Shown here: in pieces, positions 1 to 64,000 of the stretch | How the letters are laid out: the number at the start of each line of letters is the position of its first letter | Numbering within the stretch: the first letter of the stretch is position 1 | Source: Mangrovihabitans endophyticus | GTDB lineage: Bacteria > Actinomycetota > Actinomycetes > Mycobacteriales > Micromonosporaceae | DNA length: 64,000 nucleotides | Direction of reading: 5' to 3' | Assembly (NCBI RefSeq): GCF_014646155.1 | Contig: NZ_BMMX01000020.1 | Location: 1-64,000 of the forward strand | Position numbers and translations under genes: made by a program | The notes under the pieces: model-generated | What the model was told of the DNA's origin: nothing | The model's input: the letters and a program-made list of their open reading frames with translations, nothing else | The model's database searches: none

Positions 1-931
1 TCGTGCACCGCTGCGGGCCCGGCTGCGGCGCGACTGGCCGTTGCTGGTGATGGTCGCGCCCGGTGTGCTGTTGCTCGGCGTCTTTCATTACCTGCCGGTG
101 CTCGGAAACGTGGTCGCGTTCCAGGATTACAACCCCTACCTGGGTGACAGCCCGTTGCAGGCGTTCGCGAACAGCACCTGGATCGGGTTGGAGAACTTCC
201 GCATCCTGTTCGACGACCCGGCGTTCTGGGACGCCGTCTGGAACACCCTGTCCATCACCGCGTTCCAGCTCGTGTTCTTCTTCCCGCTGCCGATCCTGCT
301 GGCGGTCCTGCTCAACAGCGTGCTGTCCACGCGGCTGCGCGGCTTCGTGCAGACCGTGGTCTATCTGCCGCACTTCTTCAGCTGGGTGCTGGTGGTCACG
401 TTCTTCGTGCAGATGCTGGGTGGCGCCGGGCTGCTGTCCCAGGAACTGCGCGACGCGGGCATCTCGCCGCCGCAGATCATGTCCAACCCGCACACGTTCA
501 TCGTGCTGGTCACCGGCGAAGCCGTCTGGAAGGACGTGGGCTGGGGCACCATCGTCTTCCTGGCCGCGCTGTCCACCATCGACCCGAACCTCTACGAGGC
601 GTCCGCGGTAGACGGCGCCAGCCGCAGGCAGCGGCTCTGGCACATCACCCTTCCCGGGCTGCGGCCGGTCATCGTGCTGCTGCTGATCCTGCGCCTGGGC
701 GACGCGCTCACCGTCGGCTTCGAGCAGTTCCTGCTGCAACGCGACGCGGTCGGGCGACAGGCCGCCGAAGTGGTCGACACGTACGTCTATTTCCAGGCGA
801 TCATCACCGGCGACTACGGCCTGGGCGCGGCAGCCGGACTGTTCAAAGCGCTCGTTGGCCTGTTCCTCATCCTGCTCGCCAACCGGGTCGCCCACGCGAT
901 GGGCGAACAGGGGGTGTACTCGCGATCATGA
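1..931 (+). CDS. sugar ABC transporter permease, LplB type (5' truncated)
   Basis: Inner subunit of a binding-protein-dependent sugar importer in the cytoplasmic membrane. The reading frame is open from base 2, so the true start lies before the window; the visible Arg-rich stretch before the first helix (RRDWP) is typical of the LplB/UgpA N-terminus. About 309 residues are visible with roughly six hydrophobic segments. Near nt 597-660 is the EAA loop (EASAVDGASRRQ, then a LPGLRP stretch), which docks to the ATPase. The stop overlaps the next permease start (ATGA), so the two are translationally coupled. The solute-binding protein is presumably upstream and out of view. No ATPase gene is visible, which is normal for this subfamily because a shared ATPase is often encoded elsewhere. 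Confidence 0.93.
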   Translation, partial: RAPLRARLRRDWPLLVMVAPGVLLLGVFHYLPVLGNVVAFQDYNPYLGDSPLQAFANSTWIGLENFRILFDDPAFWDAVWNTLSITAFQLVFFFPLPILLAVLLNSVLSTRLRGFVQTVVYLPHFFSWVLVVTFFVQMLGGAGLLSQELRDAGISPPQIMSNPHTFIVLVTGEAVWKDVGWGTIVFLAALSTIDPNLYEASAVDGASRRQRLWHITLPGLRPVIVLLLILRLGDALTVGFEQFLLQRDAVGRQAAEVVDTYVYFQAIITGDYGLGAAAGLFKALVGLFLILLANRVAHAMGEQGVYSRS

Positions 932-1830
932 CGACCACCGCGCACGCCCGCCGCCCGGCCTGGGAGGAGAAGCCCTCACCCGCCGGGCAGACCATCAAGG
1001 GCGGCATTCTCCTCGCCGTCGTGCTGGCCGTGCTGATCCCGCTGTGGGTGGTGCTGGTCACCAGCGTGTCGTCACGGGAGACCATCAACGCCGCCGGCGG
1101 GCTGGTGGTGGTGCCCCGCGAGATCGACCTGGACGCGTACCGGGTCATCTTCGCCGGCGGGCAGGTCGCCCGTGCGCTGGGGATCAGCGCCGTGGTGACG
1201 GTCATCGGCACCGCGGTGAGCCTGGTGGTCACCGTGCTGGCCGCGTACGGGCTGTCCCGGCCCGGCTCGGTGGCGCACCGAGGGCTGCTCTTCTACTTCC
1301 TGCTCACGTTCCTGATCTATCCGGGGCTGGTGCCCAGCTATCTGGTGGTGACCGGCGTCGGCCTCAAGGACAACCTGTTGTCGCTGGTCCTGCCGGTGGC
1401 GGTGAACGTGTTCAATCTGGTCGTGGTGCGGGCGTTCATCCAGAACATCCCGGCCGAGCTGATGGACAGTGCCCGGGTGGACGGGGCGGGCGAGTTCCGC
1501 ATCCTCCTGCGCATCGTGCTGCCGCTGTCCAAGGCGGTGATCGCGGTGGTGGGCCTGTTCTACGCCGTCGGCTACTGGAACGTGTGGTTCACCGCGCTGC
1601 TCTACATCGACGACAACCAGAAGTTCCCGATCCAACGGATCCTGCAGAGCTTCATCCTGGCCGGGCTGACGCCGCAGACCTCGGGCAGCGCGGTGGGCGT
1701 CGCCCTGCCGCCCACCCTGGCGATCAAGATGGCGGTGGTCGTGGTGACGGTGTTGCCGATCGCCGTGGTGTACCCGTTCCTGCAACGCCACTTCATCCGG
1801 GGAGTGCTGATCGGCGCCGTCAAGGGGTGA
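928..1830 (+). CDS. sugar ABC transporter permease, LplC/YtcP type
   Basis: Second permease of the importer, 300 residues. Domain order is a short cytoplasmic N-terminus, first helix near residues 28-50, a periplasmic loop, then five more helices. The EAA loop lies near residues 175-205 (DSARVDGAGEF followed by LPLSKAV). ATG at 928 overlaps the previous stop TGA by one base-shifted ATGA. The family (LplC/YtcP) usually handles oligosaccharides released from complex polysaccharide. Genes immediately downstream are a GH95 and a GH42 glycosidase, which suggests the imported sugar is a fucosyl- or galactosyl-substituted oligosaccharide; that is inference from context. The last 11 bases overlap the 3' end of the convergent GH95 gene. 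Confidence 0.94.
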   Translation: MTTTAHARRPAWEEKPSPAGQTIKGGILLAVVLAVLIPLWVVLVTSVSSRETINAAGGLVVVPREIDLDAYRVIFAGGQVARALGISAVVTVIGTAVSLVVTVLAAYGLSRPGSVAHRGLLFYFLLTFLIYPGLVPSYLVVTGVGLKDNLLSLVLPVAVNVFNLVVVRAFIQNIPAELMDSARVDGAGEFRILLRIVLPLSKAVIAVVGLFYAVGYWNVWFTALLYIDDNQKFPIQRILQSFILAGLTPQTSGSAVGVALPPTLAIKMAVVVVTVLPIAVVYPFLQRHFIRGVLIGAVKG

Positions 1831-4060
1831 CCGTCATGCCGACCGCATCGCCGCGCGCACGCCGGGAGATCCAACTCAGTGTCAACGGCTGGTGGGCCGG
1901 CAGGACGCCCGACCAGCGGCCCGGACCGGCCGTGACGACCAGCGGCGTGTCGCGCCTCGCCACCAGCTCCGCGATCACCATGCCGGGTGCCCAGCGCAGC
2001 TCGCGCAGGGTGATCGCGTCGCGCGTCCGCAGCCCGGTGACCCGCCCGCGAGGCCAGGCGGCGGGCAGCGCGGGCAGCAGGTCGAGCCGGCCGTGCGCGC
2101 ATCGCACGAGCATCGCCGCGACGACCGCGGGCAGGCCACCGGCGATGTCCACGTTGAAGATCGCGCCCCGGTTGTGCGTCGGCACCAGCGTCGGCCGCCA
2201 ATAGCGGGTGGCCATCCCGGCGACGCACCGGTACGCCTCCTCCGCCATGCCCAGCGCCGCGGCGGCCAGGCCGAGCTGGGTCAGCCCGTACGCCATCTCG
2301 TCCGCCTCCGCGGTGTCCCACCAGGCCAGCCGGTCACGCACCGCGGCCCGTGCCGCCGCCCGGGTCGCCGGATCCTCGGTGATCAGCGGATCCGGCTCGT
2401 ACCACAGCGGCCACAGGTGCGACGCGTGCCGGTGCGCCGGCTGGTCGTCCAGATCCGGGTGCAGCCATTCGGCCAGCCGGCCGTCCGCCACCCGGTAGCC
2501 CGGCAGCGCGTCCCGCAACGTCCGCCATCCTTCCCGGTCCGGCTCCTCGGGGCCGGTCAGCGCGAGCAGGTTGGTCAGCACGTCGCGGGCGATGGCGACG
2601 TCCATGGTGGCATCCACGCATGCCTGCGATCCGGTGCCGGCCGGCGCGTTCTCCGGCGAGTAGGACGGCGCGAACGTCGCACGCCCGTCCCGGATCTGCA
2701 CGAAGTCCCGGAGGAACTGCGCGCATTCGCGCAGGAACGGCAACGCCCGCTCGTGCAGGAACCGCTGGTCGCCGGTGTATCGCCAGTAATCCACGTAGAG
2801 CCGGGCGAGCCAGCCCGCCCCGGCGGTCCAGAACGTCTGGCACCACACCGGCCCGAAGTGGTTCTGCCGGCCGTGGGTGGACAGGTGCACCGGCGTCAGC
2901 ACCCCGCCCGCGCCGTACAGCCGTCGAGCGTTGCGCCGCAGGTCGCCGCGGACCCGGTCGATCAGGTCGAAGACCGGCAGCAGCAACTCCGGGGTGCCGG
3001 TGGGCAGCAGACCGGCGACCGCCGCGGCCAGGTTGCCGTCCAGCGTGTATCCGCTGGACCAGGGCGGCGTCCAGGTGCCGCTCCAGACGCCCTGCAGGGT
3101 GGGCGGCAGCGCGCCGCAACTGCTGATGATCACGTACCGCCCGGCGTCGAAGAGGCGTTCCACCAGTGCCGGATCGGCCGCGGCGCGGCCCTCGCCCGCG
3201 TGCGCGAGCAGATCCGCGGTCGCGGCGGTGCGCTCCGCGGGTGCCGCACCCAGGTCCAGGTGGACCCGGCCGAACAGCTCGCCGTGCACCGCCGCGTGCT
3301 CGGCGAGCAGGGCATCGAAGTCGTCGGCCGGGGGCTCCGGGTCCGGGTCGCCGGGCAGCAGCGTGCGGATCACCAGTACGGCGTCCGACTCCAGCACCCC
3401 GGCGGGAGCCGTGGCACCGCCCCGCACCCGGCAGTGCACCCGATAGCCGGAGAGTGCGCCGGGCCAGGTCGCCTCCGGAAAACGCGCGGACAGCATGATC
3501 GCCTCGGGCGTGACCGCCACATCGGACACATACCGGCGCGGTGGCGCGCCGTCGATCGGCGTCAGTCGCAGGCTGCCCGCGAAGCCGCCGGTGGCGCTCA
3601 GCCGCACCACGATCGCGTCCAGGGGCCGGGAGGCGAACGCGGACAGGCACACCGTGCCGGCGGCGTCTTGCCGGCGCAGCGTGACCAGGCCGGTTTCCGG
3701 GTCGACGTCGCGCCGCACCGGTCCGGCCGCGCTGGGGGAGCGTGGCCGCACGGTCAGCGTGGCGGCGCCGACCAGCGGGTCGATCCAGAGAGTCTCGGCA
3801 TACCGCGGGTCCGCCGCTGCCGCTTCCCGCCAGACCGCGGTGGCCGCCTGCGCGTACCGGCCGGCGCGCAGCATGTCCCGCAGCTCGGGCAGCCTGCTCG
3901 CGGTGTCCGGCGGATCCCGTGGCGGGTGCAGCGGCAGGAACAGCCGCTCGTGCGAGAACGTCAGCCGCAGCGCCGCCGGACCGCCCCGGCACAGCGCGCC
4001 CTGCCGGCCGTTCCCGGTGACCAGGGCGTCCTCCCAGCCGTCGTTGACACCATCGATCAC
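1820..4060 (-). CDS. glycoside hydrolase family 95-like (alpha-L-fucosidase/galactosidase)
   Basis: Predicted exo-glycosidase of about 746 residues. The N-terminal beta domain starts with VTGNGRQGALC, the equivalent of the GNGRLGA signature of GH95. The (alpha/alpha)6 barrel carries LQGVWSGTWTPPW, SYSPENAP and HRHASHLWPLWY. In GH95 the general acid is the Glu of the SPEN motif, here about residue 470. No signal peptide is visible, so it probably acts on imported oligosaccharide in the cytoplasm. GTG at 4060 is preferred; a TTG at 4096 would add 12 residues but would run through the ribosome site of the divergent GH42 gene. GH95 members hydrolyse alpha-1,2-L-fucosides or alpha-L-galactosides; which one is not decidable here. 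Confidence 0.82.
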   Translation of the reverse strand: MIDGVNDGWEDALVTGNGRQGALCRGGPAALRLTFSHERLFLPLHPPRDPPDTASRLPELRDMLRAGRYAQAATAVWREAAAADPRYAETLWIDPLVGAATLTVRPRSPSAAGPVRRDVDPETGLVTLRRQDAAGTVCLSAFASRPLDAIVVRLSATGGFAGSLRLTPIDGAPPRRYVSDVAVTPEAIMLSARFPEATWPGALSGYRVHCRVRGGATAPAGVLESDAVLVIRTLLPGDPDPEPPADDFDALLAEHAAVHGELFGRVHLDLGAAPAERTAATADLLAHAGEGRAAADPALVERLFDAGRYVIISSCGALPPTLQGVWSGTWTPPWSSGYTLDGNLAAAVAGLLPTGTPELLLPVFDLIDRVRGDLRRNARRLYGAGGVLTPVHLSTHGRQNHFGPVWCQTFWTAGAGWLARLYVDYWRYTGDQRFLHERALPFLRECAQFLRDFVQIRDGRATFAPSYSPENAPAGTGSQACVDATMDVAIARDVLTNLLALTGPEEPDREGWRTLRDALPGYRVADGRLAEWLHPDLDDQPAHRHASHLWPLWYEPDPLITEDPATRAAARAAVRDRLAWWDTAEADEMAYGLTQLGLAAAALGMAEEAYRCVAGMATRYWRPTLVPTHNRGAIFNVDIAGGLPAVVAAMLVRCAHGRLDLLPALPAAWPRGRVTGLRTRDAITLRELRWAPGMVIAELVARRDTPLVVTAGPGRWSGVLPAHQPLTLSWISRRARGDAVGMTVTP

Positions 4061-4072
4061 CGCACCTACTTT
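4044..4072 (+). promoter_or_regulatory. near-consensus sigma70-type promoter of the GH42 gene
   Basis: TTGACA at 4044-4049 and TACTTT at 4067-4072 are separated by exactly 17 bp, giving a start of transcription near 4079 and a leader of about 28 nt before GTG 4107. The -35 box lies inside the first codons of the divergent GH95 gene, so the two genes' control elements are interleaved. Such a good -35/-10 match is uncommon in this GC-rich window, which suggests strong transcription held down by a repressor. Confidence 0.6.
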
Positions 4073-4106
4073 GGCTGGACTCCCAACAAAGGACAAGGGG
4101 GCCGGC

Positions 4107-6128
4107 GTGTTCTACGGCGGCGACTACAACCCGGAGCAATGGCCGGAACGGGTCCAGGACGAGGACATGGCGCTGATGCGCGCGGCCGGCATCACCGCGG
4201 TCACCGTCGGCGTGTTCTCCTGGTCGTGGCTGGAACCGGCGCCGGGGCGGTACGAGTTCGACTGGTTGGACCGGGTGCTCGACCGCCTCGCCGCGCACCG
4301 GATCGCCGCGGTGCTGGCCACCCCGACCGCCTCGCCGCCGCCCTGGTTCTCGCTGGCGCACCCGGAGGCACTGCCGGTCGGCGCGGACGGCGTGCGGCTC
4401 AGCCACGGCAGCCGGGACACCTACTGCGCCAGCGCGCCCGCCTACCGGGCCGCCGCGCGCAGCATCGCCGCGGTGCTGGCCCACCGGTACGCCGAACACC
4501 CCGCCCTGGCCCTGTGGCACGTGCACAACGAGTACGGCACCACCTGCCACTGCGACATCACCGCCGAGGCGTTCCGTGGCTGGCTGCGCGCCCGTCACGG
4601 CGACCTGGACGGCCTCAACGAGGCCTGGACCACGGCGTTCTGGAGTCAGCGCTACACCGACTGGGCGCAGGTCCGGCCGCCCCGGGTCACCCAGTACCTG
4701 CCCAACCCGGCACAGGTGCTGGACTTCCGCCGGTTCACCTCGGACGAACTCCTCGACGCGTACGTCGAGCAGCGCGACGTGCTGCGCGCCGCGACCCCGG
4801 GCATCCCGGTGACCACCAATTTCGTGCTCGGCGACTGGGTGCCGGTGGACCATGCGCGCTGGTCGCGCGAGGTCGACCTGGTCGCCGTGGACCATTACCC
4901 GAACGACGCCGGTCCGGCCGCGGAGGAGCAGGCGGCGTTCGCGGCGGACCTGGCCCGGGGATGGGCACGTTCCGCCGGCGCTGCGGACTGGTTGCTGATG
5001 GAGACCGCACCGAATCTGATCTACACGCCGGACCGGATGCACACGAAGGAGCCCGGCCGGATGGTGCGGCAGAGCATCGCCGCGGTGGCTCGCGAGTCCC
5101 GCGGCGCGATGTTCTTCCAGTGGCGTGCCCCGTGCGGTGGCGCGGAGCTGTTCCACTCCGCGCTGGTGCCGCACGCCGGGCCGGACAATCGGGTGTTCCG
5201 CGAAGCCGTCGAGCTGGGCGACCGGCTGCCCCGGCTGACCGAGGCCGCGGCCGGACGGGTCGACGCGCGGGTGGCGGTGCTGTTCGACGAGCCGTCCGCG
5301 TGGGCCCTGCAGGCACCGGGCCTGCCGGCGCAGGTGAACCACCGGGCGGAGGCGGAGCGGGCGCACCGCGCGCTCTGGCGCCTGGGCATCACCGCCGACG
5401 TGCTGGGCGGCGGCGACCTGAGCCGGTACGCGATGGTGGTGCTGCCCGCGCACTACCTGATGAGCGACGAGCGGGCCGGGCGGTTGCGCGCCTGGGTGGT
5501 TGCCGGTGGCCGGCTGGTCGTCACCTATCTCAGCGGCGTGGCCGACGAGCATGCCCGGATCCGCACCGGCGGGTACCCCGGCGCGCTGCGGAACCTGCTC
5601 GGCGTGCGGGTGGAGGAGTTCCACCCGGTGCCGCCGGGGGAGACCGTGCCGCTGTCCGGCGGGGGCACCGGCGCGCACTGGACCGAGACGGTGCACCCGG
5701 AGGGGGCCGACGTGGTGACCCGGTATGCCGCCGGGGTGCTGGACGGCCGCCCGGCCGTCACCCGGCACGCCCTGGGCCACGGGGAGAGCTGGTACGTGTC
5801 CACCCGTGTGGATGCCGGCGGCCTCGCCACGCTGCTGCGCACCGTGGCGGAGGCCGCCGGCATCGGACCGGTGTGTGCGGATTTGCCGCCGGGCGTCGAC
5901 GCGGTGCGCCGCCGCGACGGCGAGCGTTCCTGGCTCTTCCTGCTCAACCACACACCGGAGGCGCACGCGGTGCGCGCCGCCGGTGTGGACCTGCTGACCG
6001 GTGACCGCGCGGACGGGATCGTCGAGCTGGCCGCGGGCGGCGTCGCGGTGATCCGCGAGGATCCGGCGTCCGGCCGGGTGGTGGGGGCGTCGCATGCGGA
6101 AAAGCCCGGAAAGCCCTCAGGGCGGTGA
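4107..6128 (+). CDS. beta-galactosidase, GH42
   Basis: Predicted 673-residue beta-galactosidase (or alpha-L-arabinopyranosidase), the usual GH42 length. The N-terminus is the diagnostic YGGDYNPEQW. The TIM barrel spans about residues 5-380 with the acid/base Glu142 in HVHNEYG and the nucleophile Glu299 in LLMETAPN. It is followed by the trimerisation domain (about 390-590) and a small beta C-terminal domain. Start GTG at 4107 follows a GGACAAGGGGG purine tract; the frame stays open upstream but that part is antisense to GH95. No signal peptide, so it is cytoplasmic. It fits the sugar importer and GH95 next door as part of one catabolic locus. Confidence 0.95.
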   Translation: MFYGGDYNPEQWPERVQDEDMALMRAAGITAVTVGVFSWSWLEPAPGRYEFDWLDRVLDRLAAHRIAAVLATPTASPPPWFSLAHPEALPVGADGVRLSHGSRDTYCASAPAYRAAARSIAAVLAHRYAEHPALALWHVHNEYGTTCHCDITAEAFRGWLRARHGDLDGLNEAWTTAFWSQRYTDWAQVRPPRVTQYLPNPAQVLDFRRFTSDELLDAYVEQRDVLRAATPGIPVTTNFVLGDWVPVDHARWSREVDLVAVDHYPNDAGPAAEEQAAFAADLARGWARSAGAADWLLMETAPNLIYTPDRMHTKEPGRMVRQSIAAVARESRGAMFFQWRAPCGGAELFHSALVPHAGPDNRVFREAVELGDRLPRLTEAAAGRVDARVAVLFDEPSAWALQAPGLPAQVNHRAEAERAHRALWRLGITADVLGGGDLSRYAMVVLPAHYLMSDERAGRLRAWVVAGGRLVVTYLSGVADEHARIRTGGYPGALRNLLGVRVEEFHPVPPGETVPLSGGGTGAHWTETVHPEGADVVTRYAAGVLDGRPAVTRHALGHGESWYVSTRVDAGGLATLLRTVAEAAGIGPVCADLPPGVDAVRRRDGERSWLFLLNHTPEAHAVRAAGVDLLTGDRADGIVELAAGGVAVIREDPASGRVVGASHAEKPGKPSGR

Positions 6129-6180
6129 CCCACCGGCCGATTGTTGCGGCCGACCTCGTGAGCGGGAGGGAGGGGCGACC

Positions 6181-6384
6181 GTGGAAATGGCGATGGAGAT
6201 CGGCTACGGGCTGATCGAGGATGCCTTCGGTGAGTCGTCCCCGGTCCCGTGGTGGGCGTGGATGGGCGCGCTCGGCATGGTCTTCTGGGGCCTGCTGGTG
6301 CCCGGCGCGAAGGATGTCCGACCCGCGGCCGACGACGACGACCGTCTACGCGCCGCCGAGGCTGCTCTGGGGCGCCGTTCCTGA
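6181..6384 (+). CDS. small single-span membrane protein
   Basis: 67-residue protein of unknown function. Start GTG 6181 follows a GGGAGGGAGGGG ribosome site about 5 bases upstream; in-frame ATGs at 6187 and 6193 are less well placed. One hydrophobic segment (WWAWMGALGMVFWGLLVPG, about residues 23-41) is followed by an acidic DDDDR stretch and an Arg/Ala tail. Charge distribution suggests the C-terminus is cytoplasmic. It sits 52 bp after GH42, so it may be the last gene of that transcript. No family recognised. Confidence 0.6.
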   Translation: MEMAMEIGYGLIEDAFGESSPVPWWAWMGALGMVFWGLLVPGAKDVRPAADDDDRLRAAEAALGRRS

Positions 6385-6421
6385 GTGGTCGGTTGTCCGC
6401 CGCGATGGCGGCGAATCGTTG

Positions 6422-6443
6422 CGGCCGTTCCGCCGAACGGCCG
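6422..6443. terminator. hairpin after the small membrane protein
   Basis: Eight-base perfect inverted repeat (CGGCCGTT at 6422-6429 and AACGGCCG at 6436-6443) with a 6-nt loop, 38 nt past the stop at 6384 and before the MHYT gene at 6556. There is no T tract, so termination is only a likely role. Confidence 0.4.
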
Positions 6444-6555
6444 ATGGCCGGAGAGGGCCGTCCGGACGGAACTTGCGCCGTGGCCCACTGTCCGCTGCGG
6501 ATGTGGATTCCAGCAGGCAGGATGCATTCCGTACGCCGATCTTGGGGGGAACGGA

Positions 6556-7473
6556 ATGGTGGAAATCCATCACTTTACGCACGGATGGGTGACCCCCGGC
6601 TTCAGTTATGCACTGTCCGTGCTCGGCTCGTTGCTCGGTCTCGTGTGCGCGATCCGCCTGCGCAACGCGCAGAACACCGCCGGGCGTGTCTGGTGGCTGA
6701 GCCTCGCCGCCGTGGCCATCGGGGGCACCGGCATCTGGACCATGCACTTCGTGGCCATGATGGGTTTCAGCGTGGACGGCACGCCGATCCGGTACGACGT
6801 GGGCCTGACCGCGGCGAGCGCGCTCATCGCGGTCGTCTCGGTGACCGTCGGGCTCTCCATCGTCTCGTTCGGCAACCGGGCGGGCAGCGTCCGGATCATC
6901 CTCGGCGGTCTCATCTCCGGCCTGGGCGTCGGCGCGATGCACTACACCGGCATGGCGGCGATGCGGCTCAACGGTCACATCGAGTATGGGATCGGGCTCG
7001 TCGTGGTCTCCATGGCCATCGCGGTGGTCGCCGCGACGGTGGCGCTCTGGCTCGCCCTGACCGTCCGCAAGGCGACCGCGATCGTCGGCGCCGCGCTGGT
7101 CATGGGCGTGGCGGTGAACGGGATGCACTTCACCGGCATGGCCGCGATGTCGGTGCACCGGGTGAACGCGAACGCGATCGGCACGCCGTCCGGCGCGACC
7201 GCGAGCCAGATGCTCATCCCGATCGGGGTGGCGGTGCTGTTCGGCGCGCTCGGTCTCGCGTACGCGCTGATGGCCGCCCCGACGGACGAGGACCGCGCGG
7301 CCGCTGCCTACCTGGCGTCCCGCAGGTCGCCGGACTCCTCGGTGCCGCAGTCGACGGGCCGCCCGGCGCCGCAGGCGTCGTCGCGGCCGGACATCCCGGC
7401 GTCACGGGAGGCCGGTCGCCAGATGCCGACCATCGGCGCCTCCTGGACGTACCGGGACCGCTCCGGACGGTGA
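6556..7473 (+). CDS. MHYT-domain integral membrane sensor
   Basis: 305-residue membrane protein with about seven helices. MHYT domains are proposed to sense O2, CO or NO through a copper site formed by the Met/His residues. The repeats are visible as MHFVAMMGF, MHYTGMAAM and MHFTGMAAM, each at the outer end of a helix. The protein begins VEIHHFTHGW, the standard opening of the family. After about residue 245 a soluble Ser/Pro/Arg-rich tail follows, with no GGDEF, EAL or kinase output domain. Start ATG 6556 is preceded by GGGGGGAACGG. A paralogue lies on the minus strand at 36797-37705. Confidence 0.9.
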   Translation: MVEIHHFTHGWVTPGFSYALSVLGSLLGLVCAIRLRNAQNTAGRVWWLSLAAVAIGGTGIWTMHFVAMMGFSVDGTPIRYDVGLTAASALIAVVSVTVGLSIVSFGNRAGSVRIILGGLISGLGVGAMHYTGMAAMRLNGHIEYGIGLVVVSMAIAVVAATVALWLALTVRKATAIVGAALVMGVAVNGMHFTGMAAMSVHRVNANAIGTPSGATASQMLIPIGVAVLFGALGLAYALMAAPTDEDRAAAAYLASRRSPDSSVPQSTGRPAPQASSRPDIPASREAGRQMPTIGASWTYRDRSGR

Positions 7474-7495
7474 ACCGGGCGGCCCCGCGGCCTGG

Positions 7496-7828
7496 TCACT
7501 TCGGTGAGATCAGCCAGTTCCAGGCCCGTTTGAGCAGGCTCTCCTCGTCGGCCTCGGCGTTCGGCTCGGCCAGTTCCGCGGCCGGCACCGCGACGATCAC
7601 CCCGCGTTCGTAAAGCCCGTCCACCTGGTCCGGCCGGGCGAAGCGGTGTCCCCGTGGGGTGGTGAGGATCAGCCCGTGGAAGATGTCCTCTTGGTCGTCG
7701 GCGAGCACGTGGGCCACCTCGCCGACGGACTCGCCGGACCGGTCGTAGACGGCGGTCCCGTCCGGGAGCGCCAGATATGCGATGGGAGCGCCCAGGTCCT
7801 CGGGCGCCGTGTCGGTTTCCTCGGCCAT
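7496..7828 (-). CDS. PRC-barrel-like domain protein
   Basis: 110-residue soluble acidic protein. The middle (about residues 20-85) shows the beta-barrel pattern of PRC domains: DGTAVYDRSGESVGEV, then DDQEDIFHGLIL and a final RGVIVAVP strand. The C-terminus ends in a Trp-containing helix (KRAWNWL). PRC-barrels occur in RimM and in photosynthetic reaction centres and as small regulatory proteins in actinomycetes; the target here is unknown. It converges with the MHYT gene across 22 bp and lies 29 bp downstream of a response regulator on the same strand, probably co-transcribed. Confidence 0.72.
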   Translation of the reverse strand: MAEETDTAPEDLGAPIAYLALPDGTAVYDRSGESVGEVAHVLADDQEDIFHGLILTTPRGHRFARPDQVDGLYERGVIVAVPAAELAEPNAEADEESLLKRAWNWLISPK

Positions 7829-7857
7829 GCGCGCGAGGTACCCAGATCGGCGCGGGT

Positions 7858-8289
7858 TCAGTCCGGCGTCGGCAGAACGGCGACGTCCCGGTAGAAGTGG
7901 TTGATCTGGCGCACCGTCGATTCGAAGTCGTCCAGTCCGAACGGCTTGGTCACGTAGGCGTTGGCTCGGTGCTGATAGCTCGCCACGATGTCCGGCGTGT
8001 CGCCGGAGGTGGTGAGGATGATGACCGGTATCGCCTTGAGCGTGTCGTCGCTCTTGATGGCCGCCAGCGTCTCCCGCCCGTCCATCCGCGGCATGTTCAG
8101 ATCCAGCAAGATCAGATCGGGTCGCGGCACGCCGGTGAACGGCTCGTCACGGCGCAGAAAGTCCAGCGCCTCACGTCCGTCGGCCACACGGTGGACGGTG
8201 GTGCGGGCATCACTGTTCTCCAGCGCCTCGGTGATCATGAGTGCGTCGGCATCGTCGTCATCGACGACGAGAACCTGCAGACTCCGCAC
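7858..8289 (-). CDS. single-domain response regulator (Rcp1/CheY type)
   Basis: 143-residue stand-alone receiver domain. Visible active-site residues are the acidic DDDD cluster at 10-13, the phospho-acceptor Asp63 in LILLDLNMP, the Thr in ILTTSG and the Lys in VTKPFG. No DNA-binding output domain, so it should act by protein contact or phosphotransfer. The long loop before Asp63 and the PRPDLILLDLNMPRMDG sequence are typical of Rcp1-like regulators that partner phytochrome or GAF histidine kinases; no such kinase is in the window. Start GTG 8289 follows AAAGGGGGACGCG. Asp63 numbering assumes this start. Confidence 0.92.
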   Translation of the reverse strand: MRSLQVLVVDDDDADALMITEALENSDARTTVHRVADGREALDFLRRDEPFTGVPRPDLILLDLNMPRMDGRETLAAIKSDDTLKAIPVIILTTSGDTPDIVASYQHRANAYVTKPFGLDDFESTVRQINHFYRDVAVLPTPD

Positions 8290-8364
8290 CGCGTCCCCCT
8301 TTGGTTGCAGTGCGGCAAGCATAGGGGTAGTGCGTCTCGCCTCGCCAGCGGGTTGGCACCGGTC

Positions 8365-8715
8365 TCACATCGGCACGCTGAACCAGCTCGCTACCCGGGC
8401 CGGGGACATGTCGTAGCCGGTCGCGCGCGCCCCGGCCCAGTTGACGCCGACCAGCAGGCCCCGCACATCCATGTCGGGCAACCAGGCGTCCAGCCAGTCG
8501 TCCATGTCCACCTCGACGACCTCGAAATTGCGGTACGGGCCCACCTGGTCGACCACGCGATGAGCGCGCGACGCACGGGACCAGAAGGGCAGTGCCCGGG
8601 TGCCGTCCGGTGCCTTCGGCGTGGGGTGGCCCAACTGGTCCCGGATCGAGAAGACCCGCCAGTCCTGCGTTGCCTCACGTCGGAAGGCCGCCCGGTGCGG
8701 ACCGCTCAGGGACAT
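8365..8715 (-). CDS. DUF2750 domain protein
   Basis: 116-residue cytoplasmic protein matching the DUF2750 pattern: FWSRASRAHRV, then YRNFEVVEVDMDDWLDAWLP, ending GLLVGVNWAGARATGYDMSPA. Function of the family is unknown. Start ATG 8715 has a strong GAGGAGGAGG ribosome site 5-6 bases upstream. It heads the minus-strand group with the receiver and PRC genes and is divergent from the GNAT gene. Confidence 0.85.
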   Translation of the reverse strand: MSLSGPHRAAFRREATQDWRVFSIRDQLGHPTPKAPDGTRALPFWSRASRAHRVVDQVGPYRNFEVVEVDMDDWLDAWLPDMDVRGLLVGVNWAGARATGYDMSPARVASWFSVPM

Positions 8716-8833
8716 GCCGCCTCCTCCTCGTTGTCGCGCCTGCACCCATCGTCGCTTCCCCCGGGGCGCGGAGGGCGAGAAAGGGCAAAACGACCCCACC
8801 GCCGCGTGCCGTCCGCGGCGGGCAGCGAGCCGT

Positions 8834-8839
8834 TACCGT
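8834..8839 (+). promoter_or_regulatory. -10 box of a leaderless GNAT transcript
   Basis: TACCGT ends 6 nt before the GTG at 8846 and no Shine-Dalgarno sequence is present. This spacing is the signature of leaderless actinobacterial mRNAs. No convincing -35 box is seen. Confidence 0.4.
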
Positions 8840-8845
8840 CGCGCG

Positions 8846-9331
8846 GTGGAGATTCTGGAGGCGACGTCGTCGCATTGGCCGCAGATCTATCCCTTCTTCG
8901 CGCGGATCGTCGCGGCGGGGGAGACGTACGCGTACCCGGAAGGTCTCGGGTCGACGGAGGCCGCGGAACTGTGGATGGAGCGCCCACCCGGCCGGACCGC
9001 GGTGGCGGTGTCCGGGGGACGCGTGCTGGGCAGCGCGAAGATGGGCCCCAACCGTCCGGGTCGTGGCGCACACATCGCCACGGCCGCTTTCATGGTCGAT
9101 CCGGAGGCGTCCGGCCGGGGCGTGGGGCGGGCGCTCGGCGTGCACGTGGTCGAGTGGGCGCGCGCCGCGGGCTACGTCGGCATGCAGTTCAACGCGGTGG
9201 TGGAGACCAACACCGCGGCGGTGCATCTGTGGCAGGCGCTCGGTTTCCGCATCATGACGACCATTCCGGGGGCGTTCCGGCATGCCACGCGCGGTTTGGT
9301 TGGTTTACACGTTATGTACCAAAAACTCTGA
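8846..9331 (+). CDS. GNAT family N-acetyltransferase
   Basis: 161-residue acetyl-CoA-dependent acyltransferase. Motif A is visible as FMVDPEASGRGVGRALGVH (the R/Q-x-x-G-x-G/A loop that binds the pyrophosphate of CoA), followed by the helix and NTAAVHLWQALGF of motif B. The PFFARIVAAGETYAYP start resembles the phosphinothricin/L-amino-acid acetyltransferase-like branch, but the substrate cannot be assigned. Start GTG 8846 gives a full-length domain; it lacks a ribosome site and is probably leaderless. Divergent from the DUF2750 gene. Confidence 0.9.
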   Translation: MEILEATSSHWPQIYPFFARIVAAGETYAYPEGLGSTEAAELWMERPPGRTAVAVSGGRVLGSAKMGPNRPGRGAHIATAAFMVDPEASGRGVGRALGVHVVEWARAAGYVGMQFNAVVETNTAAVHLWQALGFRIMTTIPGAFRHATRGLVGLHVMYQKL

Positions 9332-9414
9332 TTGTTCCCCGATAGCGCAAAGTCTGAATAGTCTGTTTCGTGACGCATCACCACCGGGGTGGTCCAGCGA
9401 CACGGAGGAATGAG

Positions 9415-9900
9415 ATGAGCAAGGGCCGGCGCATCGCATCACTGGCCGCGGCCGCGACGGCGGTCGTGGCCGTGACGTCGGTAGTCCCGACACCGGTGTC
9501 CGCCGCAACGGAGACGAAGGGCCCCGAGCCGGTCAACGTCTCGCTGCAGACGGTGCGCGCGCACCAGCCGACGTTCGTCCACGTCTGGTGGCGCACCGAC
9601 AAGACGATCTGCGACTTCGAACTGCGGGTGTGGGGGACGCCGCGGGTGGAGGTCGGCTACCCGGCGAACACCGGCACCTACACGTCCTTCTCCCACGGCA
9701 GCAGGCTCGACAAGCGGGAGATCGACTACACCGCCTTCCGGGTCGACGCGGACGTCGCCGGGTCCCGGTGGATCTCGCTGCCCGCGATGCTGACCTACCG
9801 TTCCTGCGCCGGGGAGCCGCGCGACTTCGCCCGCACCACCACCTTCCGGCTTCCGGTGCACGTGCCGTCCGCGGCGGGCGGCGGCTCCGCCAGCTCCTGA
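9415..9900 (+). CDS. secreted protein of unknown function
   Basis: 161-residue exported protein. The signal peptide is MSKGRRIASLAAAATAVVAV followed by a likely cleavage after VSAA. The mature part is beta-rich with two Cys residues (ICDFEL and YRSCAGEP), probably forming a disulphide, and ends in a Gly/Ser tail. Start ATG 9415 has ACGGAGGAA upstream. No catalytic motif and no family recognised. A strong hairpin follows 30 bases after the stop. Confidence 0.82.
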   Translation: MSKGRRIASLAAAATAVVAVTSVVPTPVSAATETKGPEPVNVSLQTVRAHQPTFVHVWWRTDKTICDFELRVWGTPRVEVGYPANTGTYTSFSHGSRLDKREIDYTAFRVDADVAGSRWISLPAMLTYRSCAGEPRDFARTTTFRLPVHVPSAAGGGSASS

Positions 9901-9930
9901 GCGCCCCGCCCGTTTCTGTTCCACGAAGGT

Positions 9931-9963
9931 GCGCGCGGCCGGCGGGGGCGGCCGGCCGCGCGC
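9931..9963. terminator. bidirectional terminator hairpin
   Basis: Perfect 13-bp inverted repeat: left arm 9931-9943, loop 9944-9950, right arm 9951-9963, all G/C. It lies between the 3' ends of the secreted-protein gene (9900) and the convergent flippase fusion gene (9989), so it can serve both strands. A T tract is missing, as usual for actinomycete I-shaped terminators. Confidence 0.8.
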
Positions 9964-9988
9964 GGTCCTCGGGATGGCGGGCGTCAGC

Positions 9989-12496
9989 TCACCGATCGGC
10001 CGCCATCATCAACGCGGTGGGGTCGGTGCAGACGAGTTCGACCGCCCGGGCCACCGTCGCCGGGTCGTACGTGGAGGCGTGGAACAACACCGTCACGTGG
10101 AGCACGCCGCCCATCTCGCTGAGGGCCACCGTGATGTCCGCCGGTCCGGTCCGCGTGGGAACGCTGTGGTTCACCCGCTGCGCCGCCTCGATAGACCACG
10201 GCAGGTCGGCGAGCGCATCGTGCGAACCCTGATCGATGAACGTCAACCGCGGTCGCGGGTCGGCCGCTACCTCCCGCGGATCCGGCGTGCCGGGCGCGCC
10301 GGCCACCGCGGCCCTGGCCCCGCGCAGCAGCATGACGGTGCGCATCGAACCGCGCGTCAACTCGTCCGTCAGCGCCGCATGGATCGCCGCGGGGTCGGTG
10401 AGCGAAGCCGGCGACAGGTAGCGCCGTGCGTCCACCACGAAGGTGGCGCCGCTCTCGTCCGGATGCAGACCCAGCTCGCGCAGGGCCGCGGCGAACGAAG
10501 CGAAGATGACCGCGGACGTGCTCACCCCCGGCGCGTACCGGTCGCGCCAGGCACGCAACCGGTCCGCGACCTGCGCCGACCGGTCGTACCGCACGGCGAG
10601 GCCGGGCGTCCACGGCCGGGTCGGCGCATCCGGCCGGCGCGGCGCGCGAGACGGCCGGAGCGCCGCACGCCACCGTCCCGGCCGCGCCCCGCCCTGCCGC
10701 CACCAGGCCCGCGGCAGGACGGTCCGGTGGCGAGACAGCGGTTCCATGTCGGCGGCCCGTTCCGCCGCCGCGGCCCGGATCAACTCACGCAGCAGGACGT
10801 TCACCGGACCGGCGTCGCCGTACGCGCCGGCGACCTTCATCGCCACGTATCCGCCGCCGGTCAAGATCCGGACCGGGTGGTGGCCACGTGGCTCGGCGAG
10901 TAGCCGCTCGGTCATCGCGCCCGCGTCGGCGGGCGCGTCACCCAGGTCGGTCACCGCGTCCCGCGCGTACGCCGCGAACGTCGGCGCGTCCATGTGCAGC
11001 CACCGCGCCCCGGAGCGGTCCAGGCGTGACACCGCGCGATGCGTGGGATCCGCGGCGTGCAGACCTGCCAGGGCGGCACGCAACCGCTGCGCGGACACGC
11101 CGGTGAGTGGCCCGACGGTGCGAACGTCCTCGGTCGGCAGCCCGGCACGTTCGAGCACCGTCAGGCTGGTGGTGGACACGAACCCGGCATCGAGCTCGGG
11201 GCGGGCGAAGACCACCCGCAGCACGGTCGGCGCGACAAGCACGGCCTCCAGCACCATCACCGCGGCCACCCAGGCGACCAACTCGGTCAGGCTGCCGCGG
11301 CTCCCGCCGTACCACGCGGCCAGCAACTCGGCGAGGCCGGCGAACACGGAGAAGATGCCCGCGCCGCGGAGCCGACCCTGCACCCGGGAGACGGCCAGGA
11401 AGAAGTGATGGAAGATGTACGCCAGATAGGTGAGCGCAAGGATCTTGAGCGCGGTGCTCGCCGATGCCGCGTACGACGCGCCGAACAGCGACATGATCGG
11501 TTCGGCTGCGAGGGCCACCACGATCGACGCCGGCAGTCCCACCACCAGGGAGATCGCCAGGCCGACCCGGACCTTGGAGCGCAGCGCCGCCTTGTCGCCG
11601 CTGGCCACCGCGAACAGGGTGAGCGCCACGTTGCCCGGCACCATGGCCAGGACCGCGTTCACCATGAAGGCGGTGTAGAAGGCGGCGTTCGCCTCGGCGG
11701 AGAGCACCGCCGTGACGACCAGCGGCAGTGTCGCCCGCGGCAGATAGGTGGCCAGGTTCAGCAGGTTGTGGTCGAAGGTCGCCCGGCCCCGTCCGCGCAG
11801 CAGCGCCAGTCGCGGCCGCAACGAGTCGATCACGCCGCGCCGGCGCAGCGTGCGGCTCAGCACCGCGATCGACAGCACCATGCCCGAAACCCAGGTGAGC
11901 AGCAGGCCGCCGCCGGTCACCGTGATCGGCAGCAGCGCCACCACGCCCAGCAGTGCCAGTTTCAGCACCGAGAACCAGGCGTTGCGCATCAGTTGCAACG
12001 GTCCCCGCAACAATCCGACCAGGGCCTCGTCCAGCACGAGCGTCATCGAGTTGAGGGCGATGCCGGCCACCAGAAGGACGGTGGTCGGCGCGTTGCCGAG
12101 GGCATCCTGCAGCCCCGGTATCCACAGGTGGGCGACCACGATGTAGCCCAGGCCACCGACCGTGGCGGCGCTGCCGGCCACCAGCATGCACGTGGAGATC
12201 AGCTCCCATCGGCGACCGGCGAGCTTCGGCAGATCCGAGATCAGCATGGTGCCCATGCCGAACATCCCGATGGTGCCGATCAGCGTCATCGCCGACACCG
12301 CGGCGGACGCCTTGCCGACCGCCTCGGCCGGTGCCGTCCGCGCGGCGAGCCACCAGTAGACGAAGCCGAACAGCGAGGTGACGGCGGTGGTCGCCATCAG
12401 CGATCCGGCATTCAGGAGGAGATCCAGGTGGCCGCGGAGGGTCGCCACGAGGCCTCTGCGCGGCGCATCCGTCGGCGATGCCTCGGTCGTGGTCAA
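9989..12496 (-). CDS. polysaccharide flippase fused to an inactive condensation-like domain
   Basis: About 835 residues. Residues 1-440 are a MATE/Wzx-type flippase with 12-14 hydrophobic helices (for example LLNAGSLMATTAVTSLFGFV and ALTLFAVASGDKAALRSKV), expected to move a lipid-linked glycan or similar across the membrane. From about residue 460 to the end there is a soluble domain of the CAT-like acyltransferase/NRPS-condensation fold: it opens with ADPTHRAV (equivalent of the HP-x-R start motif) and has VAGAYGDAGPVNVLLREL near residue 560, where active enzymes carry HHxxxDG. Both histidines and the Gly are replaced while the Asp remains, so catalysis is unlikely. Start is uncertain: TTG 12496 follows GGGGGG; TTG 12517 is also open. 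Monocistronic on minus, convergent with the secreted protein. Confidence 0.8.
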   Translation of the reverse strand: MTTTEASPTDAPRRGLVATLRGHLDLLLNAGSLMATTAVTSLFGFVYWWLAARTAPAEAVGKASAAVSAMTLIGTIGMFGMGTMLISDLPKLAGRRWELISTCMLVAGSAATVGGLGYIVVAHLWIPGLQDALGNAPTTVLLVAGIALNSMTLVLDEALVGLLRGPLQLMRNAWFSVLKLALLGVVALLPITVTGGGLLLTWVSGMVLSIAVLSRTLRRRGVIDSLRPRLALLRGRGRATFDHNLLNLATYLPRATLPLVVTAVLSAEANAAFYTAFMVNAVLAMVPGNVALTLFAVASGDKAALRSKVRVGLAISLVVGLPASIVVALAAEPIMSLFGASYAASASTALKILALTYLAYIFHHFFLAVSRVQGRLRGAGIFSVFAGLAELLAAWYGGSRGSLTELVAWVAAVMVLEAVLVAPTVLRVVFARPELDAGFVSTTSLTVLERAGLPTEDVRTVGPLTGVSAQRLRAALAGLHAADPTHRAVSRLDRSGARWLHMDAPTFAAYARDAVTDLGDAPADAGAMTERLLAEPRGHHPVRILTGGGYVAMKVAGAYGDAGPVNVLLRELIRAAAAERAADMEPLSRHRTVLPRAWWRQGGARPGRWRAALRPSRAPRRPDAPTRPWTPGLAVRYDRSAQVADRLRAWRDRYAPGVSTSAVIFASFAAALRELGLHPDESGATFVVDARRYLSPASLTDPAAIHAALTDELTRGSMRTVMLLRGARAAVAGAPGTPDPREVAADPRPRLTFIDQGSHDALADLPWSIEAAQRVNHSVPTRTGPADITVALSEMGGVLHVTVLFHASTYDPATVARAVELVCTDPTALMMAADR

Positions 12497-12700
12497 GAGC
12501 CCCCCAGTGATCGACAAGAAAACGGTAGTTACTCGTCATAATGGGGCGGTAGGGCGAAGCGGACGAAGCTAACGTCACCTTCCGGAGTGGAGCCGGTGCG
12601 GTCTGGCGGGTTCGGGGAGCCGTTCGGCGGAGGGCCGGACGGCCACATCTGCCTCAGCCGGGCTCATCACCCCAGACCGGTCGACTCCGCCCAGGCGGTC

Positions 12701-13195
12701 TCACTCCTCCCAGACCGGCACGGAAGGGAGGCCGCGCTCGGCGCGCGCCCGGTCGGTCAGTTCCTGGATGAGCTCGGTCTTACCTCGGGTGTAGGCGTCG
12801 CCGGGACCGTGCCGGGCCATCAGCCGGCGCTTCACCTGCGCGTATCGGTCCCGGTCCGCCGGATGCGCACGCAGATGGTCGCGCAGCAGCCGCTCATTGC
12901 GGGTCGGCCAGCTCGCGACCGTCACCACGTGCAGGTGGACGACCAGCCCGTCCGGATCCGACCGGCGCAGGAACAGCCGCTCCGGCATGTCCGTCGGGAC
13001 CACCTCGAACCCCGGCGGCGCGGTGACCGAGGCGAGGTCGTCGACCGCGGCCATCAGGTCGATGACCGGCTTGGCGGCCAAGCCGGGCACCGCCGTGCTG
13101 CCGATGTGCTCGATCACCGCGAACCGGTCTGCCAGGTCGGTGCACCACTGCGCGCCGAGCCTGGACCACCGCTCGTCGGACTCCACGATGCTCAC
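12701..13195 (-). CDS. GrpB family protein (UPF0157)
   Basis: 164-residue member of the GrpB family, which has a nucleotidyltransferase-like fold. Visible motifs are FAVIEHIGSTAVPGLAAKPVID, the family signature with Gly-Ser and the metal-binding Asp, and LHVVTVASW. Family members include the C-terminal part of dephospho-CoA kinase fusions; the reaction is not established. Start GTG 13195 follows GGGGGTCCGAC; a second in-frame GTG lies three codons later. Divergent from the LLM oxidoreductase. Confidence 0.9.
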   Translation of the reverse strand: MSIVESDERWSRLGAQWCTDLADRFAVIEHIGSTAVPGLAAKPVIDLMAAVDDLASVTAPPGFEVVPTDMPERLFLRRSDPDGLVVHLHVVTVASWPTRNERLLRDHLRAHPADRDRYAQVKRRLMARHGPGDAYTRGKTELIQELTDRARAERGLPSVPVWEE

Positions 13196-13256
13196 GTCGG
13201 ACCCCCGTCTCCGTAGTCGATCGCGTCGACAGCGACCCTAAACCCGGCAGACCATG

Positions 13257-13287
13257 GTGGATCGGCGCCCCCGTGGCGCCGATCCAC
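13257..13287. repeat. 13-bp perfect inverted repeat in a divergent gap
   Basis: Arms at 13257-13269 and 13275-13287 with a 5-nt loop (CCCGT). It looks like a terminator but sits between two divergent genes (GrpB start 13195, LLM start 13356), where no transcript needs to end. It could be a protein-binding site, an attenuator, or a remnant of a lost gene. Confidence 0.6.
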
Positions 13288-13355
13288 GCGGGCAACCTAG
13301 CGGCGGCCTCTGACATTCTCGGGCGCCGATGCCGGAGGCTTGGCACAATGCGGCG

Positions 13356-14183
13356 ATGACCACTCTTGGCGTCGTCTTCCTACCGCAGAATCCGCCCGAG
13401 ACCCTGCCCGCCGTGGCCCGCGCCGCCGGCGCGGCGGGGCTGGAGGAACTGTGGCTGTGGGAAGACTGCTTCCTCGGCGGCGGGGTGTCGTCGGTCGCCG
13501 CCGCGCTCGCCTCCAGCACGCATGTGCGGGTCGGCCTGGGTGTGATGCCGGTGCCGTTGCGCAACGTCGCACTCGTCGCGATGGAGATCGCCACGCTGTG
13601 CCGCATGTTCGGCGACCGGGTGATGCCCGGCGTCGGGCACGGGGTGCAGGACTGGATGGCCCAGGTGGGTGCCCGCCCGGCCTCGCCGATGACCCTGTTG
13701 CGGGAATATGTGACAGCGCTGCAGGCACTGCTGCGCGGCGACATGGTGACGACCGAGGGGCGCTACGTCCGCCTCGACGGGGTGCGTCTGGACTGGCCGC
13801 CGGACCCGGCCCCACCCCTGTGGCTCGGCGCCACCGGCCCGAAGACGTTGCGCCTGTCCGGCGAACTGGCGCACGGCACCATCCTGTCCGGTGGCACCTC
13901 GCCCGAGCTGACCGCGCGGGCGAGGGAACTGACCGGCGGCCATCCCCTCGCGGTGTTCGTGCCCGCCGCGACCGGTCCCGGCGCCGAGCAACGTCTCGCC
14001 GCGCTCACGCTGGATCATCCCGGCGTGCACGGTGACGCGGCCCAGATCGCGGACGCGGTGATGCCGTGGATCGAGGCGGGCGCCACCTCGGTGATCCTCC
14101 AGCCCACCCCCGACGAACCGGATCTGCCGGGCTTCATCAGGTTCGTGGCGGAGCAGGTCAGGCCCAAGATCCCGCGGGCCTGA
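13356..14183 (+). CDS. LLM-class flavin-dependent oxidoreductase
   Basis: 275-residue luciferase-like monooxygenase/F420-dependent oxidoreductase with a TIM barrel. Visible family features are the N-terminal strand TLGVVFLPQ, the EELWLWEDCF strand, the VRVGLGVMPVPLRN strand with the conserved Asn, PGVGHGVQDWM, and the PPLWLGATGPKTLRL segment that binds the cofactor phosphate. Many actinomycete members use coenzyme F420, but FMN cannot be excluded. Substrate unknown. ATG 13356 lacks a ribosome site; CACAAT at 13344-13349 six bases upstream suggests a leaderless transcript. Confidence 0.92.
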   Translation: MTTLGVVFLPQNPPETLPAVARAAGAAGLEELWLWEDCFLGGGVSSVAAALASSTHVRVGLGVMPVPLRNVALVAMEIATLCRMFGDRVMPGVGHGVQDWMAQVGARPASPMTLLREYVTALQALLRGDMVTTEGRYVRLDGVRLDWPPDPAPPLWLGATGPKTLRLSGELAHGTILSGGTSPELTARARELTGGHPLAVFVPAATGPGAEQRLAALTLDHPGVHGDAAQIADAVMPWIEAGATSVILQPTPDEPDLPGFIRFVAEQVRPKIPRA

Positions 14184-14215
14184 CGGGACGTCCGGGCAGC
14201 TCGCGAAACGGCCGT

Positions 14216-14779
14216 TCAGCCGGCGCTGGCGAGTTCCACATCGCCGGCATCGCCGGTGTTCTGCCCGCCGCCGTCTTGCCCGCCGGTCGAACCGGCGCCG
14301 TTCTGCCCGTCATCCTCGGTCGCCGGATCCGACGCTCCGGTGCCGCTGCCGCCGGTGGACGACGGGGACGGGGACGGGGGTGTCGCGGCGCCGCCGGTCG
14401 GCGTGGCGGACGCGGACGGAGTGGACGGACCGCTTGTGGATGATGCCGACGGAGTCCCTGCCGCGGTGGTCCGGCTCGGCTCCGGGTCGGCGGCCTCCCC
14501 GTCTCCGGTGGCGCTCGGCTGCTGAGGCGACGCGGCCGGTAGCGGGTCGAGCTGGGCGCCCGAACGCGGCTGCGTCGGCACGACGCCGGACGGATCCTGG
14601 GGTGCCGATCCGCCGCCGCCGGAGGACGCCGAGCGGTCCACCTTCTGCTCCGAGACGATCGCCGGGGGCTCGTCGGCCGGGGCGGTCGCGGTGCGCCCGA
14701 ACTGCGCGCCGAGCCACAACGCCGGGCCGAGTCCGACGGCGACGATCGCGCCGAACAGCGCTGCCGGTCCCCGTTCCAT
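14216..14779 (-). CDS. membrane-anchored Ser/Thr/Pro/Gly-rich protein
   Basis: 187-residue protein with a single N-terminal hydrophobic segment (about residues 6-23, AALFGAIVAVGLGPALWLG) that is either an uncleaved anchor or signal. The remaining 160 residues are low complexity, rich in Ser, Thr, Pro, Gly and Ala with scattered acids, probably disordered and outside the membrane, a possible glycosylation substrate or wall-spanning stalk. Start ATG 14779 has GGGGG about 7 bases upstream. No domain recognised. Convergent with the LLM gene over a 32-bp gap. Confidence 0.7.
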   Translation of the reverse strand: MERGPAALFGAIVAVGLGPALWLGAQFGRTATAPADEPPAIVSEQKVDRSASSGGGGSAPQDPSGVVPTQPRSGAQLDPLPAASPQQPSATGDGEAADPEPSRTTAAGTPSASSTSGPSTPSASATPTGGAATPPSPSPSSTGGSGTGASDPATEDDGQNGAGSTGGQDGGGQNTGDAGDVELASAG

Positions 14780-15022
14780 CGGCGCACCCCCTGTTTCGCT
14801 GACGATCTTCGCTTCGGCTCCGGGTCGTTCTGTACCCCATAACCCGGAAGATGAAGCAAGCACCGCCTCATCCCAGTGTGGCTTCCGGCGACGCCTCGAT
14901 CACGCGGATTGTCGCGGCTGTGACCATGCCGTTGCGTGCCCGTGTCGTGACGCCCGCTCACTGAGGAGAACGGATGTGGTGCGGGTTCGGTTCAGCACCG
15001 AGGCCCGTGAGGTTGTGCCAGA

Positions 15023-16846
15023 TCAGCGAGGTCGTGCCAGAAACGCCAGGGCGTCGTCCAGCGCCCGCCAGCCCCCGGGCAGCTCGTCGGAATCGAGCGC
15101 GGTGCGCACCGACAGGGCACCCCCGTCGCGCAGACGCAAATCCCAGGCCCGACGGGTCCGGCGCCGCTGGATCGCCCCGGAGATCTCCGCGTACGGCACG
15201 AAGCGCCCGTTCGGTGCCGCCTCCCCGCCCGCGGCGAAGCGCGCCAGGCGGTGCTTGGCGGCGCCGTGACGCCCGCGGGGGAGCCCGGGCACCAGCAGCA
15301 GTCCGGACTCGGCCACCAGCAGATCCGTGCGTGCGCCGTCCACCACCAGGTTGACCACCCCGCTGAGCACCACCGGGCGCGGCTCGCTCGTGCCGCCCGA
15401 GGCGGCCGGGTCGATGCCGGCGTCGGCCAGCCGCGCACGCGCCGTGCCGACGGTCGCCGGGTCGCTTGCCTGCACGGCCGGCCCACGCAGGTCCAGGTGC
15501 GAACCGTCCCGGGCGACCAACTCGGCCGTACCGGTCCAGCTATGCCGCCACCGGGCCGCGCCGCCGTCCAAGGCGGCCAGCGCGAGCAACAGAGTGATCA
15601 GTTCGATGACCCGCTCGGATCGCTCGTCCGGTGCGAGATCGCCGAAGACGCCCTCGGCCGCCTTGCCCAGTCGGCCGTCCGCGGCGAGATCGAGCACGTC
15701 GGCGGCGGTCCGCACGATGGTGCCGACGGTGTGCGAGAGGGCGCCGAGGGCCGCATCCGCCTCGCGCCGCATCTCCGCGGACCGGGCCGCGCCGAAGAAC
15801 TCGTCCCAGGTGACCACGACGCGTCCGGCGGCCGGAAAGGACACCTCCTGCAGCGCACGACCGAGGCCGGGCAGGTCCGGCACCAGGTCGCCGTCCGGGA
15901 GCCGGACGGATCCGGCCGTCGTCGTGTCGATGGCGGCGCGCCGCTGGGCGGCCGGGGGATGGGTGTCCCAGAAACCCGGGGGTGCGGGTTCCTGGGCGCG
16001 CAGCGCGGCCATCTCCTCCGCGCGCGCCGCCAGCATCCGCAGAAACCCACCGAAGATGTCGTCCGGCGCGCAGCCGGCCTGCCACCCCGGGCCGAGATAT
16101 TCCGCGTGGAAGACCCGTTGCAGCCGCTGCAGGGCGGGCAGGTCCCGGAGCACCGCCACGGCCGCCGGGCCACCGGCGAAGGCCGCGGCCATCCGATCGG
16201 CCGCGAGCTCCGCGTCGCGGCGCAACGGCGCGTCGACGGCGCGGTACCACCGGGCGTACGCGCGCAGCAGCGGACCGGCCGGATTGCGGTGCGAGATGCG
16301 CGGCACCACCCGGCCCACCGTCAGACGACCGCGGTGCGCCACCCGGGCGAACCGGCCGCCCGTGGTGGGCGAGCCGTGCGCCATCTCGTGCGCGACCGCG
16401 GCGGCCAGCCACGCCCCGTCCCACACCAGCAGCGGCGGCATGCCGAGGTAGAGCTCGCGGCGCCCGCCGAGCAGGCCCAGCAGTCGGCCGCGTTCGTGCA
16501 GTGTGACGCGGGCCTCGGCGATCACCACGATGCCGTCCGGTGGACGCGTCGCGGCGGCGCGGGCGGCGTCCTCGACCATGGTCCACAGCGCGGGCGCGTC
16601 GTCGCGGCTCACCGGCACCCCGGCCGGCGGCACCCGCCGCGCGTGCAGAGCCCGCCACGTCGCGTACGCCATGACGCCGACCGTGGCCATGCACACCGGC
16701 CCGCCGACGCGCAGCGCGAGCGGGCCGGGCAGCAGCGAGAGCAGGAGCAGCACCGGCGCCACGACCAGGGCGAGTTGCAGCGTCGCGACGACCGGGAACC
16801 CGGCGAGCGTCAGCACCGATGCCCGCGCCCGGACGCCACCGCTCAC
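15023..16846 (-). CDS. M48-like membrane metalloprotease
   Basis: 607-residue protein. Two to three hydrophobic segments occupy about residues 10-65. The zinc site is HEMAH (residues near 155-160) and the third ligand is the Glu of DAELAADRMAA, as in M48/HtpX/CAAX-prenyl proteases (E-x-x-A-D). After the protease core (to about residue 340) there is a long alpha/beta C-terminal region without a recognised domain, ending in a beta-rich part (GVVNLVVDGARTDLLVAESG). Start GTG 16846 follows AGGGGGTGCG. Role inferred: membrane protein quality control or processing. The C-terminal extension is unusual for HtpX. Confidence 0.82.
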   Translation of the reverse strand: MSGGVRARASVLTLAGFPVVATLQLALVVAPVLLLLSLLPGPLALRVGGPVCMATVGVMAYATWRALHARRVPPAGVPVSRDDAPALWTMVEDAARAAATRPPDGIVVIAEARVTLHERGRLLGLLGGRRELYLGMPPLLVWDGAWLAAAVAHEMAHGSPTTGGRFARVAHRGRLTVGRVVPRISHRNPAGPLLRAYARWYRAVDAPLRRDAELAADRMAAAFAGGPAAVAVLRDLPALQRLQRVFHAEYLGPGWQAGCAPDDIFGGFLRMLAARAEEMAALRAQEPAPPGFWDTHPPAAQRRAAIDTTTAGSVRLPDGDLVPDLPGLGRALQEVSFPAAGRVVVTWDEFFGAARSAEMRREADAALGALSHTVGTIVRTAADVLDLAADGRLGKAAEGVFGDLAPDERSERVIELITLLLALAALDGGAARWRHSWTGTAELVARDGSHLDLRGPAVQASDPATVGTARARLADAGIDPAASGGTSEPRPVVLSGVVNLVVDGARTDLLVAESGLLLVPGLPRGRHGAAKHRLARFAAGGEAAPNGRFVPYAEISGAIQRRRTRRAWDLRLRDGGALSVRTALDSDELPGGWRALDDALAFLARPR

Positions 16847-16898
16847 ACCGCACCCCCTGAAGACGCTCGGCACAGCGTAGCCGCGCGCGGCGGAGGGC

Positions 16899-17447
16899 TC
16901 AGCGCACCGGCAGGTCGTGCAGCGGCCGGGTGCGCACATGGTCGTCGTGCCATTGCGCACCGACGCGGAATCGCTTGGTGCCCACCACCGAGAAGCCACT
17001 CTTCTCGTAGAACCGTGCCGCCCGTCCGTTGCGCTGGTTGACGCCGAGCCAGCAGTGCAGCGCGCCGGTCGAGGCCGCCGCCTCCAGAGTCGCCGCCATC
17101 AGCGCCGCGGCCACGCCGGAACCGTGCCGGTCCCGGGCGACATAGAACTTGCTCAGTTCGATGCTGGCCTTCTCGTCCACCACGGCGCCCACGTCCGGGT
17201 CCAGGATCGGGCCGTCGACAAGCATCGAATAACCCGCCGGCTGCCCGTCGGCCAGGGCCAGCAGCACGATGCGGTCGGGGTCGGCCAGATAGCGGGTGAA
17301 GCTGTCCACGGACAGATGGGTCGCCACGAAGGTGTCGATGTCGGCCTGCTCCGTGCCGGGCGGGCAGGCCAGGCCGAACGTCCGAGCGGCCAGGTCGTGC
17401 AGGGGCGCGGCGTCGTCCGGCGTCGCGCGGCGTGTGGTGATCGGCAT
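16899..17447 (-). CDS. GNAT family N-acetyltransferase
   Basis: 182-residue acetyltransferase. The start MPITTRRATPDDAAPL is the classic GNAT opening strand; SIELSKFYVARDRHGSGVAAALM is motif A with the CoA loop (R-H-G-S-G-V), and NGRAARFYEKSGFSVVG is motif B. Resembles the RimI/PaiA-like group, substrate unknown. Start ATG 17447; TAGACT at 17456-17461 on the same strand, eight bases upstream, is a possible -10 for a leaderless mRNA. The gap to the divergent GH20 gene is only 25 bp. Confidence 0.9.
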   Translation of the reverse strand: MPITTRRATPDDAAPLHDLAARTFGLACPPGTEQADIDTFVATHLSVDSFTRYLADPDRIVLLALADGQPAGYSMLVDGPILDPDVGAVVDEKASIELSKFYVARDRHGSGVAAALMAATLEAAASTGALHCWLGVNQRNGRAARFYEKSGFSVVGTKRFRVGAQWHDDHVRTRPLHDLPVR

Positions 17448-17472
17448 AGTCCGGGAGTCTAAGTTTGTTTTC

Positions 17473-18939
17473 GTGAAAGAACCTTTACAGCTCGGCGATG
17501 TGATTCCCGTCCCCGCGCAGGTGCATCCCGACCCGGATGCCGATTTCACCGTGACGGCAGACACCAGCCTGGCCATCCGGGGCCTGCGGGACCCCGTCGA
17601 GGGCATTGCGCGGCGGCTCGTGCAGGCGCTGGCGGAGCGCACCGGCGTGCGGCCACGGCTGGCGGAGGACGGCGATCTGGCTCTCTGCCTCGACGAGACC
17701 GATGCCGGCCTGCTCCGGCTCGGCGACGAGGGTTACGAACTGGTGATCGCCCAGCACGGCGTGACGCTGCGTGCGGCGGCGCCGGCCGGGTTGTCCGCGG
17801 GCGCGCAGACCCTCGCCCAACTCGCCGACCGGAACGGCCGGCTGCCGGGCGGGCGGATCGTGGACCGGCCACGCCTGCCCTTCCGCGGCGCGATGCTCGA
17901 CCTTGCCCGGCACTTCTTCACCGTGGACGAGATCAAGCGGTACATCGATGAGATCGTCGTCTTCAAGATCAACCATTTGCACCTGCATCTCACCGACGAC
18001 CAGGGGTGGCGCCTGGAGATCCCGGGATGGCCGCGGCTGACCGAGGTGAGTGGCGGCGCGGGAACGGGAGTCGACGGGGCCGGGCCGGGATTTCTGCGCG
18101 CCAAGGAGTACGCCGACGTGGTCGCGTACGCGGCGGAGCGGTTCGTCACCGTGGTCCCGGAAATCGACATGCCCGGTCACGTGCATGCCGCACAGGTGGC
18201 CTACCCGGAACTCGCCGGCCGCGACGAGCCGATCGCCCCGCGCACCGACACCGAGGTCGGATACAGCTCGCTGCTCGCCGGCTGCGACGTCACGTACGCG
18301 TTCGCCGAGGACGTCATCCGCGAGGTCGCCCGGCTGACGCCCGGCCCGTTCCTGCACATCGGTGGCGACGAGGCGCAGGCCACCACGCGCGCCGATTACC
18401 AGACCTTCCTGTCCCGCGTGCTTCCGCTGGTCGGCAAGTACGGCAAGCGGGTCGTCGGCTGGCACGAGATGGCCGCCGTGGACCTCCCGGAAGCTGCCGT
18501 CGTGCAGTACTGGCGGATCGAGCCGGCCGACGACGGCGTGGCTCGCGCCGCCGCCCGGGGCAGCAAGGTCATCATGTCGCCGGCCGATCGGACGTACCTG
18601 GACATGAAGTACGACCCGGACTGCCGGCTGGGGCTGGAATGGGCCGGGATGCTCGACGTGGAACGCGCGTACCGATGGGATCCGGCGGAGCGGCTGCCCG
18701 GGGTCGGCGAGGAGGCGCTGCTCGGTGTCGAGGCGCCGCTCTGGTCCGAGACGCTGCGCAGCATGGCGGACGCGGAGTTCATGACGTTTCCCCGGCTCGC
18801 GGCGACCGCCGAGGTCGGGTGGTCGCCGCGCGCGCGGCGGGACTGGGATTCGTTCCGACGCCGCCTTGCGTCGTTCGGCCCGCGGTGGACCGCTCGCGGC
18901 GTCGCCTTCCACCGCGCGAGCGCCATCGACTGGAACTGA
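17473..18939 (+). CDS. beta-N-acetylhexosaminidase, GH20
   Basis: 488-residue glycosidase removing terminal GlcNAc or GalNAc, probably from chitobiose or wall fragments. Order: a GH20b-like N-terminal alpha/beta domain (about 1-120), then the TIM barrel from FRGAMLDLARHFF. The catalytic pair Asp299-Glu300 lies in FLHIGGDEAQ; the Asp orients the substrate acetamido group, which acts as nucleophile. HLHLTDDQGWRLEIPGWP and the late WSE motif (LWSETLR) are also conserved. No signal peptide, suggesting intracellular action. Start GTG 17473 is uncertain because the spacing to GGGAG is too long. Confidence 0.93.
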   Translation: MKEPLQLGDVIPVPAQVHPDPDADFTVTADTSLAIRGLRDPVEGIARRLVQALAERTGVRPRLAEDGDLALCLDETDAGLLRLGDEGYELVIAQHGVTLRAAAPAGLSAGAQTLAQLADRNGRLPGGRIVDRPRLPFRGAMLDLARHFFTVDEIKRYIDEIVVFKINHLHLHLTDDQGWRLEIPGWPRLTEVSGGAGTGVDGAGPGFLRAKEYADVVAYAAERFVTVVPEIDMPGHVHAAQVAYPELAGRDEPIAPRTDTEVGYSSLLAGCDVTYAFAEDVIREVARLTPGPFLHIGGDEAQATTRADYQTFLSRVLPLVGKYGKRVVGWHEMAAVDLPEAAVVQYWRIEPADDGVARAAARGSKVIMSPADRTYLDMKYDPDCRLGLEWAGMLDVERAYRWDPAERLPGVGEEALLGVEAPLWSETLRSMADAEFMTFPRLAATAEVGWSPRARRDWDSFRRRLASFGPRWTARGVAFHRASAIDWN

Positions 18940-18952
18940 CGGCCCGGCAGGT

Positions 18953-19036
18953 GAACAGTGACCCGGTGCCGCAGGCACATGAACAGCGGCCCGGTGCCGC
19001 AGGCACATGAACAGTGGCCCGGTGCCGCAGGCACAT
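18953..19036. repeat. three tandem 28-bp repeats
   Basis: Units at 18953-18980, 18981-19008 and 19009-19036, differing at two positions (GAACAG then T/C, G, A/G), plus a degenerate fourth start at 19037. Each unit contains the small hairpin GTGCC-GCA-GGCAC. They lie wholly in the gap between the convergent GH20 gene and the unknown gene ending at 19084. Confidence 0.9.
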
Positions 19037-19054
19037 GAACGGCGGCACCGGGCC
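19016..19054. terminator. terminator hairpin at the end of the repeat array
   Basis: Perfect 13-bp stem (19016-19028 with 19042-19054) and a 13-nt loop. The left arm is part of repeat copy 3, and copy 2 supplies an identical alternative left arm, so more than one fold is possible. It sits between two convergent 3' ends and can stop transcription from both sides. Confidence 0.75.
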
Positions 19055-19083
19055 GGGTGGATGCGGTCCGGGTGGATGTGGGC

Positions 19084-20019
19084 TCAGAGGGAGATCAGGC
19101 GGTTGAGGATCTCCCGGTAGCCACGCAGTTGCACACGCAGCCGTTCGGTGTCGTCCGAGTCCTGCGCCAGCGCGTCCTTCTGCCCGCGCAGGCTAGCGGT
19201 GAGCTTCTCCACCGCCTCGTCGACCAGGCCGCCGGCCTCGTCGGTGGCCTCCTTCGGGCTGTCCACGAACCGCAACTGCACCTCGCGCCAGCGTTCCTGC
19301 AGGGCGCGGGCGTCCTGCTCGCCGAACAAGGTCCCGAGTTCCGGGGCGGCCACGGCGCCGGGCTTGGCGTCCTTGCTCGCTGCGGCTTCCGCCGCGCCGT
19401 CCGCTCCGGCGGCGACCACGGCCGGCTCGGCGGGCGGGGTGTCCGTCTCGGCTGGTGTGGTGTCGGCGGACGGGGTTTCTGAGGGCGCCTCCTCCTCGGT
19501 GGCGGTAGCGGTGTCCGCCGCGACGGCCGGAGCGGCGTCCGCGTCGGTGCCGGTGGTGTCCGGCGTGGTCGGCTCGTCGGCGTCCAGCGGCTTCTCGGTG
19601 TCCGGGTCGACCGCAGTGGGATCGTCGAAGCCGCCCTCGTCCTTCAGCGCCGCGTCCTCGCCGCGGGTGTCGTCGGCCGGCTTGCCGTCCGGTCCGTACG
19701 TCGTGGTGCTGCTCGCCGTGGTCGCCGGGTCGGAGTCGGGCGGCGTCCCGGCGTACGCGGTGCTCTCCGCCGGGGTGCCGTCCGGCTCGGCGGAGTCCGC
19801 TACGGCAACGGTGTCCTCGCGGTCGTTGTCCGGCGTGCTTCCCGGCGCGTCCGACCAGGGCGAGCCGGCCCGCTGCGGGGGTACCGCGACGGGTTCCGAC
19901 TGCACGCTCTCCGGTGCGTCGTCGCGTGCCTGCTCGGGGCTCTCCTGCTCGGCGCGCGTCTGCACCTCGCCGCCCTGCTCGTCGGTGTTGTCCTTGCTCT
20001 CGTTGGTGAAGAAACGCAT
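19084..20019 (-). CDS. acidic low-complexity protein with C-terminal shared domain
   Basis: 311-residue cytoplasmic protein, function unknown. Residues 1-220 are acidic and rich in Thr, Ala, Pro, Asp and Glu, probably disordered. The C-terminal 90 residues form a helical domain with WREVQLRFVDSPKEATDEA and end with LRGYREILNRLISL. The same pattern (WEEVQVEFVDTPAEAVATA, then YRALFADLLG) occurs in the upstream neighbour, so the two share a domain that I cannot name. Start ATG 20019 has TGAGGAG upstream; the gap to the neighbour stop is 11 bp, so they form an operon. Confidence 0.8.
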   Translation of the reverse strand: MRFFTNESKDNTDEQGGEVQTRAEQESPEQARDDAPESVQSEPVAVPPQRAGSPWSDAPGSTPDNDREDTVAVADSAEPDGTPAESTAYAGTPPDSDPATTASSTTTYGPDGKPADDTRGEDAALKDEGGFDDPTAVDPDTEKPLDADEPTTPDTTGTDADAAPAVAADTATATEEEAPSETPSADTTPAETDTPPAEPAVVAAGADGAAEAAASKDAKPGAVAAPELGTLFGEQDARALQERWREVQLRFVDSPKEATDEAGGLVDEAVEKLTASLRGQKDALAQDSDDTERLRVQLRGYREILNRLISL

Positions 20020-20030
20020 CGTCGGGCTCC

Positions 20031-20666
20031 TCAGCGGCTGGTCTCGGTGGTGGTCGGGCTGGGGTCGGTGTCCCCGGCCGGCGCCGTCTCCGCCGCGGGG
20101 GTGTCGGTGGTGTGCTGCGCGGGCGCGTTCTGCACCGGGTCGGTGCCCAGCAGGTCGGCGAAGAGCGCACGGTAGTGCACCAGCGCCTGGCGCAGATCCT
20201 CGGTGCTCGCCTCGCCCCGCGCGCTGCGTTCGCTGATGTCGTGCGCGTCGCGATAGTGGCCGAGCGTGCGGGCGTGCTCGACGGAGAGGTTCGCCAACTG
20301 ATCGTCGTAGTCCGCGGTCGGGTAGCCGCGCTCGGCGATCAGTTTCGTGGTGAGCTCGTCCGCGGTGGCGACCGCCTCCGCCGGGGTGTCGACGAACTCG
20401 ACCTGGACTTCTTCCCACGCCACCGAGTACTTGGCCTGAGACTCCGCGGAGAGCGGCTTGAGCTGGAGCTCGTGGTGGCGTCGTTCCCGGTCGCGGAGTT
20501 CCTTCTCCGCGTCGGTGCGGCTGCCGGTGTCCGCGACCACGCGGTCGTACTCGGGCCCGAACGTGGTCTGCAACCTTTTCCGCCGCCCGGCCTGCACGCC
20601 GTAGATCACGGCGGCGATGACCACCAGGACGACGATGATCAAGAGAATGATGAGCCAAGGGGACAT
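20031..20666 (-). CDS. single-span membrane protein with the same shared domain
   Basis: 211-residue protein. One helix at about residues 4-25 (WLIILLIIVVLVVIAAVIYG) followed by a basic GRRKR stop-transfer, so the rest is cytoplasmic. Residues 30-170 are helical and charged and contain FGPEYDRVVADTG and the WEEVQVEFVDTPAEA motif shared with the downstream gene. The tail is Thr/Pro/Asp-rich. Start ATG 20666 follows GAAGGAGGG. First gene of a two-gene unit; its promoter must lie in the 350-bp gap shared with the divergent conservon. Confidence 0.8.
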   Translation of the reverse strand: MSPWLIILLIIVVLVVIAAVIYGVQAGRRKRLQTTFGPEYDRVVADTGSRTDAEKELRDRERRHHELQLKPLSAESQAKYSVAWEEVQVEFVDTPAEAVATADELTTKLIAERGYPTADYDDQLANLSVEHARTLGHYRDAHDISERSARGEASTEDLRQALVHYRALFADLLGTDPVQNAPAQHTTDTPAAETAPAGDTDPSPTTTETSR

Positions 20667-21016
20667 GGGACCCTCCTTCGTCACCGCCTGCTATTCCCAA
20701 TCGGCGCTGGTTGTCAACCCGAATCTGGAGAAAGAGGTGAGCCTCGATGCATGTTGTCGGCCATCGGACCGATGAACCGACTCACCGGACATTGTGGTCA
20801 ATAGGCCACGTTGTGGCATGCTCGCCAGGTGGCCGGACCCGATACTCATTACGTATCCTTCGCTAAGCCGCGCCTCGAAATCCCTGGTCGAGGTTCCGGG
20901 GCACGGCTGGGGCGCACGCCGCCCGTGATGACCTCGTTCACCAGGTCGGGCGTGACTTGGACAAACTGGGGCGACGCGGCGTGTCGGTCCCTGCCGAACA
21001 CGTCGGGCGGAGCTTG
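20667..21016. other. 350-bp divergent regulatory gap
   Basis: Separates the minus-strand pair from the plus-strand conservon, so it must hold two promoters. A short inverted repeat GATAC/GTATC with a 7-nt spacer lies near 20860-20876 in a locally AT-richer stretch. TTGGAC near 20958 could be a -35 for cvnA. No coding sequence supported. Confidence 0.4.
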
Positions 21017-23764
21017 ATGACATCTCGCAGCTGGTCGATCCGTTCGAAGATCATCGCACTGATCGCGGTGCCGTTGGCCGCGTTGCTGGCGTTGTGGATC
21101 TTCGCGACCATGCTCGCCTCTGGCCCGGCGCTCAACCTCCTGTCCGCGCGGACGGTGCTGGACACCGTCGGCAACCCGGGCCGGGTGCTGGTCAGTGAGC
21201 TGCAGAAGGAACGCCGCCTGTCGGTGGAGTTCCTGTCCACCCCGGACGGTGGTGAGGCGCCCACGCTCTCCGCGCAACGCGACGCGACGGACCGGGCGGC
21301 GGCCGATTTCCGACGGTCCGCGGGCAGCAGCGATGCCCGGGACGTGTCCGGCGATCTCTTGCGGTCACGCATCGAGCAGGTCCTCACCGAGCTGAACACG
21401 CTGCCGGCCAACCGGGCACACATCGACGCCCACGAGGTCGACCCGACGGGTGCCCAGGGGCTCTACAACACGCTGATGGACGCCGCGTTCCAGATGTTCA
21501 CCGCCACCGCCACGTTCGGTGACGAGGGCATCGACAGGGACGTGCGGGCGCTGATCGTGGTCGGGCGCGGCCAGGAGTACCTCAGCCGTACGGACGCGAT
21601 GCTGGCCGCGGCGGAGACCGCGGGCCGGTTCACCGCGGACGTCCGCCGGGAGTTGCTCTCCTCGGTCGGCACCGCGGGCTTCCTCCTCGCCGAGGGTGTC
21701 GGGGATCTGCCCGCCGAGCAGCGCACCGCCTATCAGGAGCTGAGCGGCGGTGAGGCGTTCATCCGACTGCGGGCGATGCAGGCGACGCTGGTCGCGGACA
21801 GCCGGGCGGGTGCCGCGTCGCCGGTGTCCCAGTCGACCTGGCAACCGGTCTACGACCGTTTCACCGAGCAACTGCGGACGTTCCAGGTGAACGCCGCCGC
21901 GGCGCTGGCCGATGAGGCCCAGCCGGTCGCGGTCGGCGTGCTGATCCGGCTCGGTGCGGCCGGCCTGCTCGGTCTGCTCGCGGTGGTCGTGTCGGTGGTC
22001 GTGTCGATCCGGGTGGGCCGGTCGCTGGCCGGCCGGCTGGTGCGGCTGCGTGGCGAGGCGCTGGAGATGGCCGGTGAGCGGCTGCCCACGGTGGTGCGCC
22101 GCCTGCAGCGCGGGGAGACCGTCGACGTCGACGTCGAGACGCCGCCGTTGGAATACGGCGGGGACGAGATCGGCCAGCTCGGACACGCCTTCACCGAGGT
22201 TCAGCGCACGGCGGTGCGGTCGGCGGTCGAGGAGGCGAACGTCCGGCGCGGCATCAACGAGGTGTTCCTCAACATCGCCCGGCGCAGCCAGACGCTGCTG
22301 CACCGCCAACTGGCCCTGCTGGACAAGATGGAGCGCCGCGAGACCGAGCCGGACGAGCTTGAGGACCTCTACCGCGTGGACCATCTCGCCACTCGCATGC
22401 GTCGGCACGCGGAGGACCTGGTGATCCTGGCCGGCGCCGCGCCCGGCCGGGGCTGGCGACACCCGGTCGGCCTGATCGACGTGGTCCGCGGCGCGATCAG
22501 CGAGGTGGAGGACTACAAGCGGATCGACATCCGAGGCGTGCAGCCGTCGGCGGTCGTGGGTCGCGCGGTGGGCGATGTCATCCACCTGCTGGCCGAGCTC
22601 CTGGAGAACGCCACCTCGTTCTCCCCGCCGCAGACCCGGGTGGATGTCGCCGGGCAGGTGCTGCCGAACGGGTACGCGATCGAGATCGACGACCGTGGCC
22701 TGGGCATGTCACAGGAGGCCATCGACGAGGCCAACCGCAAGCTGCTGGAGCCGCCGGAGTTCGACCCGTCGGACAGTGCCCGGCTCGGCCTCTTCGTGGT
22801 CGCGCAACTGGCCCACCGGCACGGCGTCCGGGTGTCGCTGCGGCCGTCGGCGTTCAGCGGCGTCACCGCGATCGTGATGATCCCCGGTGAGCTGATCACC
22901 GCGGCGCCCGGACTGGCGGCGCTGCCGGCCGGCCCGTCGGCGACCGGTCCGGATCAGCCGCTGGTCGGCAACGGCACCGATGATCCGCAACGCCGTTCGC
23001 TCGCCGCGTTGCAGTGGCAGGGTGCGGAGAAGCTGCAGTCGCTGCCGGTGCAGGGCCGGCCGGCGACCATCGAGGGCACGGCCACACCGGCGGAGCCGGC
23101 CGCGCCGGCGGGCAGCCCGGCATCGCCGGGCCGGGCGATTCCCCGGCCCCGGACGCCGGTCACCGGGCCGGCGCCGAGCAGCGTCGCGGCCGGCCTGAGC
23201 GCGGAGGGGCTGGTGCAGCGGCGGCGGACTCCGCGTCACCGGCCCGGGGGAACACCCGTCGAGGCGGCGGCGGAGACGCCGCAGCCAGCCGCCGAGCCCG
23301 CGGACGGCGCCCGGGAGGGTGCCGCGCCGGAGTCGCCCGCCGATCCGCCGGCCACCCCGGAAGGGCTGCCACGCCGGGTCCGGCAGGCCAATCTCGTCCC
23401 GCAACTTCGTGAGCGGCCGGTGACGGACAATCAGCGTGACGTCATGTCGCTGCGGTCCCCCGAGAAGGTCCGTGAGCTGATGTCCGCGCTGCAACAGGGC
23501 ACCGCGCGCGGGCGGTTGGCGGCGGCCGGCATCGATCCGGATCACACCGCCCCGGCCGCGGCCACCGCGGAAGAGGCACCCGGCGCCGATGCCGGATTTT
23601 CCGAAGCAGCTACCGTCAGTCTTCCCGTGGTGCGCGACGACGGCGCGGGGGAGACGGGCGGCGACGACTCCGACCGGCACGGCGGCGCCGGGCGCGGGGA
23701 CAAAACCGATGGGCCGGGCAGGCACGACGGCTCGTCACACGCACCACATGATCAGGCCGGATAA
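21017..23764 (+). CDS. cvnA: conservon sensor kinase-like protein CvnA with NIT domain
   Basis: 915-residue membrane protein. Helix 1 at about 13-35, an extracellular nitrate/nitrite-sensing-like domain to about 300, helix 2 near 308-332, HAMP to about 400, the helical region NIARRSQTLLHRQLALLDK with LDHLATRMRRHAE, then the ATPase domain with LLENATSFSPP (N box, near 527-545), DRGLGMS and RLGLFVVAQLA. Residues 640-915 are Pro/Ala-rich and probably disordered. In Streptomyces conservons this protein forms a membrane complex with CvnB, C and D resembling a eukaryotic G-protein-coupled receptor. Start ATG 21017 has GGGCGGAG upstream. The ligand is unknown. Confidence 0.93.
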   Translation: MTSRSWSIRSKIIALIAVPLAALLALWIFATMLASGPALNLLSARTVLDTVGNPGRVLVSELQKERRLSVEFLSTPDGGEAPTLSAQRDATDRAAADFRRSAGSSDARDVSGDLLRSRIEQVLTELNTLPANRAHIDAHEVDPTGAQGLYNTLMDAAFQMFTATATFGDEGIDRDVRALIVVGRGQEYLSRTDAMLAAAETAGRFTADVRRELLSSVGTAGFLLAEGVGDLPAEQRTAYQELSGGEAFIRLRAMQATLVADSRAGAASPVSQSTWQPVYDRFTEQLRTFQVNAAAALADEAQPVAVGVLIRLGAAGLLGLLAVVVSVVVSIRVGRSLAGRLVRLRGEALEMAGERLPTVVRRLQRGETVDVDVETPPLEYGGDEIGQLGHAFTEVQRTAVRSAVEEANVRRGINEVFLNIARRSQTLLHRQLALLDKMERRETEPDELEDLYRVDHLATRMRRHAEDLVILAGAAPGRGWRHPVGLIDVVRGAISEVEDYKRIDIRGVQPSAVVGRAVGDVIHLLAELLENATSFSPPQTRVDVAGQVLPNGYAIEIDDRGLGMSQEAIDEANRKLLEPPEFDPSDSARLGLFVVAQLAHRHGVRVSLRPSAFSGVTAIVMIPGELITAAPGLAALPAGPSATGPDQPLVGNGTDDPQRRSLAALQWQGAEKLQSLPVQGRPATIEGTATPAEPAAPAGSPASPGRAIPRPRTPVTGPAPSSVAAGLSAEGLVQRRRTPRHRPGGTPVEAAAETPQPAAEPADGAREGAAPESPADPPATPEGLPRRVRQANLVPQLRERPVTDNQRDVMSLRSPEKVRELMSALQQGTARGRLAAAGIDPDHTAPAAATAEEAPGADAGFSEAATVSLPVVRDDGAGETGGDDSDRHGGAGRGDKTDGPGRHDGSSHAPHDQAG

Positions 23765-23773
23765 GGACGCAAG

Positions 23774-24193
23774 GTGGCAGAGACAAAGCAGAGCGCGAAC
23801 CTCACCTGGCTCCTCGACGATCTCGTCGAGCGGGTTCCCTCCGCGCAGCAGGCGGTGGTCCTGTCGGCGGACGGGCTGATGATGGGCTCGTCGTCCGGGC
23901 TGGACCGGGACGACGCGGAGCATCTCTCGGCGATGGCCGCGGGATTCCAGAGCCTGGCCAAGGGCGCGAGCCGGCACTTCCGTGCCGGGCCGGTGCGGCA
24001 GACCGTGGTGGAGATGGAGACGGCGTTCTTCATGGTCACCGCCGCCGGCCAGGGCGCCTGCCTCGCCGTGCTGGCGGGCGAGGACGCCGATCTCGGCCTG
24101 ATCGCGTACGAGATGGCCATGCTGGTGGTGCGTGTGGGCGAGACGATGGATGCGCCGGGCCGGCACGGGGTGACGCCAACCGATGCCGGCTGA
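23774..24193 (+). CDS. cvnB: conservon roadblock/LC7 protein CvnB
   Basis: 139-residue Roadblock/LC7 domain protein, the likely regulator of the CvnD GTPase. Visible family pattern: LTWLLDDLVERVPSAQQAVVLSADGL, then a long helix and TVVEMETAFFMVTAAGQGACLAVL. Start GTG 23774 lies 9 bases after the cvnA stop and follows AAGGACGCAAG. Overlap of its end with cvnC by 11 bases indicates coupled translation. Cytoplasmic, expected to bind CvnD and the CvnA cytoplasmic part. Confidence 0.94.
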   Translation: MAETKQSANLTWLLDDLVERVPSAQQAVVLSADGLMMGSSSGLDRDDAEHLSAMAAGFQSLAKGASRHFRAGPVRQTVVEMETAFFMVTAAGQGACLAVLAGEDADLGLIAYEMAMLVVRVGETMDAPGRHGVTPTDAG

Positions 24194-24596
24194 TCCGCTG
24201 CAACGCTCCGGGTCGGGCGATCCACTGCGGACACCGCACGACTGGATGGATCACGACGCCGGGCCGGTGGTTCGCCCGTACGCGATGACGGGCGGCCGGG
24301 TCGTTCCCTCCGGGACCGGGATCGACCTGGTGGCGTTCGTGGTCTCGACCATGCCCGACGCGGGCTCGGGACCGCACATGCATCCCGAGCACCACGCCAT
24401 CGTCGCCGCCAGTTGGGAGCCGATTTCGGTGGTGGAACTGGCTGCGAAGCTCGACCTCTCGGCCGGGGTCGTGCGTGTTTTATTGGGTGATCTACGCTCT
24501 GCGGGGTTGATTTCGCTGTACGAGCCACCGGCGGCGACACAGCCGCATGATGTCGACGTTCTCAAGGCGGTTGTCGATGGCCTCCGAGCGCTCTGA
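24183..24596 (+). CDS. cvnC: conservon DUF742 protein CvnC
   Basis: 137-residue protein of the DUF742 family: VRPYAMTGGRVVPSG at the N-terminus followed by a winged-helix-like part (VAASWEPISVVELAAKLDLSAGVVRVLLGDLRSAGLI). Third member of the conservon. The winged helix suggests nucleic-acid or protein contact, but no direct role is proven in the family as far as I know. Start ATG 24183 overlaps the cvnB end; the gene end overlaps cvnD by 20 bases. Confidence 0.94.
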   Translation: MPADPLQRSGSGDPLRTPHDWMDHDAGPVVRPYAMTGGRVVPSGTGIDLVAFVVSTMPDAGSGPHMHPEHHAIVAASWEPISVVELAAKLDLSAGVVRVLLGDLRSAGLISLYEPPAATQPHDVDVLKAVVDGLRAL

Positions 24597-25155
24597 CCGG
24601 ATTCCGGTCGCGCTGAAGATTCTCATTGCCGGCGGGTTCGGCGCGGGCAAGACCACCATGGTGGGCTCGGTCAGCGAGATCCGGCCGCTGCAAACCGAGG
24701 AGGTGCTGACCGGCGTCGACGGCGCGGACGACACCGACGGTGTCGAGGAGAAGCGCACGACCACGGTGACGATGGACTTCGGTCGCATCACCATCACCGA
24801 CGACCTGCAGCTCTATCTGTTCGGCACTCCCGGCCAGGACCGTTTCTGGTACCTCTGGGACGAGCTGTCGCACGGGGCGCTGGGCGCGGTGGTGCTGGCG
24901 GACACGCGCCGTCTGGCCGACTGCTTCCCATCCATCGACTATTTCGAGCAGCGCGGCACACCGTTCGTGGTCGCGGTGAACTGCTTCGACACCGACAAGC
25001 GGTTCACCACCGACGCGGTGGCGCGCGCGCTCGACCTGGACCCCGGAGTGCCGGTGGTGCTGTTCGACGCCCGCGAGCCGGTGGCCGCTCGCAACGTGCT
25101 CATCGAACTCGTCGAGTACGTGGCCCGGCGGCAACTGACGACGGCAGGACGGTGA
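24577..25155 (+). CDS. cvnD: conservon small GTPase CvnD
   Basis: 192-residue Ras-like GTP-binding protein (often labelled ATP/GTP-binding protein). P-loop GGFGAGKTT at residues 19-27, the switch I region with EEKRTTTVTMDFG, switch II as FGTPGQDRFWYLW (DxxGQ replaced by GTPGQ), and VVAVNCFD in place of NKxD. Start ATG 24577 puts the P-loop at the usual distance from the N-terminus. Last of four overlapping genes; in conservons it cycles GTP under control of CvnB. Confidence 0.95.
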   Translation: MASERSDRIPVALKILIAGGFGAGKTTMVGSVSEIRPLQTEEVLTGVDGADDTDGVEEKRTTTVTMDFGRITITDDLQLYLFGTPGQDRFWYLWDELSHGALGAVVLADTRRLADCFPSIDYFEQRGTPFVVAVNCFDTDKRFTTDAVARALDLDPGVPVVLFDAREPVAARNVLIELVEYVARRQLTTAGR

Positions 25156-25161
25156 GTCTGG

Positions 25162-26232
25162 TTGGATCGGGACGTGGCCGAGCCTGCTGAATTCCTCTAC
25201 GTCGGTTGCTACACGGGTGAAACCGGGGGCGACGGTGAGGGCGTGGCGCTGCTGCGCCGCGATCCGCGTACCGGCGATCTGACCCGTCTGGGTGTCGCCG
25301 CTCGGACCCCGTCGCCGTCCTTCCTCGCCCAGCATCCGACGCTGCCGGTGCTGTATGCGTGCAACGAGCTGGAGGCGGGCACGGTGACCGCGTTCGCGGT
25401 CGCCTCGGACGGCGGGCTGACTCAGCTCGCCACCCGACCGACCGGCGGTCGCGAGCCCTGTCACCTGGCGGTCACGCCGGACGGCCGCCATCTCATGGTG
25501 GCGAACTACTCCAGCGGCAGCGTCGCGGTGCATCCGCTGGACGTCGACGGCGCGCCGGACGAGCACTGCGACCTGCTCGACCTGGCGGGTAACGGCCCGG
25601 ACGCGGAGCGGCAGTCCGGCCCGCATGCGCACATGGTGGCGCCGGATCCGAACGGTCCGGACGTGCTGGTGTGCGACCTCGGCTCGGATCGCGTGTGGCG
25701 GTCGCGCCTCGATGCGGTCTCCGGTCGGCTGTCGCCGCCGGAACCGGCGGTGCACGCCGCACCGGGGACCGGCCCGCGTCACCTGTTGCGGTCTCCGGAC
25801 GGGGCGCTTCTGCTGGTCGGCGAGCTGGCGGGGGATCTGGCGTGGTACCGCGCTGCGGGCGGCGGCGTCTGGGAGCGGCGAGGTGACGTCCCTGCGAGCA
25901 CCGTCGCCGGGCGGAACCTGCCGTCGGAGGTCGCTGCCGGGCGCGACGGCCGCTTCGTCTATGTCGCCAACCGCGGGCCGGACACAGTGTCGACGTTCGC
26001 CTGGGATGCCGAGACCGCGACGATGGTCGCGGAGGTGCCCACCGGAGGCTCCTGGCCGCGGCACATGGTCTTGCTCGGCAATCACCTGTACGTAGCCAAT
26101 GAGCGGTCACACACCGTGACAGTGTTCCGGATCGACCCCGATACCGGCGCGCCGCAGGTGCAGGGTGATCCGGTGACCGAGTCGAGTCCCACGTGTTTGC
26201 TCCCGTGGCGGAGGATCGCAAACGCGAAGTAA
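25162..26232 (+). CDS. lactonase-family seven-bladed beta-propeller protein
   Basis: 356-residue protein of the 6-phosphogluconolactonase-like (YbhE/Pgl) propeller family. Repeated blade motifs are visible: LYVGCYTGE, PSFLAQHPTLPVLYACNE, PCHLAVTPDGRHLMVANYSSGSVAVHPL, GPRHLLRSPDGALLLVGEL and RFVYVANRGPDTVSTF. Some members hydrolyse 6-phosphogluconolactone, but many have unknown substrates. TTG 25162 has GGTGAG about six bases upstream; GTG 25174 is the alternative. It starts six bases after cvnD, so it is probably in the conservon transcript. Confidence 0.88.
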   Translation: MDRDVAEPAEFLYVGCYTGETGGDGEGVALLRRDPRTGDLTRLGVAARTPSPSFLAQHPTLPVLYACNELEAGTVTAFAVASDGGLTQLATRPTGGREPCHLAVTPDGRHLMVANYSSGSVAVHPLDVDGAPDEHCDLLDLAGNGPDAERQSGPHAHMVAPDPNGPDVLVCDLGSDRVWRSRLDAVSGRLSPPEPAVHAAPGTGPRHLLRSPDGALLLVGELAGDLAWYRAAGGGVWERRGDVPASTVAGRNLPSEVAAGRDGRFVYVANRGPDTVSTFAWDAETATMVAEVPTGGSWPRHMVLLGNHLYVANERSHTVTVFRIDPDTGAPQVQGDPVTESSPTCLLPWRRIANAK

Positions 26233-26279
26233 TCGCAGGATTACTCGAAGTAGCGGATACTTTAGGAAATTCTTATCCG
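26228..26279. promoter_or_regulatory. two inverted repeats in an AT-rich gap
   Basis: AGTAATC-GCAG-GATTACT (26228-26245, 7-bp perfect arms) overlaps the lactonase stop codon. CGGATA at 26254-26259 pairs with TATCCG at 26274-26279 across 14 nt. The surrounding 85 bp are clearly AT-richer than the rest of the window and lie in front of the VWA gene, so they probably hold its promoter (TATATG near 26300) and an operator; the first hairpin could also end the upstream transcript. Confidence 0.4.
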
Positions 26280-26320
26280 AGTAACTTTCAACCGAACGTA
26301 TATGGCATTCGGTTCCAACG

Positions 26321-28114
26321 ATGCGCAGTATGGAGCGCGTGTCAGGACGCCATCGCAGAGAGTTCAACTTCCGGGGAGCCGGCGTCATCGCGGTGGCGAT
26401 GGCGATCGTGGTCGTCCTCGCCGGGTCCTGGCTCGGCTACCAGCAGCTCACCAACGACAAGTGCACGGGCCAGACGCGCCTGACGGTCGCCGCCGCCACG
26501 GAGATCGCGCCGGTGGTGGAGCAGGCTGCCCAGCGGTGGGTCACCCAGGATGATGCCAACGTCAACGGAACGTGCGTGGCGGTCAGCGTCAGCGCCGTCA
26601 ACCCGGCCACCATGGCCGCCGCGGTCGCCCGGGAGCACCAGGTCACGCTGACCGGTCTGGGTGACGCGCCCAAGTCCGTGGTGGTGCCGGACGTGTGGGT
26701 TCCGGACTCCTCGACCTGGCTGCTGCGCCTGCGGTCGGAGGCGTCCGGCTTCGTGCCCACCGACGGCAAGTCGATAGCGCAGAGCCCGGTCGTGGTCGCC
26801 ATGCCGGAGCCGGTGGCGGAGACCCTCGGCTGGCCGGACAAGAAGCTCGGCTGGAAGCTCCTGCTGGAGAAGATGAAGACGGACAGCGCGCTGCGCACCG
26901 GCATCGTCGATCCGACCCGGGACGCGGCGGGCCTGGCCGGGCTTCTCTCCCTCGGCAGCGCCGCCGGCGTCGACCAGGCCGGCTTGGCCGAGAAGGTGAA
27001 CGCGCTGCGCGCGCTGGCGGTCGGGAGTTCGGCGCTGCGCGACGATCTGCTGCAGAAGTTCCCGCGCTCGCGCGAGGCGGCCGATCTCGCTACCGGATTG
27101 AGCGCCGCCCCGCTGTCCGAGGAGGACGTGGTGGCGTACAACGCGGAGCGGCCGCCCGTGCAACTGGCCGCGCTCTACCTTGACCCGGTGCCGCCGCCGC
27201 TGGACTACCCCTTCGCGGTGATGCCCGAGGTCGACCTGCAGACCTCCGCCGCCGCGGCCGGGCTGCACCGCGTGTTGCAGACGGCGGCCTTCAAGGACAG
27301 CCTGGCCGAGGCGGGACTGCGCGGACCGGACGGCACGGCCGGATCCGGGTTCGCCGCGCCGGTCGGCGCGCCACCCGCCTCCGCTCCCGCCCCGGCGCCG
27401 TCCGCGTCGGCGGGCGAATCGAACGGCGGTGCCGCCGCGTCGGGCCTGGACGCCTCCGCGATCAGCCAGGCGCTGGGTAGCTGGGCCGCGATCACGCTGC
27501 CCGGACGGGTCCTGGCCGTGTTCGACGTCTCCGGTTCGATGCTGACGAAGGTGCCCACGGCCGGCGGCGCCACGCGTGCCGAGGTGACGCGCAAGGCCGC
27601 CGCGCAGGGGCTGGCCTTGTTCGACGACAAGTGGTCGGTCGGCAACTGGGTCTTCTCCACCGACATGGTGGGCAAACAACCCTGGAAGGAACTGGTGCCG
27701 ATCAGCCCGCTCACCTCGGCACGGGGGAAACTGCAGGAGGCGATCACCAAGATCGTGCCGAAGCGTGACGGCGACACCGGTCTCTACGACACCGCCCTCG
27801 CGGCGTACAAGCGGGTGCAGGACGACTGGGAGCCCGGCCGGGTGAACTCGGTGCTGCTGTTCACCGACGGCAAGAACGAAAACGAGGACGGCATCAGCCG
27901 GGCCACCCTGGTCGACGAGTTGAAGAAGCTCAACGACCCCAACCGTCCGGTACGCATGGTGATCATCGGGATCGGCGGTGAGGTCGACCGTTCCGAGCTT
28001 GAGGCGATCACCGGCGCCACCAGCGACGGTGGCGTCTTCATCGCCGAGGACCCGGCGCGGATCGGCGAGATCTTCCTGGAAGCGATCGCGAGCCGGACCG
28101 GCGCCAGCCAGTGA
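26321..28114 (+). CDS. membrane-anchored binding-protein/VWA fusion
   Basis: 597-residue extracytoplasmic protein. A single helix near residues 20-41 (VIAVAMAIVVVLAGSWLGY) anchors it or acts as signal. Residues 50-345 look like a periplasmic solute-binding domain (LTVAAATEIAPVVEQAAQRW, then WVPDSSTWLLRL). An Ala/Pro linker (about 347-380) leads to a von Willebrand A domain with the metal site VFDVSGSM, a Thr in GDTGLYDT and LLFTDGKNEN. VWA domains bind proteins through the metal, so this may be an adhesin-like or sensor assembly. Start ATG 26321 or 26330; no clear ribosome site. Confidence 0.85.
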   Translation: MRSMERVSGRHRREFNFRGAGVIAVAMAIVVVLAGSWLGYQQLTNDKCTGQTRLTVAAATEIAPVVEQAAQRWVTQDDANVNGTCVAVSVSAVNPATMAAAVAREHQVTLTGLGDAPKSVVVPDVWVPDSSTWLLRLRSEASGFVPTDGKSIAQSPVVVAMPEPVAETLGWPDKKLGWKLLLEKMKTDSALRTGIVDPTRDAAGLAGLLSLGSAAGVDQAGLAEKVNALRALAVGSSALRDDLLQKFPRSREAADLATGLSAAPLSEEDVVAYNAERPPVQLAALYLDPVPPPLDYPFAVMPEVDLQTSAAAAGLHRVLQTAAFKDSLAEAGLRGPDGTAGSGFAAPVGAPPASAPAPAPSASAGESNGGAAASGLDASAISQALGSWAAITLPGRVLAVFDVSGSMLTKVPTAGGATRAEVTRKAAAQGLALFDDKWSVGNWVFSTDMVGKQPWKELVPISPLTSARGKLQEAITKIVPKRDGDTGLYDTALAAYKRVQDDWEPGRVNSVLLFTDGKNENEDGISRATLVDELKKLNDPNRPVRMVIIGIGGEVDRSELEAITGATSDGGVFIAEDPARIGEIFLEAIASRTGASQ

Positions 28115-28146
28115 CGGTGTGCCCGATCCCCGCCCGGCTGGGATGA

Positions 28147-29289
28147 TCAGGACTCGGATCCGTCGGGGCCGTTCCAGTCCAGGCACACCACCACCGCGTC
28201 GTCCTCCAGATCGGCCTCGCCGAGGTAGGTGCGCAGGTCACTGAGCAGCGTCCGGACGGCTTGTAGCGGGGCCATGGCGGCCGAGCGCCGGACGAACCGG
28301 TGCAGCGCCACCTCGCCGTACCGTCCGGCCTCGGTGGCGGCCTCGACGATGCCGTCACTGACGATGATCAAGCGCTCGCCGGGCCGCAGCGACATCCGTT
28401 CGGCGCGGTAGTCGGACGCCTCGAACATGCCGAGCGGGAACTGCTCCTCCGGATGGCGGTCCCGCAGCGTGCCGTCGTGCAGTGTCATGAGATTCGGTGA
28501 GCCCGCGTCGACCACCATCAGCTCGCCGGTGCGGGTGTCGAGTTCGAGCAGCAGCGCCGCGACGTGTGCCGCGCCGGTGTGCTGGGCGAAGATCGCCTGA
28601 TCCGCCAGCGCCGCCTGGTCGGCCAGGTCCAGGCCGGCCCGGCGGGCGTTGCGCAGCGCGTACGTGGCAAGCGAGGTGAGCAGCGCGGCGGACATGCCCT
28701 CACCCATGCCGCCGAGCACGCTCAGGAACAGGCGGCCGTCCTGTTCCGCCCAGTCGAAGCCGTCGCCGCGCACCGCGTACGACGGTTCCAACTGGCCGGC
28801 CAGGCTGAACGACGGGCGCACGCGGCTGCGGCCGGGCAGCAGTTCCCACTGCATCTCCGCGGCAAGGGTCAGCCGGCGGGCGCGGGCCGCGCTGGTGTAG
28901 CGGTCGGTGCCCACGGTGGCCGATTGCAGCTCGTGCGCCAGCACGGTCGCCGCCACCGCGAGTTCGGCCCGCAGCCGCTCGTCGCCGGGCACGGGCGCGC
29001 ATCGCAGCACGCCGATGCGCTCGCCGCGCGAGGTCACCGGAAGGAAGACGGCCTGCCCGGCGGTCACCTCGGACTGGTGGTCGAAGCTGCGCCATGCCGG
29101 ATCGCCGGGCCGGACCGCGGCCGGGCCGGTGAACAGCGGCAACAGCGCCGTCAGGCGGTAGTCGACGAGGTACAGCTCAACCTCCGCAACGGCGAACTCC
29201 TTGGCCAGCACCTCGGCCAGAGAGTCGACTATCGCGTCGGCGGGCGCGTCGGTCAGCGCACGCACTACTGCGGTCAACCGCTCGGACAC
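28147..29289 (-). CDS. PP2C-type serine phosphatase (RsbU/SpoIIE) with GAF-like domain
   Basis: 380-residue cytoplasmic phosphatase. Residues 1-130 form a GAF-like sensor; the SpoIIE/PP2C catalytic domain runs from about 160 to 375. Its metal-binding motifs are degenerate in part: the first is AVRGDGFDWAEQDGRLFLSVL, where GD is present, then GMGEGMSAALL in place of the usual D-x-x-GHG. ERLIIVSDGIVEA and LEDDAVVVCLDW carry two further Asp sites. Family members dephosphorylate anti-anti-sigma factors, but no anti-sigma partner is in the window. Start GTG 29289 follows GGGGGTGTACGG. Confidence 0.88.
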   Translation of the reverse strand: MSERLTAVVRALTDAPADAIVDSLAEVLAKEFAVAEVELYLVDYRLTALLPLFTGPAAVRPGDPAWRSFDHQSEVTAGQAVFLPVTSRGERIGVLRCAPVPGDERLRAELAVAATVLAHELQSATVGTDRYTSAARARRLTLAAEMQWELLPGRSRVRPSFSLAGQLEPSYAVRGDGFDWAEQDGRLFLSVLGGMGEGMSAALLTSLATYALRNARRAGLDLADQAALADQAIFAQHTGAAHVAALLLELDTRTGELMVVDAGSPNLMTLHDGTLRDRHPEEQFPLGMFEASDYRAERMSLRPGERLIIVSDGIVEAATEAGRYGEVALHRFVRRSAAMAPLQAVRTLLSDLRTYLGEADLEDDAVVVCLDWNGPDGSES

Positions 29290-29352
29290 CCGTACACCCC
29301 CTCATTCGCCCCCTGCGGCTGAGTGTGCCGTACGGGTAGTCTCGGTCGCACC

Positions 29353-29829
29353 ATGGCCGAACACCAGGGATCGGGGCAAACCGATCCGACCCAGGCCGCG
29401 GCCGTCGACGACGCGGCGCGTGCGCTGCTGTCCGCCTGGGATGCCGCCCGCGAGCAGGCGACGCCGCGCCTGTCCGCGCCGCAGCTCGGTGCCCTGCTGG
29501 CGGTGGAGCGGGCGGAGGGCATCAACCTGCGTGGACTGGCCGGCCAACTCAACATGATTTTGTCATCCGCGTCCCGGTTGTGTGATCGGTTGGTCGCCGC
29601 TGGTCTGGTGGAGCGGGCACCCGGCCAGGCGGACCGGCGCGAGATCGCGTTGTTCCTCACCCCGTCGTCCCGGGCGCTGCTGGAAAAGCTGCGCACCACG
29701 CGGCGTTCGATGCTCGCGGCGGTGCTGGAGCGGATGTCGCCCGGTGGCCGGGCCGCCCTCCTGCGTGGCCTGTCCGAGTTCGCTGCGGTCTCCCGCACGG
29801 ACAGCGGGGAGTCAGCTCGCACGGCCTGA
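29353..29829 (+). CDS. MarR family transcriptional regulator
   Basis: 158-residue winged-helix dimer. The DNA-binding core is LSAPQLGALLAVERAEGINLRGLAGQLN, recognition helix SSASRLCDRLVAAGLVERA, and the wing QADRREIALFLT. Probably autoregulatory and controlling a neighbour. ATG 29353 lacks a ribosome site; TAGTCT at 29337-29342 ten bases upstream may be a -10. Divergent from the phosphatase gene (29289) and ends 18 bases inside the 3' end of the ROK gene. Confidence 0.9.
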   Translation: MAEHQGSGQTDPTQAAAVDDAARALLSAWDAAREQATPRLSAPQLGALLAVERAEGINLRGLAGQLNMILSSASRLCDRLVAAGLVERAPGQADRREIALFLTPSSRALLEKLRTTRRSMLAAVLERMSPGGRAALLRGLSEFAAVSRTDSGESARTA

Positions 29830-30978
29830 CAGGCGGTTGGCGAGCCAAGCGGCCGGGTCCTGCTGGACCGAGCGGATGACCGCGTCGGCCGCGCCGCGCA
29901 TTGCCGCGTCTGCACCCAGGGCCGCCGCGCGCAACTCGACCGGGGCGAGGTCGAAGGTCAGCACCCGGCGCCGCAGTTCGGCCTCGATCGGGCCGGCCAG
30001 GTCGGGGACCAGCGGCGCGTACCCACCGCCCAACACGATGGTGTCCACGTCCAGCAGGTTGACCACCGCGGCCAGGGCGATGCCCAGCGCCCGGCCGGCG
30101 GCGGTCAGCGCCCGCGCCGTCGAGGATCGCGCGGCGGCCGACTGGATCGCCTCCTGCCCGGCGAACAGTTCCAGGCAGCCGTGGGCTCCGCAGCGGCATG
30201 CCGGGCCGTCCGGATCGATCGAGACGTGCCCGATTTCGCCGCTCCAGCCGCGCACCCCGCGATAGAGTGTGCCGTCCAGGACCAGCCCGGCGCCGATGCC
30301 GATCTCTCCGGAGACATAGACGAAGCTGGGCCGGCCGCCCGCGGCGCGGAGTTCGCTGAGCGCGGCCAGGTTCGCCTCGTTGTCGACCGCGACCGGCAGG
30401 TCCAGCTCGGCTTGCAGCAAGGCCCGAGCGTCGACGTCCTGCCAGCCCAGATTGGGCGCCACCCGGACCCGTCCGTCCGCACCGACCAGTCCCGGTACGG
30501 CCAATGCGGCACCGGCCGCGCGAAGGCCGTCCGCCTCGGCGAGCTCGCGGGCCCGGCCCGCCAGGGCGGCGAGCCCGCTCAGCGCTTGCGCCGCGTCCAC
30601 CGGTCGCTGGTCCGCGTGCGAGACGAGCCGGTGTCGTACCGCCCCGGTCAGGTCCACCACGCAGGCGGCCAGGTAGTCGACGTTGATCTCCAGGCCCAAA
30701 CCCACCGGCCCGTCCGGGGCCGGCGCCAGCCCGGCCGCGGGCCGTCCCGCGCCGGTCCGCGGCGGCGGCTCCACCTCGGTCAGCAAGTCGCCCGCGATCA
30801 GCTCGTCGACCAGCGCCGACACGGTGGCCCTGGTGAGCCCGGTGGCGGACGCCAGGGCCGCCCGGGAAATCGGGTTTGCGCTGTTCACCACGGTCGTCAG
30901 CGCCAGCGCGAGATTATGGGCGCGGACGCTCGACTGGCGCACGGGGGCATCGGTGAAGGCGGGCAGGCGGGGAGTCAC
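29812..30978 (-). CDS. xylR: ROK-family xylose repressor (XylR-like)
   Basis: 388-residue regulator divergent from xylA. Order: N-terminal winged helix (SRAALASATGLTRATVSALVDELIAG, about 38-63) and a ROK sugar-binding domain with ATP-like fold (GLGLEINVDYLAACVVDL, VPGLVGADG). The zinc motif GH-x(9)-CRCGAHGCLE is complete. ROK regulators of this type bind the operator in the absence of xylose and release it when xylose is present. Start GTG 30978; CATTGT seven bases upstream is a possible -10 overlapping the xylA promoter. Symbol is from context and family. Confidence 0.88.
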   Translation of the reverse strand: MTPRLPAFTDAPVRQSSVRAHNLALALTTVVNSANPISRAALASATGLTRATVSALVDELIAGDLLTEVEPPPRTGAGRPAAGLAPAPDGPVGLGLEINVDYLAACVVDLTGAVRHRLVSHADQRPVDAAQALSGLAALAGRARELAEADGLRAAGAALAVPGLVGADGRVRVAPNLGWQDVDARALLQAELDLPVAVDNEANLAALSELRAAGGRPSFVYVSGEIGIGAGLVLDGTLYRGVRGWSGEIGHVSIDPDGPACRCGAHGCLELFAGQEAIQSAAARSSTARALTAAGRALGIALAAVVNLLDVDTIVLGGGYAPLVPDLAGPIEAELRRRVLTFDLAPVELRAAALGADAAMRGAADAVIRSVQQDPAAWLANRLSGRAS

Positions 30979-30982
30979 AGGC

Positions 30983-31035
30983 TTGACAATGCCACATCTC
31001 AGCCAAATAATTCAGGCAATAAACAAATCCGATCT
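30983..31035 (+). promoter_or_regulatory. xylA promoter and putative ROK operator
   Basis: TTGACA at 30983-30988 is followed 16 bp later by AAATAA (31005-31010). AT-rich arms CAAATAATT and AATAAACAAAT flank the core CAGGC between about 31003 and 31027, the AT-rich-arm layout of ROK operators, overlapping and just after the -10. The arms are not a clean palindrome, so the exact bound bases are uncertain. Confidence 0.45.
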
Positions 31036-31052
31036 GTTGCGTGGAGGTAACC

Positions 31053-32240
31053 GTGGCGGTTCAGCCCACCCGCGATGACAAGTTCTCCTTCGGCCTGTGG
31101 ACCATCGGCTGGCAGGCACGAGACGCATTCGGCGACCCCACACGGGGCGTCCTGGACCCGGTGGAGGCGGTGCACAAGCTCGCCGAGCTGGGGGCGTACG
31201 GCATCACCTTCCACGACGACGACCTGATCCCGTTCGGCTCCGACGCGCAGACCCGCGACGGCATCATCGCGGCGTTCCGCAAGGCCCTGGGCGAGACCGG
31301 GCTCATCGTCCCGATGATCACCACCAACACGTTCACCCATCCGGTCTTCAAGGACGGGGCGTTCACCAGCAATGACCGCTCGGTTCGCCGGTACGCGTTG
31401 CGCAAGGTGCTGCGCAACGTCGACCTCGCCGCGGAGATGGGCGCCAAGACCTTCGTGCTGTGGGGCGGCCGGGAAGGTTCCGAGTACGACGTGGCCAAGG
31501 ACGTGCAGGCCGCGCTCGACCGTTACCGGGAGGGCCTGAACCTGATCGCCCAGTACTCCGAGGACCGGGGGTACGGGCTGCGCTTCGCGATCGAGCCCAA
31601 GCCCAACGAGCCGCGCGGCGACATCCTGCTGCCCACCGCCGGGCACGCCATCGCCTTCGTGCAGGAACTTGAGCGTCCCGAGCTGTTCGGCATCAACCCC
31701 GAGGTCGGCCACGAGCAGATGTCGAACCTCAACTACGCGCACGGTATCGCCCAGGCGCTCTGGCACGGCAAGCTCTTCCACCTCGACCTGAACGGCCAGC
31801 ACGGCCCGAAGTTCGACCAGGACCTGGTCTTCGGCCACGGCGACCTGCTCAACGCGTTCGCACTGGTGGACCTGCTGGAGCACGGCGGCTGGGGCGGCGG
31901 GCCGGGCTACGACGGGCCCCGCCACTTCGACTACAAACCCTCCCGCACCGAGGACGTCAACGGCGTCTGGGAGTCGGCGGCGGCCAACATGCGGATGTAC
32001 CTTCTGCTCAAGGAGCGGGCGCGGGAGTTCCGCGCCGACCCGGCGGTGCAGGAGGCGCTCGCCGCGAGCAAGGTCACCGAGCTCGCGCAGCCCACGCTGA
32101 ACCCCGGCGAGACCTATGCTGATCTTCTCCAGGACCGCAGCGCGTTCGAGGACTTCGACGCCGACGCGGCCGGCGAGCCGGGCTACGGCTTCGTCAAGCT
32201 GCACCAGCTCGCGATCGATCACGTGTTGCGGGCCAACTGA
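31053..32240 (+). CDS. xylA: xylose isomerase
   Basis: Interconverts D-xylose and D-xylulose (and glucose/fructose) with two divalent metals, in the cytoplasm as a tetramer. 395 residues, the class I actinomycete length. Catalytic His54 and Asp57 are in ITFHDDD; metal ligands are in [22 protein letters not shown] and [16 protein letters not shown]. The N-terminus [18 protein letters not shown] is nearly that remembered for the Actinoplanes enzyme. Start GTG 31053 has a full GGAGGT ribosome site four bases away, so GTG 31041 is rejected. First gene of xylAB, divergent from the ROK repressor. Confidence 0.98.
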
Positions 32241-32254
32241 CCGACGAGAGAAAG

Positions 32255-33679
32255 ATGGAGCGCATGACTCTGGTCGCCGGCATCGACTCGTCCACGCAAT
32301 CCTGCAAGGTCGTCATCCGGGACGCCGAGACCGGGCGGCTCGTGCGGCAGGGCAGGGCGAGTCACCCGGACGGTACCGAGGTGCATCCGGACGCCTGGTG
32401 GGCCGCGCTGCAGACGGCGATCGACCAGGCCGGCGGTTTGGACGACGTGGCCGCCGTCTCGGTGGCCGGACAGCAGCACGGCATGGTGGTGCTGGACGAG
32501 AACGGTGAGGTCGTGCGCCCGGCGCTGCTGTGGAACGACACCCGCAGCGCCGGCGCCGCCGCCGACCTGATCGAGGATCTCGGCGGCGGCGAAGCGGGCC
32601 GCCGGGCCTGGGTGGATGCCGTCGGGATCGTGCCGGTGGCCAGCTTCACACTGACCAAGTTGCGGTGGCTGGCCCGCACCGAGCCGGAGAACGCCGCCCG
32701 GGTGGCCGCCGTCTGCCTTCCGCACGACTGGCTGACGTGGAAGCTGTCCGGCGCGCGTGGCCTGGACACGCTGCGCACCGACCGCAGCGACGCCAGCGGC
32801 ACCCTCTACTGGTCGCCGAAGACCGGTCAATACCGGCCGGATCTGCTGGAGCTCGGGTTCGGGCGGCCCATCGCCACACCCGAGGTGCTGAGCCCGACGG
32901 GCGTCGCCGGGCACCTGCCCAACGGCGCTCCGTTGGGTCCCGGCGCCGGCGACAACGCCGCCGCCGCGCTCGGTGCGGGTGCGCTGCCCGGCGATGTGGT
33001 GATCTCCATCGGCACGTCCGGCACGGTGTTCGTGGCCAGCGACGTGGCGCCCGACGATCCGAGCGGCACGGTGGCCGGTTTCGCCGACACCACGGGCCGG
33101 TTCCTGCCGATCGTCGTCACGCTGAACGCGGCGCGGGTGCTGGACGCCGCGGTGCGGTTGCTCGGCGTCGACCACGAGCAGTTGGCGAAGCTGGCGTTGT
33201 CCGCGCCGGCGGGTGCCGGCGGGCTGGTGCTGATCCCGTACCTGGAGGGGGAGCGCACGCCGAACCGGCCCCGGGCGACCGGCGCGATCCACGGGCTGAC
33301 GCTGCGCACCTCGGACCCCGCGCACATGGCCCGCGCCGCGGTCGAGGGGATGCTGTGCGCGCTGGCGGACGGGTTGGACGCCCTGGTCCGGCACGGTGCC
33401 ACCGCCAACCGTGTGGTGCTCATCGGCGGCGGGGCGCGCAGCGAGGCGGTGCGCCGCATCGCGCCCGCCCTGTTCGGCCTGCCGGTGCTGGTTCCGCCGC
33501 CCGGGGAATACGTCGCGGACGGCGCCGCGCGCCAGGCGGCGTGGGTGAGCCTGGGCGGCGACGCGGCACCGACCTGGACCGCGGAGAGCCCGGAGGTCTA
33601 CGAGGACGCGGGCGTCCCGTTGATCCGGGAACAGTACGCGGCCGCGCGGGACGCGGTGATCGACCGGCCGGAGGGTTAA
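32255..33679 (+). CDS. xylB: xylulokinase
   Basis: Phosphorylates D-xylulose to xylulose 5-phosphate for the pentose phosphate pathway. 474 residues of the FGGY kinase family: [17 protein letters not shown] (ATP phosphate loop), [13 protein letters not shown] (substrate site with conserved GQQHG), LLWNDTRS, catalytic Asp in [11 protein letters not shown], and the adenosine motif [15 protein letters not shown]. It lies 14 bases after xylA in the same operon. ATG 32255 or ATG 32264; the second has GGAG three bases upstream and keeps the domain intact. Confidence 0.97.
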
Positions 33680-33682
33680 CCT
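33677..33682 (+). promoter_or_regulatory. possible -10 box for the MFS gene
   Basis: TAACCT starts at the xylB stop codon and ends 7 nt before GTG 33690, which has no ribosome site. It could give a leaderless MFS mRNA in addition to read-through from xylAB. Confidence 0.35.
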
Positions 33683-33689
33683 CTTCCCC

Positions 33690-35174
33690 GTGACTCTGCG
33701 GGGCAGCGCGGCGCACCGCGTCTACAGCGTGGTCGTCTTCGTGGTGCTGGCAGCGCTGGACAACGTGGCGATCGGCCTGGTGCCGCCGCTGTACGGCAGC
33801 ATCGGGACGGCGTTCGGCGTTTCCGAGGCACACATCGCGCTCGCCACCACCGTGATGTTCCTGATCAGCGCGGTGGCGGCGATCGGTTTCGCGTACGCGG
33901 GAGACCGCACCGACCGCAAACCGGTGCTGATCATCGGCACCGTGATCTGGGTTGCCGGCACCGCATGGTCCGGCCTGAGCGGCGGATACACCAGTTTCCT
34001 GCTGTCCCAGGTGTTCGCCGCCTTCGGCCTGGGCGCGGTCGCGTCGGTGAGCTTCTCGGTGGTCAGCGACCTGATCTCGCCGAAGCGCCGCGGGCTGGCG
34101 ATGAGCTTCTGGGGGCTGTCGCAGGGCGTCGGCACCATCGCCGGCACCATGACCGGTGGCGTGCTCGGCCACCAGGACTGGCGTCGTCCGTTCCTGGTGG
34201 TGGCCGCCGCCGGTGTGGTGGCCGCGTTGGCGTACCTGTTCACCTACAACGTGCCGCGCGGGGACAGCCAGCCGGAATTGGCAGGCATCGAGTACGACGA
34301 GCGGATCCACCACGATCACCTGCCGGTGATCCTGCGCCGGCGTACCAACATCTGGCTGATTCTGCAGGGGCTGTCCGCGCAGGTGGCGTTCGGTTCGCTG
34401 GTCTGGTTGCCGGTGCTGTTCCGGGCCAGGGCGGCCGACCAGGGCTATTCGAGTGGCACCGCGGTGCTGGTGGGCAGCGCCTTCGCCACCCTGTTCCAGT
34501 TGGGCGGCGCGCTGTCCATCGTCGGCGGCATGGTCGGCGATCGCCTGCAACGCCGTACGCCCCGCGGCCGCGCCCTGGTGGCGGCCATCGGCGTGCTGGC
34601 CGCCGTGCCGTTCTATGTGGTGCTGTTCTTCGTTCCGATGCGCATCCGGGTGCCGGACGGAGCCGGGTCGGCGGCGGTGATCCGCGCGGTGCTCACCGAT
34701 GTGTTCACCGAGCCGACCGTCGGTGCCTGCCTGGCCACCGCGGTCTTCGCGCTGATGCTCACGTCGGCCAACTCGCCGAACTGGTTCGCCATGATCGCGG
34801 ACGTCAACCCGCCGGAGCACCGCGGCACCGTCTACAGCCTCGGCAACCTGGTCAACGGGTTCGGCCGCGCGGGCGGCAACGCGCTGGTCGGCGTGGCGTT
34901 CAGTCGGCTCTCTGCGGCGTTTCCACCGCCGGTGAACTACGCCGTCGGGCTGGCCGCCTTCCAGCTCTTCTTCGTCCCCACCGGGATCATGTTCTGGCTG
35001 GCCAGCCGCACCGTCGGCAGGGACATGGCGGACACCCACGCCGCGCTGATGGCGGCGGGGGCGTCCGGTGCGCGGCGTCGGTCAGCTCAGGACCCACACC
35101 GTCACGTCGGCCGGGATCCGGCCGTCGGCGTCCAGGGGCTCGCTGCTCAGCAGGACTCGGGCGCCGACCGGTAG
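33690..35174 (+). CDS. MFS transporter
   Basis: 494-residue membrane protein with about 12 helices. The family loop between helices 2 and 3 is visible as GDRTDRKPVLI, and SPKRRGLAMSFWGLSQGVG follows. Substrate is not set by sequence; position after xylB and next to an alpha-glucosidase suggests a sugar. A large intracellular insert (ERIHHDHLPVILRRRTN) separates the halves. Start GTG 33690, 11 bases after xylB. The last 93 bases, coding for a hydrophilic Asp/His/Arg-rich tail, are antisense to the end of the GH13 gene. Confidence 0.9.
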   Translation: MTLRGSAAHRVYSVVVFVVLAALDNVAIGLVPPLYGSIGTAFGVSEAHIALATTVMFLISAVAAIGFAYAGDRTDRKPVLIIGTVIWVAGTAWSGLSGGYTSFLLSQVFAAFGLGAVASVSFSVVSDLISPKRRGLAMSFWGLSQGVGTIAGTMTGGVLGHQDWRRPFLVVAAAGVVAALAYLFTYNVPRGDSQPELAGIEYDERIHHDHLPVILRRRTNIWLILQGLSAQVAFGSLVWLPVLFRARAADQGYSSGTAVLVGSAFATLFQLGGALSIVGGMVGDRLQRRTPRGRALVAAIGVLAAVPFYVVLFFVPMRIRVPDGAGSAAVIRAVLTDVFTEPTVGACLATAVFALMLTSANSPNWFAMIADVNPPEHRGTVYSLGNLVNGFGRAGGNALVGVAFSRLSAAFPPPVNYAVGLAAFQLFFVPTGIMFWLASRTVGRDMADTHAALMAAGASGARRRSAQDPHRHVGRDPAVGVQGLAAQQDSGADR

Positions 35175-36725
35175 CGTGGCCGGCTCGTCGCCGAAGTTCG
35201 TCATGACCAGCAGCGGCCCGATGCGGAACGTCAGTCGCTCGGGGGTGCTCTGCACCCAGGTGAGCGCGGCGCGGCCGAGACCGTGTGTGCGCCGCAGCCG
35301 TAGCGCGCTGCGGTACATCTCGTAGGTCGACCCGGGCACGTCCCGCTGCCGGTCCAGGGCGTACTCCGCCCAGCTCGCGGGCTGGGGAAGCCAACTGCGG
35401 TCGCCCGGTCCGAAGCCGTACGACGGGGCGTCGGCCTCCCAGGGGATCGGCACCCGGCAGCCGTCGCGTCCCCGTTCCGTCTGCTCGGAACGGGACCAGG
35501 CAGGATCCTGCCGATGCTCGTCGGGCAGCGTGGTGTGCTCCGGAAGGCCCAGTTCCTCGCCCTGGTACAGATATGCCGACCCGGGGAGCGCCAGCATCAG
35601 CAGGGTCGCCGCGCGGGCCCGGCGCAGCCCCAGGGCGATGTCCGGCTGCGGATCGTCGGCGCCGATGCCGTGCAGCCGGTCCTGCCCGACCGGATAACCG
35701 AGGCGGGTCGCATGCCGCACCACGTCGTGGTTGGACAGCACCCAGGTGGTGGTGGCCCCGACGGCCTGGTTGGCGGCCAGCGAGGTCTCGATCACCGCGC
35801 GCTGCCGGTCGCCGGACCAGGGCGCCTGCAGGTAGAGAAAGTTGAACGCCTGGTGCATCTCGTCCGGGCGCACATAGCGCGCCAGCCGCTCGGCCGGCTG
35901 CACCCATGCCTCGGCGACCAGGATGCGCTCACCGGGATAGGTGTCCAGCAGCGCCCGCCACTGACGGTAGATCTCGTGCACACCTTCCTGATCCCACATC
36001 GGCGCCGGCGGGCCGTCCGGCGGAACTCCGCCGAGGATCACCGGGGGCGCCTCCCAGTCGCTGAGGTTCTCCTCCTTGACCAGGCCGTGCGCGACGTCCA
36101 CGCGGAAGCCGTCCACGCCCCGGTCGAGCCAGAACCGCAGCACCGACAGGAACTCCGCGCGTACCTCGGGATTGCCCCAGTTGAGATCCGGCTGGGTGGC
36201 GTCGAACAGATGCAGATACCACTGGCCGGGCGTGCCGTCCGCCTCCACGACCCGTTCCCAGGCCGGGCCGCCGAAGACGCTGCGCCACCCGTTGGGCGGC
36301 TCGTCGCCACCGGGGCCGCGGCCGTCGCGGAAGACGTAGCGTTCGCGGGCGTCGCTGCCCGGGGAGGCGGCGAGCGCCTCGCCGAACCAGGGGTGGTCGC
36401 TGGACGTGTGGTTGGGCACCAGATCGACCAGGACCTTCAGCCCCTGGCCGTGCGCCTCGGCGATCATCTTGTCGGCGTCGCCGAGGTTGCCGAACCGCGC
36501 GTCCACCGAGCGGTAGTCCGCCACGTCGTAGCCGGCGTCGTGCTGAGGCGAGGGATAGAACGGGCTCAGCCACACCGCGTCCACGCCCAGATCGCGCAGG
36601 TGGCCCAGGCGGGCGGTGATGCCCGGCAGGTCGCCCATGCCGTCGCCGTCACCGTCCGCGAAGGATCGTGGATATACCTGGTAGATGACGGCGTCACGCC
36701 ACCATCGGTCCGTGGTTGGCTGCAT
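35082..36725 (-). CDS. alpha-glucosidase, GH13 (oligo-1,6-glucosidase type)
   Basis: 547-residue cytoplasmic glucosidase hydrolysing terminal alpha-glucosides such as maltose, isomaltose or trehalose analogues. Start WWRDAVIYQVYPRSFADGDGDG is standard. Conserved blocks: DAVWLSPFYPSPQHDAGYDV, VLVDLVPNHTS, nucleophile Asp210 in GFRVDVAHG, acid/base Glu272 in LVAEAWV, and the stabilising Asp in WVLSNHDVVRHATR. Exact specificity is not decided here. Start ATG 36725. Convergent with the MFS gene, 93-bp overlap at the 3' ends. Confidence 0.95.
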   Translation of the reverse strand: MQPTTDRWWRDAVIYQVYPRSFADGDGDGMGDLPGITARLGHLRDLGVDAVWLSPFYPSPQHDAGYDVADYRSVDARFGNLGDADKMIAEAHGQGLKVLVDLVPNHTSSDHPWFGEALAASPGSDARERYVFRDGRGPGGDEPPNGWRSVFGGPAWERVVEADGTPGQWYLHLFDATQPDLNWGNPEVRAEFLSVLRFWLDRGVDGFRVDVAHGLVKEENLSDWEAPPVILGGVPPDGPPAPMWDQEGVHEIYRQWRALLDTYPGERILVAEAWVQPAERLARYVRPDEMHQAFNFLYLQAPWSGDRQRAVIETSLAANQAVGATTTWVLSNHDVVRHATRLGYPVGQDRLHGIGADDPQPDIALGLRRARAATLLMLALPGSAYLYQGEELGLPEHTTLPDEHRQDPAWSRSEQTERGRDGCRVPIPWEADAPSYGFGPGDRSWLPQPASWAEYALDRQRDVPGSTYEMYRSALRLRRTHGLGRAALTWVQSTPERLTFRIGPLLVMTNFGDEPATLPVGARVLLSSEPLDADGRIPADVTVWVLS

Positions 36726-36796
36726 GTTCCCAGGCTATCGGCCACGGACGCGGCGACCTGAGACATCACGTGGCCGGTGGGTGACCCGTGCGCCGG

Positions 36797-37705
36797 TCAG
36801 ACGGCGGTGGAGTCCCGCTCCGGGTGCCCGCTCGCTGGTCGGGGCGGGACCGGCAGCGGCGACGGCCGGGGGCCCGGTTCGCGTTGGTGAAGCGTCATCG
36901 CGATGGTCGTCTGGCGCAACGACCATGAGGTGCCCGCGTGGGCGCCTCGGCGGGAGACCCCGGCCCCGTCGGTGAACACCTCCTCGGTCATCGCTTGCAG
37001 GGCGCTGAAGGCGACGCCGATCGTGATCACCGTGGTGACCAGGATCACCGGCACGATCATCAGGAGCGGGCGAAGGCCGTCCACCCCGTTCGGCCCGGGC
37101 GGGGCGAGTTCCACCTGGATCGCGGCCATGTTGCCGTAGTGCGCGCCACACATCACGACGGCCGTCGCGGCGCCCGCGGCGATGCCGCGCCACCAGCCGC
37201 GGGCGGTGGTCACCCATGCGAGGGCGAGCACGGCGGCGACGACGGTGCCCAGCCCGGACACGGCGACCAGCACGGTGCGGTAATGCAGCACCCCGGCCAC
37301 GTGCACGGCGTGCATGCCCGCGTAGTGCGCGGCCAGCAGCCCCAGCCCGGTGATCGCCCCCGCCATCACGAGGCGTCCGGATCCGCGCCGCCCGTGTCCG
37401 TGCAGCATCAGGCCGGCGCCGACGCTGAGTACCGTCAGCGCCAGGCCGAGTGCGGTCATGCCGATCCCGTAGCGCACCGGGCTTCCGGGCAGGTCGAAGC
37501 CCAGCAGCGCGGCGAAGTGCATCAGCCAGATCCCGCCGCCGATCGCGAAGGCGGCGATGACGAACCACCGGGTGCGACGGCCCCGCGTGCGTGCCTGGCG
37601 GGCGCGGGCGGCGCTCAGTGTGCCGAGGTACGCACCGACGAACGCCACCAGGGTCGCGGCGACCGGGTTGAAGGCTCCGTACGTGAAGTGATGGACCTCC
37701 GCCAC
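36797..37705 (-). CDS. MHYT-domain integral membrane sensor (second copy)
   Basis: 302-residue paralogue of the protein at 6556. Opens AEVHHFTYGAFNP and has seven helices with MHFAALLGF, AHYAGMHAVHVAG and CGAHYGNMAAI at the metal-site positions; the second and third copies keep the His but vary the Met. The C-terminal tail after about residue 250 is basic and Pro-rich with no output domain. Start GTG 37705 follows GCGAGGT. Proposed gas or redox sensing; partner unknown. Divergence from the first copy suggests separate signals. Confidence 0.87.
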   Translation of the reverse strand: MAEVHHFTYGAFNPVAATLVAFVGAYLGTLSAARARQARTRGRRTRWFVIAAFAIGGGIWLMHFAALLGFDLPGSPVRYGIGMTALGLALTVLSVGAGLMLHGHGRRGSGRLVMAGAITGLGLLAAHYAGMHAVHVAGVLHYRTVLVAVSGLGTVVAAVLALAWVTTARGWWRGIAAGAATAVVMCGAHYGNMAAIQVELAPPGPNGVDGLRPLLMIVPVILVTTVITIGVAFSALQAMTEEVFTDGAGVSRRGAHAGTSWSLRQTTIAMTLHQREPGPRPSPLPVPPRPASGHPERDSTAV

Positions 37706-37818
37706 GATGGTTACCTCGCGAATGTCGGGGACGTTTCGCGGGTCATTGAGCCAGAGGGCCTCGGGGCGTCATCGCACGATTTGTGTGCCTTGCACGAAAG
37801 GCGTCCACCCATGAGAAA

Positions 37819-37870
37819 CCGGGGCCACCGTAAGGCCACCTCGACGGAGATGACGATACGGCGACCCCGG
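37819..37870 (-). terminator. strand-specific terminator after the GPGG gene
   Basis: On the minus-strand RNA CCGGGGUCGCCGUA (37870 down to 37857) pairs with UACGGUGGCCCCGG, a 14-bp stem with two G-U pairs, and the next bases are UUUCUC. Read on the plus strand the three central positions mismatch, so the fold serves minus-strand transcripts, ending the GPGG gene and insulating the MHYT gene. Confidence 0.6.
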
Positions 37871-37902
37871 TGTGGGGTTCGTACCGGAGGAGGGAGGGTC
37901 GG

Positions 37903-38046
37903 TCAGGTGAAGATGCTGACGCCGCCGGGGCCTACCAGGAGACCGACGATGATCAGCACGACGCCCCAGAGGATCTGCCGCCGGAACAGCGCGAGGATGC
38001 CGGCGACCACGAGGATTACTGCGAGAATCCAGAGCACTAGGTCCAT
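37903..38046 (-). CDS. GPGG-motif small hydrophobic membrane peptide
   Basis: 47-residue peptide made of two hydrophobic helices (VLWILAVILVVAGILALF and WGVVLIIVGLLV) joined by RRQI and ending GPGGVSIFT, the signature of a small integral membrane family common in actinomycetes. Function unknown. Start ATG 38046 is chosen because it begins exactly at the family N-terminus MDLVLWIL; no clear ribosome site. Monocistronic. Confidence 0.85.
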   Translation of the reverse strand: MDLVLWILAVILVVAGILALFRRQILWGVVLIIVGLLVGPGGVSIFT

Positions 38047-38814
38047 GAGCAGCCGGGTACCCGATCGCCCGGAGCGGAAAACCTCCCGCATCCCAAGGGT
38101 GACTGTCCGATGTGTAGGCCGTCGCGGTCACCCGTCAGCCGGGCTTTGAGCGATGCGGGTCACGGCACTGTGTCCGGCGTCACTCCGTCGGAGACGTGGC
38201 AGCCGCCAAGCCTCCCCGGCAGCCGCGGCGAATGCCTCATGACGAGATCGGTTGGGGAATGGCGTGGCGAATGCGGCACCCATGCGTGGTGTGGCTTTCG
38301 TCACTCGGCGGGGCGGGAGTGGCGACGCCACCTCGATTAATGGACATCGACGTCAGCCGCCTGCGCACATCACCGGTTCGGGCGACTGAACTGGTGGGCA
38401 GGTTGTTCCATCGTGACTGGCTATGCGGAATTCGCCGTGGCCGTCGCGGAGTTTGATTCATGCCGGGCGGCAACCGGTCGATGCTCCCGGTGAACCCCAA
38501 CGGCTACCCGGCCGTACTGGGTGGTGATGAGCATCGCACGGGTAGCCGTGACGCCCGTCGCAGAGACGGATGAGGGGCTGATGGTGTCATGAGGCGTGCA
38601 GAGGGTATGCGTTCGTTGGCGCGTGCGTCGACGGATGCGCCAACGGGATGGCTGACGAGGGTCTCCCGCAGAAACTACGCAGTCGGCTCTCAGCCGATGC
38701 TCAGCCACCCGTGACACTTTCGACCATACACAAGCGGAATCACTGCGGACTGTCATCTGTTGTGAATGTGGCAGTTTCGCGATGCACGAACTGCGGACGT
38801 TACGGGAGGGGCCG
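38047..38814. other. 768-bp gap without a supported gene
   Basis: Between the GPGG peptide and the sigma-factor gene. Open frames exist on both strands but have no recognisable protein features. A 13-base near-palindrome GTGGCG-A-CGCCAC lies near 38319. The last 120 bases before the sigma gene are AT-richer and must carry its promoter, but no clear -35/-10 pair was found. A non-coding RNA or long leader is possible. Confidence 0.5.
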
Positions 38815-39816
38815 ATGGACGCAGGCAACGCCCGTAACACAGTGAGTGAAGGCAATGAGGGGACCGTGGGCAACGTGGAGAAGAACACCATGATGCGGAC
38901 CGATGAGGTCGCCGAGGAGCGGGACCTCGTCGGAGTCTACCTGCACGAGATCTCCCGGACGCCGCTGTTGGATGCCGCCCGGGAGGTTGACCTCTCCAAG
39001 GCTATCGAGGCCGGCCTCTACGCCGAGCACCTGCTCGACAGCGGCGACGTTCGCCGTGGCGTGAGCCGGGAGGAACTGGAAAGGCTGGTCGTCGAGGGCG
39101 AGCGGGCGAAGGACCTGTTCATCCGCGCCAACCTGCGGCTGGTGGTGTCGATCGCCCGACGGTACGTGCGATCCGGCATGCCGATGCTGGACTTGATCCA
39201 GGAGGGCAACACGGGCCTCGTCCGCGCCGTGGAGAAGTTCGACTACGAGCGTGGATACAAGTTCAGCACGTACGCGACGTGGTGGATCCGCCAGGCGATC
39301 AGCCGGGCGATCGCGCAGCAGGAGCGCACCGTGCGCCTGCCCGTGCACCTCGTCGAGGACGTCAACCGGATGCGTAACGTCACCCGCCAGCTCGTCCGCG
39401 AGCTGGGTGCCGACCCCGAGCCCGAGCAGATCGCCAAGGCGCTCGGCGTGACCGTGGAACGGGTCAACGAGCTCACGCGCTGGGCGCAGGACACGGTGTC
39501 TCTGGACACCCCCGTGGGCGACGACGGCGACACGAACCTCGGCGACCTGGTGGCCGACAGCGACGCGCCCTCTCCCGAGGACGTCGTCCTCACCGGACTT
39601 GAGCGCCAGCGCATCGAGGGCCTTCTCAACCACCTGGACGACCGGTCCGCGGGCATCATGCGGGCCCGCTACGGCCTGGAAGACGGCCGCGAGCACTCGC
39701 TGACCGAGGTGGCTTCGCGGTTCTCGCTGTCCCGCGAGCGGATCCGGCAACTGGAGATCCAGGCGCTGGGCCGACTGCGTGAGCTGGCTCGCGCGGAGGG
39801 CCTGCAGGCCGCCTGA
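38815..39816 (+). CDS. primary-like (group 1/2) sigma factor
   Basis: 333-residue RNA polymerase sigma factor of the HrdB/SigB class without the long region 1.1. Region 1.2: VGVYLHEISRTPLLDAAREVDL. Region 2: RLVVSIARRYVRSGMPMLDL, then GYKFSTYATWWIRQAISRAI for -10 recognition and melting. Region 4.2: SLTEVASRFSLSRERIRQLE for -35 recognition. Being shorter than the housekeeping factor, it is probably an alternative (group 2) factor. Start ATG 38815 has GGGAGGGGCCG upstream. No anti-sigma neighbour. A very strong terminator follows. Confidence 0.95.
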   Translation: MDAGNARNTVSEGNEGTVGNVEKNTMMRTDEVAEERDLVGVYLHEISRTPLLDAAREVDLSKAIEAGLYAEHLLDSGDVRRGVSREELERLVVEGERAKDLFIRANLRLVVSIARRYVRSGMPMLDLIQEGNTGLVRAVEKFDYERGYKFSTYATWWIRQAISRAIAQQERTVRLPVHLVEDVNRMRNVTRQLVRELGADPEPEQIAKALGVTVERVNELTRWAQDTVSLDTPVGDDGDTNLGDLVADSDAPSPEDVVLTGLERQRIEGLLNHLDDRSAGIMRARYGLEDGREHSLTEVASRFSLSRERIRQLEIQALGRLRELARAEGLQAA

Positions 39817-39860
39817 TCGATCCCTCCGTCGGCTCGCCACCGCCGCCGAGCCGACACGCG

Positions 39861-39910
39861 CGACGACTAAGGGCCGGCCCCCTCTCCAGGGGGCCGGCCC
39901 TTAGTCGTCG
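39861..39910. terminator. 23-bp perfect-stem bidirectional terminator
   Basis: Left arm 39861-39883, 4-nt loop CTCC (39884-39887), right arm 39888-39910, no mismatch. It lies 45 bases after the sigma-factor stop and 15 bases before the end of the convergent NlpC/P60 gene, so it insulates both. Confidence 0.92.
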
Positions 39911-39924
39911 CTGATGGGGGGAGA

Positions 39925-40881
39925 CTACGGGCGGCCGTAGCCGTATGGCGTCATGATGTACATCGAGCGCTTCTTGACGGTTGTGCCGGCGTGCGGCGCG
40001 TCGATGACCTGTCCGCCGCCGACGTAGATGCCGACGTGCCCGAGCCCGCGATAGAAGACCAGGTCTCCGGGTGCCAAGGCGGACTTGCTGACATGCGACA
40101 CCGCACTCCACTGCGCGGCGGCGTTGTGCGGCAGGGACTTCCCGGCCGCCGCCCAGGCCGCCGCGGTCAGGCCGGAGCAGTCGTAACTGCCCGGACCGGA
40201 GGCGCCATAGACGTACGGCTTGCCGATCGCTCCGTACGCGTAGCGCACGGCCGCGCCCGCGCTGCCGGACACCGACGGGACCGGGCCGGAGTACGAGGTT
40301 GTCTTTTCCCGCTCCCGGCCATAGGCCGCCTTGCGCATCGCGTACAGGTTCTTGAGGTCGGACTCGATCTTGTCCTTGCGGGCTGCGAGTTCCTCGACCT
40401 CGGCGGCCTGCTTCTTCTGCGTCGTCTGCAGCGCCTTCTGCCGTTCGGTGAAGGTCTCCGTGGTGGCGGTGTATTGCGCGATTTGACGCTGCCGCTTGCG
40501 GGACATCTGGTCCAGCACGCTCATCTTGTCGACCAGGTTGCCGGGGCCGTCGAGGATCATGTTCATCGTGCCGACCTGGCCCGTCATGTAAGCGGTCTGC
40601 GCCATCGTCTGGACATCGGCGCTGGCCGCCTGCAGGGCCTTCTTGGCCGGCTCCAAAGAAGCCGCCAATTCCTTTTCGTCGGAGATCGTCTTTTTCAGGC
40701 TGATCTTCAGCTTGTTGTAGGACTCGGTGATGTCCTCAAGATTGTCCGACGCCTTATCGATCTTCTTGGTGATGTCGCTCGACGACGGCTCGGCGTGCGC
40801 GGCCGTCGCGGTGCCTCCGGAGATCGCGACCGCCAAGGCGGTGACCACCAGGGCCCGGAGTGTCGTACGGGCGTGTGCCAA
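39925..40881 (-). CDS. secreted NlpC/P60 peptidoglycan hydrolase (RipA-like)
   Basis: 318-residue exported endopeptidase cleaving the D-Glu to meso-diaminopimelate link of wall peptides. Signal peptide at about 1-30 ending ATAAHAEP; coiled coil (about 35-190, KIDKASDNLEDITESYNKL) for septum or partner binding; a short linker; NlpC/P60 domain from about 205. Catalytic Cys235 in YDCSGLTAAAW, His282 in GHVGIYVGGG and His294 in DAPHAG. TTG start 40881 sits nine bases after GAGAGG inside the riboswitch end. Controlled by c-di-AMP through the leader, which fits cell-wall homeostasis. Confidence 0.95.
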   Translation of the reverse strand: MAHARTTLRALVVTALAVAISGGTATAAHAEPSSSDITKKIDKASDNLEDITESYNKLKISLKKTISDEKELAASLEPAKKALQAASADVQTMAQTAYMTGQVGTMNMILDGPGNLVDKMSVLDQMSRKRQRQIAQYTATTETFTERQKALQTTQKKQAAEVEELAARKDKIESDLKNLYAMRKAAYGREREKTTSYSGPVPSVSGSAGAAVRYAYGAIGKPYVYGASGPGSYDCSGLTAAAWAAAGKSLPHNAAAQWSAVSHVSKSALAPGDLVFYRGLGHVGIYVGGGQVIDAPHAGTTVKKRSMYIMTPYGYGRP

Positions 40882-40890
40882 CGGTGCGTG

Positions 40891-41050
40891 CCTCTCTTCC
40901 GTCGGCCGCCTACCGGGTTAGCTGACGGATTCGGGCGGAAGATGGCCCTACCGCTGGCGCGGATTCACCCCATTGCTGCGCGGTGGTTCCCCGGTTCGCC
41001 GGGACGGGCGCGGTGGCCGTGCCCGTCGCGGGGATTCGGCGGCGATGGCC
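40891..41050 (-). promoter_or_regulatory. c-di-AMP riboswitch (ydaO/yuaA class)
   Basis: Leader of the NlpC/P60 gene. Read on the minus strand it carries the class blocks in order: CCGGGGAACC, GGGGTGAATCCGC, TAGGGCCATC with TTCCGCC, CCGAATCCGTCAGCTAACC, GTAGGCG, and the closing GGAAGAGAGG. These match the ydaO consensus as remembered. The final block also holds the ribosome site, so ligand folding could hide it or a transcription stop could form just before the TTG at 40881. In actinomycetes this class often precedes cell-wall hydrolases and Rpf proteins, and c-di-AMP turns expression off. Confidence 0.93.
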
Positions 41051-41228
41051 CGGCGCCACGTCCAAGCTGTGGCTGCGGACCGGACCAACCGCATCAACTT
41101 ATCGGGGCGGAGAATTTCCGCAAGAGGCGGGTGGAGTGACTTGTGCCAATAAGGAAAACGTAAGGAAAGGGTATCACGGAGTGCAGTCGCGTGATTTCAG
41201 AAAGTGACCAGAATGGCGTACGCGCGAT

Positions 41229-41543
41229 TTACTTCATGGCCGCCGGCTCGGGCGTCGCCCAGGCATGGGACACTTTCCGTTCTGCCCAGAACGAGAAGAA
41301 CGGGATGGTGCCGGCGAGCATGACCAGCAGCATCCTGCCGAACGGCCATTTCGCGCGTCGGCTGAGGTCGAACGTCGCCACCAGGTACACCATGAAGAGG
41401 AAGCCGTGGATCGGGCCGACCGCGGCGACGACCGTGTCGTTGCCTCCGGCATATTTCAGCGGCATGCCGACCAGTACCAACACCAACAGGACAACGCCGA
41501 CGACCCAGGCGATGATCCGGTAGCGGGTGAGAGCTCCGTGCAC
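41229..41543 (-). CDS. DUF3817 membrane protein
   Basis: 104-residue protein with three hydrophobic helices (IIAWVVGVVLLVLVLVGMPL, GPIHGFLFMVYLVATFDLS, LLVMLAGTIPFFSFWAE). The HGFLFMVYLVATFDLSRRAKW pattern is the DUF3817 core, known in actinobacteria as an integral membrane family of unknown function. Starts 11 bases after the upstream membrane protein gene, so they form an operon. The ATG at 41543 lies inside a stretch without a strong ribosome site; translation is probably coupled. Confidence 0.85.
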   Translation of the reverse strand: MHGALTRYRIIAWVVGVVLLVLVLVGMPLKYAGGNDTVVAAVGPIHGFLFMVYLVATFDLSRRAKWPFGRMLLVMLAGTIPFFSFWAERKVSHAWATPEPAAMK

Positions 41544-41554
41544 GTTTTACGTCC

Positions 41555-41986
41555 TTATCTCTTGCCCGGATAGTCGCCCGGCCGCGCCGCCGGGTGCGCG
41601 GCCAGCCAGGACAGGTAGTCGTTATAGGCGGCGAGTTCCGGATCGTCGTGATCCGTCGGTGGCGTGCTACCCGCCGGCGCACGGACCGGCCGACCATAGC
41701 CGTTCCGCGTGGGCGATCCGACGAGCTCGGTGGCCTCCCGTCGGTCGCCGGGCTGCTCCGTCGTGTCGGACGCCTGATCCGCCGGCCGGGCGCTGCGGAC
41801 CTCGCGGAGCCACAGGAACACCACGAAGGCCGCGAACACCGGCCACTCGACGGCATATCCCCAGCTGAGCGCGTTACCTCCGGCCGCTCGGCTCCACTGC
41901 CACCACCCCAGGCCGAGGAAGCTCAGCACGAGAACGAGCGCGACCACGTGGCGAGCGATCCACGCCGGGGTCCACAGCCCTCTCAT
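41555..41986 (-). CDS. two-helix membrane protein of unknown function
   Basis: 143-residue protein. Helices at about 10-30 ([19 protein letters not shown]) and 45-60 ([15 protein letters not shown]), then a charged cytoplasmic tail ending in [26 protein letters not shown]-like sequence (here split by the 20-residue limit). The AYNDYLxWL pattern is seen in actinomycete proteins next to DUF3817 genes. Start ATG 41986. The next gene is 11 bp away on the same strand, so both probably act together in the membrane. Confidence 0.75.
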
Positions 41987-42095
41987 GGTGGCAAGCCTAG
42001 CCGTGCGGGTTTGGCCGATGCGGCCGCGGGCAACGCACCGGGAGGCGGTCCGCATACCCTGAACCATGGAGCCCGCACCGTTGGAGGAGGCGTCG

Positions 42096-42716
42096 ATGAA
42101 ACTTTCCCCCCGGACTCGGCTCGAACGTTTGCGCCGGGCGTACGCGCCGCACGAACATCGTCCGCTGGACGGCTACCTGGTGGCGATCGGCGCGTTCGGG
42201 ACGCTCGCCGGCAGCCTGGCCGCCGCAGCGAAGGTCACCGGTCGGCCGGTGCCGGAGCGTCCTTCGACCTCCGACGTCGTGCTGATCTCGATGGCTACGC
42301 ACAAGTTGAGCCGCCTGCTGGCGAAGGACTCGGTGACCAGCCCGCTGCGCGCGCCCTTCACCCGGTACGCGGAGGCGGGCGGCGCCGCGGAGGTGAACGA
42401 GGAGGTGCGCGACCGGGGCAGCACGCTCCGGCACGGCATCGGCGAACTGATAACGTGCCCGTTCTGCCTGGCCGTCTGGGTCGCTACCGGCCTCACCGGC
42501 GGTCTCGTGCTGGCGCCCCGGCTGACCCGGCTGGCGTCCACCGCGCTCACCGCGACCGCGGTCTCGGACTTCCTGCAGATGGCCTACTCGGCCGCCAAGG
42601 AGGCCGCGGAGGGAAGCCCGTCCGCGGACGACGAGTCCGAGTCCGCCGGGCACGATGCCGACGACACGTCCGTGGACACGCAGCCGCTCAACGGGCGGAC
42701 CGTCTTCCCCGGCTGA
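42096..42716 (+). CDS. DUF1360 membrane protein
   Basis: 206-residue protein. Core DUF1360 features: [19 protein letters not shown] (first helix), [20 protein letters not shown], and [15 protein letters not shown], where the CPFC pair may bind metal or form a disulphide. Two further helices follow, then an acidic tail. Family function unknown, present in actinomycetes and Bacillus. Start ATG 42096 has GGAGGAGG seven bases upstream, better than ATG 42066. Divergent from the DUF3817 operon. Confidence 0.87.
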
Positions 42717-43028
42717 GTGGCGGGCCGCAGTGGCCTGCGTCACAACCGCTGCGGGAATCGCGCCAACCGGTCGATCGTTGTCAGCGGATGTCGGTGTGTC
42801 CAGTGTCCCCGGGCCTCACCATAATTGCCCTCACGGAATACCGTTCGGCTGGAGCCGTGTTGCGCCACTCGCCGCGAGGCGACATGCACACCGACGCCAC
42901 CGCGCCGCTCCCGGCTCTCCGCCGGGGGCGGCGCTTTGCGTCCGCAGAACCGAGCGCCTGGACGTCACCGGGCGGGCACCGCGCGCAACCGCGCCGCGTG
43001 GTGCCCCGCCCGGGAACTCCCGACGACG
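42717..43028. other. 312-bp convergent gap
   Basis: Between the DUF1360 gene and the 3' end of the DHA2 pump gene. It holds the terminator at 42902-42934. The rest has scattered purine stretches and no credible start with coding sequence. Confidence 0.5.
42902..42934. terminator. terminator hairpin with short T tract
   Basis: 14-bp stem (42902-42915 with 42921-42934) with one G-U pair, loop TCTCC and TTT at 42935-42937. It can stop read-through of the DUF1360 transcript and, in the other direction, of the DHA2 pump gene ending at 43029. Confidence 0.7.
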
Positions 43029-44789
43029 TCATGCCTCCGCGTTGTGACTGCCCTGTCCGGCGGAGACCGTGCGGGTGTCGGTGCCCGCCTCCACTTCGCC
43101 GGAACGCTCGTGGGCGCCTTCGGCGGCCTCCTCGGCGGCCCGCGCGTCCTCGGCTCGTTGCGCCTGGGCGGACTGCTGGGCGAGCGGGATCTCCGGCAGG
43201 AACAACACCACGATCAGCCCCACGATCATGATGCCGAGCGCCATCAGGAAGACCACATGCACGCCGTTGGAGAAGCCCTCCTTGAACGGGTGCGCCACGA
43301 CATCCGACAGCCGGCTCAGGAACGAGGTGTCGTCCAGCGAACCGCCTCCGGTGGCCTGCTGGAGGATCTGCGCCTGCTTCGGGTCGGCGGCCAGGGACTG
43401 CTGGAACTCCGGGGTCTGCCGCGCCGCCGAGAACGACGACTGGATCTTGCTCGGTAGCACGTTGAACAGAACCGACAGGAACACGGCGGTGCCGAGCGTG
43501 CCGCCCATGGTGCGGAAGAAGGTCACCGTGCCGGTGGCCACGCCGATCTCCCGGGGGGAGACAGCGTTCTGCACCGCGGTGATCATCGGTTGCATGTTGC
43601 CGCCGAGACCCAGGCCCATGAGCACCATGATCAGCATGGTCTTCCACAGTGGTGTGTCGGCGCCGATGGTGGCGAAGAGCCCGAGCGCCACCGCCATGAA
43701 GGTGCTGCCGATGATCGGGAAGATCCGGTACCGGCCGGTCTTGGCGATGAGCTGGCCGGCGGTGATCGATCCGGCCATGATGCCGACCACGAACGGGATC
43801 ATCTGCAGCCCGGCGACGGTCGGCGAGCTTCCCTTGACGATCTGCAGATACAGCGGGACGGTCATCAGGCCGCCGAACATGGCCATACCGAGGATGGTGC
43901 TGGCCCCGGAGCCCACCGCGACCGTGCGGTTGCGGAACAGCCGCAGCGGCAGCAACGCCTCATCCCCGTACGCCCGCTCGGCGAACACGAACGCAACGAG
44001 CCCGATCAGGCCGATGCCGTAGCACAGCAGCGCCCGGCCGGAGCCCCAGCCCCAGTCCCGGCCCTGTTCCGCCACGGTCAGCAGCGGCACCAGGCCGACG
44101 ATCAGCGCGACCGCGCCCGGCCAGTCGATGCGGTGCTCGGTGCGGCTGTGCGGCAGGTGCAGCACCCGCGCGACGACCACCATGGCCGCGATGCCGATCG
44201 GCACGTTGAGGTAGAAGACCCAGCGCCAGCCGTCCACCCAGAGGATGGTGTCGGCGCCGGCGAAGAATCCGCCCAGGATTGGGCCGACGACGCTGGCAGT
44301 GCCGAACACGGCCAGGAAGAAGCCCTGATATTTGGCGCGCTGGCGGGGTGGAACGATGTCGCCGATGATGGCCAGCGCCAGAGACATCAGACCACCGGCG
44401 CCCACACCCTGGATGGCGCGGAAGGCGGCCAACTCGTACATGTTCTGTGCCAGCCCGCACAGCATCGAGCCGACCACGAAGATGGCGATCGCGAACAGGA
44501 AGAAGCCGCGCCGGCCGTAGATGTCGGACAACTTGCCGTAGAGCGGGGTGGAGATCGTCGACGTGATCAGGAAGGCCGTGGTGGCCCATGCCTGCAGGTC
44601 GAATCCGTTCAGGTCGTCGGCGATGGTCCGCGTCGCGGTCGCCATGATGGTCTGATCCAGCGCGGCGAGGAACATGCCCATCATCAGGCCGACGAGGATC
44701 GTGATGATTTGTCGATGTGTGAAGTCGGCCGACGGCCGGGCGGCGGCTGGCCCGCCGGCCGGCGCGGTGGTCGTGGGGTTGCTGCTCAC
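43029..44789 (-). CDS. DHA2-family MFS multidrug efflux pump
   Basis: 586-residue 14-helix proton antiporter (EmrB/QacA group). Motif C-type and family signatures: FLAALDQTIMATATRTIADDL at helix 1, STPLYGKLSDIYGRRGFF between helices 2 and 3, and VGPILGGFFAG. The last 70 residues are an acidic Glu/Ala-rich tail. Start GTG 44789 has AGGAGAAAGC and overlaps the MarR stop (GTGA). Expected to be repressed by MarR and to export a drug or toxic metabolite; the natural substrate is unknown. Confidence 0.94.
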   Translation of the reverse strand: MSSNPTTTAPAGGPAAARPSADFTHRQIITILVGLMMGMFLAALDQTIMATATRTIADDLNGFDLQAWATTAFLITSTISTPLYGKLSDIYGRRGFFLFAIAIFVVGSMLCGLAQNMYELAAFRAIQGVGAGGLMSLALAIIGDIVPPRQRAKYQGFFLAVFGTASVVGPILGGFFAGADTILWVDGWRWVFYLNVPIGIAAMVVVARVLHLPHSRTEHRIDWPGAVALIVGLVPLLTVAEQGRDWGWGSGRALLCYGIGLIGLVAFVFAERAYGDEALLPLRLFRNRTVAVGSGASTILGMAMFGGLMTVPLYLQIVKGSSPTVAGLQMIPFVVGIMAGSITAGQLIAKTGRYRIFPIIGSTFMAVALGLFATIGADTPLWKTMLIMVLMGLGLGGNMQPMITAVQNAVSPREIGVATGTVTFFRTMGGTLGTAVFLSVLFNVLPSKIQSSFSAARQTPEFQQSLAADPKQAQILQQATGGGSLDDTSFLSRLSDVVAHPFKEGFSNGVHVVFLMALGIMIVGLIVVLFLPEIPLAQQSAQAQRAEDARAAEEAAEGAHERSGEVEAGTDTRTVSAGQGSHNAEA

Positions 44790-45265
44790 GCTTTCTCCTG
44801 GGGTGTTGCCCGTCCGGTGCGCAGGAGCGCCTCGACGGAGCTGTTGAATTCTTCGAGCAAGCTGGTGAAGGTCTCGACCCGCTCCGTGGGCCATGTGCTC
44901 AGCACCTGGACGAGCAGGGCGCGACGCGCCTCGTGCATCTCGTGGCATGCCGCCATCCCCGCCTCGGTGACCGCCAGCCGTGAGGCCCGCCCATCGACCG
45001 GATCCGCCTGCCGGTGCGCCAGGCCCGCCTTGACTAGCTGCGCGGCCTGCCGGCTGATCGTGGACGGATCGGCCTGCTTGACCTCCGCAAGCTCGGTGAC
45101 CCGCATGGGCCCCATATGCCGCAAGGGGAACAGCAACATCAGGGCGGAGAACTCAGCGCCGAGGTCCCCGGTGGTCAGCATTCCCTTCGCGCGGGCGCCG
45201 ATGCGGGTGAATCTCATGATCTCGCTGGCAAGACGGCCGATGCTGTCGTCTTCGTGCACACTCAT
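44786..45265 (-). CDS. MarR family repressor of the efflux pump
   Basis: 159-residue winged-helix regulator: LLFPLRHMGPMRVTELAEVK, recognition helix DPSTISRQAAQLVKAGLAHR, wing DPVDGRASRLAVT. It is translationally coupled to the pump gene by the GTGA overlap, the usual arrangement for autoregulated efflux. Start ATG 45265; an in-frame ATG/GTG further upstream at 45304 is not needed to complete the domain. A short palindrome at 45330-45342 upstream may be its operator. Confidence 0.92.
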   Translation of the reverse strand: MSVHEDDSIGRLASEIMRFTRIGARAKGMLTTGDLGAEFSALMLLFPLRHMGPMRVTELAEVKQADPSTISRQAAQLVKAGLAHRQADPVDGRASRLAVTEAGMAACHEMHEARRALLVQVLSTWPTERVETFTSLLEEFNSSVEALLRTGRATPQEKA

Positions 45266-45328
45266 GGCTGTTTCCGACTGTCGGGCGGTGGCTGTCGGCC
45301 GCATTGTGCGGGCCGAGATGTTTGCAGC

Positions 45329-45961
45329 CTACAACTTGTTGGTTGGTGAAAGCATCGTCCATACCCCTGTGATGAGTGTCTCGGCTTCTTCCAGGGCGGC
45401 GGGCACCGCGACCTCATACTCGGCCACCCGGCGGCACAGCCTCTCCGGGAGATACCCGCGACCGGGGTCGCCAATCAATGTCGAAGCACCTCGAGCGGCG
45501 CATTTCCGCAGACCGGTGGTCATCTGCCGGGCGACCGTCGGGCTGTAGAAGACGTCGCCCGCCAGCACCACCTCACCGAGCTCGGGAATCTCGCGGGCGT
45601 CGGCGACCCGTGCCTCGACCGCCACACCGTTGGCTGCGGCGTTGCGCTCCGTGGCGTGCACCGCTCCCGGGTCGATGTCGATGGCGTGCACCCGGCTCGC
45701 TCCGGCCCGCGCCGCGGCGATCGCCACGACCCCGGACCCGCAGGCGATGTCCAGCACTTCCCGGCCGGCCACCGCGGCCGGATGATCGAGCAGGTAACGC
45801 GCCAGCGCCTGGCCGCCGGCCCAGACGAACGCCCAGAACGGCGGCGGCTCGGAGCTGCGGAACTCGCCACCGGCCGCATCGAACAGCCCGACCCGTTCGC
45901 CGGCCAGATGGAGTGAGATCTCCGGGGTCAGCGGCACGGGCATCAGCGCGGTTTCCTGCAC
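45329..45961 (-). CDS. class I SAM-dependent methyltransferase (ETFB/PrmA-like)
   Basis: 210-residue methyltransferase. SAM motifs: VLDIACGSGVVAIAAARAGA (motif I), HAIDIDPGAV (motif II acidic residue), VVLAGDVFYSP (motif IV). The PPPFWAFVWAGGQALARYL segment resembles nicotinamide/lysine methyltransferases acting on proteins, such as the ETF-beta lysine group. Target protein unknown. Start GTG 45961; CACAAT on the same strand six bases upstream and no ribosome site indicate a leaderless transcript. Confidence 0.88.
   Translation of the reverse strand: MQETALMPVPLTPEISLHLAGERVGLFDAAGGEFRSSEPPPFWAFVWAGGQALARYLLDHPAAVAGREVLDIACGSGVVAIAAARAGASRVHAIDIDPGAVHATERNAAANGVAVEARVADAREIPELGEVVLAGDVFYSPTVARQMTTGLRKCAARGASTLIGDPGRGYLPERLCRRVAEYEVAVPAALEEAETLITGVWTMLSPTNKL
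45330..45342. promoter_or_regulatory. short palindrome, possible MarR operator
   Basis: CAAC-TT-GTTG centred at 45336, with weaker outer matches, in front of the MarR gene on the minus strand. It overlaps the methyltransferase stop codon (TAG, 45329-45331), so binding would not block that gene. MarR proteins prefer TTG(N)CAA-like repeats. Confidence 0.35.
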
Positions 45962-46274
45962 CGGACGATTGTGGTCCCGGCCGACGGCGGCACGCTTCCC
46001 ATTTGATGCGCGTCACAACGACGGCCGGCGGTGCACATCACCCGGATGAGGGCGGATATCACGCGGGAGGAAGATGCCGGTGAGGGGGATCCTCCACCGA
46101 AAAGCCCGGTATCTCAGCCGGTCGGTCTCATCCGCGCGGCAGCCGGTCAGCCGAGTCGGTACCGCGCCGCGAACGCTGTCAAGCTATTGGTACGGGTAGG
46201 AATTGTGGCGCGGAAACATAGACTTCCACATCTGTCGTAGTGGGTTCGACGTCTGTCGGACGGGGAGGTGGCGA
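45962..46274. other. 313-bp divergent gap
   Basis: Between the methyltransferase and the orphan LuxR gene, holding both promoters. A leader of AT-richer bases runs from about 46170 to 46225. No gene is supported. Confidence 0.45.
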
Positions 46275-46916
46275 ATGGGTGACGCGGCGATCACCGTGCT
46301 TGTCGTCGATGGTCACCAGACCTTTGCCGAGCTGCTCGGTGTGGCCCTGCGCGGCCAGCCTGACCTGCGATATGTCGGGCACGCGCGGACCGGACAGGAA
46401 GCTTTACGGCTGGTGGCGGAGCTGCTGCCGGATGTCGTACTGCTGGACCCGGAACTGTCCGATGCGGACGGCATCGCGATCGCGGAGCTGATGCGGCACC
46501 GGTACCCCGACACGCGGGTGGTGATTCTCACCGCGAGCAACGAGGCGACGCTGGTCGGCCGGGCCACCGCGGCCGGGGCGGCCGGCTTCCTGACCAAGAA
46601 CGGTCCGCTCGGTGACGTGCTGAACGCGGTGCACACCGCTCACGGTGGTGGCATGACGGTGTCCACCGACATCCTCGCCCGCCTCCTGCGGAGCACCACG
46701 CCGGTGGTCGGCCCGCGCCCCGGCGGCCTGACCGCCCGGGAACACGAGGTGCTGGAGCTGATGGCCGCCGGGCTGGACCCCCGGGCGATCGCCCGGCGAC
46801 TCGGCATCAGCGTGCACACCTGCCGAGGCCACGTGAAAGCGGTGCTTGGCAAGCTCGGTGCGCACAGCCAACTCGAAGCGGTCGCGGTTGCCCGCCAGCG
46901 CGGCCTCGTGCAATGA
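46275..46916 (+). CDS. orphan NarL/LuxR-type response regulator with altered acidic pocket
   Basis: 213-residue DNA-binding regulator. Receiver domain 1-120: the usual DD pair is replaced by VVDGHQTF (one Asp, one Gly), while the phospho-acceptor Asp is present in VVLLDPELSDADG and Thr and Lys in VILTAS and FLTKNG. The change may weaken metal binding or make activation phosphorylation-independent. Output domain: LTAREHEVLELMAAGLDPRAI then a recognition helix with SVHTCRGHVKAVL. Start ATG 46275 has GGGGAGGTGGCGA. No kinase adjoins it. Confidence 0.9.
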   Translation: MGDAAITVLVVDGHQTFAELLGVALRGQPDLRYVGHARTGQEALRLVAELLPDVVLLDPELSDADGIAIAELMRHRYPDTRVVILTASNEATLVGRATAAGAAGFLTKNGPLGDVLNAVHTAHGGGMTVSTDILARLLRSTTPVVGPRPGGLTAREHEVLELMAAGLDPRAIARRLGISVHTCRGHVKAVLGKLGAHSQLEAVAVARQRGLVQ

Positions 46917-46920
46917 GAAG

Positions 46921-46974
46921 CTTGGGTGCCATGAGGAGCTTGGGCGCCATGAGGAGCTTGGGCGCCATGACGAG
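46921..46974. repeat. three tandem 18-bp repeats
   Basis: Copies at 46921-46938, 46939-46956 and 46957-46974 with consensus CTTGGGCGCCATGAGGAG (one change each in copies 1 and 3), starting four bases after the LuxR stop. Each copy contains ATGAGGAG, a start codon with a purine run. The purpose is unclear; it could be an RNA structure or a slippage-prone minisatellite. Confidence 0.85.
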
Positions 46975-47092
46975 CGGATACAACGCAGAGTAATCCAGGC
47001 GATCACTCATCCGTTCCGCGGATGAATCCGTATCACCTCCCGGAGCGCCCCGGACAAGATCGACGGCGCCGGCGCGATCGGGAGGACATCGC

Positions 47093-48490
47093 GTGGAAGG
47101 TTCAACACCACCCGGCTTCGGCCCGGGGGACGGTGCCGTGCCCGACCTGGCCGTGGCCGACCTGCCGCCCACCTCGGGCGCTCACTGGGCCAACCGGGAC
47201 AACGACCCACAGCGGCGGCATACCGGCGGTGAGGTCACGCCGTTCCACCGCCCGCACGCGGTGCGCTGGTCGGAGGAGGACGATCCGTCACCCGCGTTCC
47301 CGGCGTCGACGGCCGACGCGGAAAGCGCGGCCTCCCGGGCCGTGTCATGGGACGGCTTCGCGCCGTCGCCGGCCACCGAACCGGCCGCATTCGTCCCGGA
47401 GCCTGGCGACTGGCAACGGCCGCCCGGATGGCAGCCGCCGGAGCCGGATGCCTGGCGGCCGCGCGAGCCGGATGCCTGGCAGGTGCCGGCGCAGGCGGCT
47501 CCCGAACCGGAGCCCGGTGCGCCCGGCGTGTTCGGGCGCGTCTCCTATGGGTTCACCGCCGAACCGATCGGCGGCGCGCGTTTCACCGATGCCGACGTCT
47601 CGGACGATGCCGTGGCCGCCTGGCCGGCCCCGCACGATCCGTGGGCCGGGACCGGTCACCAGGTCCGGGCGCACCGGGCCACCCGCCATGACGACGGGGC
47701 CACGGAGACGAGCCCGTCCGGCACCGGCCCGGCACCGCGGCGATCTCGGCTGACCACCGCGGCAGTGGCGGTGCTGCTGACCGCGGTGTTGCTCGGCGGC
47801 TCGGTCGTGGGATTCACGTACTTCTCCGGCGACGACCGCAGCCTGGCGTCGGTACTCACCCTCGGCATGGCCGGCGGCGACGGCGCGGCCACGGCGGCCC
47901 TCGACGGCCGGACGCATGCCGGGTTCGAGCTGGTTGCCGCCACCACCGACGTCCGGGTCCGGACCGCCGATCTGGGGGAGCAGCTCTACCGGATCTCCTC
48001 ACCCGCCGGCTCCGGGTCCACACCGGATCCGGTGCTGGTCCGCGACCAGGTGCAGTTGCGGCTGGCACCGGACGGCGACGGCGCATCGGGGCGGGTGCAG
48101 GTGCTGCTGTCCAGCAAGGTGACGTGGACGCTGCGGTTCAGCGGCGGCGCGCGGGAGCAGACCGTCGACCTGTCCAGCGGCCAGATCCGCTCGATCGACG
48201 TCACCGGCGGCGGACGCCGTTTCGAAGTGGTGCTGCCGCCACCGGACGGGACCGTACCGGTGCGGGTGGCCGGCGCGCTGGACGAGCTGTCGCTGGTCTC
48301 GCCCGACGGGGTCCCGGTACGCGTCCGGATCGGTGGCGGCGCTCAGACCGTGGTCGCAGGCGCCCGCACTCTGCGTGACGTGCCGCCCGGATCGACGCTG
48401 ACCCCGAAGAGCTGGAAGGTGCAGAATAGGTTCGATGTGGACGCGGGGGCCCGCATCACGCGCTTGTCGGTGCGCAGCCGGTCCAGCTAA
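47093..48490 (+). CDS. type II membrane protein with extracellular beta domain
   Basis: 465-residue protein. Residues 1-215 are cytoplasmic, Pro-rich and acidic, with a short repeat REPDAW/PEPDAW near 120-135. One helix at about residues 224-244 (LTTAAVAVLLTAVLLGGSVV), then an extracellular beta-rich domain (GFELVAATTDVRVRTADLGE, VQVLLSSKVTWTLRFSGGA, SIDVTGGGRRFEVVLPPP) with the strand pattern of LiaF/DUF2154-like sensors. Function unknown. Start GTG 47093 follows GGGAGGACATCGC. Confidence 0.72.
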   Translation: MEGSTPPGFGPGDGAVPDLAVADLPPTSGAHWANRDNDPQRRHTGGEVTPFHRPHAVRWSEEDDPSPAFPASTADAESAASRAVSWDGFAPSPATEPAAFVPEPGDWQRPPGWQPPEPDAWRPREPDAWQVPAQAAPEPEPGAPGVFGRVSYGFTAEPIGGARFTDADVSDDAVAAWPAPHDPWAGTGHQVRAHRATRHDDGATETSPSGTGPAPRRSRLTTAAVAVLLTAVLLGGSVVGFTYFSGDDRSLASVLTLGMAGGDGAATAALDGRTHAGFELVAATTDVRVRTADLGEQLYRISSPAGSGSTPDPVLVRDQVQLRLAPDGDGASGRVQVLLSSKVTWTLRFSGGAREQTVDLSSGQIRSIDVTGGGRRFEVVLPPPDGTVPVRVAGALDELSLVSPDGVPVRVRIGGGAQTVVAGARTLRDVPPGSTLTPKSWKVQNRFDVDAGARITRLSVRSRSS

Positions 48491-48512
48491 CCGGCCGCGC
48501 ACCCACCACGGC

Positions 48513-49727
48513 CTAGGACAGCACGCGCAGGCGCACCGTCTGCGGCATGGCGCGCAACTGGTCCAGCACCGCTGCGCTGTACCCGCCGCTGATGTCGGTG
48601 ATCAGGTAGCCGTACTCGCCGCGGGTGCTGAGCAACTGGCCTTCGACGTTGACCCGGTGCTCGGCCAGGATGCTGTTCACCTGAGCCAGCACGCCGGGCA
48701 TGTTCGTGTGCACGTGGACGACCCGGCTCATGCCCGGCTGCTCCGGCAGGGCCACGCCGGGCATGTTCACGCTCAGCGTCGTGTTGCCCTCCTGGACGAA
48801 GTGCGCCAGCTTGTTCGCCACGAAGTCGCCGATGTCCGACTGCGCCTCCTCGGTCGAACCCCCGATGTGCGGGGTGAGCACGACGTTCGGCAAACCGCGA
48901 AGCTCGGAGACGAACTCATCGCCGCGGCCCTTCGGTTCCTTGGGGAAGACGTCCACGGCGGCGCCGGCGAGACGGCCGTCGACCAGCGCGTCACGCAGCG
49001 CCGCGTGGTCGACCACGATGCCGCGGGAGAGGTTGAGGAACAGGCTGCCCGGCCGCATCCGGGCGAACTGATCGGCGCCGAAGAAGCCCGCATTGCCCGG
49101 TCGCCCGTCGACGTGCAGGGTCACCACGTCGCTGGTCTCCAGCAGCTCCTCCAGGCTGGCGCAGCGGTGCGCGTTGCTCAGCGCGAGCTTGTCCGCGGTG
49201 TCGTAGAACGACACGTGCATGCCGAGGTTCTCGGCGAGCACCGACAACTGCGTGCCGATGTTGCCGTAACCGACGATGCCCAGCCGTCGGCCGCGGATCT
49301 CGTGCGCGCCCTCCGCCGACTTGTCCCACACGCCCTGGTGCATCAGGGCGTTCTTCTCGGTCAGCCGGCGAGTCATCGCGATGATCTCGGAGATGGCGAG
49401 CTCCACCACCGACCGGGTGTTGGAGAACGGCGCGTTGAAGACGGCGATGCCGCGCTCGCTGGCGGCGCCCAGGTCGATCTGGTCGGTGCCGATGCAGAAC
49501 GCGCCGATGGCGACCAGCTTGTCCGCGGCGTCCAACACCTTTGGCGTGATCTTGGACTTGGAACGGATGCCGAGCAGGTGCACGTCCCGGATGCGGTCGA
49601 TCAGCTCGACCTCGTCCAACGCGGTGGAGACGGACTCGACCCGGAAGCCCTCGGACTCGAAACGCGCCACGGCGTCGGGGTGAATGCTCTCCAGCAGCAG
49701 GACCTTGACCTCGGCTTGGTCGATCAT
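48513..49727 (-). CDS. serA: D-3-phosphoglycerate dehydrogenase
   Basis: First step of serine synthesis, oxidising 3-phosphoglycerate with NAD. 404 residues of the E. coli-like type: substrate domain with LLGIRSKSKIT and FCIGTDQIDL, NAD domain with RLGIVGYGNIGTQLSVLAENLGM, catalytic Arg in LSRGIVVDH, Glu, and His in LTPHIGGSTEEAQ. A C-terminal ACT-like domain (HVHTNMPGVLAQVNSILAEH) is the serine feedback site. Start ATG 49727. An inverted repeat at 49749-49764 just upstream may be an operator. Standalone gene. Confidence 0.96.
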   Translation of the reverse strand: MIDQAEVKVLLLESIHPDAVARFESEGFRVESVSTALDEVELIDRIRDVHLLGIRSKSKITPKVLDAADKLVAIGAFCIGTDQIDLGAASERGIAVFNAPFSNTRSVVELAISEIIAMTRRLTEKNALMHQGVWDKSAEGAHEIRGRRLGIVGYGNIGTQLSVLAENLGMHVSFYDTADKLALSNAHRCASLEELLETSDVVTLHVDGRPGNAGFFGADQFARMRPGSLFLNLSRGIVVDHAALRDALVDGRLAGAAVDVFPKEPKGRGDEFVSELRGLPNVVLTPHIGGSTEEAQSDIGDFVANKLAHFVQEGNTTLSVNMPGVALPEQPGMSRVVHVHTNMPGVLAQVNSILAEHRVNVEGQLLSTRGEYGYLITDISGGYSAAVLDQLRAMPQTVRLRVLS

Positions 49728-49748
49728 CGCTATCCGTTCTGATCGGGT

Positions 49749-49764
49749 GTGGAAACTTTTCCAC
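49749..49764. promoter_or_regulatory. perfect inverted repeat upstream of serA
   Basis: GTGGAAA-CT-TTTCCAC (7-bp perfect arms), 22 bases upstream of the serA start on the minus strand. Position suggests an operator around the transcription start. No known regulator assigned. Confidence 0.45.
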
Positions 49765-49849
49765 CCTAGTCCGGCGCCCGGCCGGGACCGGGACCGGTGT
49801 GGTCGGCCTCCCACTCTGCGGCACGGCCGGGGCACGCGTCCCGCGCTGG

Positions 49850-50767
49850 TCAGCCCGCCTGCGCCCGCAGCCACGGCAGCAGCGCCTCAGCCTGCGCCCG
49901 CTGGAAGGCCCGAAGGGTGGGCAATCCGGGCGGGCCGGGCTGCCGGGCCATGTGCAGGAAGAAGCCCGCCAGCGCCGCGAAGAGGTCCCGGACCACGTCG
50001 CGGTCCACGCCCGCGAGGACGTCACCGGGGTCGCCGCCGTGCGCGAGGACGTTCACCGCGAGCAGGGCCCGGTCCAGCCACGGCGGTCCGGCGGCGGCCC
50101 ATGGCCAGTCCACCACGACCAGCGAACCGTCCGGCCGGATGAGCATGTTGTCCGCGCGCACGTCGCAGTGGCAGAGCGTGTCGCCGGCGAGTGACCGCCG
50201 CGCGCGCTCGGCCGTCGCGCAGAGTTGCGGCAACCGGGCGCCCGCCCACGGATCCAGGTCGGCGGGCGGGTCCGCGGCGAGGCTCTCCCAGCCGACCAGA
50301 TCGGCGCCCAGAGTGTCGGCCGCCGACGGCAGGCCGGCCAGGGCCGGCTCGGCGGCGAACCGGTCGAGCGTGGTCGCGGCGGCGCGCAACTCGGCCGGTT
50401 GCCAGGGCGTGCGCGGGTGACGCCCGTCGACGTCCTCCATGATCAGCGCGATCCAGTTGTCGCCGGAGTCGGTCACCTCGACGGTGGCGAGCAACCGCGG
50501 GGCGGGCAGCCCCGCCGGCAGCCGGGCCGTGTTGCGCGCCTCGGCGCGGGCCAGCTCCACGGACCGGGGATTGATCCCGGTGCCGACCGCCTTGACGAAG
50601 GCGCGGTCACCGGTGGCGGTGCGGATCCGGTCGGCGGTGCCCGGCGAGAATCCGCCGGCCTGCGGCGTCACCGCGGACACCGGCGCGCCGAGCTTGTGCT
50701 CGATCGCGGCGCGCAGCGTCGGCGGCAGATCGGTCCAGCTAATCCGGACCCCGGTGGCGGCAATCAC
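49850..50767 (-). CDS. phosphotransferase (APH/ChoK family)
   Basis: 305-residue protein kinase-like small-molecule phosphotransferase. Motifs: GLPAPRLLATVEVTD and EDVDG of the N-lobe, catalytic loop LCHCDVRADNMLI (Asp base, Asn metal ligand) and VVVDWPW (second metal Asp). The aminoglycoside phosphotransferase family covers drug, choline and homoserine kinases; substrate not assignable. Start ATG 50767. Divergent from the O-antigen-ligase-like gene. Confidence 0.9.
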   Translation of the reverse strand: MIAATGVRISWTDLPPTLRAAIEHKLGAPVSAVTPQAGGFSPGTADRIRTATGDRAFVKAVGTGINPRSVELARAEARNTARLPAGLPAPRLLATVEVTDSGDNWIALIMEDVDGRHPRTPWQPAELRAAATTLDRFAAEPALAGLPSAADTLGADLVGWESLAADPPADLDPWAGARLPQLCATAERARRSLAGDTLCHCDVRADNMLIRPDGSLVVVDWPWAAAGPPWLDRALLAVNVLAHGGDPGDVLAGVDRDVVRDLFAALAGFFLHMARQPGPPGLPTLRAFQRAQAEALLPWLRAQAG

Positions 50768-50841
50768 CCGTCGATCGTGACAAGGCCGGTGGGCGCCGCC
50801 AACCGGATTTCCGCCACCCGCCGGGTCGGCGAGCCACCGCC

Positions 50842-50847
50842 TAAACT
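50842..50847 (+). promoter_or_regulatory. -10 box of a leaderless transcript
   Basis: TAAACT ends 7 nt before ATG 50855 with no ribosome site. Matches the TAnnnT signature. No convincing -35 box seen. Confidence 0.45.
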
Positions 50848-50854
50848 GCCAGTC

Positions 50855-52216
50855 ATGCGCCGGTCACATGAGATCCCGATGTGGCCGCTCTATGTCATGT
50901 TCGGGCTCGTGCCGTTCTGGTGGGCAACCGGCGGCCTTTACCTTTTCTGGCCGTTGTTCGCGCTGATCCTCGCCGTCGTGCTGTTCGCCCGCGGCAAGAT
51001 CGAAATGCCCAGTGGATCCACCACCTGGATGGTGATGGCCGCCGTGGTCCTGGTCAGCGTGACCCGGCTGGACCGGGTGACCGGACTGCCGATGTTCCTG
51101 CTGCGCCTCGGCTTCATGCTCAGCGCGCTGCTGGTTTATCTGTACGTCTACAACGCGCTCCGCGCGGGCGCGTCCTGGGATCGCGTCTTCCGTCCACTGT
51201 GCCTGTTCTGGCTGTCCATGGTCGCCCTGGGGTGGATCGGGGTGTTTGCCCAGAAGTTCACCCTCACCACGCCGGTGGAGATGCTGCTGCCGCACTCGAT
51301 CACGGCCGACCGCGGGGTGCAGGCGATGGTGCACGTGCACGCCACCGAGTTCAACCCGCTGGGACGCAACCAGTTCTTTCGGACCGCGGCGCCTTATCCG
51401 TACACGAACAATTGGGGGACCGGCTTCGCGGTCCTGGTGCCGTGCGTGATCGCGTACCTGACCTCGATCCGCACCGGCGGCATGCGCGTCCTGCTGCTGA
51501 TCTCCCTGCCGTTGTCGCTGATCCCGGCCTTCCTGACGCTCAACCGCGGGATGTTCATCGGGCTCGGGGCCGGGCTGGTCTATCTGGGCCTGCGGGCGCT
51601 GATGCGCGGCGACGTCCGGCTGATCGGTTCGATCGTCGGCGTGGCGGTGCTGGCCTGGGTCGCGACCCTGGTGGTGCCGGTCGAGGATCTGATCGCCAAC
51701 CGCGTGGACAACACCGACAGCACCACCGACCGGGCCGATCTCTATCTGCAGACCCTCGGCGCGGTGGGACATTCGCCGATCCTCGGGTACGGCGGCCCGC
51801 GGCTGGTCGACACCACGAGCGGCGCCGAACCCCTGGGCACACAGGGGCAGATGTGGCTGGTGATGTACAGCCACGGCATCCCGGCGCTGCTGCTGTTCCT
51901 GGCGTTCTGGGTGGTGGTCGCCCGGCGCATGGCCGCCGCGGTGACCTCGCCCGGCAAGTGGCTCAGCACGGTGCCGGTGATCGCCCTGGTGGTGACGCCC
52001 TTCTACGGCTTCACCGACATCAACCTGTCGGTGATGTTCTTCGCGATCGGACTGGGGATGGCCGCGCTCGACGGCCCGGTGCGCCGGCCGCCTCCGCCGG
52101 ATGCCACCACGCCGGCATCGCCGGTTCGCCCGCCGCCTCAGCGGGCGCGGGCATCCGCGCGTGCGGCGGTGAGCATCAAGTACTCCCAATCCATCGCGCC
52201 GCCGCCCAGGTCGTAA
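50855..52216 (+). CDS. O-antigen-ligase/polymerase-like membrane protein
   Basis: 453-residue protein with about ten to twelve helices and a large periplasmic loop (about residues 140-195, with HATEFNPLGRNQFF and PYTNNWGTG). LTLNRGMFIGLGAGLVYLGL and VRLIGSIVGVAVLAWVATLV are helices; the second loop has NRVDNTDSTTDRADLYLQTL and GYGGPRLVD, the usual WaaL/Wzy pattern with Arg and His/Tyr residues for a lipid-linked glycan. The tail is Pro-rich. Predicted glycan polymerase or ligase, consistent with the flippase elsewhere. Its end overlaps the convergent methyltransferase by 79 bp. Confidence 0.85.
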   Translation: MRRSHEIPMWPLYVMFGLVPFWWATGGLYLFWPLFALILAVVLFARGKIEMPSGSTTWMVMAAVVLVSVTRLDRVTGLPMFLLRLGFMLSALLVYLYVYNALRAGASWDRVFRPLCLFWLSMVALGWIGVFAQKFTLTTPVEMLLPHSITADRGVQAMVHVHATEFNPLGRNQFFRTAAPYPYTNNWGTGFAVLVPCVIAYLTSIRTGGMRVLLLISLPLSLIPAFLTLNRGMFIGLGAGLVYLGLRALMRGDVRLIGSIVGVAVLAWVATLVVPVEDLIANRVDNTDSTTDRADLYLQTLGAVGHSPILGYGGPRLVDTTSGAEPLGTQGQMWLVMYSHGIPALLLFLAFWVVVARRMAAAVTSPGKWLSTVPVIALVVTPFYGFTDINLSVMFFAIGLGMAALDGPVRRPPPPDATTPASPVRPPPQRARASARAAVSIKYSQSIAPPPRS

Positions 52217-52986
52217 CGGCGGGCCAGGGCGGCGAGATCGTGGTCCAGCGCGGCGACCTTCTCCGGGTCGCCGGCGACGTTGCGGTACGCCGCGATGGTA
52301 GGCCCGTAGTTCGCCTTGAAGTAGTCGCGGAACGCCTCGGCCGTACCGAAAGAGCCGATGCGGACCGCGCCGCGGCGTTCCCGGACGTCCGTGATCCGGT
52401 CGCCGAAGAGCGTCCGCACGTGGTCCGGCCTGCCCCACAGCGGCGGCGGCTGCGCGCCGGGCGGCGGGGCGGGGGCGTACGGCTTCATGGCGGCGAACAT
52501 CTCGCCGATGAACCCCTCGGGTGTCCAGTTGACCAGTCCGATCCGGCCGCCGGGACGAGTCACCCGCACCATCTCGTCGGCGCAGCACCGGTGGCGCGGC
52601 GCGAACATGACGCCCACGCAGGACAGCACCACGTCGAAGCGGCCGTCCGGGAACGGCAGCGCCTCCGCGTCGCCGACCTGCCAGTCCAGGACCGCGCCGC
52701 GCTCCGCCGCCCGCGCCTGCCCGGCGTCCAGCAGATCCGGGCACAGGTCGCTGGCGACGACGCGTCCGCCGGCCAGCGCGGCCGGGATCGCGGCGTTGCC
52801 GGAGCCCGCCGCCACATCGAGCACGTCGTCGCCGTCCACCACGCGCACCGCGTCGACAAGTGCGGCACCTAGCTCGGGGATCAGGTCCGCGGCCACCGCC
52901 GGGTAGTCGCCGAGCGCCCACATGGCCCGGTGGCGAGCCTTCAGGGCCCGGTCGGCATCGGTGTCGCTGGACGGCGTGGTGGTCAT
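52138..52986 (-). CDS. class I SAM-dependent methyltransferase (UbiE-like)
   Basis: 282-residue methyltransferase. Motif I is VLDVAAGSGNAAIPAALAGG, followed by the Asp at VVASDLCPDLL; motif II/III VLSCVGVMFAPRH; post-motif DEMVRVTRPGGRIGLVNWTP. UbiE/COQ5-like shape, substrate unknown. Start ATG 52986 has AGGAGG eight bases upstream. Divergent from the HxlR gene across 115 bp, which contains a strong palindrome, so it is probably the HxlR target. Confidence 0.9.
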   Translation of the reverse strand: MTTTPSSDTDADRALKARHRAMWALGDYPAVAADLIPELGAALVDAVRVVDGDDVLDVAAGSGNAAIPAALAGGRVVASDLCPDLLDAGQARAAERGAVLDWQVGDAEALPFPDGRFDVVLSCVGVMFAPRHRCCADEMVRVTRPGGRIGLVNWTPEGFIGEMFAAMKPYAPAPPPGAQPPPLWGRPDHVRTLFGDRITDVRERRGAVRIGSFGTAEAFRDYFKANYGPTIAAYRNVAGDPEKVAALDHDLAALARRYDLGGGAMDWEYLMLTAARADARAR

Positions 52987-53054
52987 CGCTACGGCCTCCT
53001 GAGGTGGGCATCGTCGGTTCGTCCGAAGCTAGGGGGCCGAGCGGTCCGCGGCCA

Positions 53055-53069
53055 GTACACGATGTGTAC
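53055..53069. promoter_or_regulatory. HxlR-type operator palindrome
   Basis: GTACAC-GAT-GTGTAC, a perfect 6-bp inverted repeat with 3-nt spacer, between the divergent methyltransferase and HxlR genes. HxlR/DUF24 regulators bind similar GTAT/GTAC repeats. Confidence 0.6.
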
Positions 53070-53101
53070 CTGTCGGGGATCATGCACCTACGGTGAGGAC
53101 C

Positions 53102-53773
53102 ATGGGAGCGTCGTATCACTCGTTCTGTCCGGTGGCGAAGGCCATGGAACTGCTCGATGAGCGATGGACCATGCTCGTGGTCAACGAGCTGACGCACGGG
53201 CCACGGCGGTTCAACGAGTTGCGGCGCGGGCTGCCGCGGATGTCGCCCACGCTGCTGTCCAAGCGGCTGCACCAGCTCTCCACGGCCGGGGTGGTGGCGC
53301 GCGATGCGGACGAGTACCACCTGACCGAGGCGGGCCAGGAGCTGAGCCCGGTGGTCACCGCGCTCGGTGCCTGGGGCATCCGGTGGATCGGCCACCTCGG
53401 GGATCAGGATCTGAACCCGAAGTTGCTCATGTGGCACCTGTACGAGCATGTCGAGCACGAGGAGTTGCCGGCCGGCCGCACGGTGGTGGAGTTCTGCTTC
53501 ACCGACGTCCGCCCGCCGCACCGGCACCGCTGGTGGCTGGTGCTGACCCGCTCGGATGCCGACGTCTGCGACGCCGACCCGGGTTTCGACGTGTCGGTCA
53601 CCGTGGAGTCCACCCTGCGCCGGATGGTGGAGATCTTCCGTGGTGACTCGTCGTGGGCGGGCGCGTTGCGCTCCGGCGCGGTGACGCTGCACGGTCCGGC
53701 CGAGCTTCGCCGGGCGATGCCCGGCTGGATCCGCCAGTCCGGGTACGCCGCAGTGCCGCGCCGCGCAACCTAG
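53102..53773 (+). CDS. HxlR-family transcriptional regulator
   Basis: 223-residue regulator. HxlR winged helix: CPVAKAMELLDERWTMLVVNEL, then GPRRFNELRRGLPRMSPTLLSKRLHQLSTAGVVAR in outline. The family Cys in FCPVA may sense thiol stress or aldehydes. Residues 110-223 form an extra SCP2-like C-terminal domain (WWLVLTRSDADVCDADPGFD), as in some long HxlR proteins. Start ATG 53102 has GGTGAGG; GTG 53093 is an alternative. Convergent with the XRE gene, four-base overlap. Confidence 0.9.
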   Translation: MGASYHSFCPVAKAMELLDERWTMLVVNELTHGPRRFNELRRGLPRMSPTLLSKRLHQLSTAGVVARDADEYHLTEAGQELSPVVTALGAWGIRWIGHLGDQDLNPKLLMWHLYEHVEHEELPAGRTVVEFCFTDVRPPHRHRWWLVLTRSDADVCDADPGFDVSVTVESTLRRMVEIFRGDSSWAGALRSGAVTLHGPAELRRAMPGWIRQSGYAAVPRRAT

Positions 53774-54618
53774 TCGACCAGCGTCTGGGTGCCGAGGACG
53801 ACGGCCAGCGCCAACCGCTCGGCATCCTCGGTGCCCGGCTCCGCGGTGTAGACCATGATGCGCAGATCGTCGGCGGCGACGACGAGGGTGTCGCAGTCCA
53901 GGGTGATGTGGCCGACCGCGGGATGGGCGATGGTCTTGTGCCGGGACTGTTCCGGGCGCGGCTCGGGACAGCCGGACTTCCAGAGTTCCACGAAGCGTGG
54001 ACTCGCCGCGGACAAGTCGCTGACCAACCGCTTGAGGGCCCGGTCGGCGGGGTAGCGGGCGGCGGTCAGGCGCAGGTCGGCCACCAACCGCGTTTCGAAA
54101 TCGGCGCGTTCCTCCGCGGTGTGCACGGCGCGGGTGCCGGGACCGGCCAGGTTGCGCCAGACCGCGTTGCGTTCGATGCCGCGCAAGTTCGAGGTGTCGC
54201 CCATGAGCGCGTCGTAGGGCGCGTTGGCCGTGAGAAGCGTCCAGGTGGCGTCGTACACCGCGACAGGCGTGTTCGCCAGCCGGTCGAGCAGGCGTTGCAC
54301 GCTCGACGTGATCCGGGACGGGACCACATCGAGTCCGGGAGCGGCGTGCCCGGCCAGCCGGAACAGGAGCTCGCGCTCGGGGTCGGACAGGCGCAGGGCA
54401 CGGACGAGCGCCTCGACGACCTGCGTCGAGGGTGCGGTCGCCCGGCCCTGTTCCAGCCGGGTCAGGTAGTCCGCCGAGATGCCGGCGAGCCCGGCGAGCT
54501 CTTCGCGGCGCAGCCCGGCGACCCGGCGGCGCCGGCCCACCGGCACGCCGACCGTCTCCGGCACCACCCGGTCCCGCCAGCGGCGCAGCATCCGGCCGAA
54601 CTCCCATGACGACTCCAC
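53770..54618 (-). CDS. XRE-family regulator with MmyB-like ligand domain
   Basis: 282-residue regulator. N-terminal helix-turn-helix: RRVAGLRREELAGLAGISAD, then YLTRLEQGRATAPSTQVVEAL. From about residue 110 a PAS-like ligand-binding domain of the MmyB type: RLLDRLANTPVAVYDATWTL, YDALMG, HPAVGHITLDCDTLVVA. In actinomycetes such regulators often control a divergent oxidoreductase. Start GTG 54618; the SDR at 54722 is divergent and the likely target. Confidence 0.9.
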   Translation of the reverse strand: MESSWEFGRMLRRWRDRVVPETVGVPVGRRRRVAGLRREELAGLAGISADYLTRLEQGRATAPSTQVVEALVRALRLSDPERELLFRLAGHAAPGLDVVPSRITSSVQRLLDRLANTPVAVYDATWTLLTANAPYDALMGDTSNLRGIERNAVWRNLAGPGTRAVHTAEERADFETRLVADLRLTAARYPADRALKRLVSDLSAASPRFVELWKSGCPEPRPEQSRHKTIAHPAVGHITLDCDTLVVAADDLRIMVYTAEPGTEDAERLALAVVLGTQTLVD

Positions 54619-54721
54619 GCTGTCAGTCTGCGCGCTCGGTGACGCCGTTGTCCTGGCCCCGGCGTTCCCACGAAAACGGGGCGGCTGGCTGTGCCCGCGG
54701 CGGCCCGCGAGGCTCAGGGGC

Positions 54722-55405
54722 ATGACAACCACACTCATCACCGGGGCCAACCGGGGCCTCGGTAAGGAAACCGCCCGTCAGCTCGTCGCGGCCGGTCACG
54801 TCGTCTACGTCGGGGCGCGCGGTGAGGCCCGCGGCCGGGCCGCCGCGGACGAACTCGGTGCGCGGTTTGTCCGGTTGGACGTCACCGATGACGCCTCGGT
54901 GGCCGCAGCCCTCGACCAGATCGCGGCCGACGGCGGACTCGACGTGCTGATCAACAACGCCGGCATCGCCATGCTCGCCCGCAGCGGCCCGGATGCGCTG
55001 GAGGTGTTCGACACCAACGCGGTCGGTATCGTCCGCGTCACCGAGGCGGCGCTCCCGGTGCTGCGGAAATCCGCGAACCCCGTGGTCGTCAACGTGTCCA
55101 GCGCGCTCGGCTCGTTCGCGGCCAATCACGATCCGTCCCGGCCCGCGTCCAGTGTCTCGGCGATCGTCTACGGCGCGAGCAAGGCGGCCGTCTCCATGCT
55201 CACCGTGCAGTACGCGCGAGCTGTGCCGGAGGTCAAGTTCAACGCGGTCGAGCCGGGATACACCGACACCGAGCTGGGCGGGGCGGACAACAGTCGCGGC
55301 CGCCCGGTGCGGGTCAGCGCCCAGACGATCGTTCGTGCGGCCTCCATCGGCATCGATGGCCCTACCGGCACGTTCCAGGAGGACGCCGGCGAACTCGGCT
55401 GGTAA
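54722..55405 (+). CDS. short-chain dehydrogenase/reductase
   Basis: 227-residue SDR. Cofactor site TGANRGLG (TGxxxGxG) near residue 7-14; LDVTDDASVAAAL; NNAG at residues near 77-80; catalytic Ser in VNVSSALGS and Tyr-x-x-x-Lys in YGASKAAV. NADPH is likely because of the Arg after the Gly motif. Substrate unknown. Start ATG 54722 with AGGGGC upstream. Divergent from the MmyB-like regulator. Confidence 0.93.
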   Translation: MTTTLITGANRGLGKETARQLVAAGHVVYVGARGEARGRAAADELGARFVRLDVTDDASVAAALDQIAADGGLDVLINNAGIAMLARSGPDALEVFDTNAVGIVRVTEAALPVLRKSANPVVVNVSSALGSFAANHDPSRPASSVSAIVYGASKAAVSMLTVQYARAVPEVKFNAVEPGYTDTELGGADNSRGRPVRVSAQTIVRAASIGIDGPTGTFQEDAGELGW

Positions 55406-55557
55406 CGATATTCAGCCAGGTAAATTAAATCCTTCTCAAAATATTGCGATAATACGAATTAGCCGCTTAGGGTCGCTTCCGCCCGCACGCGCCGTCGGCG
55501 TGTGCGGGGCGGTCGGTGACGGGATCCGGCCATCGTGCCGGTGAACGGAGTCCTGTC
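55406..55557 (+). promoter_or_regulatory. AT-rich leader of the secreted esterase gene
   Basis: The 60 bases from about 55408 to 55468 are strongly AT-rich (GTAAATTAAATCC, CAAAATATTGCGATAATACG), unlike the surrounding GC-rich sequence. They lie between the SDR stop and the start at 55558 and include TATTGCGATAAT, a plausible -10 region. Confidence 0.4.
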
Positions 55558-58137
55558 GTGCGGTCGCAACGCCGTCCCTCGCCCCGTCCCTCGCCCCGTC
55601 GCTTGCTCATCGGGCTGCTCGCGACGCTGTTGATGTTCAGCGGCGGGTTCGTGGCCGTCGCCGTCACCGGGACGGCCGACGCGGCCATCCGCCGGTGCAA
55701 TCCCGGAGACACCGACTGGCCGGACTGCCTGCCCACGCACGCACAACTCGACGGGGCGCTGAGCACGCCGCGCAACGGGGCGTACTTCTGGACCGGGCGG
55801 ACGGGCGGCGAGAACGGCACGTCGGTGGAAGTCCCGGCCGGCGAGATCGCGCACGACCGGGGCGGGATCACCCTGGAGTCCGCCATCGAGGCGCACGGCT
55901 TCGCGATGCCCGACTTCCCGGCGCCGGACGCCCAACTGAGCCAGGCGGACCGGGATCGCATCGTCGAGATCTGGACCTATGCCTCACGCTCGTTGGCGCT
56001 GCACGCCAGTGGGATCGTCTTCGTGGTGACCAGCGACTGGCGGCGGCCCAACAACATCTGGGACACCCAGGAACAGCCCCGGATCATCAACGAGAACCCC
56101 GACACCGTGGCCATCTTCCAGATCAACGTGCTCACCATGGGCGAATCCCTGATCTGGCACCGTCCCGGATACACCGAGGACCAGGTGTGGCTGGCGCGGG
56201 CGCAGATGCAAGCGGAGCGGCTCTGTCCGCTGCTGGAAGCCGCGGGTTTCCCGCGCGCCTCCACCTGGTCGTCACCGACGTCGACGGGTGCCTTCTCCAC
56301 CGTGGACGCCACGCCGATCCAGGGCGCCTACACCGGGCAGTACTGGGGCGTCAGCTCGACGAGCTCGTCGGTGACCTACACGCTGTATCAGGAGGACCGC
56401 GCGTCGCGGACGACGAACATGCCACCCTCGTACCGGGAGAACATCGCCGCCCGGCCGACCATCACCGCGCACCTCTCCCACGGCGGCCCACCCGAGTACT
56501 TCGAACTGGGCTGGGGCGGGTATCCGGGCGAGGCCGGATACGAAGGTCTGCTCTACGAGCCGGAAGAGCTCAACTGCAAGCACTACGACGGCGAACTCAA
56601 GCGCGCGGTCGCGGCGCCGCTGGCCGGGAAGCGGATCCGGCTCATGCCGCTGGGCGACTCCATCACCTTCGGCGTGCAGAGCTCGGACGGCAACGGATAC
56701 CGGGACCGGCTGCACGACCTGTTGGACCGGGCCGGCGCGACGGTGGACTTCGTCGGTTCGGAACAGGGCGGCTCGATGTCCGACAACGACAACGAAGGCC
56801 ACCCCGGCTGGCGGATCGACCAGGTCGCGGAGGTCGCCGCCTGCACGGTGCCGCAGTATCAACCCAACGTCGTGACGTTGCACATCGGTACGAACGACGC
56901 CAACCAGAATTATCAGATCTCCACCGCCGCGGACCGGGTCACGTCGGTGATCGAGAAGATCCTCGCCGACTCCCCGCACGCCGTGGTCCTCGTCTCGCAG
57001 GTGATCACGACCGGCAAAGCCGGCCTGCAGCCGCGCATCGACGAGATCAACTTCGCGGTCAACGACGCCGTTCGCGGCCTGCGCCAAGCCGGCAAGCACG
57101 TGATGATGGTGTCGCAGGAGGACGTCTGGCAGTCCGACGGCCTGCAGGACGACGCGCATCCGACGGATGCCGGATACGACAAGATGGCCGGCAACTTCGA
57201 CGACACGCTCACCGCGCTCAAGGACTGGATCACCGACCCCGATCCGGTGCGCTCCACCTCGCCGGACTGTGACCCCGGCGCGACCGCGCTCGGTCCCGGA
57301 TGGCGCAAACTCGGCGTCATCGCGCCCGGCACCTCCGACCCCGGGCGGGTGGAGTTGGCCGACGTCGACGGGGATCACCGGGACGACTACATCAAGGTGC
57401 ACCGCGAAGGCTCGTTCCGGGTGCTGCTCAACCAGCGCAGCGACACCCCGGGTCAGCCGCACTTCGTCGACGTCGGCACGTACAAGCCGTACGGGATCAG
57501 TCAGGTCCCGGTCGATCCGGACGCCGAGGTGCCCTCCGACGGGTTCCGGTTCGCCGACCTCAACGGCGACGGTCGTGCCGACCTCATCAACGTGACGCCC
57601 ACCGGCAAGAGCTCGGCGTTCCTCAACCTACCCGGCACCGACGGCGCGCTGAACTTCGTCAAGTGGGGGATCCTGTTCGACGAAGCGGAGATCAAGCGCG
57701 GCCACATCCGGTTCGCGGACATCGACGGCGACGGGTGCGCCGACCTGCTGCAGGTCGGCGACGAGGGCAACGTGCACGCGTACTTCAACGTGCCCAACGA
57801 CGATCCGTTCACGTTGCCCACGTGGCGCATGAAGAAGAACTGGGCGCCCGGCGCGCAGGGCGGAACCCTCACCTCGCTGCGCTTCGGCGACGTCAACGGC
57901 GATGGCGCGGCGGACTACCTCACGGTCGGTTCGGACGGGTCGGTGCACGCCTATTTCAACAACGGCGGCCTCGACGCGGGAGGCTTCACGCCGCACCTCA
58001 ATTTCGCGTACGCCTCCGACTACCCGCGGGAGTATGTGCAGTTCCACGACATCAGCGGCGACGGCAAGGCCGACTACCTGGTGGTCTATAAGGGGGGTGC
58101 GATCCGGGCCTGGCTCAACCGCGGTGGCAACCAGTGA
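55558..58137 (+). CDS. secreted SGNH hydrolase with FG-GAP/VCBS repeats
   Basis: 859-residue exported protein. Signal peptide with RRLLIGLLATLLMFSGGF and cleavage near AVTGTADA. Residues 45-355 are a domain I cannot name, with Cys near CNPGD, DCLP, RLCPLLE and NCKHYD. Next is an SGNH/GDSL esterase domain (about 356-560): GDSITFG (nucleophile Ser), HIGTNDANQN, and DDAHPTD (catalytic Asp-x-x-His). The C-terminal 300 residues hold FG-GAP/VCBS-like repeats (DVDGDHRDDYIKV, DLNGDGRADLINV, DIDGDGCADLLQV, DVNGDGAADYLTV, DISGDGKADYLVV), beta-propeller and calcium-binding. Start GTG 55558 follows GGAG. Likely a wall or polysaccharide esterase. Confidence 0.9.
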   Translation: MRSQRRPSPRPSPRRLLIGLLATLLMFSGGFVAVAVTGTADAAIRRCNPGDTDWPDCLPTHAQLDGALSTPRNGAYFWTGRTGGENGTSVEVPAGEIAHDRGGITLESAIEAHGFAMPDFPAPDAQLSQADRDRIVEIWTYASRSLALHASGIVFVVTSDWRRPNNIWDTQEQPRIINENPDTVAIFQINVLTMGESLIWHRPGYTEDQVWLARAQMQAERLCPLLEAAGFPRASTWSSPTSTGAFSTVDATPIQGAYTGQYWGVSSTSSSVTYTLYQEDRASRTTNMPPSYRENIAARPTITAHLSHGGPPEYFELGWGGYPGEAGYEGLLYEPEELNCKHYDGELKRAVAAPLAGKRIRLMPLGDSITFGVQSSDGNGYRDRLHDLLDRAGATVDFVGSEQGGSMSDNDNEGHPGWRIDQVAEVAACTVPQYQPNVVTLHIGTNDANQNYQISTAADRVTSVIEKILADSPHAVVLVSQVITTGKAGLQPRIDEINFAVNDAVRGLRQAGKHVMMVSQEDVWQSDGLQDDAHPTDAGYDKMAGNFDDTLTALKDWITDPDPVRSTSPDCDPGATALGPGWRKLGVIAPGTSDPGRVELADVDGDHRDDYIKVHREGSFRVLLNQRSDTPGQPHFVDVGTYKPYGISQVPVDPDAEVPSDGFRFADLNGDGRADLINVTPTGKSSAFLNLPGTDGALNFVKWGILFDEAEIKRGHIRFADIDGDGCADLLQVGDEGNVHAYFNVPNDDPFTLPTWRMKKNWAPGAQGGTLTSLRFGDVNGDGAADYLTVGSDGSVHAYFNNGGLDAGGFTPHLNFAYASDYPREYVQFHDISGDGKADYLVVYKGGAIRAWLNRGGNQ

Positions 58138-58209
58138 ACCCGTCGCCGCGCGGCGAGTCCGGGGGTGACCAGGCGCGCCGGGAGGGGCGAGATTCGAGGC
58201 CGGCTTGAC

Positions 58210-58243
58210 CATGCATTCATTATGCATGCATCATGAATGCATG
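58210..58243 (+). promoter_or_regulatory. vapBC operator/promoter with nested palindromes
   Basis: 11-bp arms CATGCATTCAT (58210-58220) and ATGAATGCATG (58233-58243) enclose ATGCATGCAT (58222-58231), itself a perfect palindrome. TTGACC at 58205-58210 could be the -35. The right arm includes the vapB start codon (58241-58243), so bound VapBC would cover promoter and start codon. Confidence 0.75.
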
Positions 58244-58534
58244 ACGGTGACACTCACGGTCCGCGACGTACCGGAGGAGGTCCGCGACCTCCTAGCCGAC
58301 CAGGCGCGCGAACGCGGCCAATCGCTGCAAGGCTTTCTCTTGACGGTCCTCGGCCGTCAGGCGGGATTCGGTCGTAACCGACAGATTCTCGCCGAGGTCA
58401 TTCGGGAACTCGATGGCTCCGGGGGAGCCGACGAGGACGCCCCGGATGCATCCGACTTCCTTGCGAGCGCGCGAGCCGAGCGCGGCCTGCCCGACTCGGG
58501 GCCTTCTCCGCGGCACGGCCGAGGCGTCGCGTGA
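58241..58534 (+). CDS. vapB: VapB/FitA-type antitoxin
   Basis: 97-residue antitoxin. N-terminal ribbon-helix-helix: TVTLTVRDVPEEVRDLLADQA, then RGQSLQGFLLTVL, which binds DNA as a dimer. The C-terminal half is acidic and flexible (GADEDAPDASDF, then RAERGLPDS) and would wrap the toxin. Start ATG 58241 is six bases after the -10-like CATCAT and lies in the operator, so a leaderless, autorepressed mRNA is likely. Overlaps vapC by four bases. Confidence 0.85.
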   Translation: MTVTLTVRDVPEEVRDLLADQARERGQSLQGFLLTVLGRQAGFGRNRQILAEVIRELDGSGGADEDAPDASDFLASARAERGLPDSGPSPRHGRGVA

Positions 58535-58926
58535 TCGTGGTGGATGCCTCCGCCGTCGCGAGCATGCTGGTCTACACCGATGACCGCGGACGGAAGGCCC
58601 GCGCCGCGATGGGGCGCGATCCGGAATGGACGGCACCGGAACACTGGAAAGTCGAGGTGTTCTCGGTGATGCGAGGGCTTGCACTCGGCGGGAAGCTCAC
58701 CGACGAACAGGCTTCCCGAGCGGTGGCCCGCCTGCCGCGCTTGGGTGTCGAGACCGTCCAGGTCGATGAACTCCTTCCGCGCATGTGGCAGATGAAGGCG
58801 AACATCAGCGCCTACGATGCCGCATATGTGGCGTTGGCGGAGCGGCGTGGTCTCACCCTGGTGACGGCGGACGCCAGGCTGGCTCGAGCCTCGACGGCAT
58901 TCTGCCGCGTTGAGCTCATCGCCTAG
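58531..58926 (+). CDS. vapC: VapC PIN-domain ribonuclease toxin
   Basis: 131-residue PIN nuclease. Acidic metal-binding residues Asp5 (VVDASA), Glu42 (KVEVFS), Asp96 (ISAYDAAYVALAE) and Asp114 (TADARLA) are all present, so it should be active against RNA. GTG 58531 overlaps the vapB stop (GTGA), the usual coupling that keeps antitoxin in excess. The pair sits after the secreted esterase and looks like an independent module. Confidence 0.93.
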   Translation: MIVVDASAVASMLVYTDDRGRKARAAMGRDPEWTAPEHWKVEVFSVMRGLALGGKLTDEQASRAVARLPRLGVETVQVDELLPRMWQMKANISAYDAAYVALAERRGLTLVTADARLARASTAFCRVELIA

Positions 58927-59023
58927 CGCCGAGCAGGCCGACGGCCCCGCGGGACCGCAAGTGTGCAGTGCCGTGGCCGCAGATCCCCGAGCGGCGGCGG
59001 CCGGGCAAGCGAAACCGGGGACA

Positions 59024-59686
59024 CTAGACCAGGCCGTGTTCGTGCGCGAACACGACGATCTGGACCCGGTCGCGGAGTGCCAGCTTGCGCAGGATGGCGC
59101 CGACATGGGTCTTGACCGTCGACTCGCTGGCGTAGACGGTGCCGGCGATCTCCGCGTTGGACAGACCGCGGGACACGGCGGTGAACACCTCACGTTCCTT
59201 GTCGGTGAGCCCGAGGAAGGCCGCCGGTGGCGTCGCCGGGGCGGGGAACTGCCGGTCCAGCAGGGTGGCCAGGTCCTGCGGGGCGAGTACGGCGTTGCCG
59301 CCGTGCACGGCGCGGATCGCATCGCGCAGCATCAGCGGCGTGGTGTCCTTGAGGAGGAAGCCGCTGGCGCCGTGGCGGATCGCGGTGGCGGCCCGGTCAT
59401 CGAGGTTGAACGTGGTCAGCACGATCACCCGGACCGGCTTGGCGCGCCGGGCGACCCGTTCGGGTGCGAGGATCTGCCGGGACGCCTCGACGCCGTCCAT
59501 CTGCGGCATCCGGACGTCCATCAGCACAACGTCCGGCCGCAGTTCCTCAACCAGGCGGACCGCCTCCACCCCGTCGCCGACGGCGCCGACCACGCGCATG
59601 CCGTCCTGCGCGTCGACGATGACACGGACGCCCTCGCGGAAGAGCTCCTGATCGTCGACGAGCAGCACGGTGATCTCGTCGCTCAT
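59024..59686 (-). CDS. NarL-family response regulator
   Basis: 220-residue regulator paired with the kinase next door. Receiver: VLLVDDQELFREGV, Asp57 in VVLMDVRMP, Thr in VLTTFN and Lys in LLKDTTP. Output LuxR helix-turn-helix: GLTDKEREVFTAVSRGLSNAE, then ASESTVKTHVGAILRKL. Its start overlaps the kinase stop (ATGA). Activated by phosphorylation from the sensor kinase at 59683. Target genes are not shown by sequence; the alr-ddl pair just upstream is a candidate. Confidence 0.95.
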   Translation of the reverse strand: MSDEITVLLVDDQELFREGVRVIVDAQDGMRVVGAVGDGVEAVRLVEELRPDVVLMDVRMPQMDGVEASRQILAPERVARRAKPVRVIVLTTFNLDDRAATAIRHGASGFLLKDTTPLMLRDAIRAVHGGNAVLAPQDLATLLDRQFPAPATPPAAFLGLTDKEREVFTAVSRGLSNAEIAGTVYASESTVKTHVGAILRKLALRDRVQIVVFAHEHGLV

Positions 59687-60930
59687 CGCGCGCCGCCCCG
59701 CACCGGCACGACGGCGGTCACCCGGAAGCTGGTGCCGGCGGGTTCCGCGCGGCGTCGTACGTCCAGGTGGCCGCCGATCGATGCGAGGCGGCGCCGCATG
59801 CCGTCCACGCCGCGCCCGGTGCCGGCCTGCCCGCGACCGAACGTCTCGGTCATGTTGGTCACCTCGATGCGCAGGACGTCGGCGTCGCCGGGCTGGTGCG
59901 CCGACGGCCAGTGCCGTTCGGCCGTGATGGGCCGGTCGCGACGACCGTGCTTGATGGCATTGGTGAGCATCTCCTGGAGAACCCGATAGGCCACCGCCCG
60001 GCTCTGCGGCGACAATTCGCAACCGGTCCCCCGATCGGTGGCGATGATCTCGTGGCCGCTGTCGCGCACGCCCGCGATGAGCTCGTCGAGCTCACCGGTG
60101 TCACCGTCGTCCACCGTCGACTCCCGGGTCGAGGACAGCACCTGGCGTACGTCCTGCAGGGAGGAACGCGCCGAGGTCGCGATGGTCTGCAGGGTCTTCT
60201 TCAGCTTCGCGTCGTCGTCGAGGTACTGCCCCGACTCGGCCTGCGCCAGGATCACCGCGAGCGAATGGCCGACGACGTCGTGCACGTCACGTGCCAGGCG
60301 TGTCTGCTGATCGCGCAGGTCCGCGACTTCCCGGGCGTGCTCGGTCTCGCGCCGGGCACCGGCGGCGACATCCTCCGCCACCAGCATCGCGGCCCGCGAG
60401 TTCCGCGCCCGGACGAGGAAGCGCATCACCAGACCCGCCGGCCAGGGCGCGGCGACGACCAGCAACGCGATGAGCGACAGGACCAGCAGCAGGGCCGGGT
60501 CCTGGCGGAGGATACCGCCCAGCGGCGAACCACCCAGGAGCAGGCCGGCCGTGCTGCTGCCGCTCAGCACGTACGCGACGACGACCGCCAGCGGCACCGA
60601 GAGAGCGCTCGTCAGCACGGTCGGCGGTCGTCCCCACCGCGCACCGCCGAAGAACACGGCGGTCAACGCGAACTCGGTCAGCATGATCGGGGCGCCGGTC
60701 ATCACGTGGAGCAGGCCCAGCCCCCAGACCCCGGCGAGTGCCGCGCCGGGAGCCCGGCGGCACAATCCCACCGCGCCCGCGACGACCAGCACCTGCGGCA
60801 CCTGGGTCAGGCCGAAGGCGAGGCTTCCCGCCACCGCCGACAGCAGGACGGCCTCGGTGACGCCGACCACGAGCACCATGAGCACCGCGATCGCCTCGGG
60901 CAGCCAGGGGCGCCAACTGGTTTCGCTCAT
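59683..60930 (-). CDS. NarL-type sensor histidine kinase
   Basis: 415-residue membrane kinase. Five to six helices in residues 10-185 (LPEAIAVLMVLVVGVTEAVL and others) without a separate extracellular sensor. HisKA_3 dimerisation domain with RLARDVHDVVGHSLAVI, phospho-acceptor His217. HATPase_c: LQEMLTNAIKHG (N box) and GRGVDGMRRRLASIGG (G box). Membrane-bound sensors of this shape often detect lipid or cell-wall stress. Start ATG 60930. Overlaps the regulator gene, so a two-gene operon. Confidence 0.92.
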   Translation of the reverse strand: MSETSWRPWLPEAIAVLMVLVVGVTEAVLLSAVAGSLAFGLTQVPQVLVVAGAVGLCRRAPGAALAGVWGLGLLHVMTGAPIMLTEFALTAVFFGGARWGRPPTVLTSALSVPLAVVVAYVLSGSSTAGLLLGGSPLGGILRQDPALLLVLSLIALLVVAAPWPAGLVMRFLVRARNSRAAMLVAEDVAAGARRETEHAREVADLRDQQTRLARDVHDVVGHSLAVILAQAESGQYLDDDAKLKKTLQTIATSARSSLQDVRQVLSSTRESTVDDGDTGELDELIAGVRDSGHEIIATDRGTGCELSPQSRAVAYRVLQEMLTNAIKHGRRDRPITAERHWPSAHQPGDADVLRIEVTNMTETFGRGQAGTGRGVDGMRRRLASIGGHLDVRRRAEPAGTSFRVTAVVPVRGGAR

Positions 60931-61019
60931 CGGATCATCCAGGTGAGTAGGGGTCGTCTCCTCGCAGGAAAGCACCCCCCGTCACGCGTGCCGCGCGGGT
61001 GACGGCCACCGGGCCGAGG

Positions 61020-61964
61020 TCAGGACGGCACCGCATCGCGCACCAGCAGGTCCAGCAGAGCCTCGAAGGGCATGCCGCTCGCCGCGAACATCCGAGGCAC
61101 CTGCGACTGCGCGGTGAGACCGGGCATCGTGTTGACCTCGTTGAGGACCGGCCCCCGAGCGGTGAGGAAGAAGTCGACGCGGGCGACCCCGGCGCAGCCC
61201 AACGCGTCGTACATGCGCACGGCCGCCTCGGCGAGCCGGTCGCGGGCCGCGTCGTCCAGCGCAGCCGGTACGCGGAAGTCGGGTTCGCCGCTGTACTTCG
61301 CGGCATGGTCGAAGATCGCGTCCGCGGGCACCACGATCTCCAGCGCCGGCGCCACGACCCGCGACCCGTCCGGCCGGCCGAGCACCGCCACGTCGATCTC
61401 CCGCCCGGTCACCAGGTCCTCGACGAGGACCCGATCGTCGTACCCGAACGCGGCGTCCAGGGCCGGGCCGAGACGAGCGGCGTGGCGTACCAGGGTGACA
61501 CCGCGGCTGGATCCGGCGGCGACCGGCTTGACCACGACCGGGTGGGTGAAGGTGTACGTGTCGGTGCGGGTGAGCAGACGGCCGGGCGCGGTGGCGATGC
61601 CGAGCGCCCCGGCGACGAGTTTGGTCACCCACTTGTCCATCGCCAGCGCGCCGGCGCCCAGCGGCGACCCCACGCACGGCACGCCGGCCAGGTCGCACAG
61701 CGCCGCCAGGGTGCCGTCCTCACCGTGCGGACCGTGCAGCACCGGGAAGGCCACCGCGCAGGAACCCAGCGCGCCGACCGCCGCGGCGAGACCGATCGGG
61801 TCACCCGCGCGGTCGCGCCACGCGCCGGCGGGATCGATGGTCAGGCGTACGGCCTGATGGCCCGCCCGCTCCAGGGCGTCGGCGACGGCCGTCGCCGAGG
61901 CCAGGGAGACGTCGTGTTCGCAGTTGCGGCCGCCGCCGATCACGGCGACGCGGGTGACGGTCAT
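61020..61964 (-). CDS. ddl: D-Ala-D-Ala ligase-family enzyme
   Basis: 314-residue ATP-grasp ligase joining two D-amino acids for peptidoglycan. Glu of the N-terminal site in GRNCEHDVSLASA; ATP loop with KPVAAGSSRGVTLV; omega-loop FDHAAKYSG keeps the Lys-Tyr pair of D-Ala-D-Ala ligases (VanA-type D-lactate ligases lose it); metal site ending NEVNTMPG. Slightly shorter than typical Ddl. Start ATG 61964 overlaps the racemase stop (ATGA). A housekeeping ddl is expected elsewhere in the genome, so this may be a second, condition-specific copy. Confidence 0.9.
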   Translation of the reverse strand: MTVTRVAVIGGGRNCEHDVSLASATAVADALERAGHQAVRLTIDPAGAWRDRAGDPIGLAAAVGALGSCAVAFPVLHGPHGEDGTLAALCDLAGVPCVGSPLGAGALAMDKWVTKLVAGALGIATAPGRLLTRTDTYTFTHPVVVKPVAAGSSRGVTLVRHAARLGPALDAAFGYDDRVLVEDLVTGREIDVAVLGRPDGSRVVAPALEIVVPADAIFDHAAKYSGEPDFRVPAALDDAARDRLAEAAVRMYDALGCAGVARVDFFLTARGPVLNEVNTMPGLTAQSQVPRMFAASGMPFEALLDLLVRDAVPS

Positions 61965-63073
61965 GCGGCGTTCCTTCGGTGCAGCCGGGCGCTGAGGCCG
62001 GTGACGATTTCGTGTTCGAGGGTTTCCGCCCACCGCGCCCATTCCGCCGTGGTGGGTTCGCCGTGGTCGCCCGGACCGAAGACGGTGACGGGATCGCCGA
62101 CGGAAACGGCGGCATCCGCGCTCAGATCGACCACGGTCATGTCCATGGAGATCCGGCCCGCCACCGGACGACGCATGCCGGCTGCCCAGACCTCGGCACG
62201 GCCGGAGGCCAACCGGGGAAGGCCATCGGCGTAGCCGACCGGGAGCAGACCCAGCCGGGTCGCGCGCCGGGCCGTCCACGTGTGCCCGTAACCCACCGCC
62301 GTGCCGGCCGCCACGCTGCGGATGGTGACCAGGGGCGCGGTCAGGGTCAGGGCGGGCCGCAGCCGCACCGTGCCGGACTCGTCGATGCCTACCAAGCCCG
62401 CGCCGATGCGGCTCATGGTGTGGTGCGACGCCGGATCGCTGAGCGTGGCGGCCGTCGCGGCGAGGTGATGGTCGGCCGGGCGCAGACCCGCCGCGCGGGC
62501 CACCCGCAGGCCCCAGACGAACCGGTCCCGGCCCCGCGCGTTGGCGGCATGGCCGGGCCGGTCCGCGCAGGGCAGATGGCCCATGATCCCGACGACGCGA
62601 ACCCGGCCGTGCCGTTCGGCCTCCCGCGCCGCGCGGCACAACAGTTCCCACCCGGCGGGTTCCGCGCCGTCGCGGCCCATGCCGGTGTCCAGATGCAGAT
62701 GGATGCGGGCTCCGGGAGCGGTGCGGGCGATCGCGTCCAGATGATCGCGCCCGGGCACGCCCAACTCGATGCCCAGCCGCACGGCCGCGGCGAAGTCGGC
62801 GCCGGGCGGGTTGAGCCAGCTCAGGATCCGCTCGGTCAGGCCCGACTCGCGCAGCGGCCGGGCCTCGTCGAGGCTGGTGACACCCAAGCGGGTCGCACCA
62901 CCGGCGAGGGCGGCCCGCGCGACATCGACCTGACCATGGCCGAAACCGTCGGCCTTGACCACGGCCATCAGCTCTCCGGCCGTACGGGATCTGATGGTAC
63001 GAACGTTGGCGGTGACCGCGCCCAGGTCGACCCGGAGGGTTGGCCGCGGTCGCAGCGCCAGCAGGTTGGTCAT
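61961..63073 (-). CDS. alr: alanine racemase
   Basis: 370-residue PLP enzyme making D-alanine (or possibly D-serine). PLP Lys40 in AVVKADGFGHG, catalytic Tyr262 in VGYGHTWTA, substrate Arg region in HTMSRIGAGLVGID, and the SMDMTVVD segment near the dimer site. N-terminal TIM barrel and C-terminal beta domain are both complete. Start ATG 63073; CACAGT on the same strand six bases upstream and no ribosome site suggest a leaderless mRNA. First gene of the alr-ddl pair. Confidence 0.93.
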   Translation of the reverse strand: MTNLLALRPRPTLRVDLGAVTANVRTIRSRTAGELMAVVKADGFGHGQVDVARAALAGGATRLGVTSLDEARPLRESGLTERILSWLNPPGADFAAAVRLGIELGVPGRDHLDAIARTAPGARIHLHLDTGMGRDGAEPAGWELLCRAAREAERHGRVRVVGIMGHLPCADRPGHAANARGRDRFVWGLRVARAAGLRPADHHLAATAATLSDPASHHTMSRIGAGLVGIDESGTVRLRPALTLTAPLVTIRSVAAGTAVGYGHTWTARRATRLGLLPVGYADGLPRLASGRAEVWAAGMRRPVAGRISMDMTVVDLSADAAVSVGDPVTVFGPGDHGEPTTAEWARWAETLEHEIVTGLSARLHRRNAA

Positions 63074-63079
63074 GCCATC

Positions 63080-63085
63080 ACTGTG
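63080..63085 (-). promoter_or_regulatory. -10 box of a leaderless alr transcript
   Basis: CACAGT ends six bases before ATG 63073 on the minus strand, with no ribosome site. Same spacing as other leaderless starts in the window. No clear -35. Confidence 0.35.
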
Positions 63086-63159
63086 GTCGCCGTGGCGATG
63101 TGGGCGCCTCCGCCTGAGGTACCGATGATCGGTACTCCAGGCGGTCCCGGACGACGCCG

Positions 63160-64000
63160 TCACATCGCTTCGACCGGTAGCCACAGCTCGGTGGTCGCGG
63201 TGCTGAAGTCGGCGGCGCGGTCGAGCACCGCGACGATCTCCGGGCCCGGCCGCAGCCGCCACCGGTTGGAGGGGAACCACTGCGTCGCGGTCGCCGCCCA
63301 GGTCTGCTGCAGGGTCTCGGGATAAGGCCCCGAGGTGCGGAAGACCACCCACGAGCCGGTCGGCACCTCGATGGTGTCGAGCCCGTCCGGCGTCGGTGCC
63401 TCGCCGGTGACGGCAACCCCGTGCAGGTACGTCAACTCGCTGCCTTCGGTGCGATCGGGGTCGAGGTCGTCGCTGACCGCGAGCAGACCGGCCGGCTCGG
63501 TGTTGCCCAGGGCCTTCAGCCGGAGATGTTCCTCGTGCGGCAGCGCGGCGATGTGCCGCTGAATGTGCGGGTTGACGCCTTGATGGATCAGCGGAACGCG
63601 GGCTGCGTGTCCGACGAGCCGGAACGGCGGGTGGTCGACGATGCGGGTGTCCATGGGGATCGTCCCTTCGACGGTCAGGCGGAACCTGAGCTGTGGTTGT
63701 GCGCGCAGGGGGCCACCGTCGCGACGTACCTCGCCGGGGCCGGCGCCGTGCACGGCCCGGAACGCACGCCCGAACGCCTCGGTCGAGCCGTACCCGTACC
63801 GCACCGCGATGCTGAGCAGATCGTCGCGACCGCTGACGACGTCGGCGGCGGCAACGGTCATGCGGCGGCGGCGCACGTACTCCGAGAGGGGCATGCCGGC
63901 CAACGACGAGAACATCCGGCGCAGGTGATACTCGGTCGTGCCGAGCGCGCCGGCCCACCCGTCGACGTCCATCTCCGCACAGAGGTGCTCCTCCACGAGG
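63160..64000 (-). CDS. AraC/GyrI-like regulator (5' truncated)
   Basis: Visible 279 residues of an AraC-type regulator with a C-terminal GyrI-like ligand domain. The helix-turn-helix is already running at the window edge (EEHLCAEMD, then LGTTEYHLRRMFSSLAGMPLSEYVRRRRM and IAVRYGYGSTEAFGRAFR), so the true start lies beyond 64000; GTG 63996 is an internal codon. The GyrI domain (PPFRLVGHAARVPL, TGSWVVFRTSGPYP, LWLPVEAM) binds small hydrophobic ligands in multidrug sensors such as BmrR and Rob. Divergence with neighbours past the edge is unknown. Confidence 0.9.
   Translation of the reverse strand, partial: LVEEHLCAEMDVDGWAGALGTTEYHLRRMFSSLAGMPLSEYVRRRRMTVAAADVVSGRDDLLSIAVRYGYGSTEAFGRAFRAVHGAGPGEVRRDGGPLRAQPQLRFRLTVEGTIPMDTRIVDHPPFRLVGHAARVPLIHQGVNPHIQRHIAALPHEEHLRLKALGNTEPAGLLAVSDDLDPDRTEGSELTYLHGVAVTGEAPTPDGLDTIEVPTGSWVVFRTSGPYPETLQQTWAATATQWFPSNRWRLRPGPEIVAVLDRAADFSTATTELWLPVEAM

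Follow-up and report, generated by a model that had tools for sequence, protein, structure and literature searches.

In polysaccharide assembly, the cytoplasmic decoration of an export unit and its flipping are usually tasks of separate proteins. LplT is an MFS protein and its partner Aas has an acyltransferase fold other than the one considered below. LplT is reported to be a lipid flippase working with the acyltransferase Aas, apparently as one ORF in some bacteria (PMC11416262). For the mycobacterial lipid II flippase MurJ, an intracellular pseudokinase domain is reported (PMC6180346). The MOP flippase TacF is presented as a gatekeeper which monitors the cytoplasmic decoration of its unit (PMC13385700). 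In Actinoplanes missouriensis, the imp, wps, and gsf polysaccharide clusters are reported to contain GT2, GH26 (WpsE), sulfotransferase, and Wzx-type genes, and imp, wps-1, and gsf are required for normal sporangia (PMC13390465).

The gene described here joins decoration and flipping in one chain. It lies in the window, i.e., the whole stretch of 64,000 nucleotides of Mangrovihabitans endophyticus DNA that was analysed. The window belongs to contig C20 of the draft genome G000, which comprises 7.58 Mb on 220 contigs. The features referred to below are as follows:

9989..12496, minus strand: flippase-acyltransferase fusion gene (ORF listing and sequence; full-length homologues in 36 loci and in 51 of 67 genus genomes)
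11207..12496, minus strand: N-terminal half, a Wzx/MATE (MOP) flippase with about 12 membrane helices (Pfam MatE; WzxE fold match on the relative L002)
9992..11206, minus strand: C-terminal half, an acyltransferase domain of the CAT/condensation fold, predicted to lie in the cytoplasm and probably without catalytic activity here (model and fold matches)
11168..11203, minus strand: linker joining the two halves (residues 428-439 of the L002 model, pLDDT <50; poor conservation)
10811..10831, minus strand: active-site motif AGAYGDA (sequence and alignments; relatives mostly [A/S]HxYGDA)
10417..10424, minus strand: junction of a 16-residue in-frame deletion with loss of the conserved NF segment (alignments; the window reads DARR-YLSP)
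12701..13195, minus strand: GrpB-family gene, neighbour upstream of the fusion (Pfam)
9370..9900, plus strand: small protein, on visual inspection apparently secreted, whose gene points towards the fusion gene (relatives have homologues in this position)

The fusion ORF ends with a stop at 9989 and opens at TTG 12496 (835 aa) or at the alternative TTG 12517 (842 aa); either TTG is a candidate start, and residues are numbered from TTG 12517. GGGGGG adjoins TTG 12496 on the upstream side. The homologues in the 36 further loci of the genome collection are 61-74% identical, the best named matches being found in Amorphoplanes, Pseudosporangium, Nucisporomicrobium, and Couchioplanes (72-74%), and the presence of the fusion in these loci as well as in the genus genomes puts it far from chance.

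The sequence-only reading had considered a flippase carrying a CAT/condensation-like domain an unusual architecture, which agrees with our comparison. The architecture is new in combination, its parts are known, and a role in a pathway is plausible. Similar to Wzx/WzxE flippases, the fusion has their fold in its N-terminal half, about 12 helices, and a Pfam MatE match; unlike them, it adds a C-terminal enzyme domain and is encoded away from the sugar cluster. With the CAT/condensation acyltransferases (NRPS C domains, PapA5, wax synthase, AzeD, and TRI3) it shares the fold and, in the family, the second His and the Asp; it differs from them by the lack of a significant Pfam match, the altered first His and Gly, and the attached flippase. 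In contrast to the fusion, the LplT-Aas system is reported to act on a phospholipid, with acylation after flipping (PMC11416262), and TacF is served by separate decorating enzymes, the decoration being phosphocholine (PMC13385700). MurJ resembles the window copy as a flippase with a non-catalytic cytoplasmic C-terminal domain; however, that domain has a kinase fold and is regulatory (PMC6180346), whereas the dead state of the fusion is known in one genus genome. The imp, wps, and gsf clusters differ in that the available part of the text does not mention a flippase-acyltransferase fusion (PMC13390465). No published description of the fusion was found in literature that covered a minority of subscription journals, nor in the available parts of PMC13390465, PMC13385700, PMC11416262, PMC6180346, PMC11064477, and PMC4183827.

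The explanation which we favour, with a probability of about 60%, is that the intact fusion acylates a lipid-linked sugar unit before export and that in the window's genome an enzyme encoded on contig C9 has replaced the fused one, which is now decaying. The fusion itself, the predicted folds, the lost His and constraint, and the co-occurrences among genomes were shown computationally; the acyl transfer, its substrate, the export by the fused flippase, and the takeover are inferred as follows. GT2 glycosyltransferases of a separate cluster would build the lipid-linked sugar unit, to which, in the intact family, the cytoplasmic CAT-fold half would add an acyl group; the Wzx-type half would then export the acylated unit. 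In the window lineage, the in-cluster C9 acyltransferase would have taken over the acyl transfer, and the fused enzyme would have died, the flippase half still being in use.

The N-terminal half narrowly passes the Pfam MatE cut-off (25.1 bits vs. 24.9) and remains below that of Polysacc_synt (24.4, cut-off 28.2). A third Pfam family listed for the fusion protein was noise. The MOP fold was shown on the intact relative L002, standing in for the window's own flippase half: in its AlphaFold model, the best fold match of the flippase half is WzxE (Z 31.8, rmsd 3.6, 396 aligned). The full-length L002 model has a pLDDT of 80.5 and a pTM of 0.52, which makes the mutual placement of the halves uncertain. 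A flippase of 12-14 helices running without a stop into a second domain had been proposed from the sequence; the open frame, the MatE match, and the WzxE fold support the flippase and the fusion, while the L002 model contains about 12 helices, not 14. Near the helix ends of this model, 27 Lys and Arg residues lie on the side of both termini vs. 5 on the opposite side, a charge bias which places the enzyme half, by prediction, in the cytoplasm. Judging from the clusters described below, the flippase half would transport a lipid-linked oligosaccharide.

The motif HHxxxDG is catalytic in CAT/condensation acyltransferases. Modelled with 23 relatives in the alignment (pLDDT 84.7), the window's C-terminal half is matched across nearly its whole length by CAT/condensation structures, namely AzeD (Z 24.4), TRI3 (21.8), the CDA C domain (20.6), PapA5 (19.7), and wax synthase (19.5), in a fold list that does not exclude families outside it; as the relatives' alignment was used, the model is no proof of folding for the chain encoded by the window copy. 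The same set of CAT-fold matches was obtained for the second half of the intact L002. The CAT/condensation-like domain proposed from the sequence was thus confirmed by structure prediction. An unrelated C-terminal fold is ruled out by these matches. Searches of the C-terminal half against NCBIfam and PDB sequences gave no match, and together with its relatives it gave stray matches only (three Pfam families, one member each; two flavodoxins at E >2). Pfam Transferase touches 1 of 24 family members (E 0.33), no WS/DGAT model is listed, and Condensation does not appear among the families reported for these members at E <=10, in a search where HMMER filters drop most weak matches. Through the fusion, an enzyme family that has no Pfam model gains a likely role. 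The further idea of a docking arm for an assembly line found no support in the neighbourhood, where none of the eight window genes scanned (6.5-17 kb) is of the adenylation or carrier-protein kind.

In the fused family, the second His and the Asp of HHxxxDG are kept, the first His is mostly Ala or Ser, and the Gly is Ala. Residues 563-569 of the window's protein read AGAYGDA, and the loss of His with retention of Asp, as had been noted, is real: Gly 564 (codon 10828-10826) replaces the active-site His and Asp 568 (codon 10816-10814) is kept. The position of Gly 564 is occupied by His in 36/36 fused homologues from the genome collection and in 50/51 fused genus copies ([A/S]HxYGDA), with the window as the sole exception; HxxxD is also kept in four separate cluster acyltransferases. 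In addition, 16 residues of the relatives, NF motif included, are deleted near 10420; the NF segment is also absent from G080 and G088. The enzyme half of the window copy is probably catalytically dead. The counts of intact His do not support the claim that this architecture is, in general, one with a non-catalytic domain for binding or gating, and the homologues with an intact His beside the same flippase, named beforehand as counter-evidence to that claim, were found. A general loss of catalysis across the architecture is ruled out by the same counts. Among fused copies, the dead domain has so far been found in the window's genome only, where it is probably decaying.

The enzyme half of the window copy has lost its old constraints and the flippase half has kept them. 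In comparison with the 36 others, the window breaks 31/155 invariant enzyme positions and 4/171 flippase positions; the next worst copy, L024 (Spirilliplanes), breaks 11/135 and 8/175, respectively. Sequencing error as the cause is rejected on these window counts and the 16-residue deletion. Sites fixed in the near clade were also split into those invariant and those variable elsewhere. In the enzyme half, 28/155 invariant sites are changed (18.1%) vs. 8/38 variable ones (21.1%), and nine fixed sites are deleted, whereas in the flippase half the changes amount to 3/168 (1.8%) vs. 12/85 (14.1%). In the controls (G023, G017, G005, G072, and G016), the changes in the enzyme half amount to 0-4.8% at invariant sites and to 2-16% at variable ones. 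The window's end branches are 0.81 for the enzyme half and 0.29 for the flippase half, against medians of 0.047 for both over 52 rows. Pairwise dN/dS is below 1 for all pairs, with about twice the dN in the window's enzyme half compared to its flippase half, and these ratios do not separate the window from other genomes.

It could be proposed that catalysis was lost and the domain was kept to bind, dock, or gate, perhaps holding the C9 acyltransferase or the substrate. Such a pseudoenzyme arm would fit the frame that is open over 405 codons, the in-frame deletion, and the predicted fold with its pLDDT of 84.7, and it has a precedent in mycobacterial MurJ with its pseudokinase domain (PMC6180346). 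However, once-invariant enzyme sites have changed about as often as variable ones. Moreover, when change without constraint is simulated at 40-80 residue changes, the frame stays free of stops with a probability of 0.05-0.50, so the open frame proves little either way, and the model was built with relatives. Rather than the conserved new role that had been suggested for the window's domain, the data show lost constraint, and we regard the retained arm as unlikely.

The opposite possibility, that the whole fusion gene is decaying in the window lineage and the flippase is unused too, appears very unlikely. The flippase end branch is indeed long (0.29, as in G023). Genes for a WYL regulator, an ABC ATPase, an ABC permease, and CorA, which stand beside the fusion in relatives, are all absent in the window according to the synteny table; it is the only copy at the locus with none of the four detected, the others lacking single ones. 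However, 165/168 flippase sites invariant elsewhere are intact, and no second match to the fused flippase was found in the window's genome at E 0.001, yet the sugar cluster of this genome looks complete except for a flippase.

A genus search over 67 genomes (Actinoplanes group) found the acyltransferase domain in 60, and in a thinner sample of the family it was present in 5/31 genomes, 3 of these outside the genus. Of the 63 genus copies classified, 51 are fused; the other 12 are standalone, 9 of them in the chromosomal position of the fusion and 3 elsewhere. The His is kept in all three of the last group and in 3/9 standalone copies at the same place (G004b, G008, and G093), being replaced in the other six by Pro (G015), Arg (G068 and G078), Asn (G071a), Ser (G080), and Gln (G088); the difference in His retention between fused copies and standalone copies at the same place gives Fisher p 1e-5, kinship ignored. 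In the domain tree, for which the frame-broken G078 copy was entered as its first 330 residues, the fused state lies at the base and the standalone copies branch from within it. The usual direction was therefore loss of the flippase first and then often of catalysis; the window shows the reverse, flippase kept and enzyme lost. The tree requires at least two flippase losses and three His losses, and independent-pairs tests, with 1-2 pairs only, had no power. The genus provides a natural experiment, in which the full protein, the enzyme alone, a dead enzyme, or neither are matched to full, cut-down, or absent sugar clusters.

The cluster in question lies elsewhere in the genome and consists of three GT2 glycosyltransferases, a large membrane protein (POL), and usually a GH26 and a deacetylase; POL has no Pfam family, and its designation as a polymerase is a guess. 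POL was found in the window's genome and 32 others (62-79%) of the 67, with a cut-off (>=62% vs. <=33%) picked after the gap was seen, and all 33 carry the fusion (Fisher 3e-6, kinship ignored). A profile search on called genes and six frames found neither a flippase nor an acyltransferase in the 32 other POL regions, 6 of which are cut by contig ends or short. The glycosyltransferase GT2a was searched for in the 34 POL-negative genomes and in G024, again with a cut-off (>=70%; best other copy 52%) picked after the gap was seen. Among the 34, it occurs (70-77%) in 18/18 fused genomes, in 4/9 with a standalone copy at the place (G004, G008, G071, and G093), and in 0/7 without the domain; G024 has no match, and its cluster contig ends just past POL. 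The four standalone genomes contain three GT2 genes and, within the region examined, neither of the two kinds of large protein, no GH26, and no deacetylase. The enzyme standing alone in them indicates that enzyme and fused-type flippase can part, which counts against the favoured explanation. GT2a of G008 and G071 has an in-frame TGA. In 18/18 fused POL-negative genomes, another, unrelated-looking family of large proteins (767-989 aa) is encoded beside GT2a in the POL place, with short matches to POL in 2/18 only; GH26 is present within the region examined in 14/18 and the deacetylase in 15/18. It is worth noting, as a further point against the best explanation, that the partner in the POL place is not constant. 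In the GT2a regions of 22 genomes, tblastn and profiles on called genes gave no acyltransferase, and no flippase was found in these regions, the one match being in a second, more distant locus of G021.

Taken over the genus, a His-Asp acyltransferase and a cluster marker are both present in 55/67 genomes and both absent in 12/67, with no mixed cases; the intact copy counted for G000 is that of C9, and the one counted for G071 lies outside the usual position. In genomes without cluster markers, the slot copies have lost His in 5/5. There is strong circumstantial evidence, drawn from gene content, that the flippase tracks the fuller cluster and enzyme catalysis tracks the glycosyltransferases, the pattern to be expected from cytoplasmic decoration of the unit by the enzyme and its export by the flippase. 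The independent events are few, so the co-occurrence does not amount to statistical proof. Co-occurrence with a polysaccharide cluster also indirectly supports a lipid-linked sugar as the putative substrate.

In genomes from outside the genus, genes of both families were found unfused but close together. L093 (G051) and L097 (G050) each encode a flippase 55-59% identical to fused ones and, at a distance of about 1 kb, an acyltransferase of the family in which HxxxD is kept. The surrounding cluster contains GT2 genes, GH26, a polysaccharide deacetylase, a DUF1616-like protein, and a large membrane protein, as assigned by blastp against typed genes of L079 and L095. The distance between a distant acyltransferase (30%) and a distant flippase (23-27%) is about 3.5 kb in G064 and G029. 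In 15/16 non-fused genomes, the best distant flippase match (31-36%) is within about 3 kb of a distant POL match (in G078, it is a lesser match), which indicates that relatives of both travel together elsewhere too. These data are relevant to the idea that the fusion works for a different product, such as a glycolipid or a secondary metabolite, and that its link to the GT2 cluster only reflects shared descent. The fusion gene stands outside the cluster and is usually flanked by regulator, ABC, and CorA genes, which would agree with this, as would the small number of independent events. However, the enzyme state agrees with the cluster markers in 67/67 genomes, although with cut-offs set after the data were seen, separate flippase and enzyme genes of both families sit inside such clusters in two other genera, and distant flippase and POL relatives adjoin in non-fused genomes; we regard a different product as unlikely.

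The replacement assumed in the favoured explanation is based on a second acyltransferase. Among the genus regions examined, the window's genome, which has three GT2 genes, is the only one with an acyltransferase in the cluster (G000:C9, L079 7626-8882, NHALGDG). Relative to GH26, this gene lies towards DUF1616, an arrangement shared with G057 (taken as Spirilliplanes, L024). It is 51% identical to the G057 counterpart, and the neighbouring GH26 is also at 51%; such equal distances fit age in the cluster more than recent arrival. In the cluster tree, the window's genome is placed beside G017/G005 (SH-aLRT 93), a position that requires the C9 copy to have been lost at least three times in other lineages or regained once. 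The simplest account would be that the C9 copy took over and freed the fused enzyme from selection. In G057, the in-cluster and the fused acyltransferase both have HxxxD, which shows that takeover is not automatic, and the cluster also holds its own distant flippase. The presumed takeover concerns a single genome, which would correspond to a coincidence of 1 in 51.

A stricter version may also be considered, in which acylation on the cytoplasmic domain is physically coupled to export and only acylated units are flipped; in the window's lineage, catalysis would have passed to the free in-cluster enzyme, and the dead domain would remain as a docking or gating arm through which this enzyme supplies the flippase. 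We hold it to be improbable; if true, MOP flippases would include one that carries a pseudo-acyltransferase, much as MurJ of mycobacteria carries a pseudokinase. The natural experiment offered by the genus makes it directly testable, in soil bacteria, whether a flippase requires decoration of its substrate. As for the immediate surroundings of the gene, the protein encoded at 9370..9900 belongs to no Pfam family and is often found beside the fusion in relatives.

In one locus, a sulfotransferase gene identified by Pfam adjoins the GT2 genes of the polysaccharide cluster:

L199, 2661-3596: sulfotransferase (Pfam)

Genes resembling it by eye are found in L204, L239, L242, L243, and L247. The position of the sulfotransferase gene is a hint that the cluster product may be a sulfated polysaccharide, like the one proposed for wps-1 of A. 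missouriensis (PMC13390465). In two other genera, in which the flippase and the acyltransferase are separate genes, a type III polyketide synthase gene lies near the cluster:

L093, 11029-12111: type III polyketide synthase (Pfam)
L097, 11821-12885: type III polyketide synthase homologue (71-73%)

This synthase might be the source of the acyl donor. Two further loci, L183 (G064) and L184 (G029), carry a second, distant acyltransferase (30%) that retains HxxxDG, and a distant flippase is located ~3.5 kb from it in both.

The cluster also varies in its large membrane protein, POL. In L243, an unrelated-looking large membrane protein (6842-9331) adjoins GT2a in place of POL and has homologues in 17 other genomes; a protein of this kind takes the place of POL next to GT2a in every POL-negative genome with the fusion (18/18).

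The enzyme domain is damaged or shortened in several genomes. The NF-containing segment is absent from G080 (L127), G088 (L157), and the window (10417-10424), and the His is likewise lost in all three copies, which are non-adjacent on the tree, the G080 fork being tentative. The domain at the usual chromosomal place in G078 (L148) is frame-broken, and this genome lacks the cluster markers, POL and GT2a. Standalone copies of the domain occur in G071 (L128, L130, L144) and G004 (L076, L077), both of which have lost the flippase half; L130, L144, and L076 are additional copies away from the usual place, and their His is intact.

When window positions 9989-13329 were compared with locus L099, no WYL regulator, ABC ATPase, ABC permease, or CorA gene was detected upstream of the window's fusion, the sole copy at the usual place lacking all four; the GrpB gene is still present upstream. 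At the window start (41-6128), GH95 and GH42 genes (Pfam) adjoin two membrane proteins resembling, by eye, sugar ABC permeases. Judged by gene content, this is a sugar-use locus with putative permeases.
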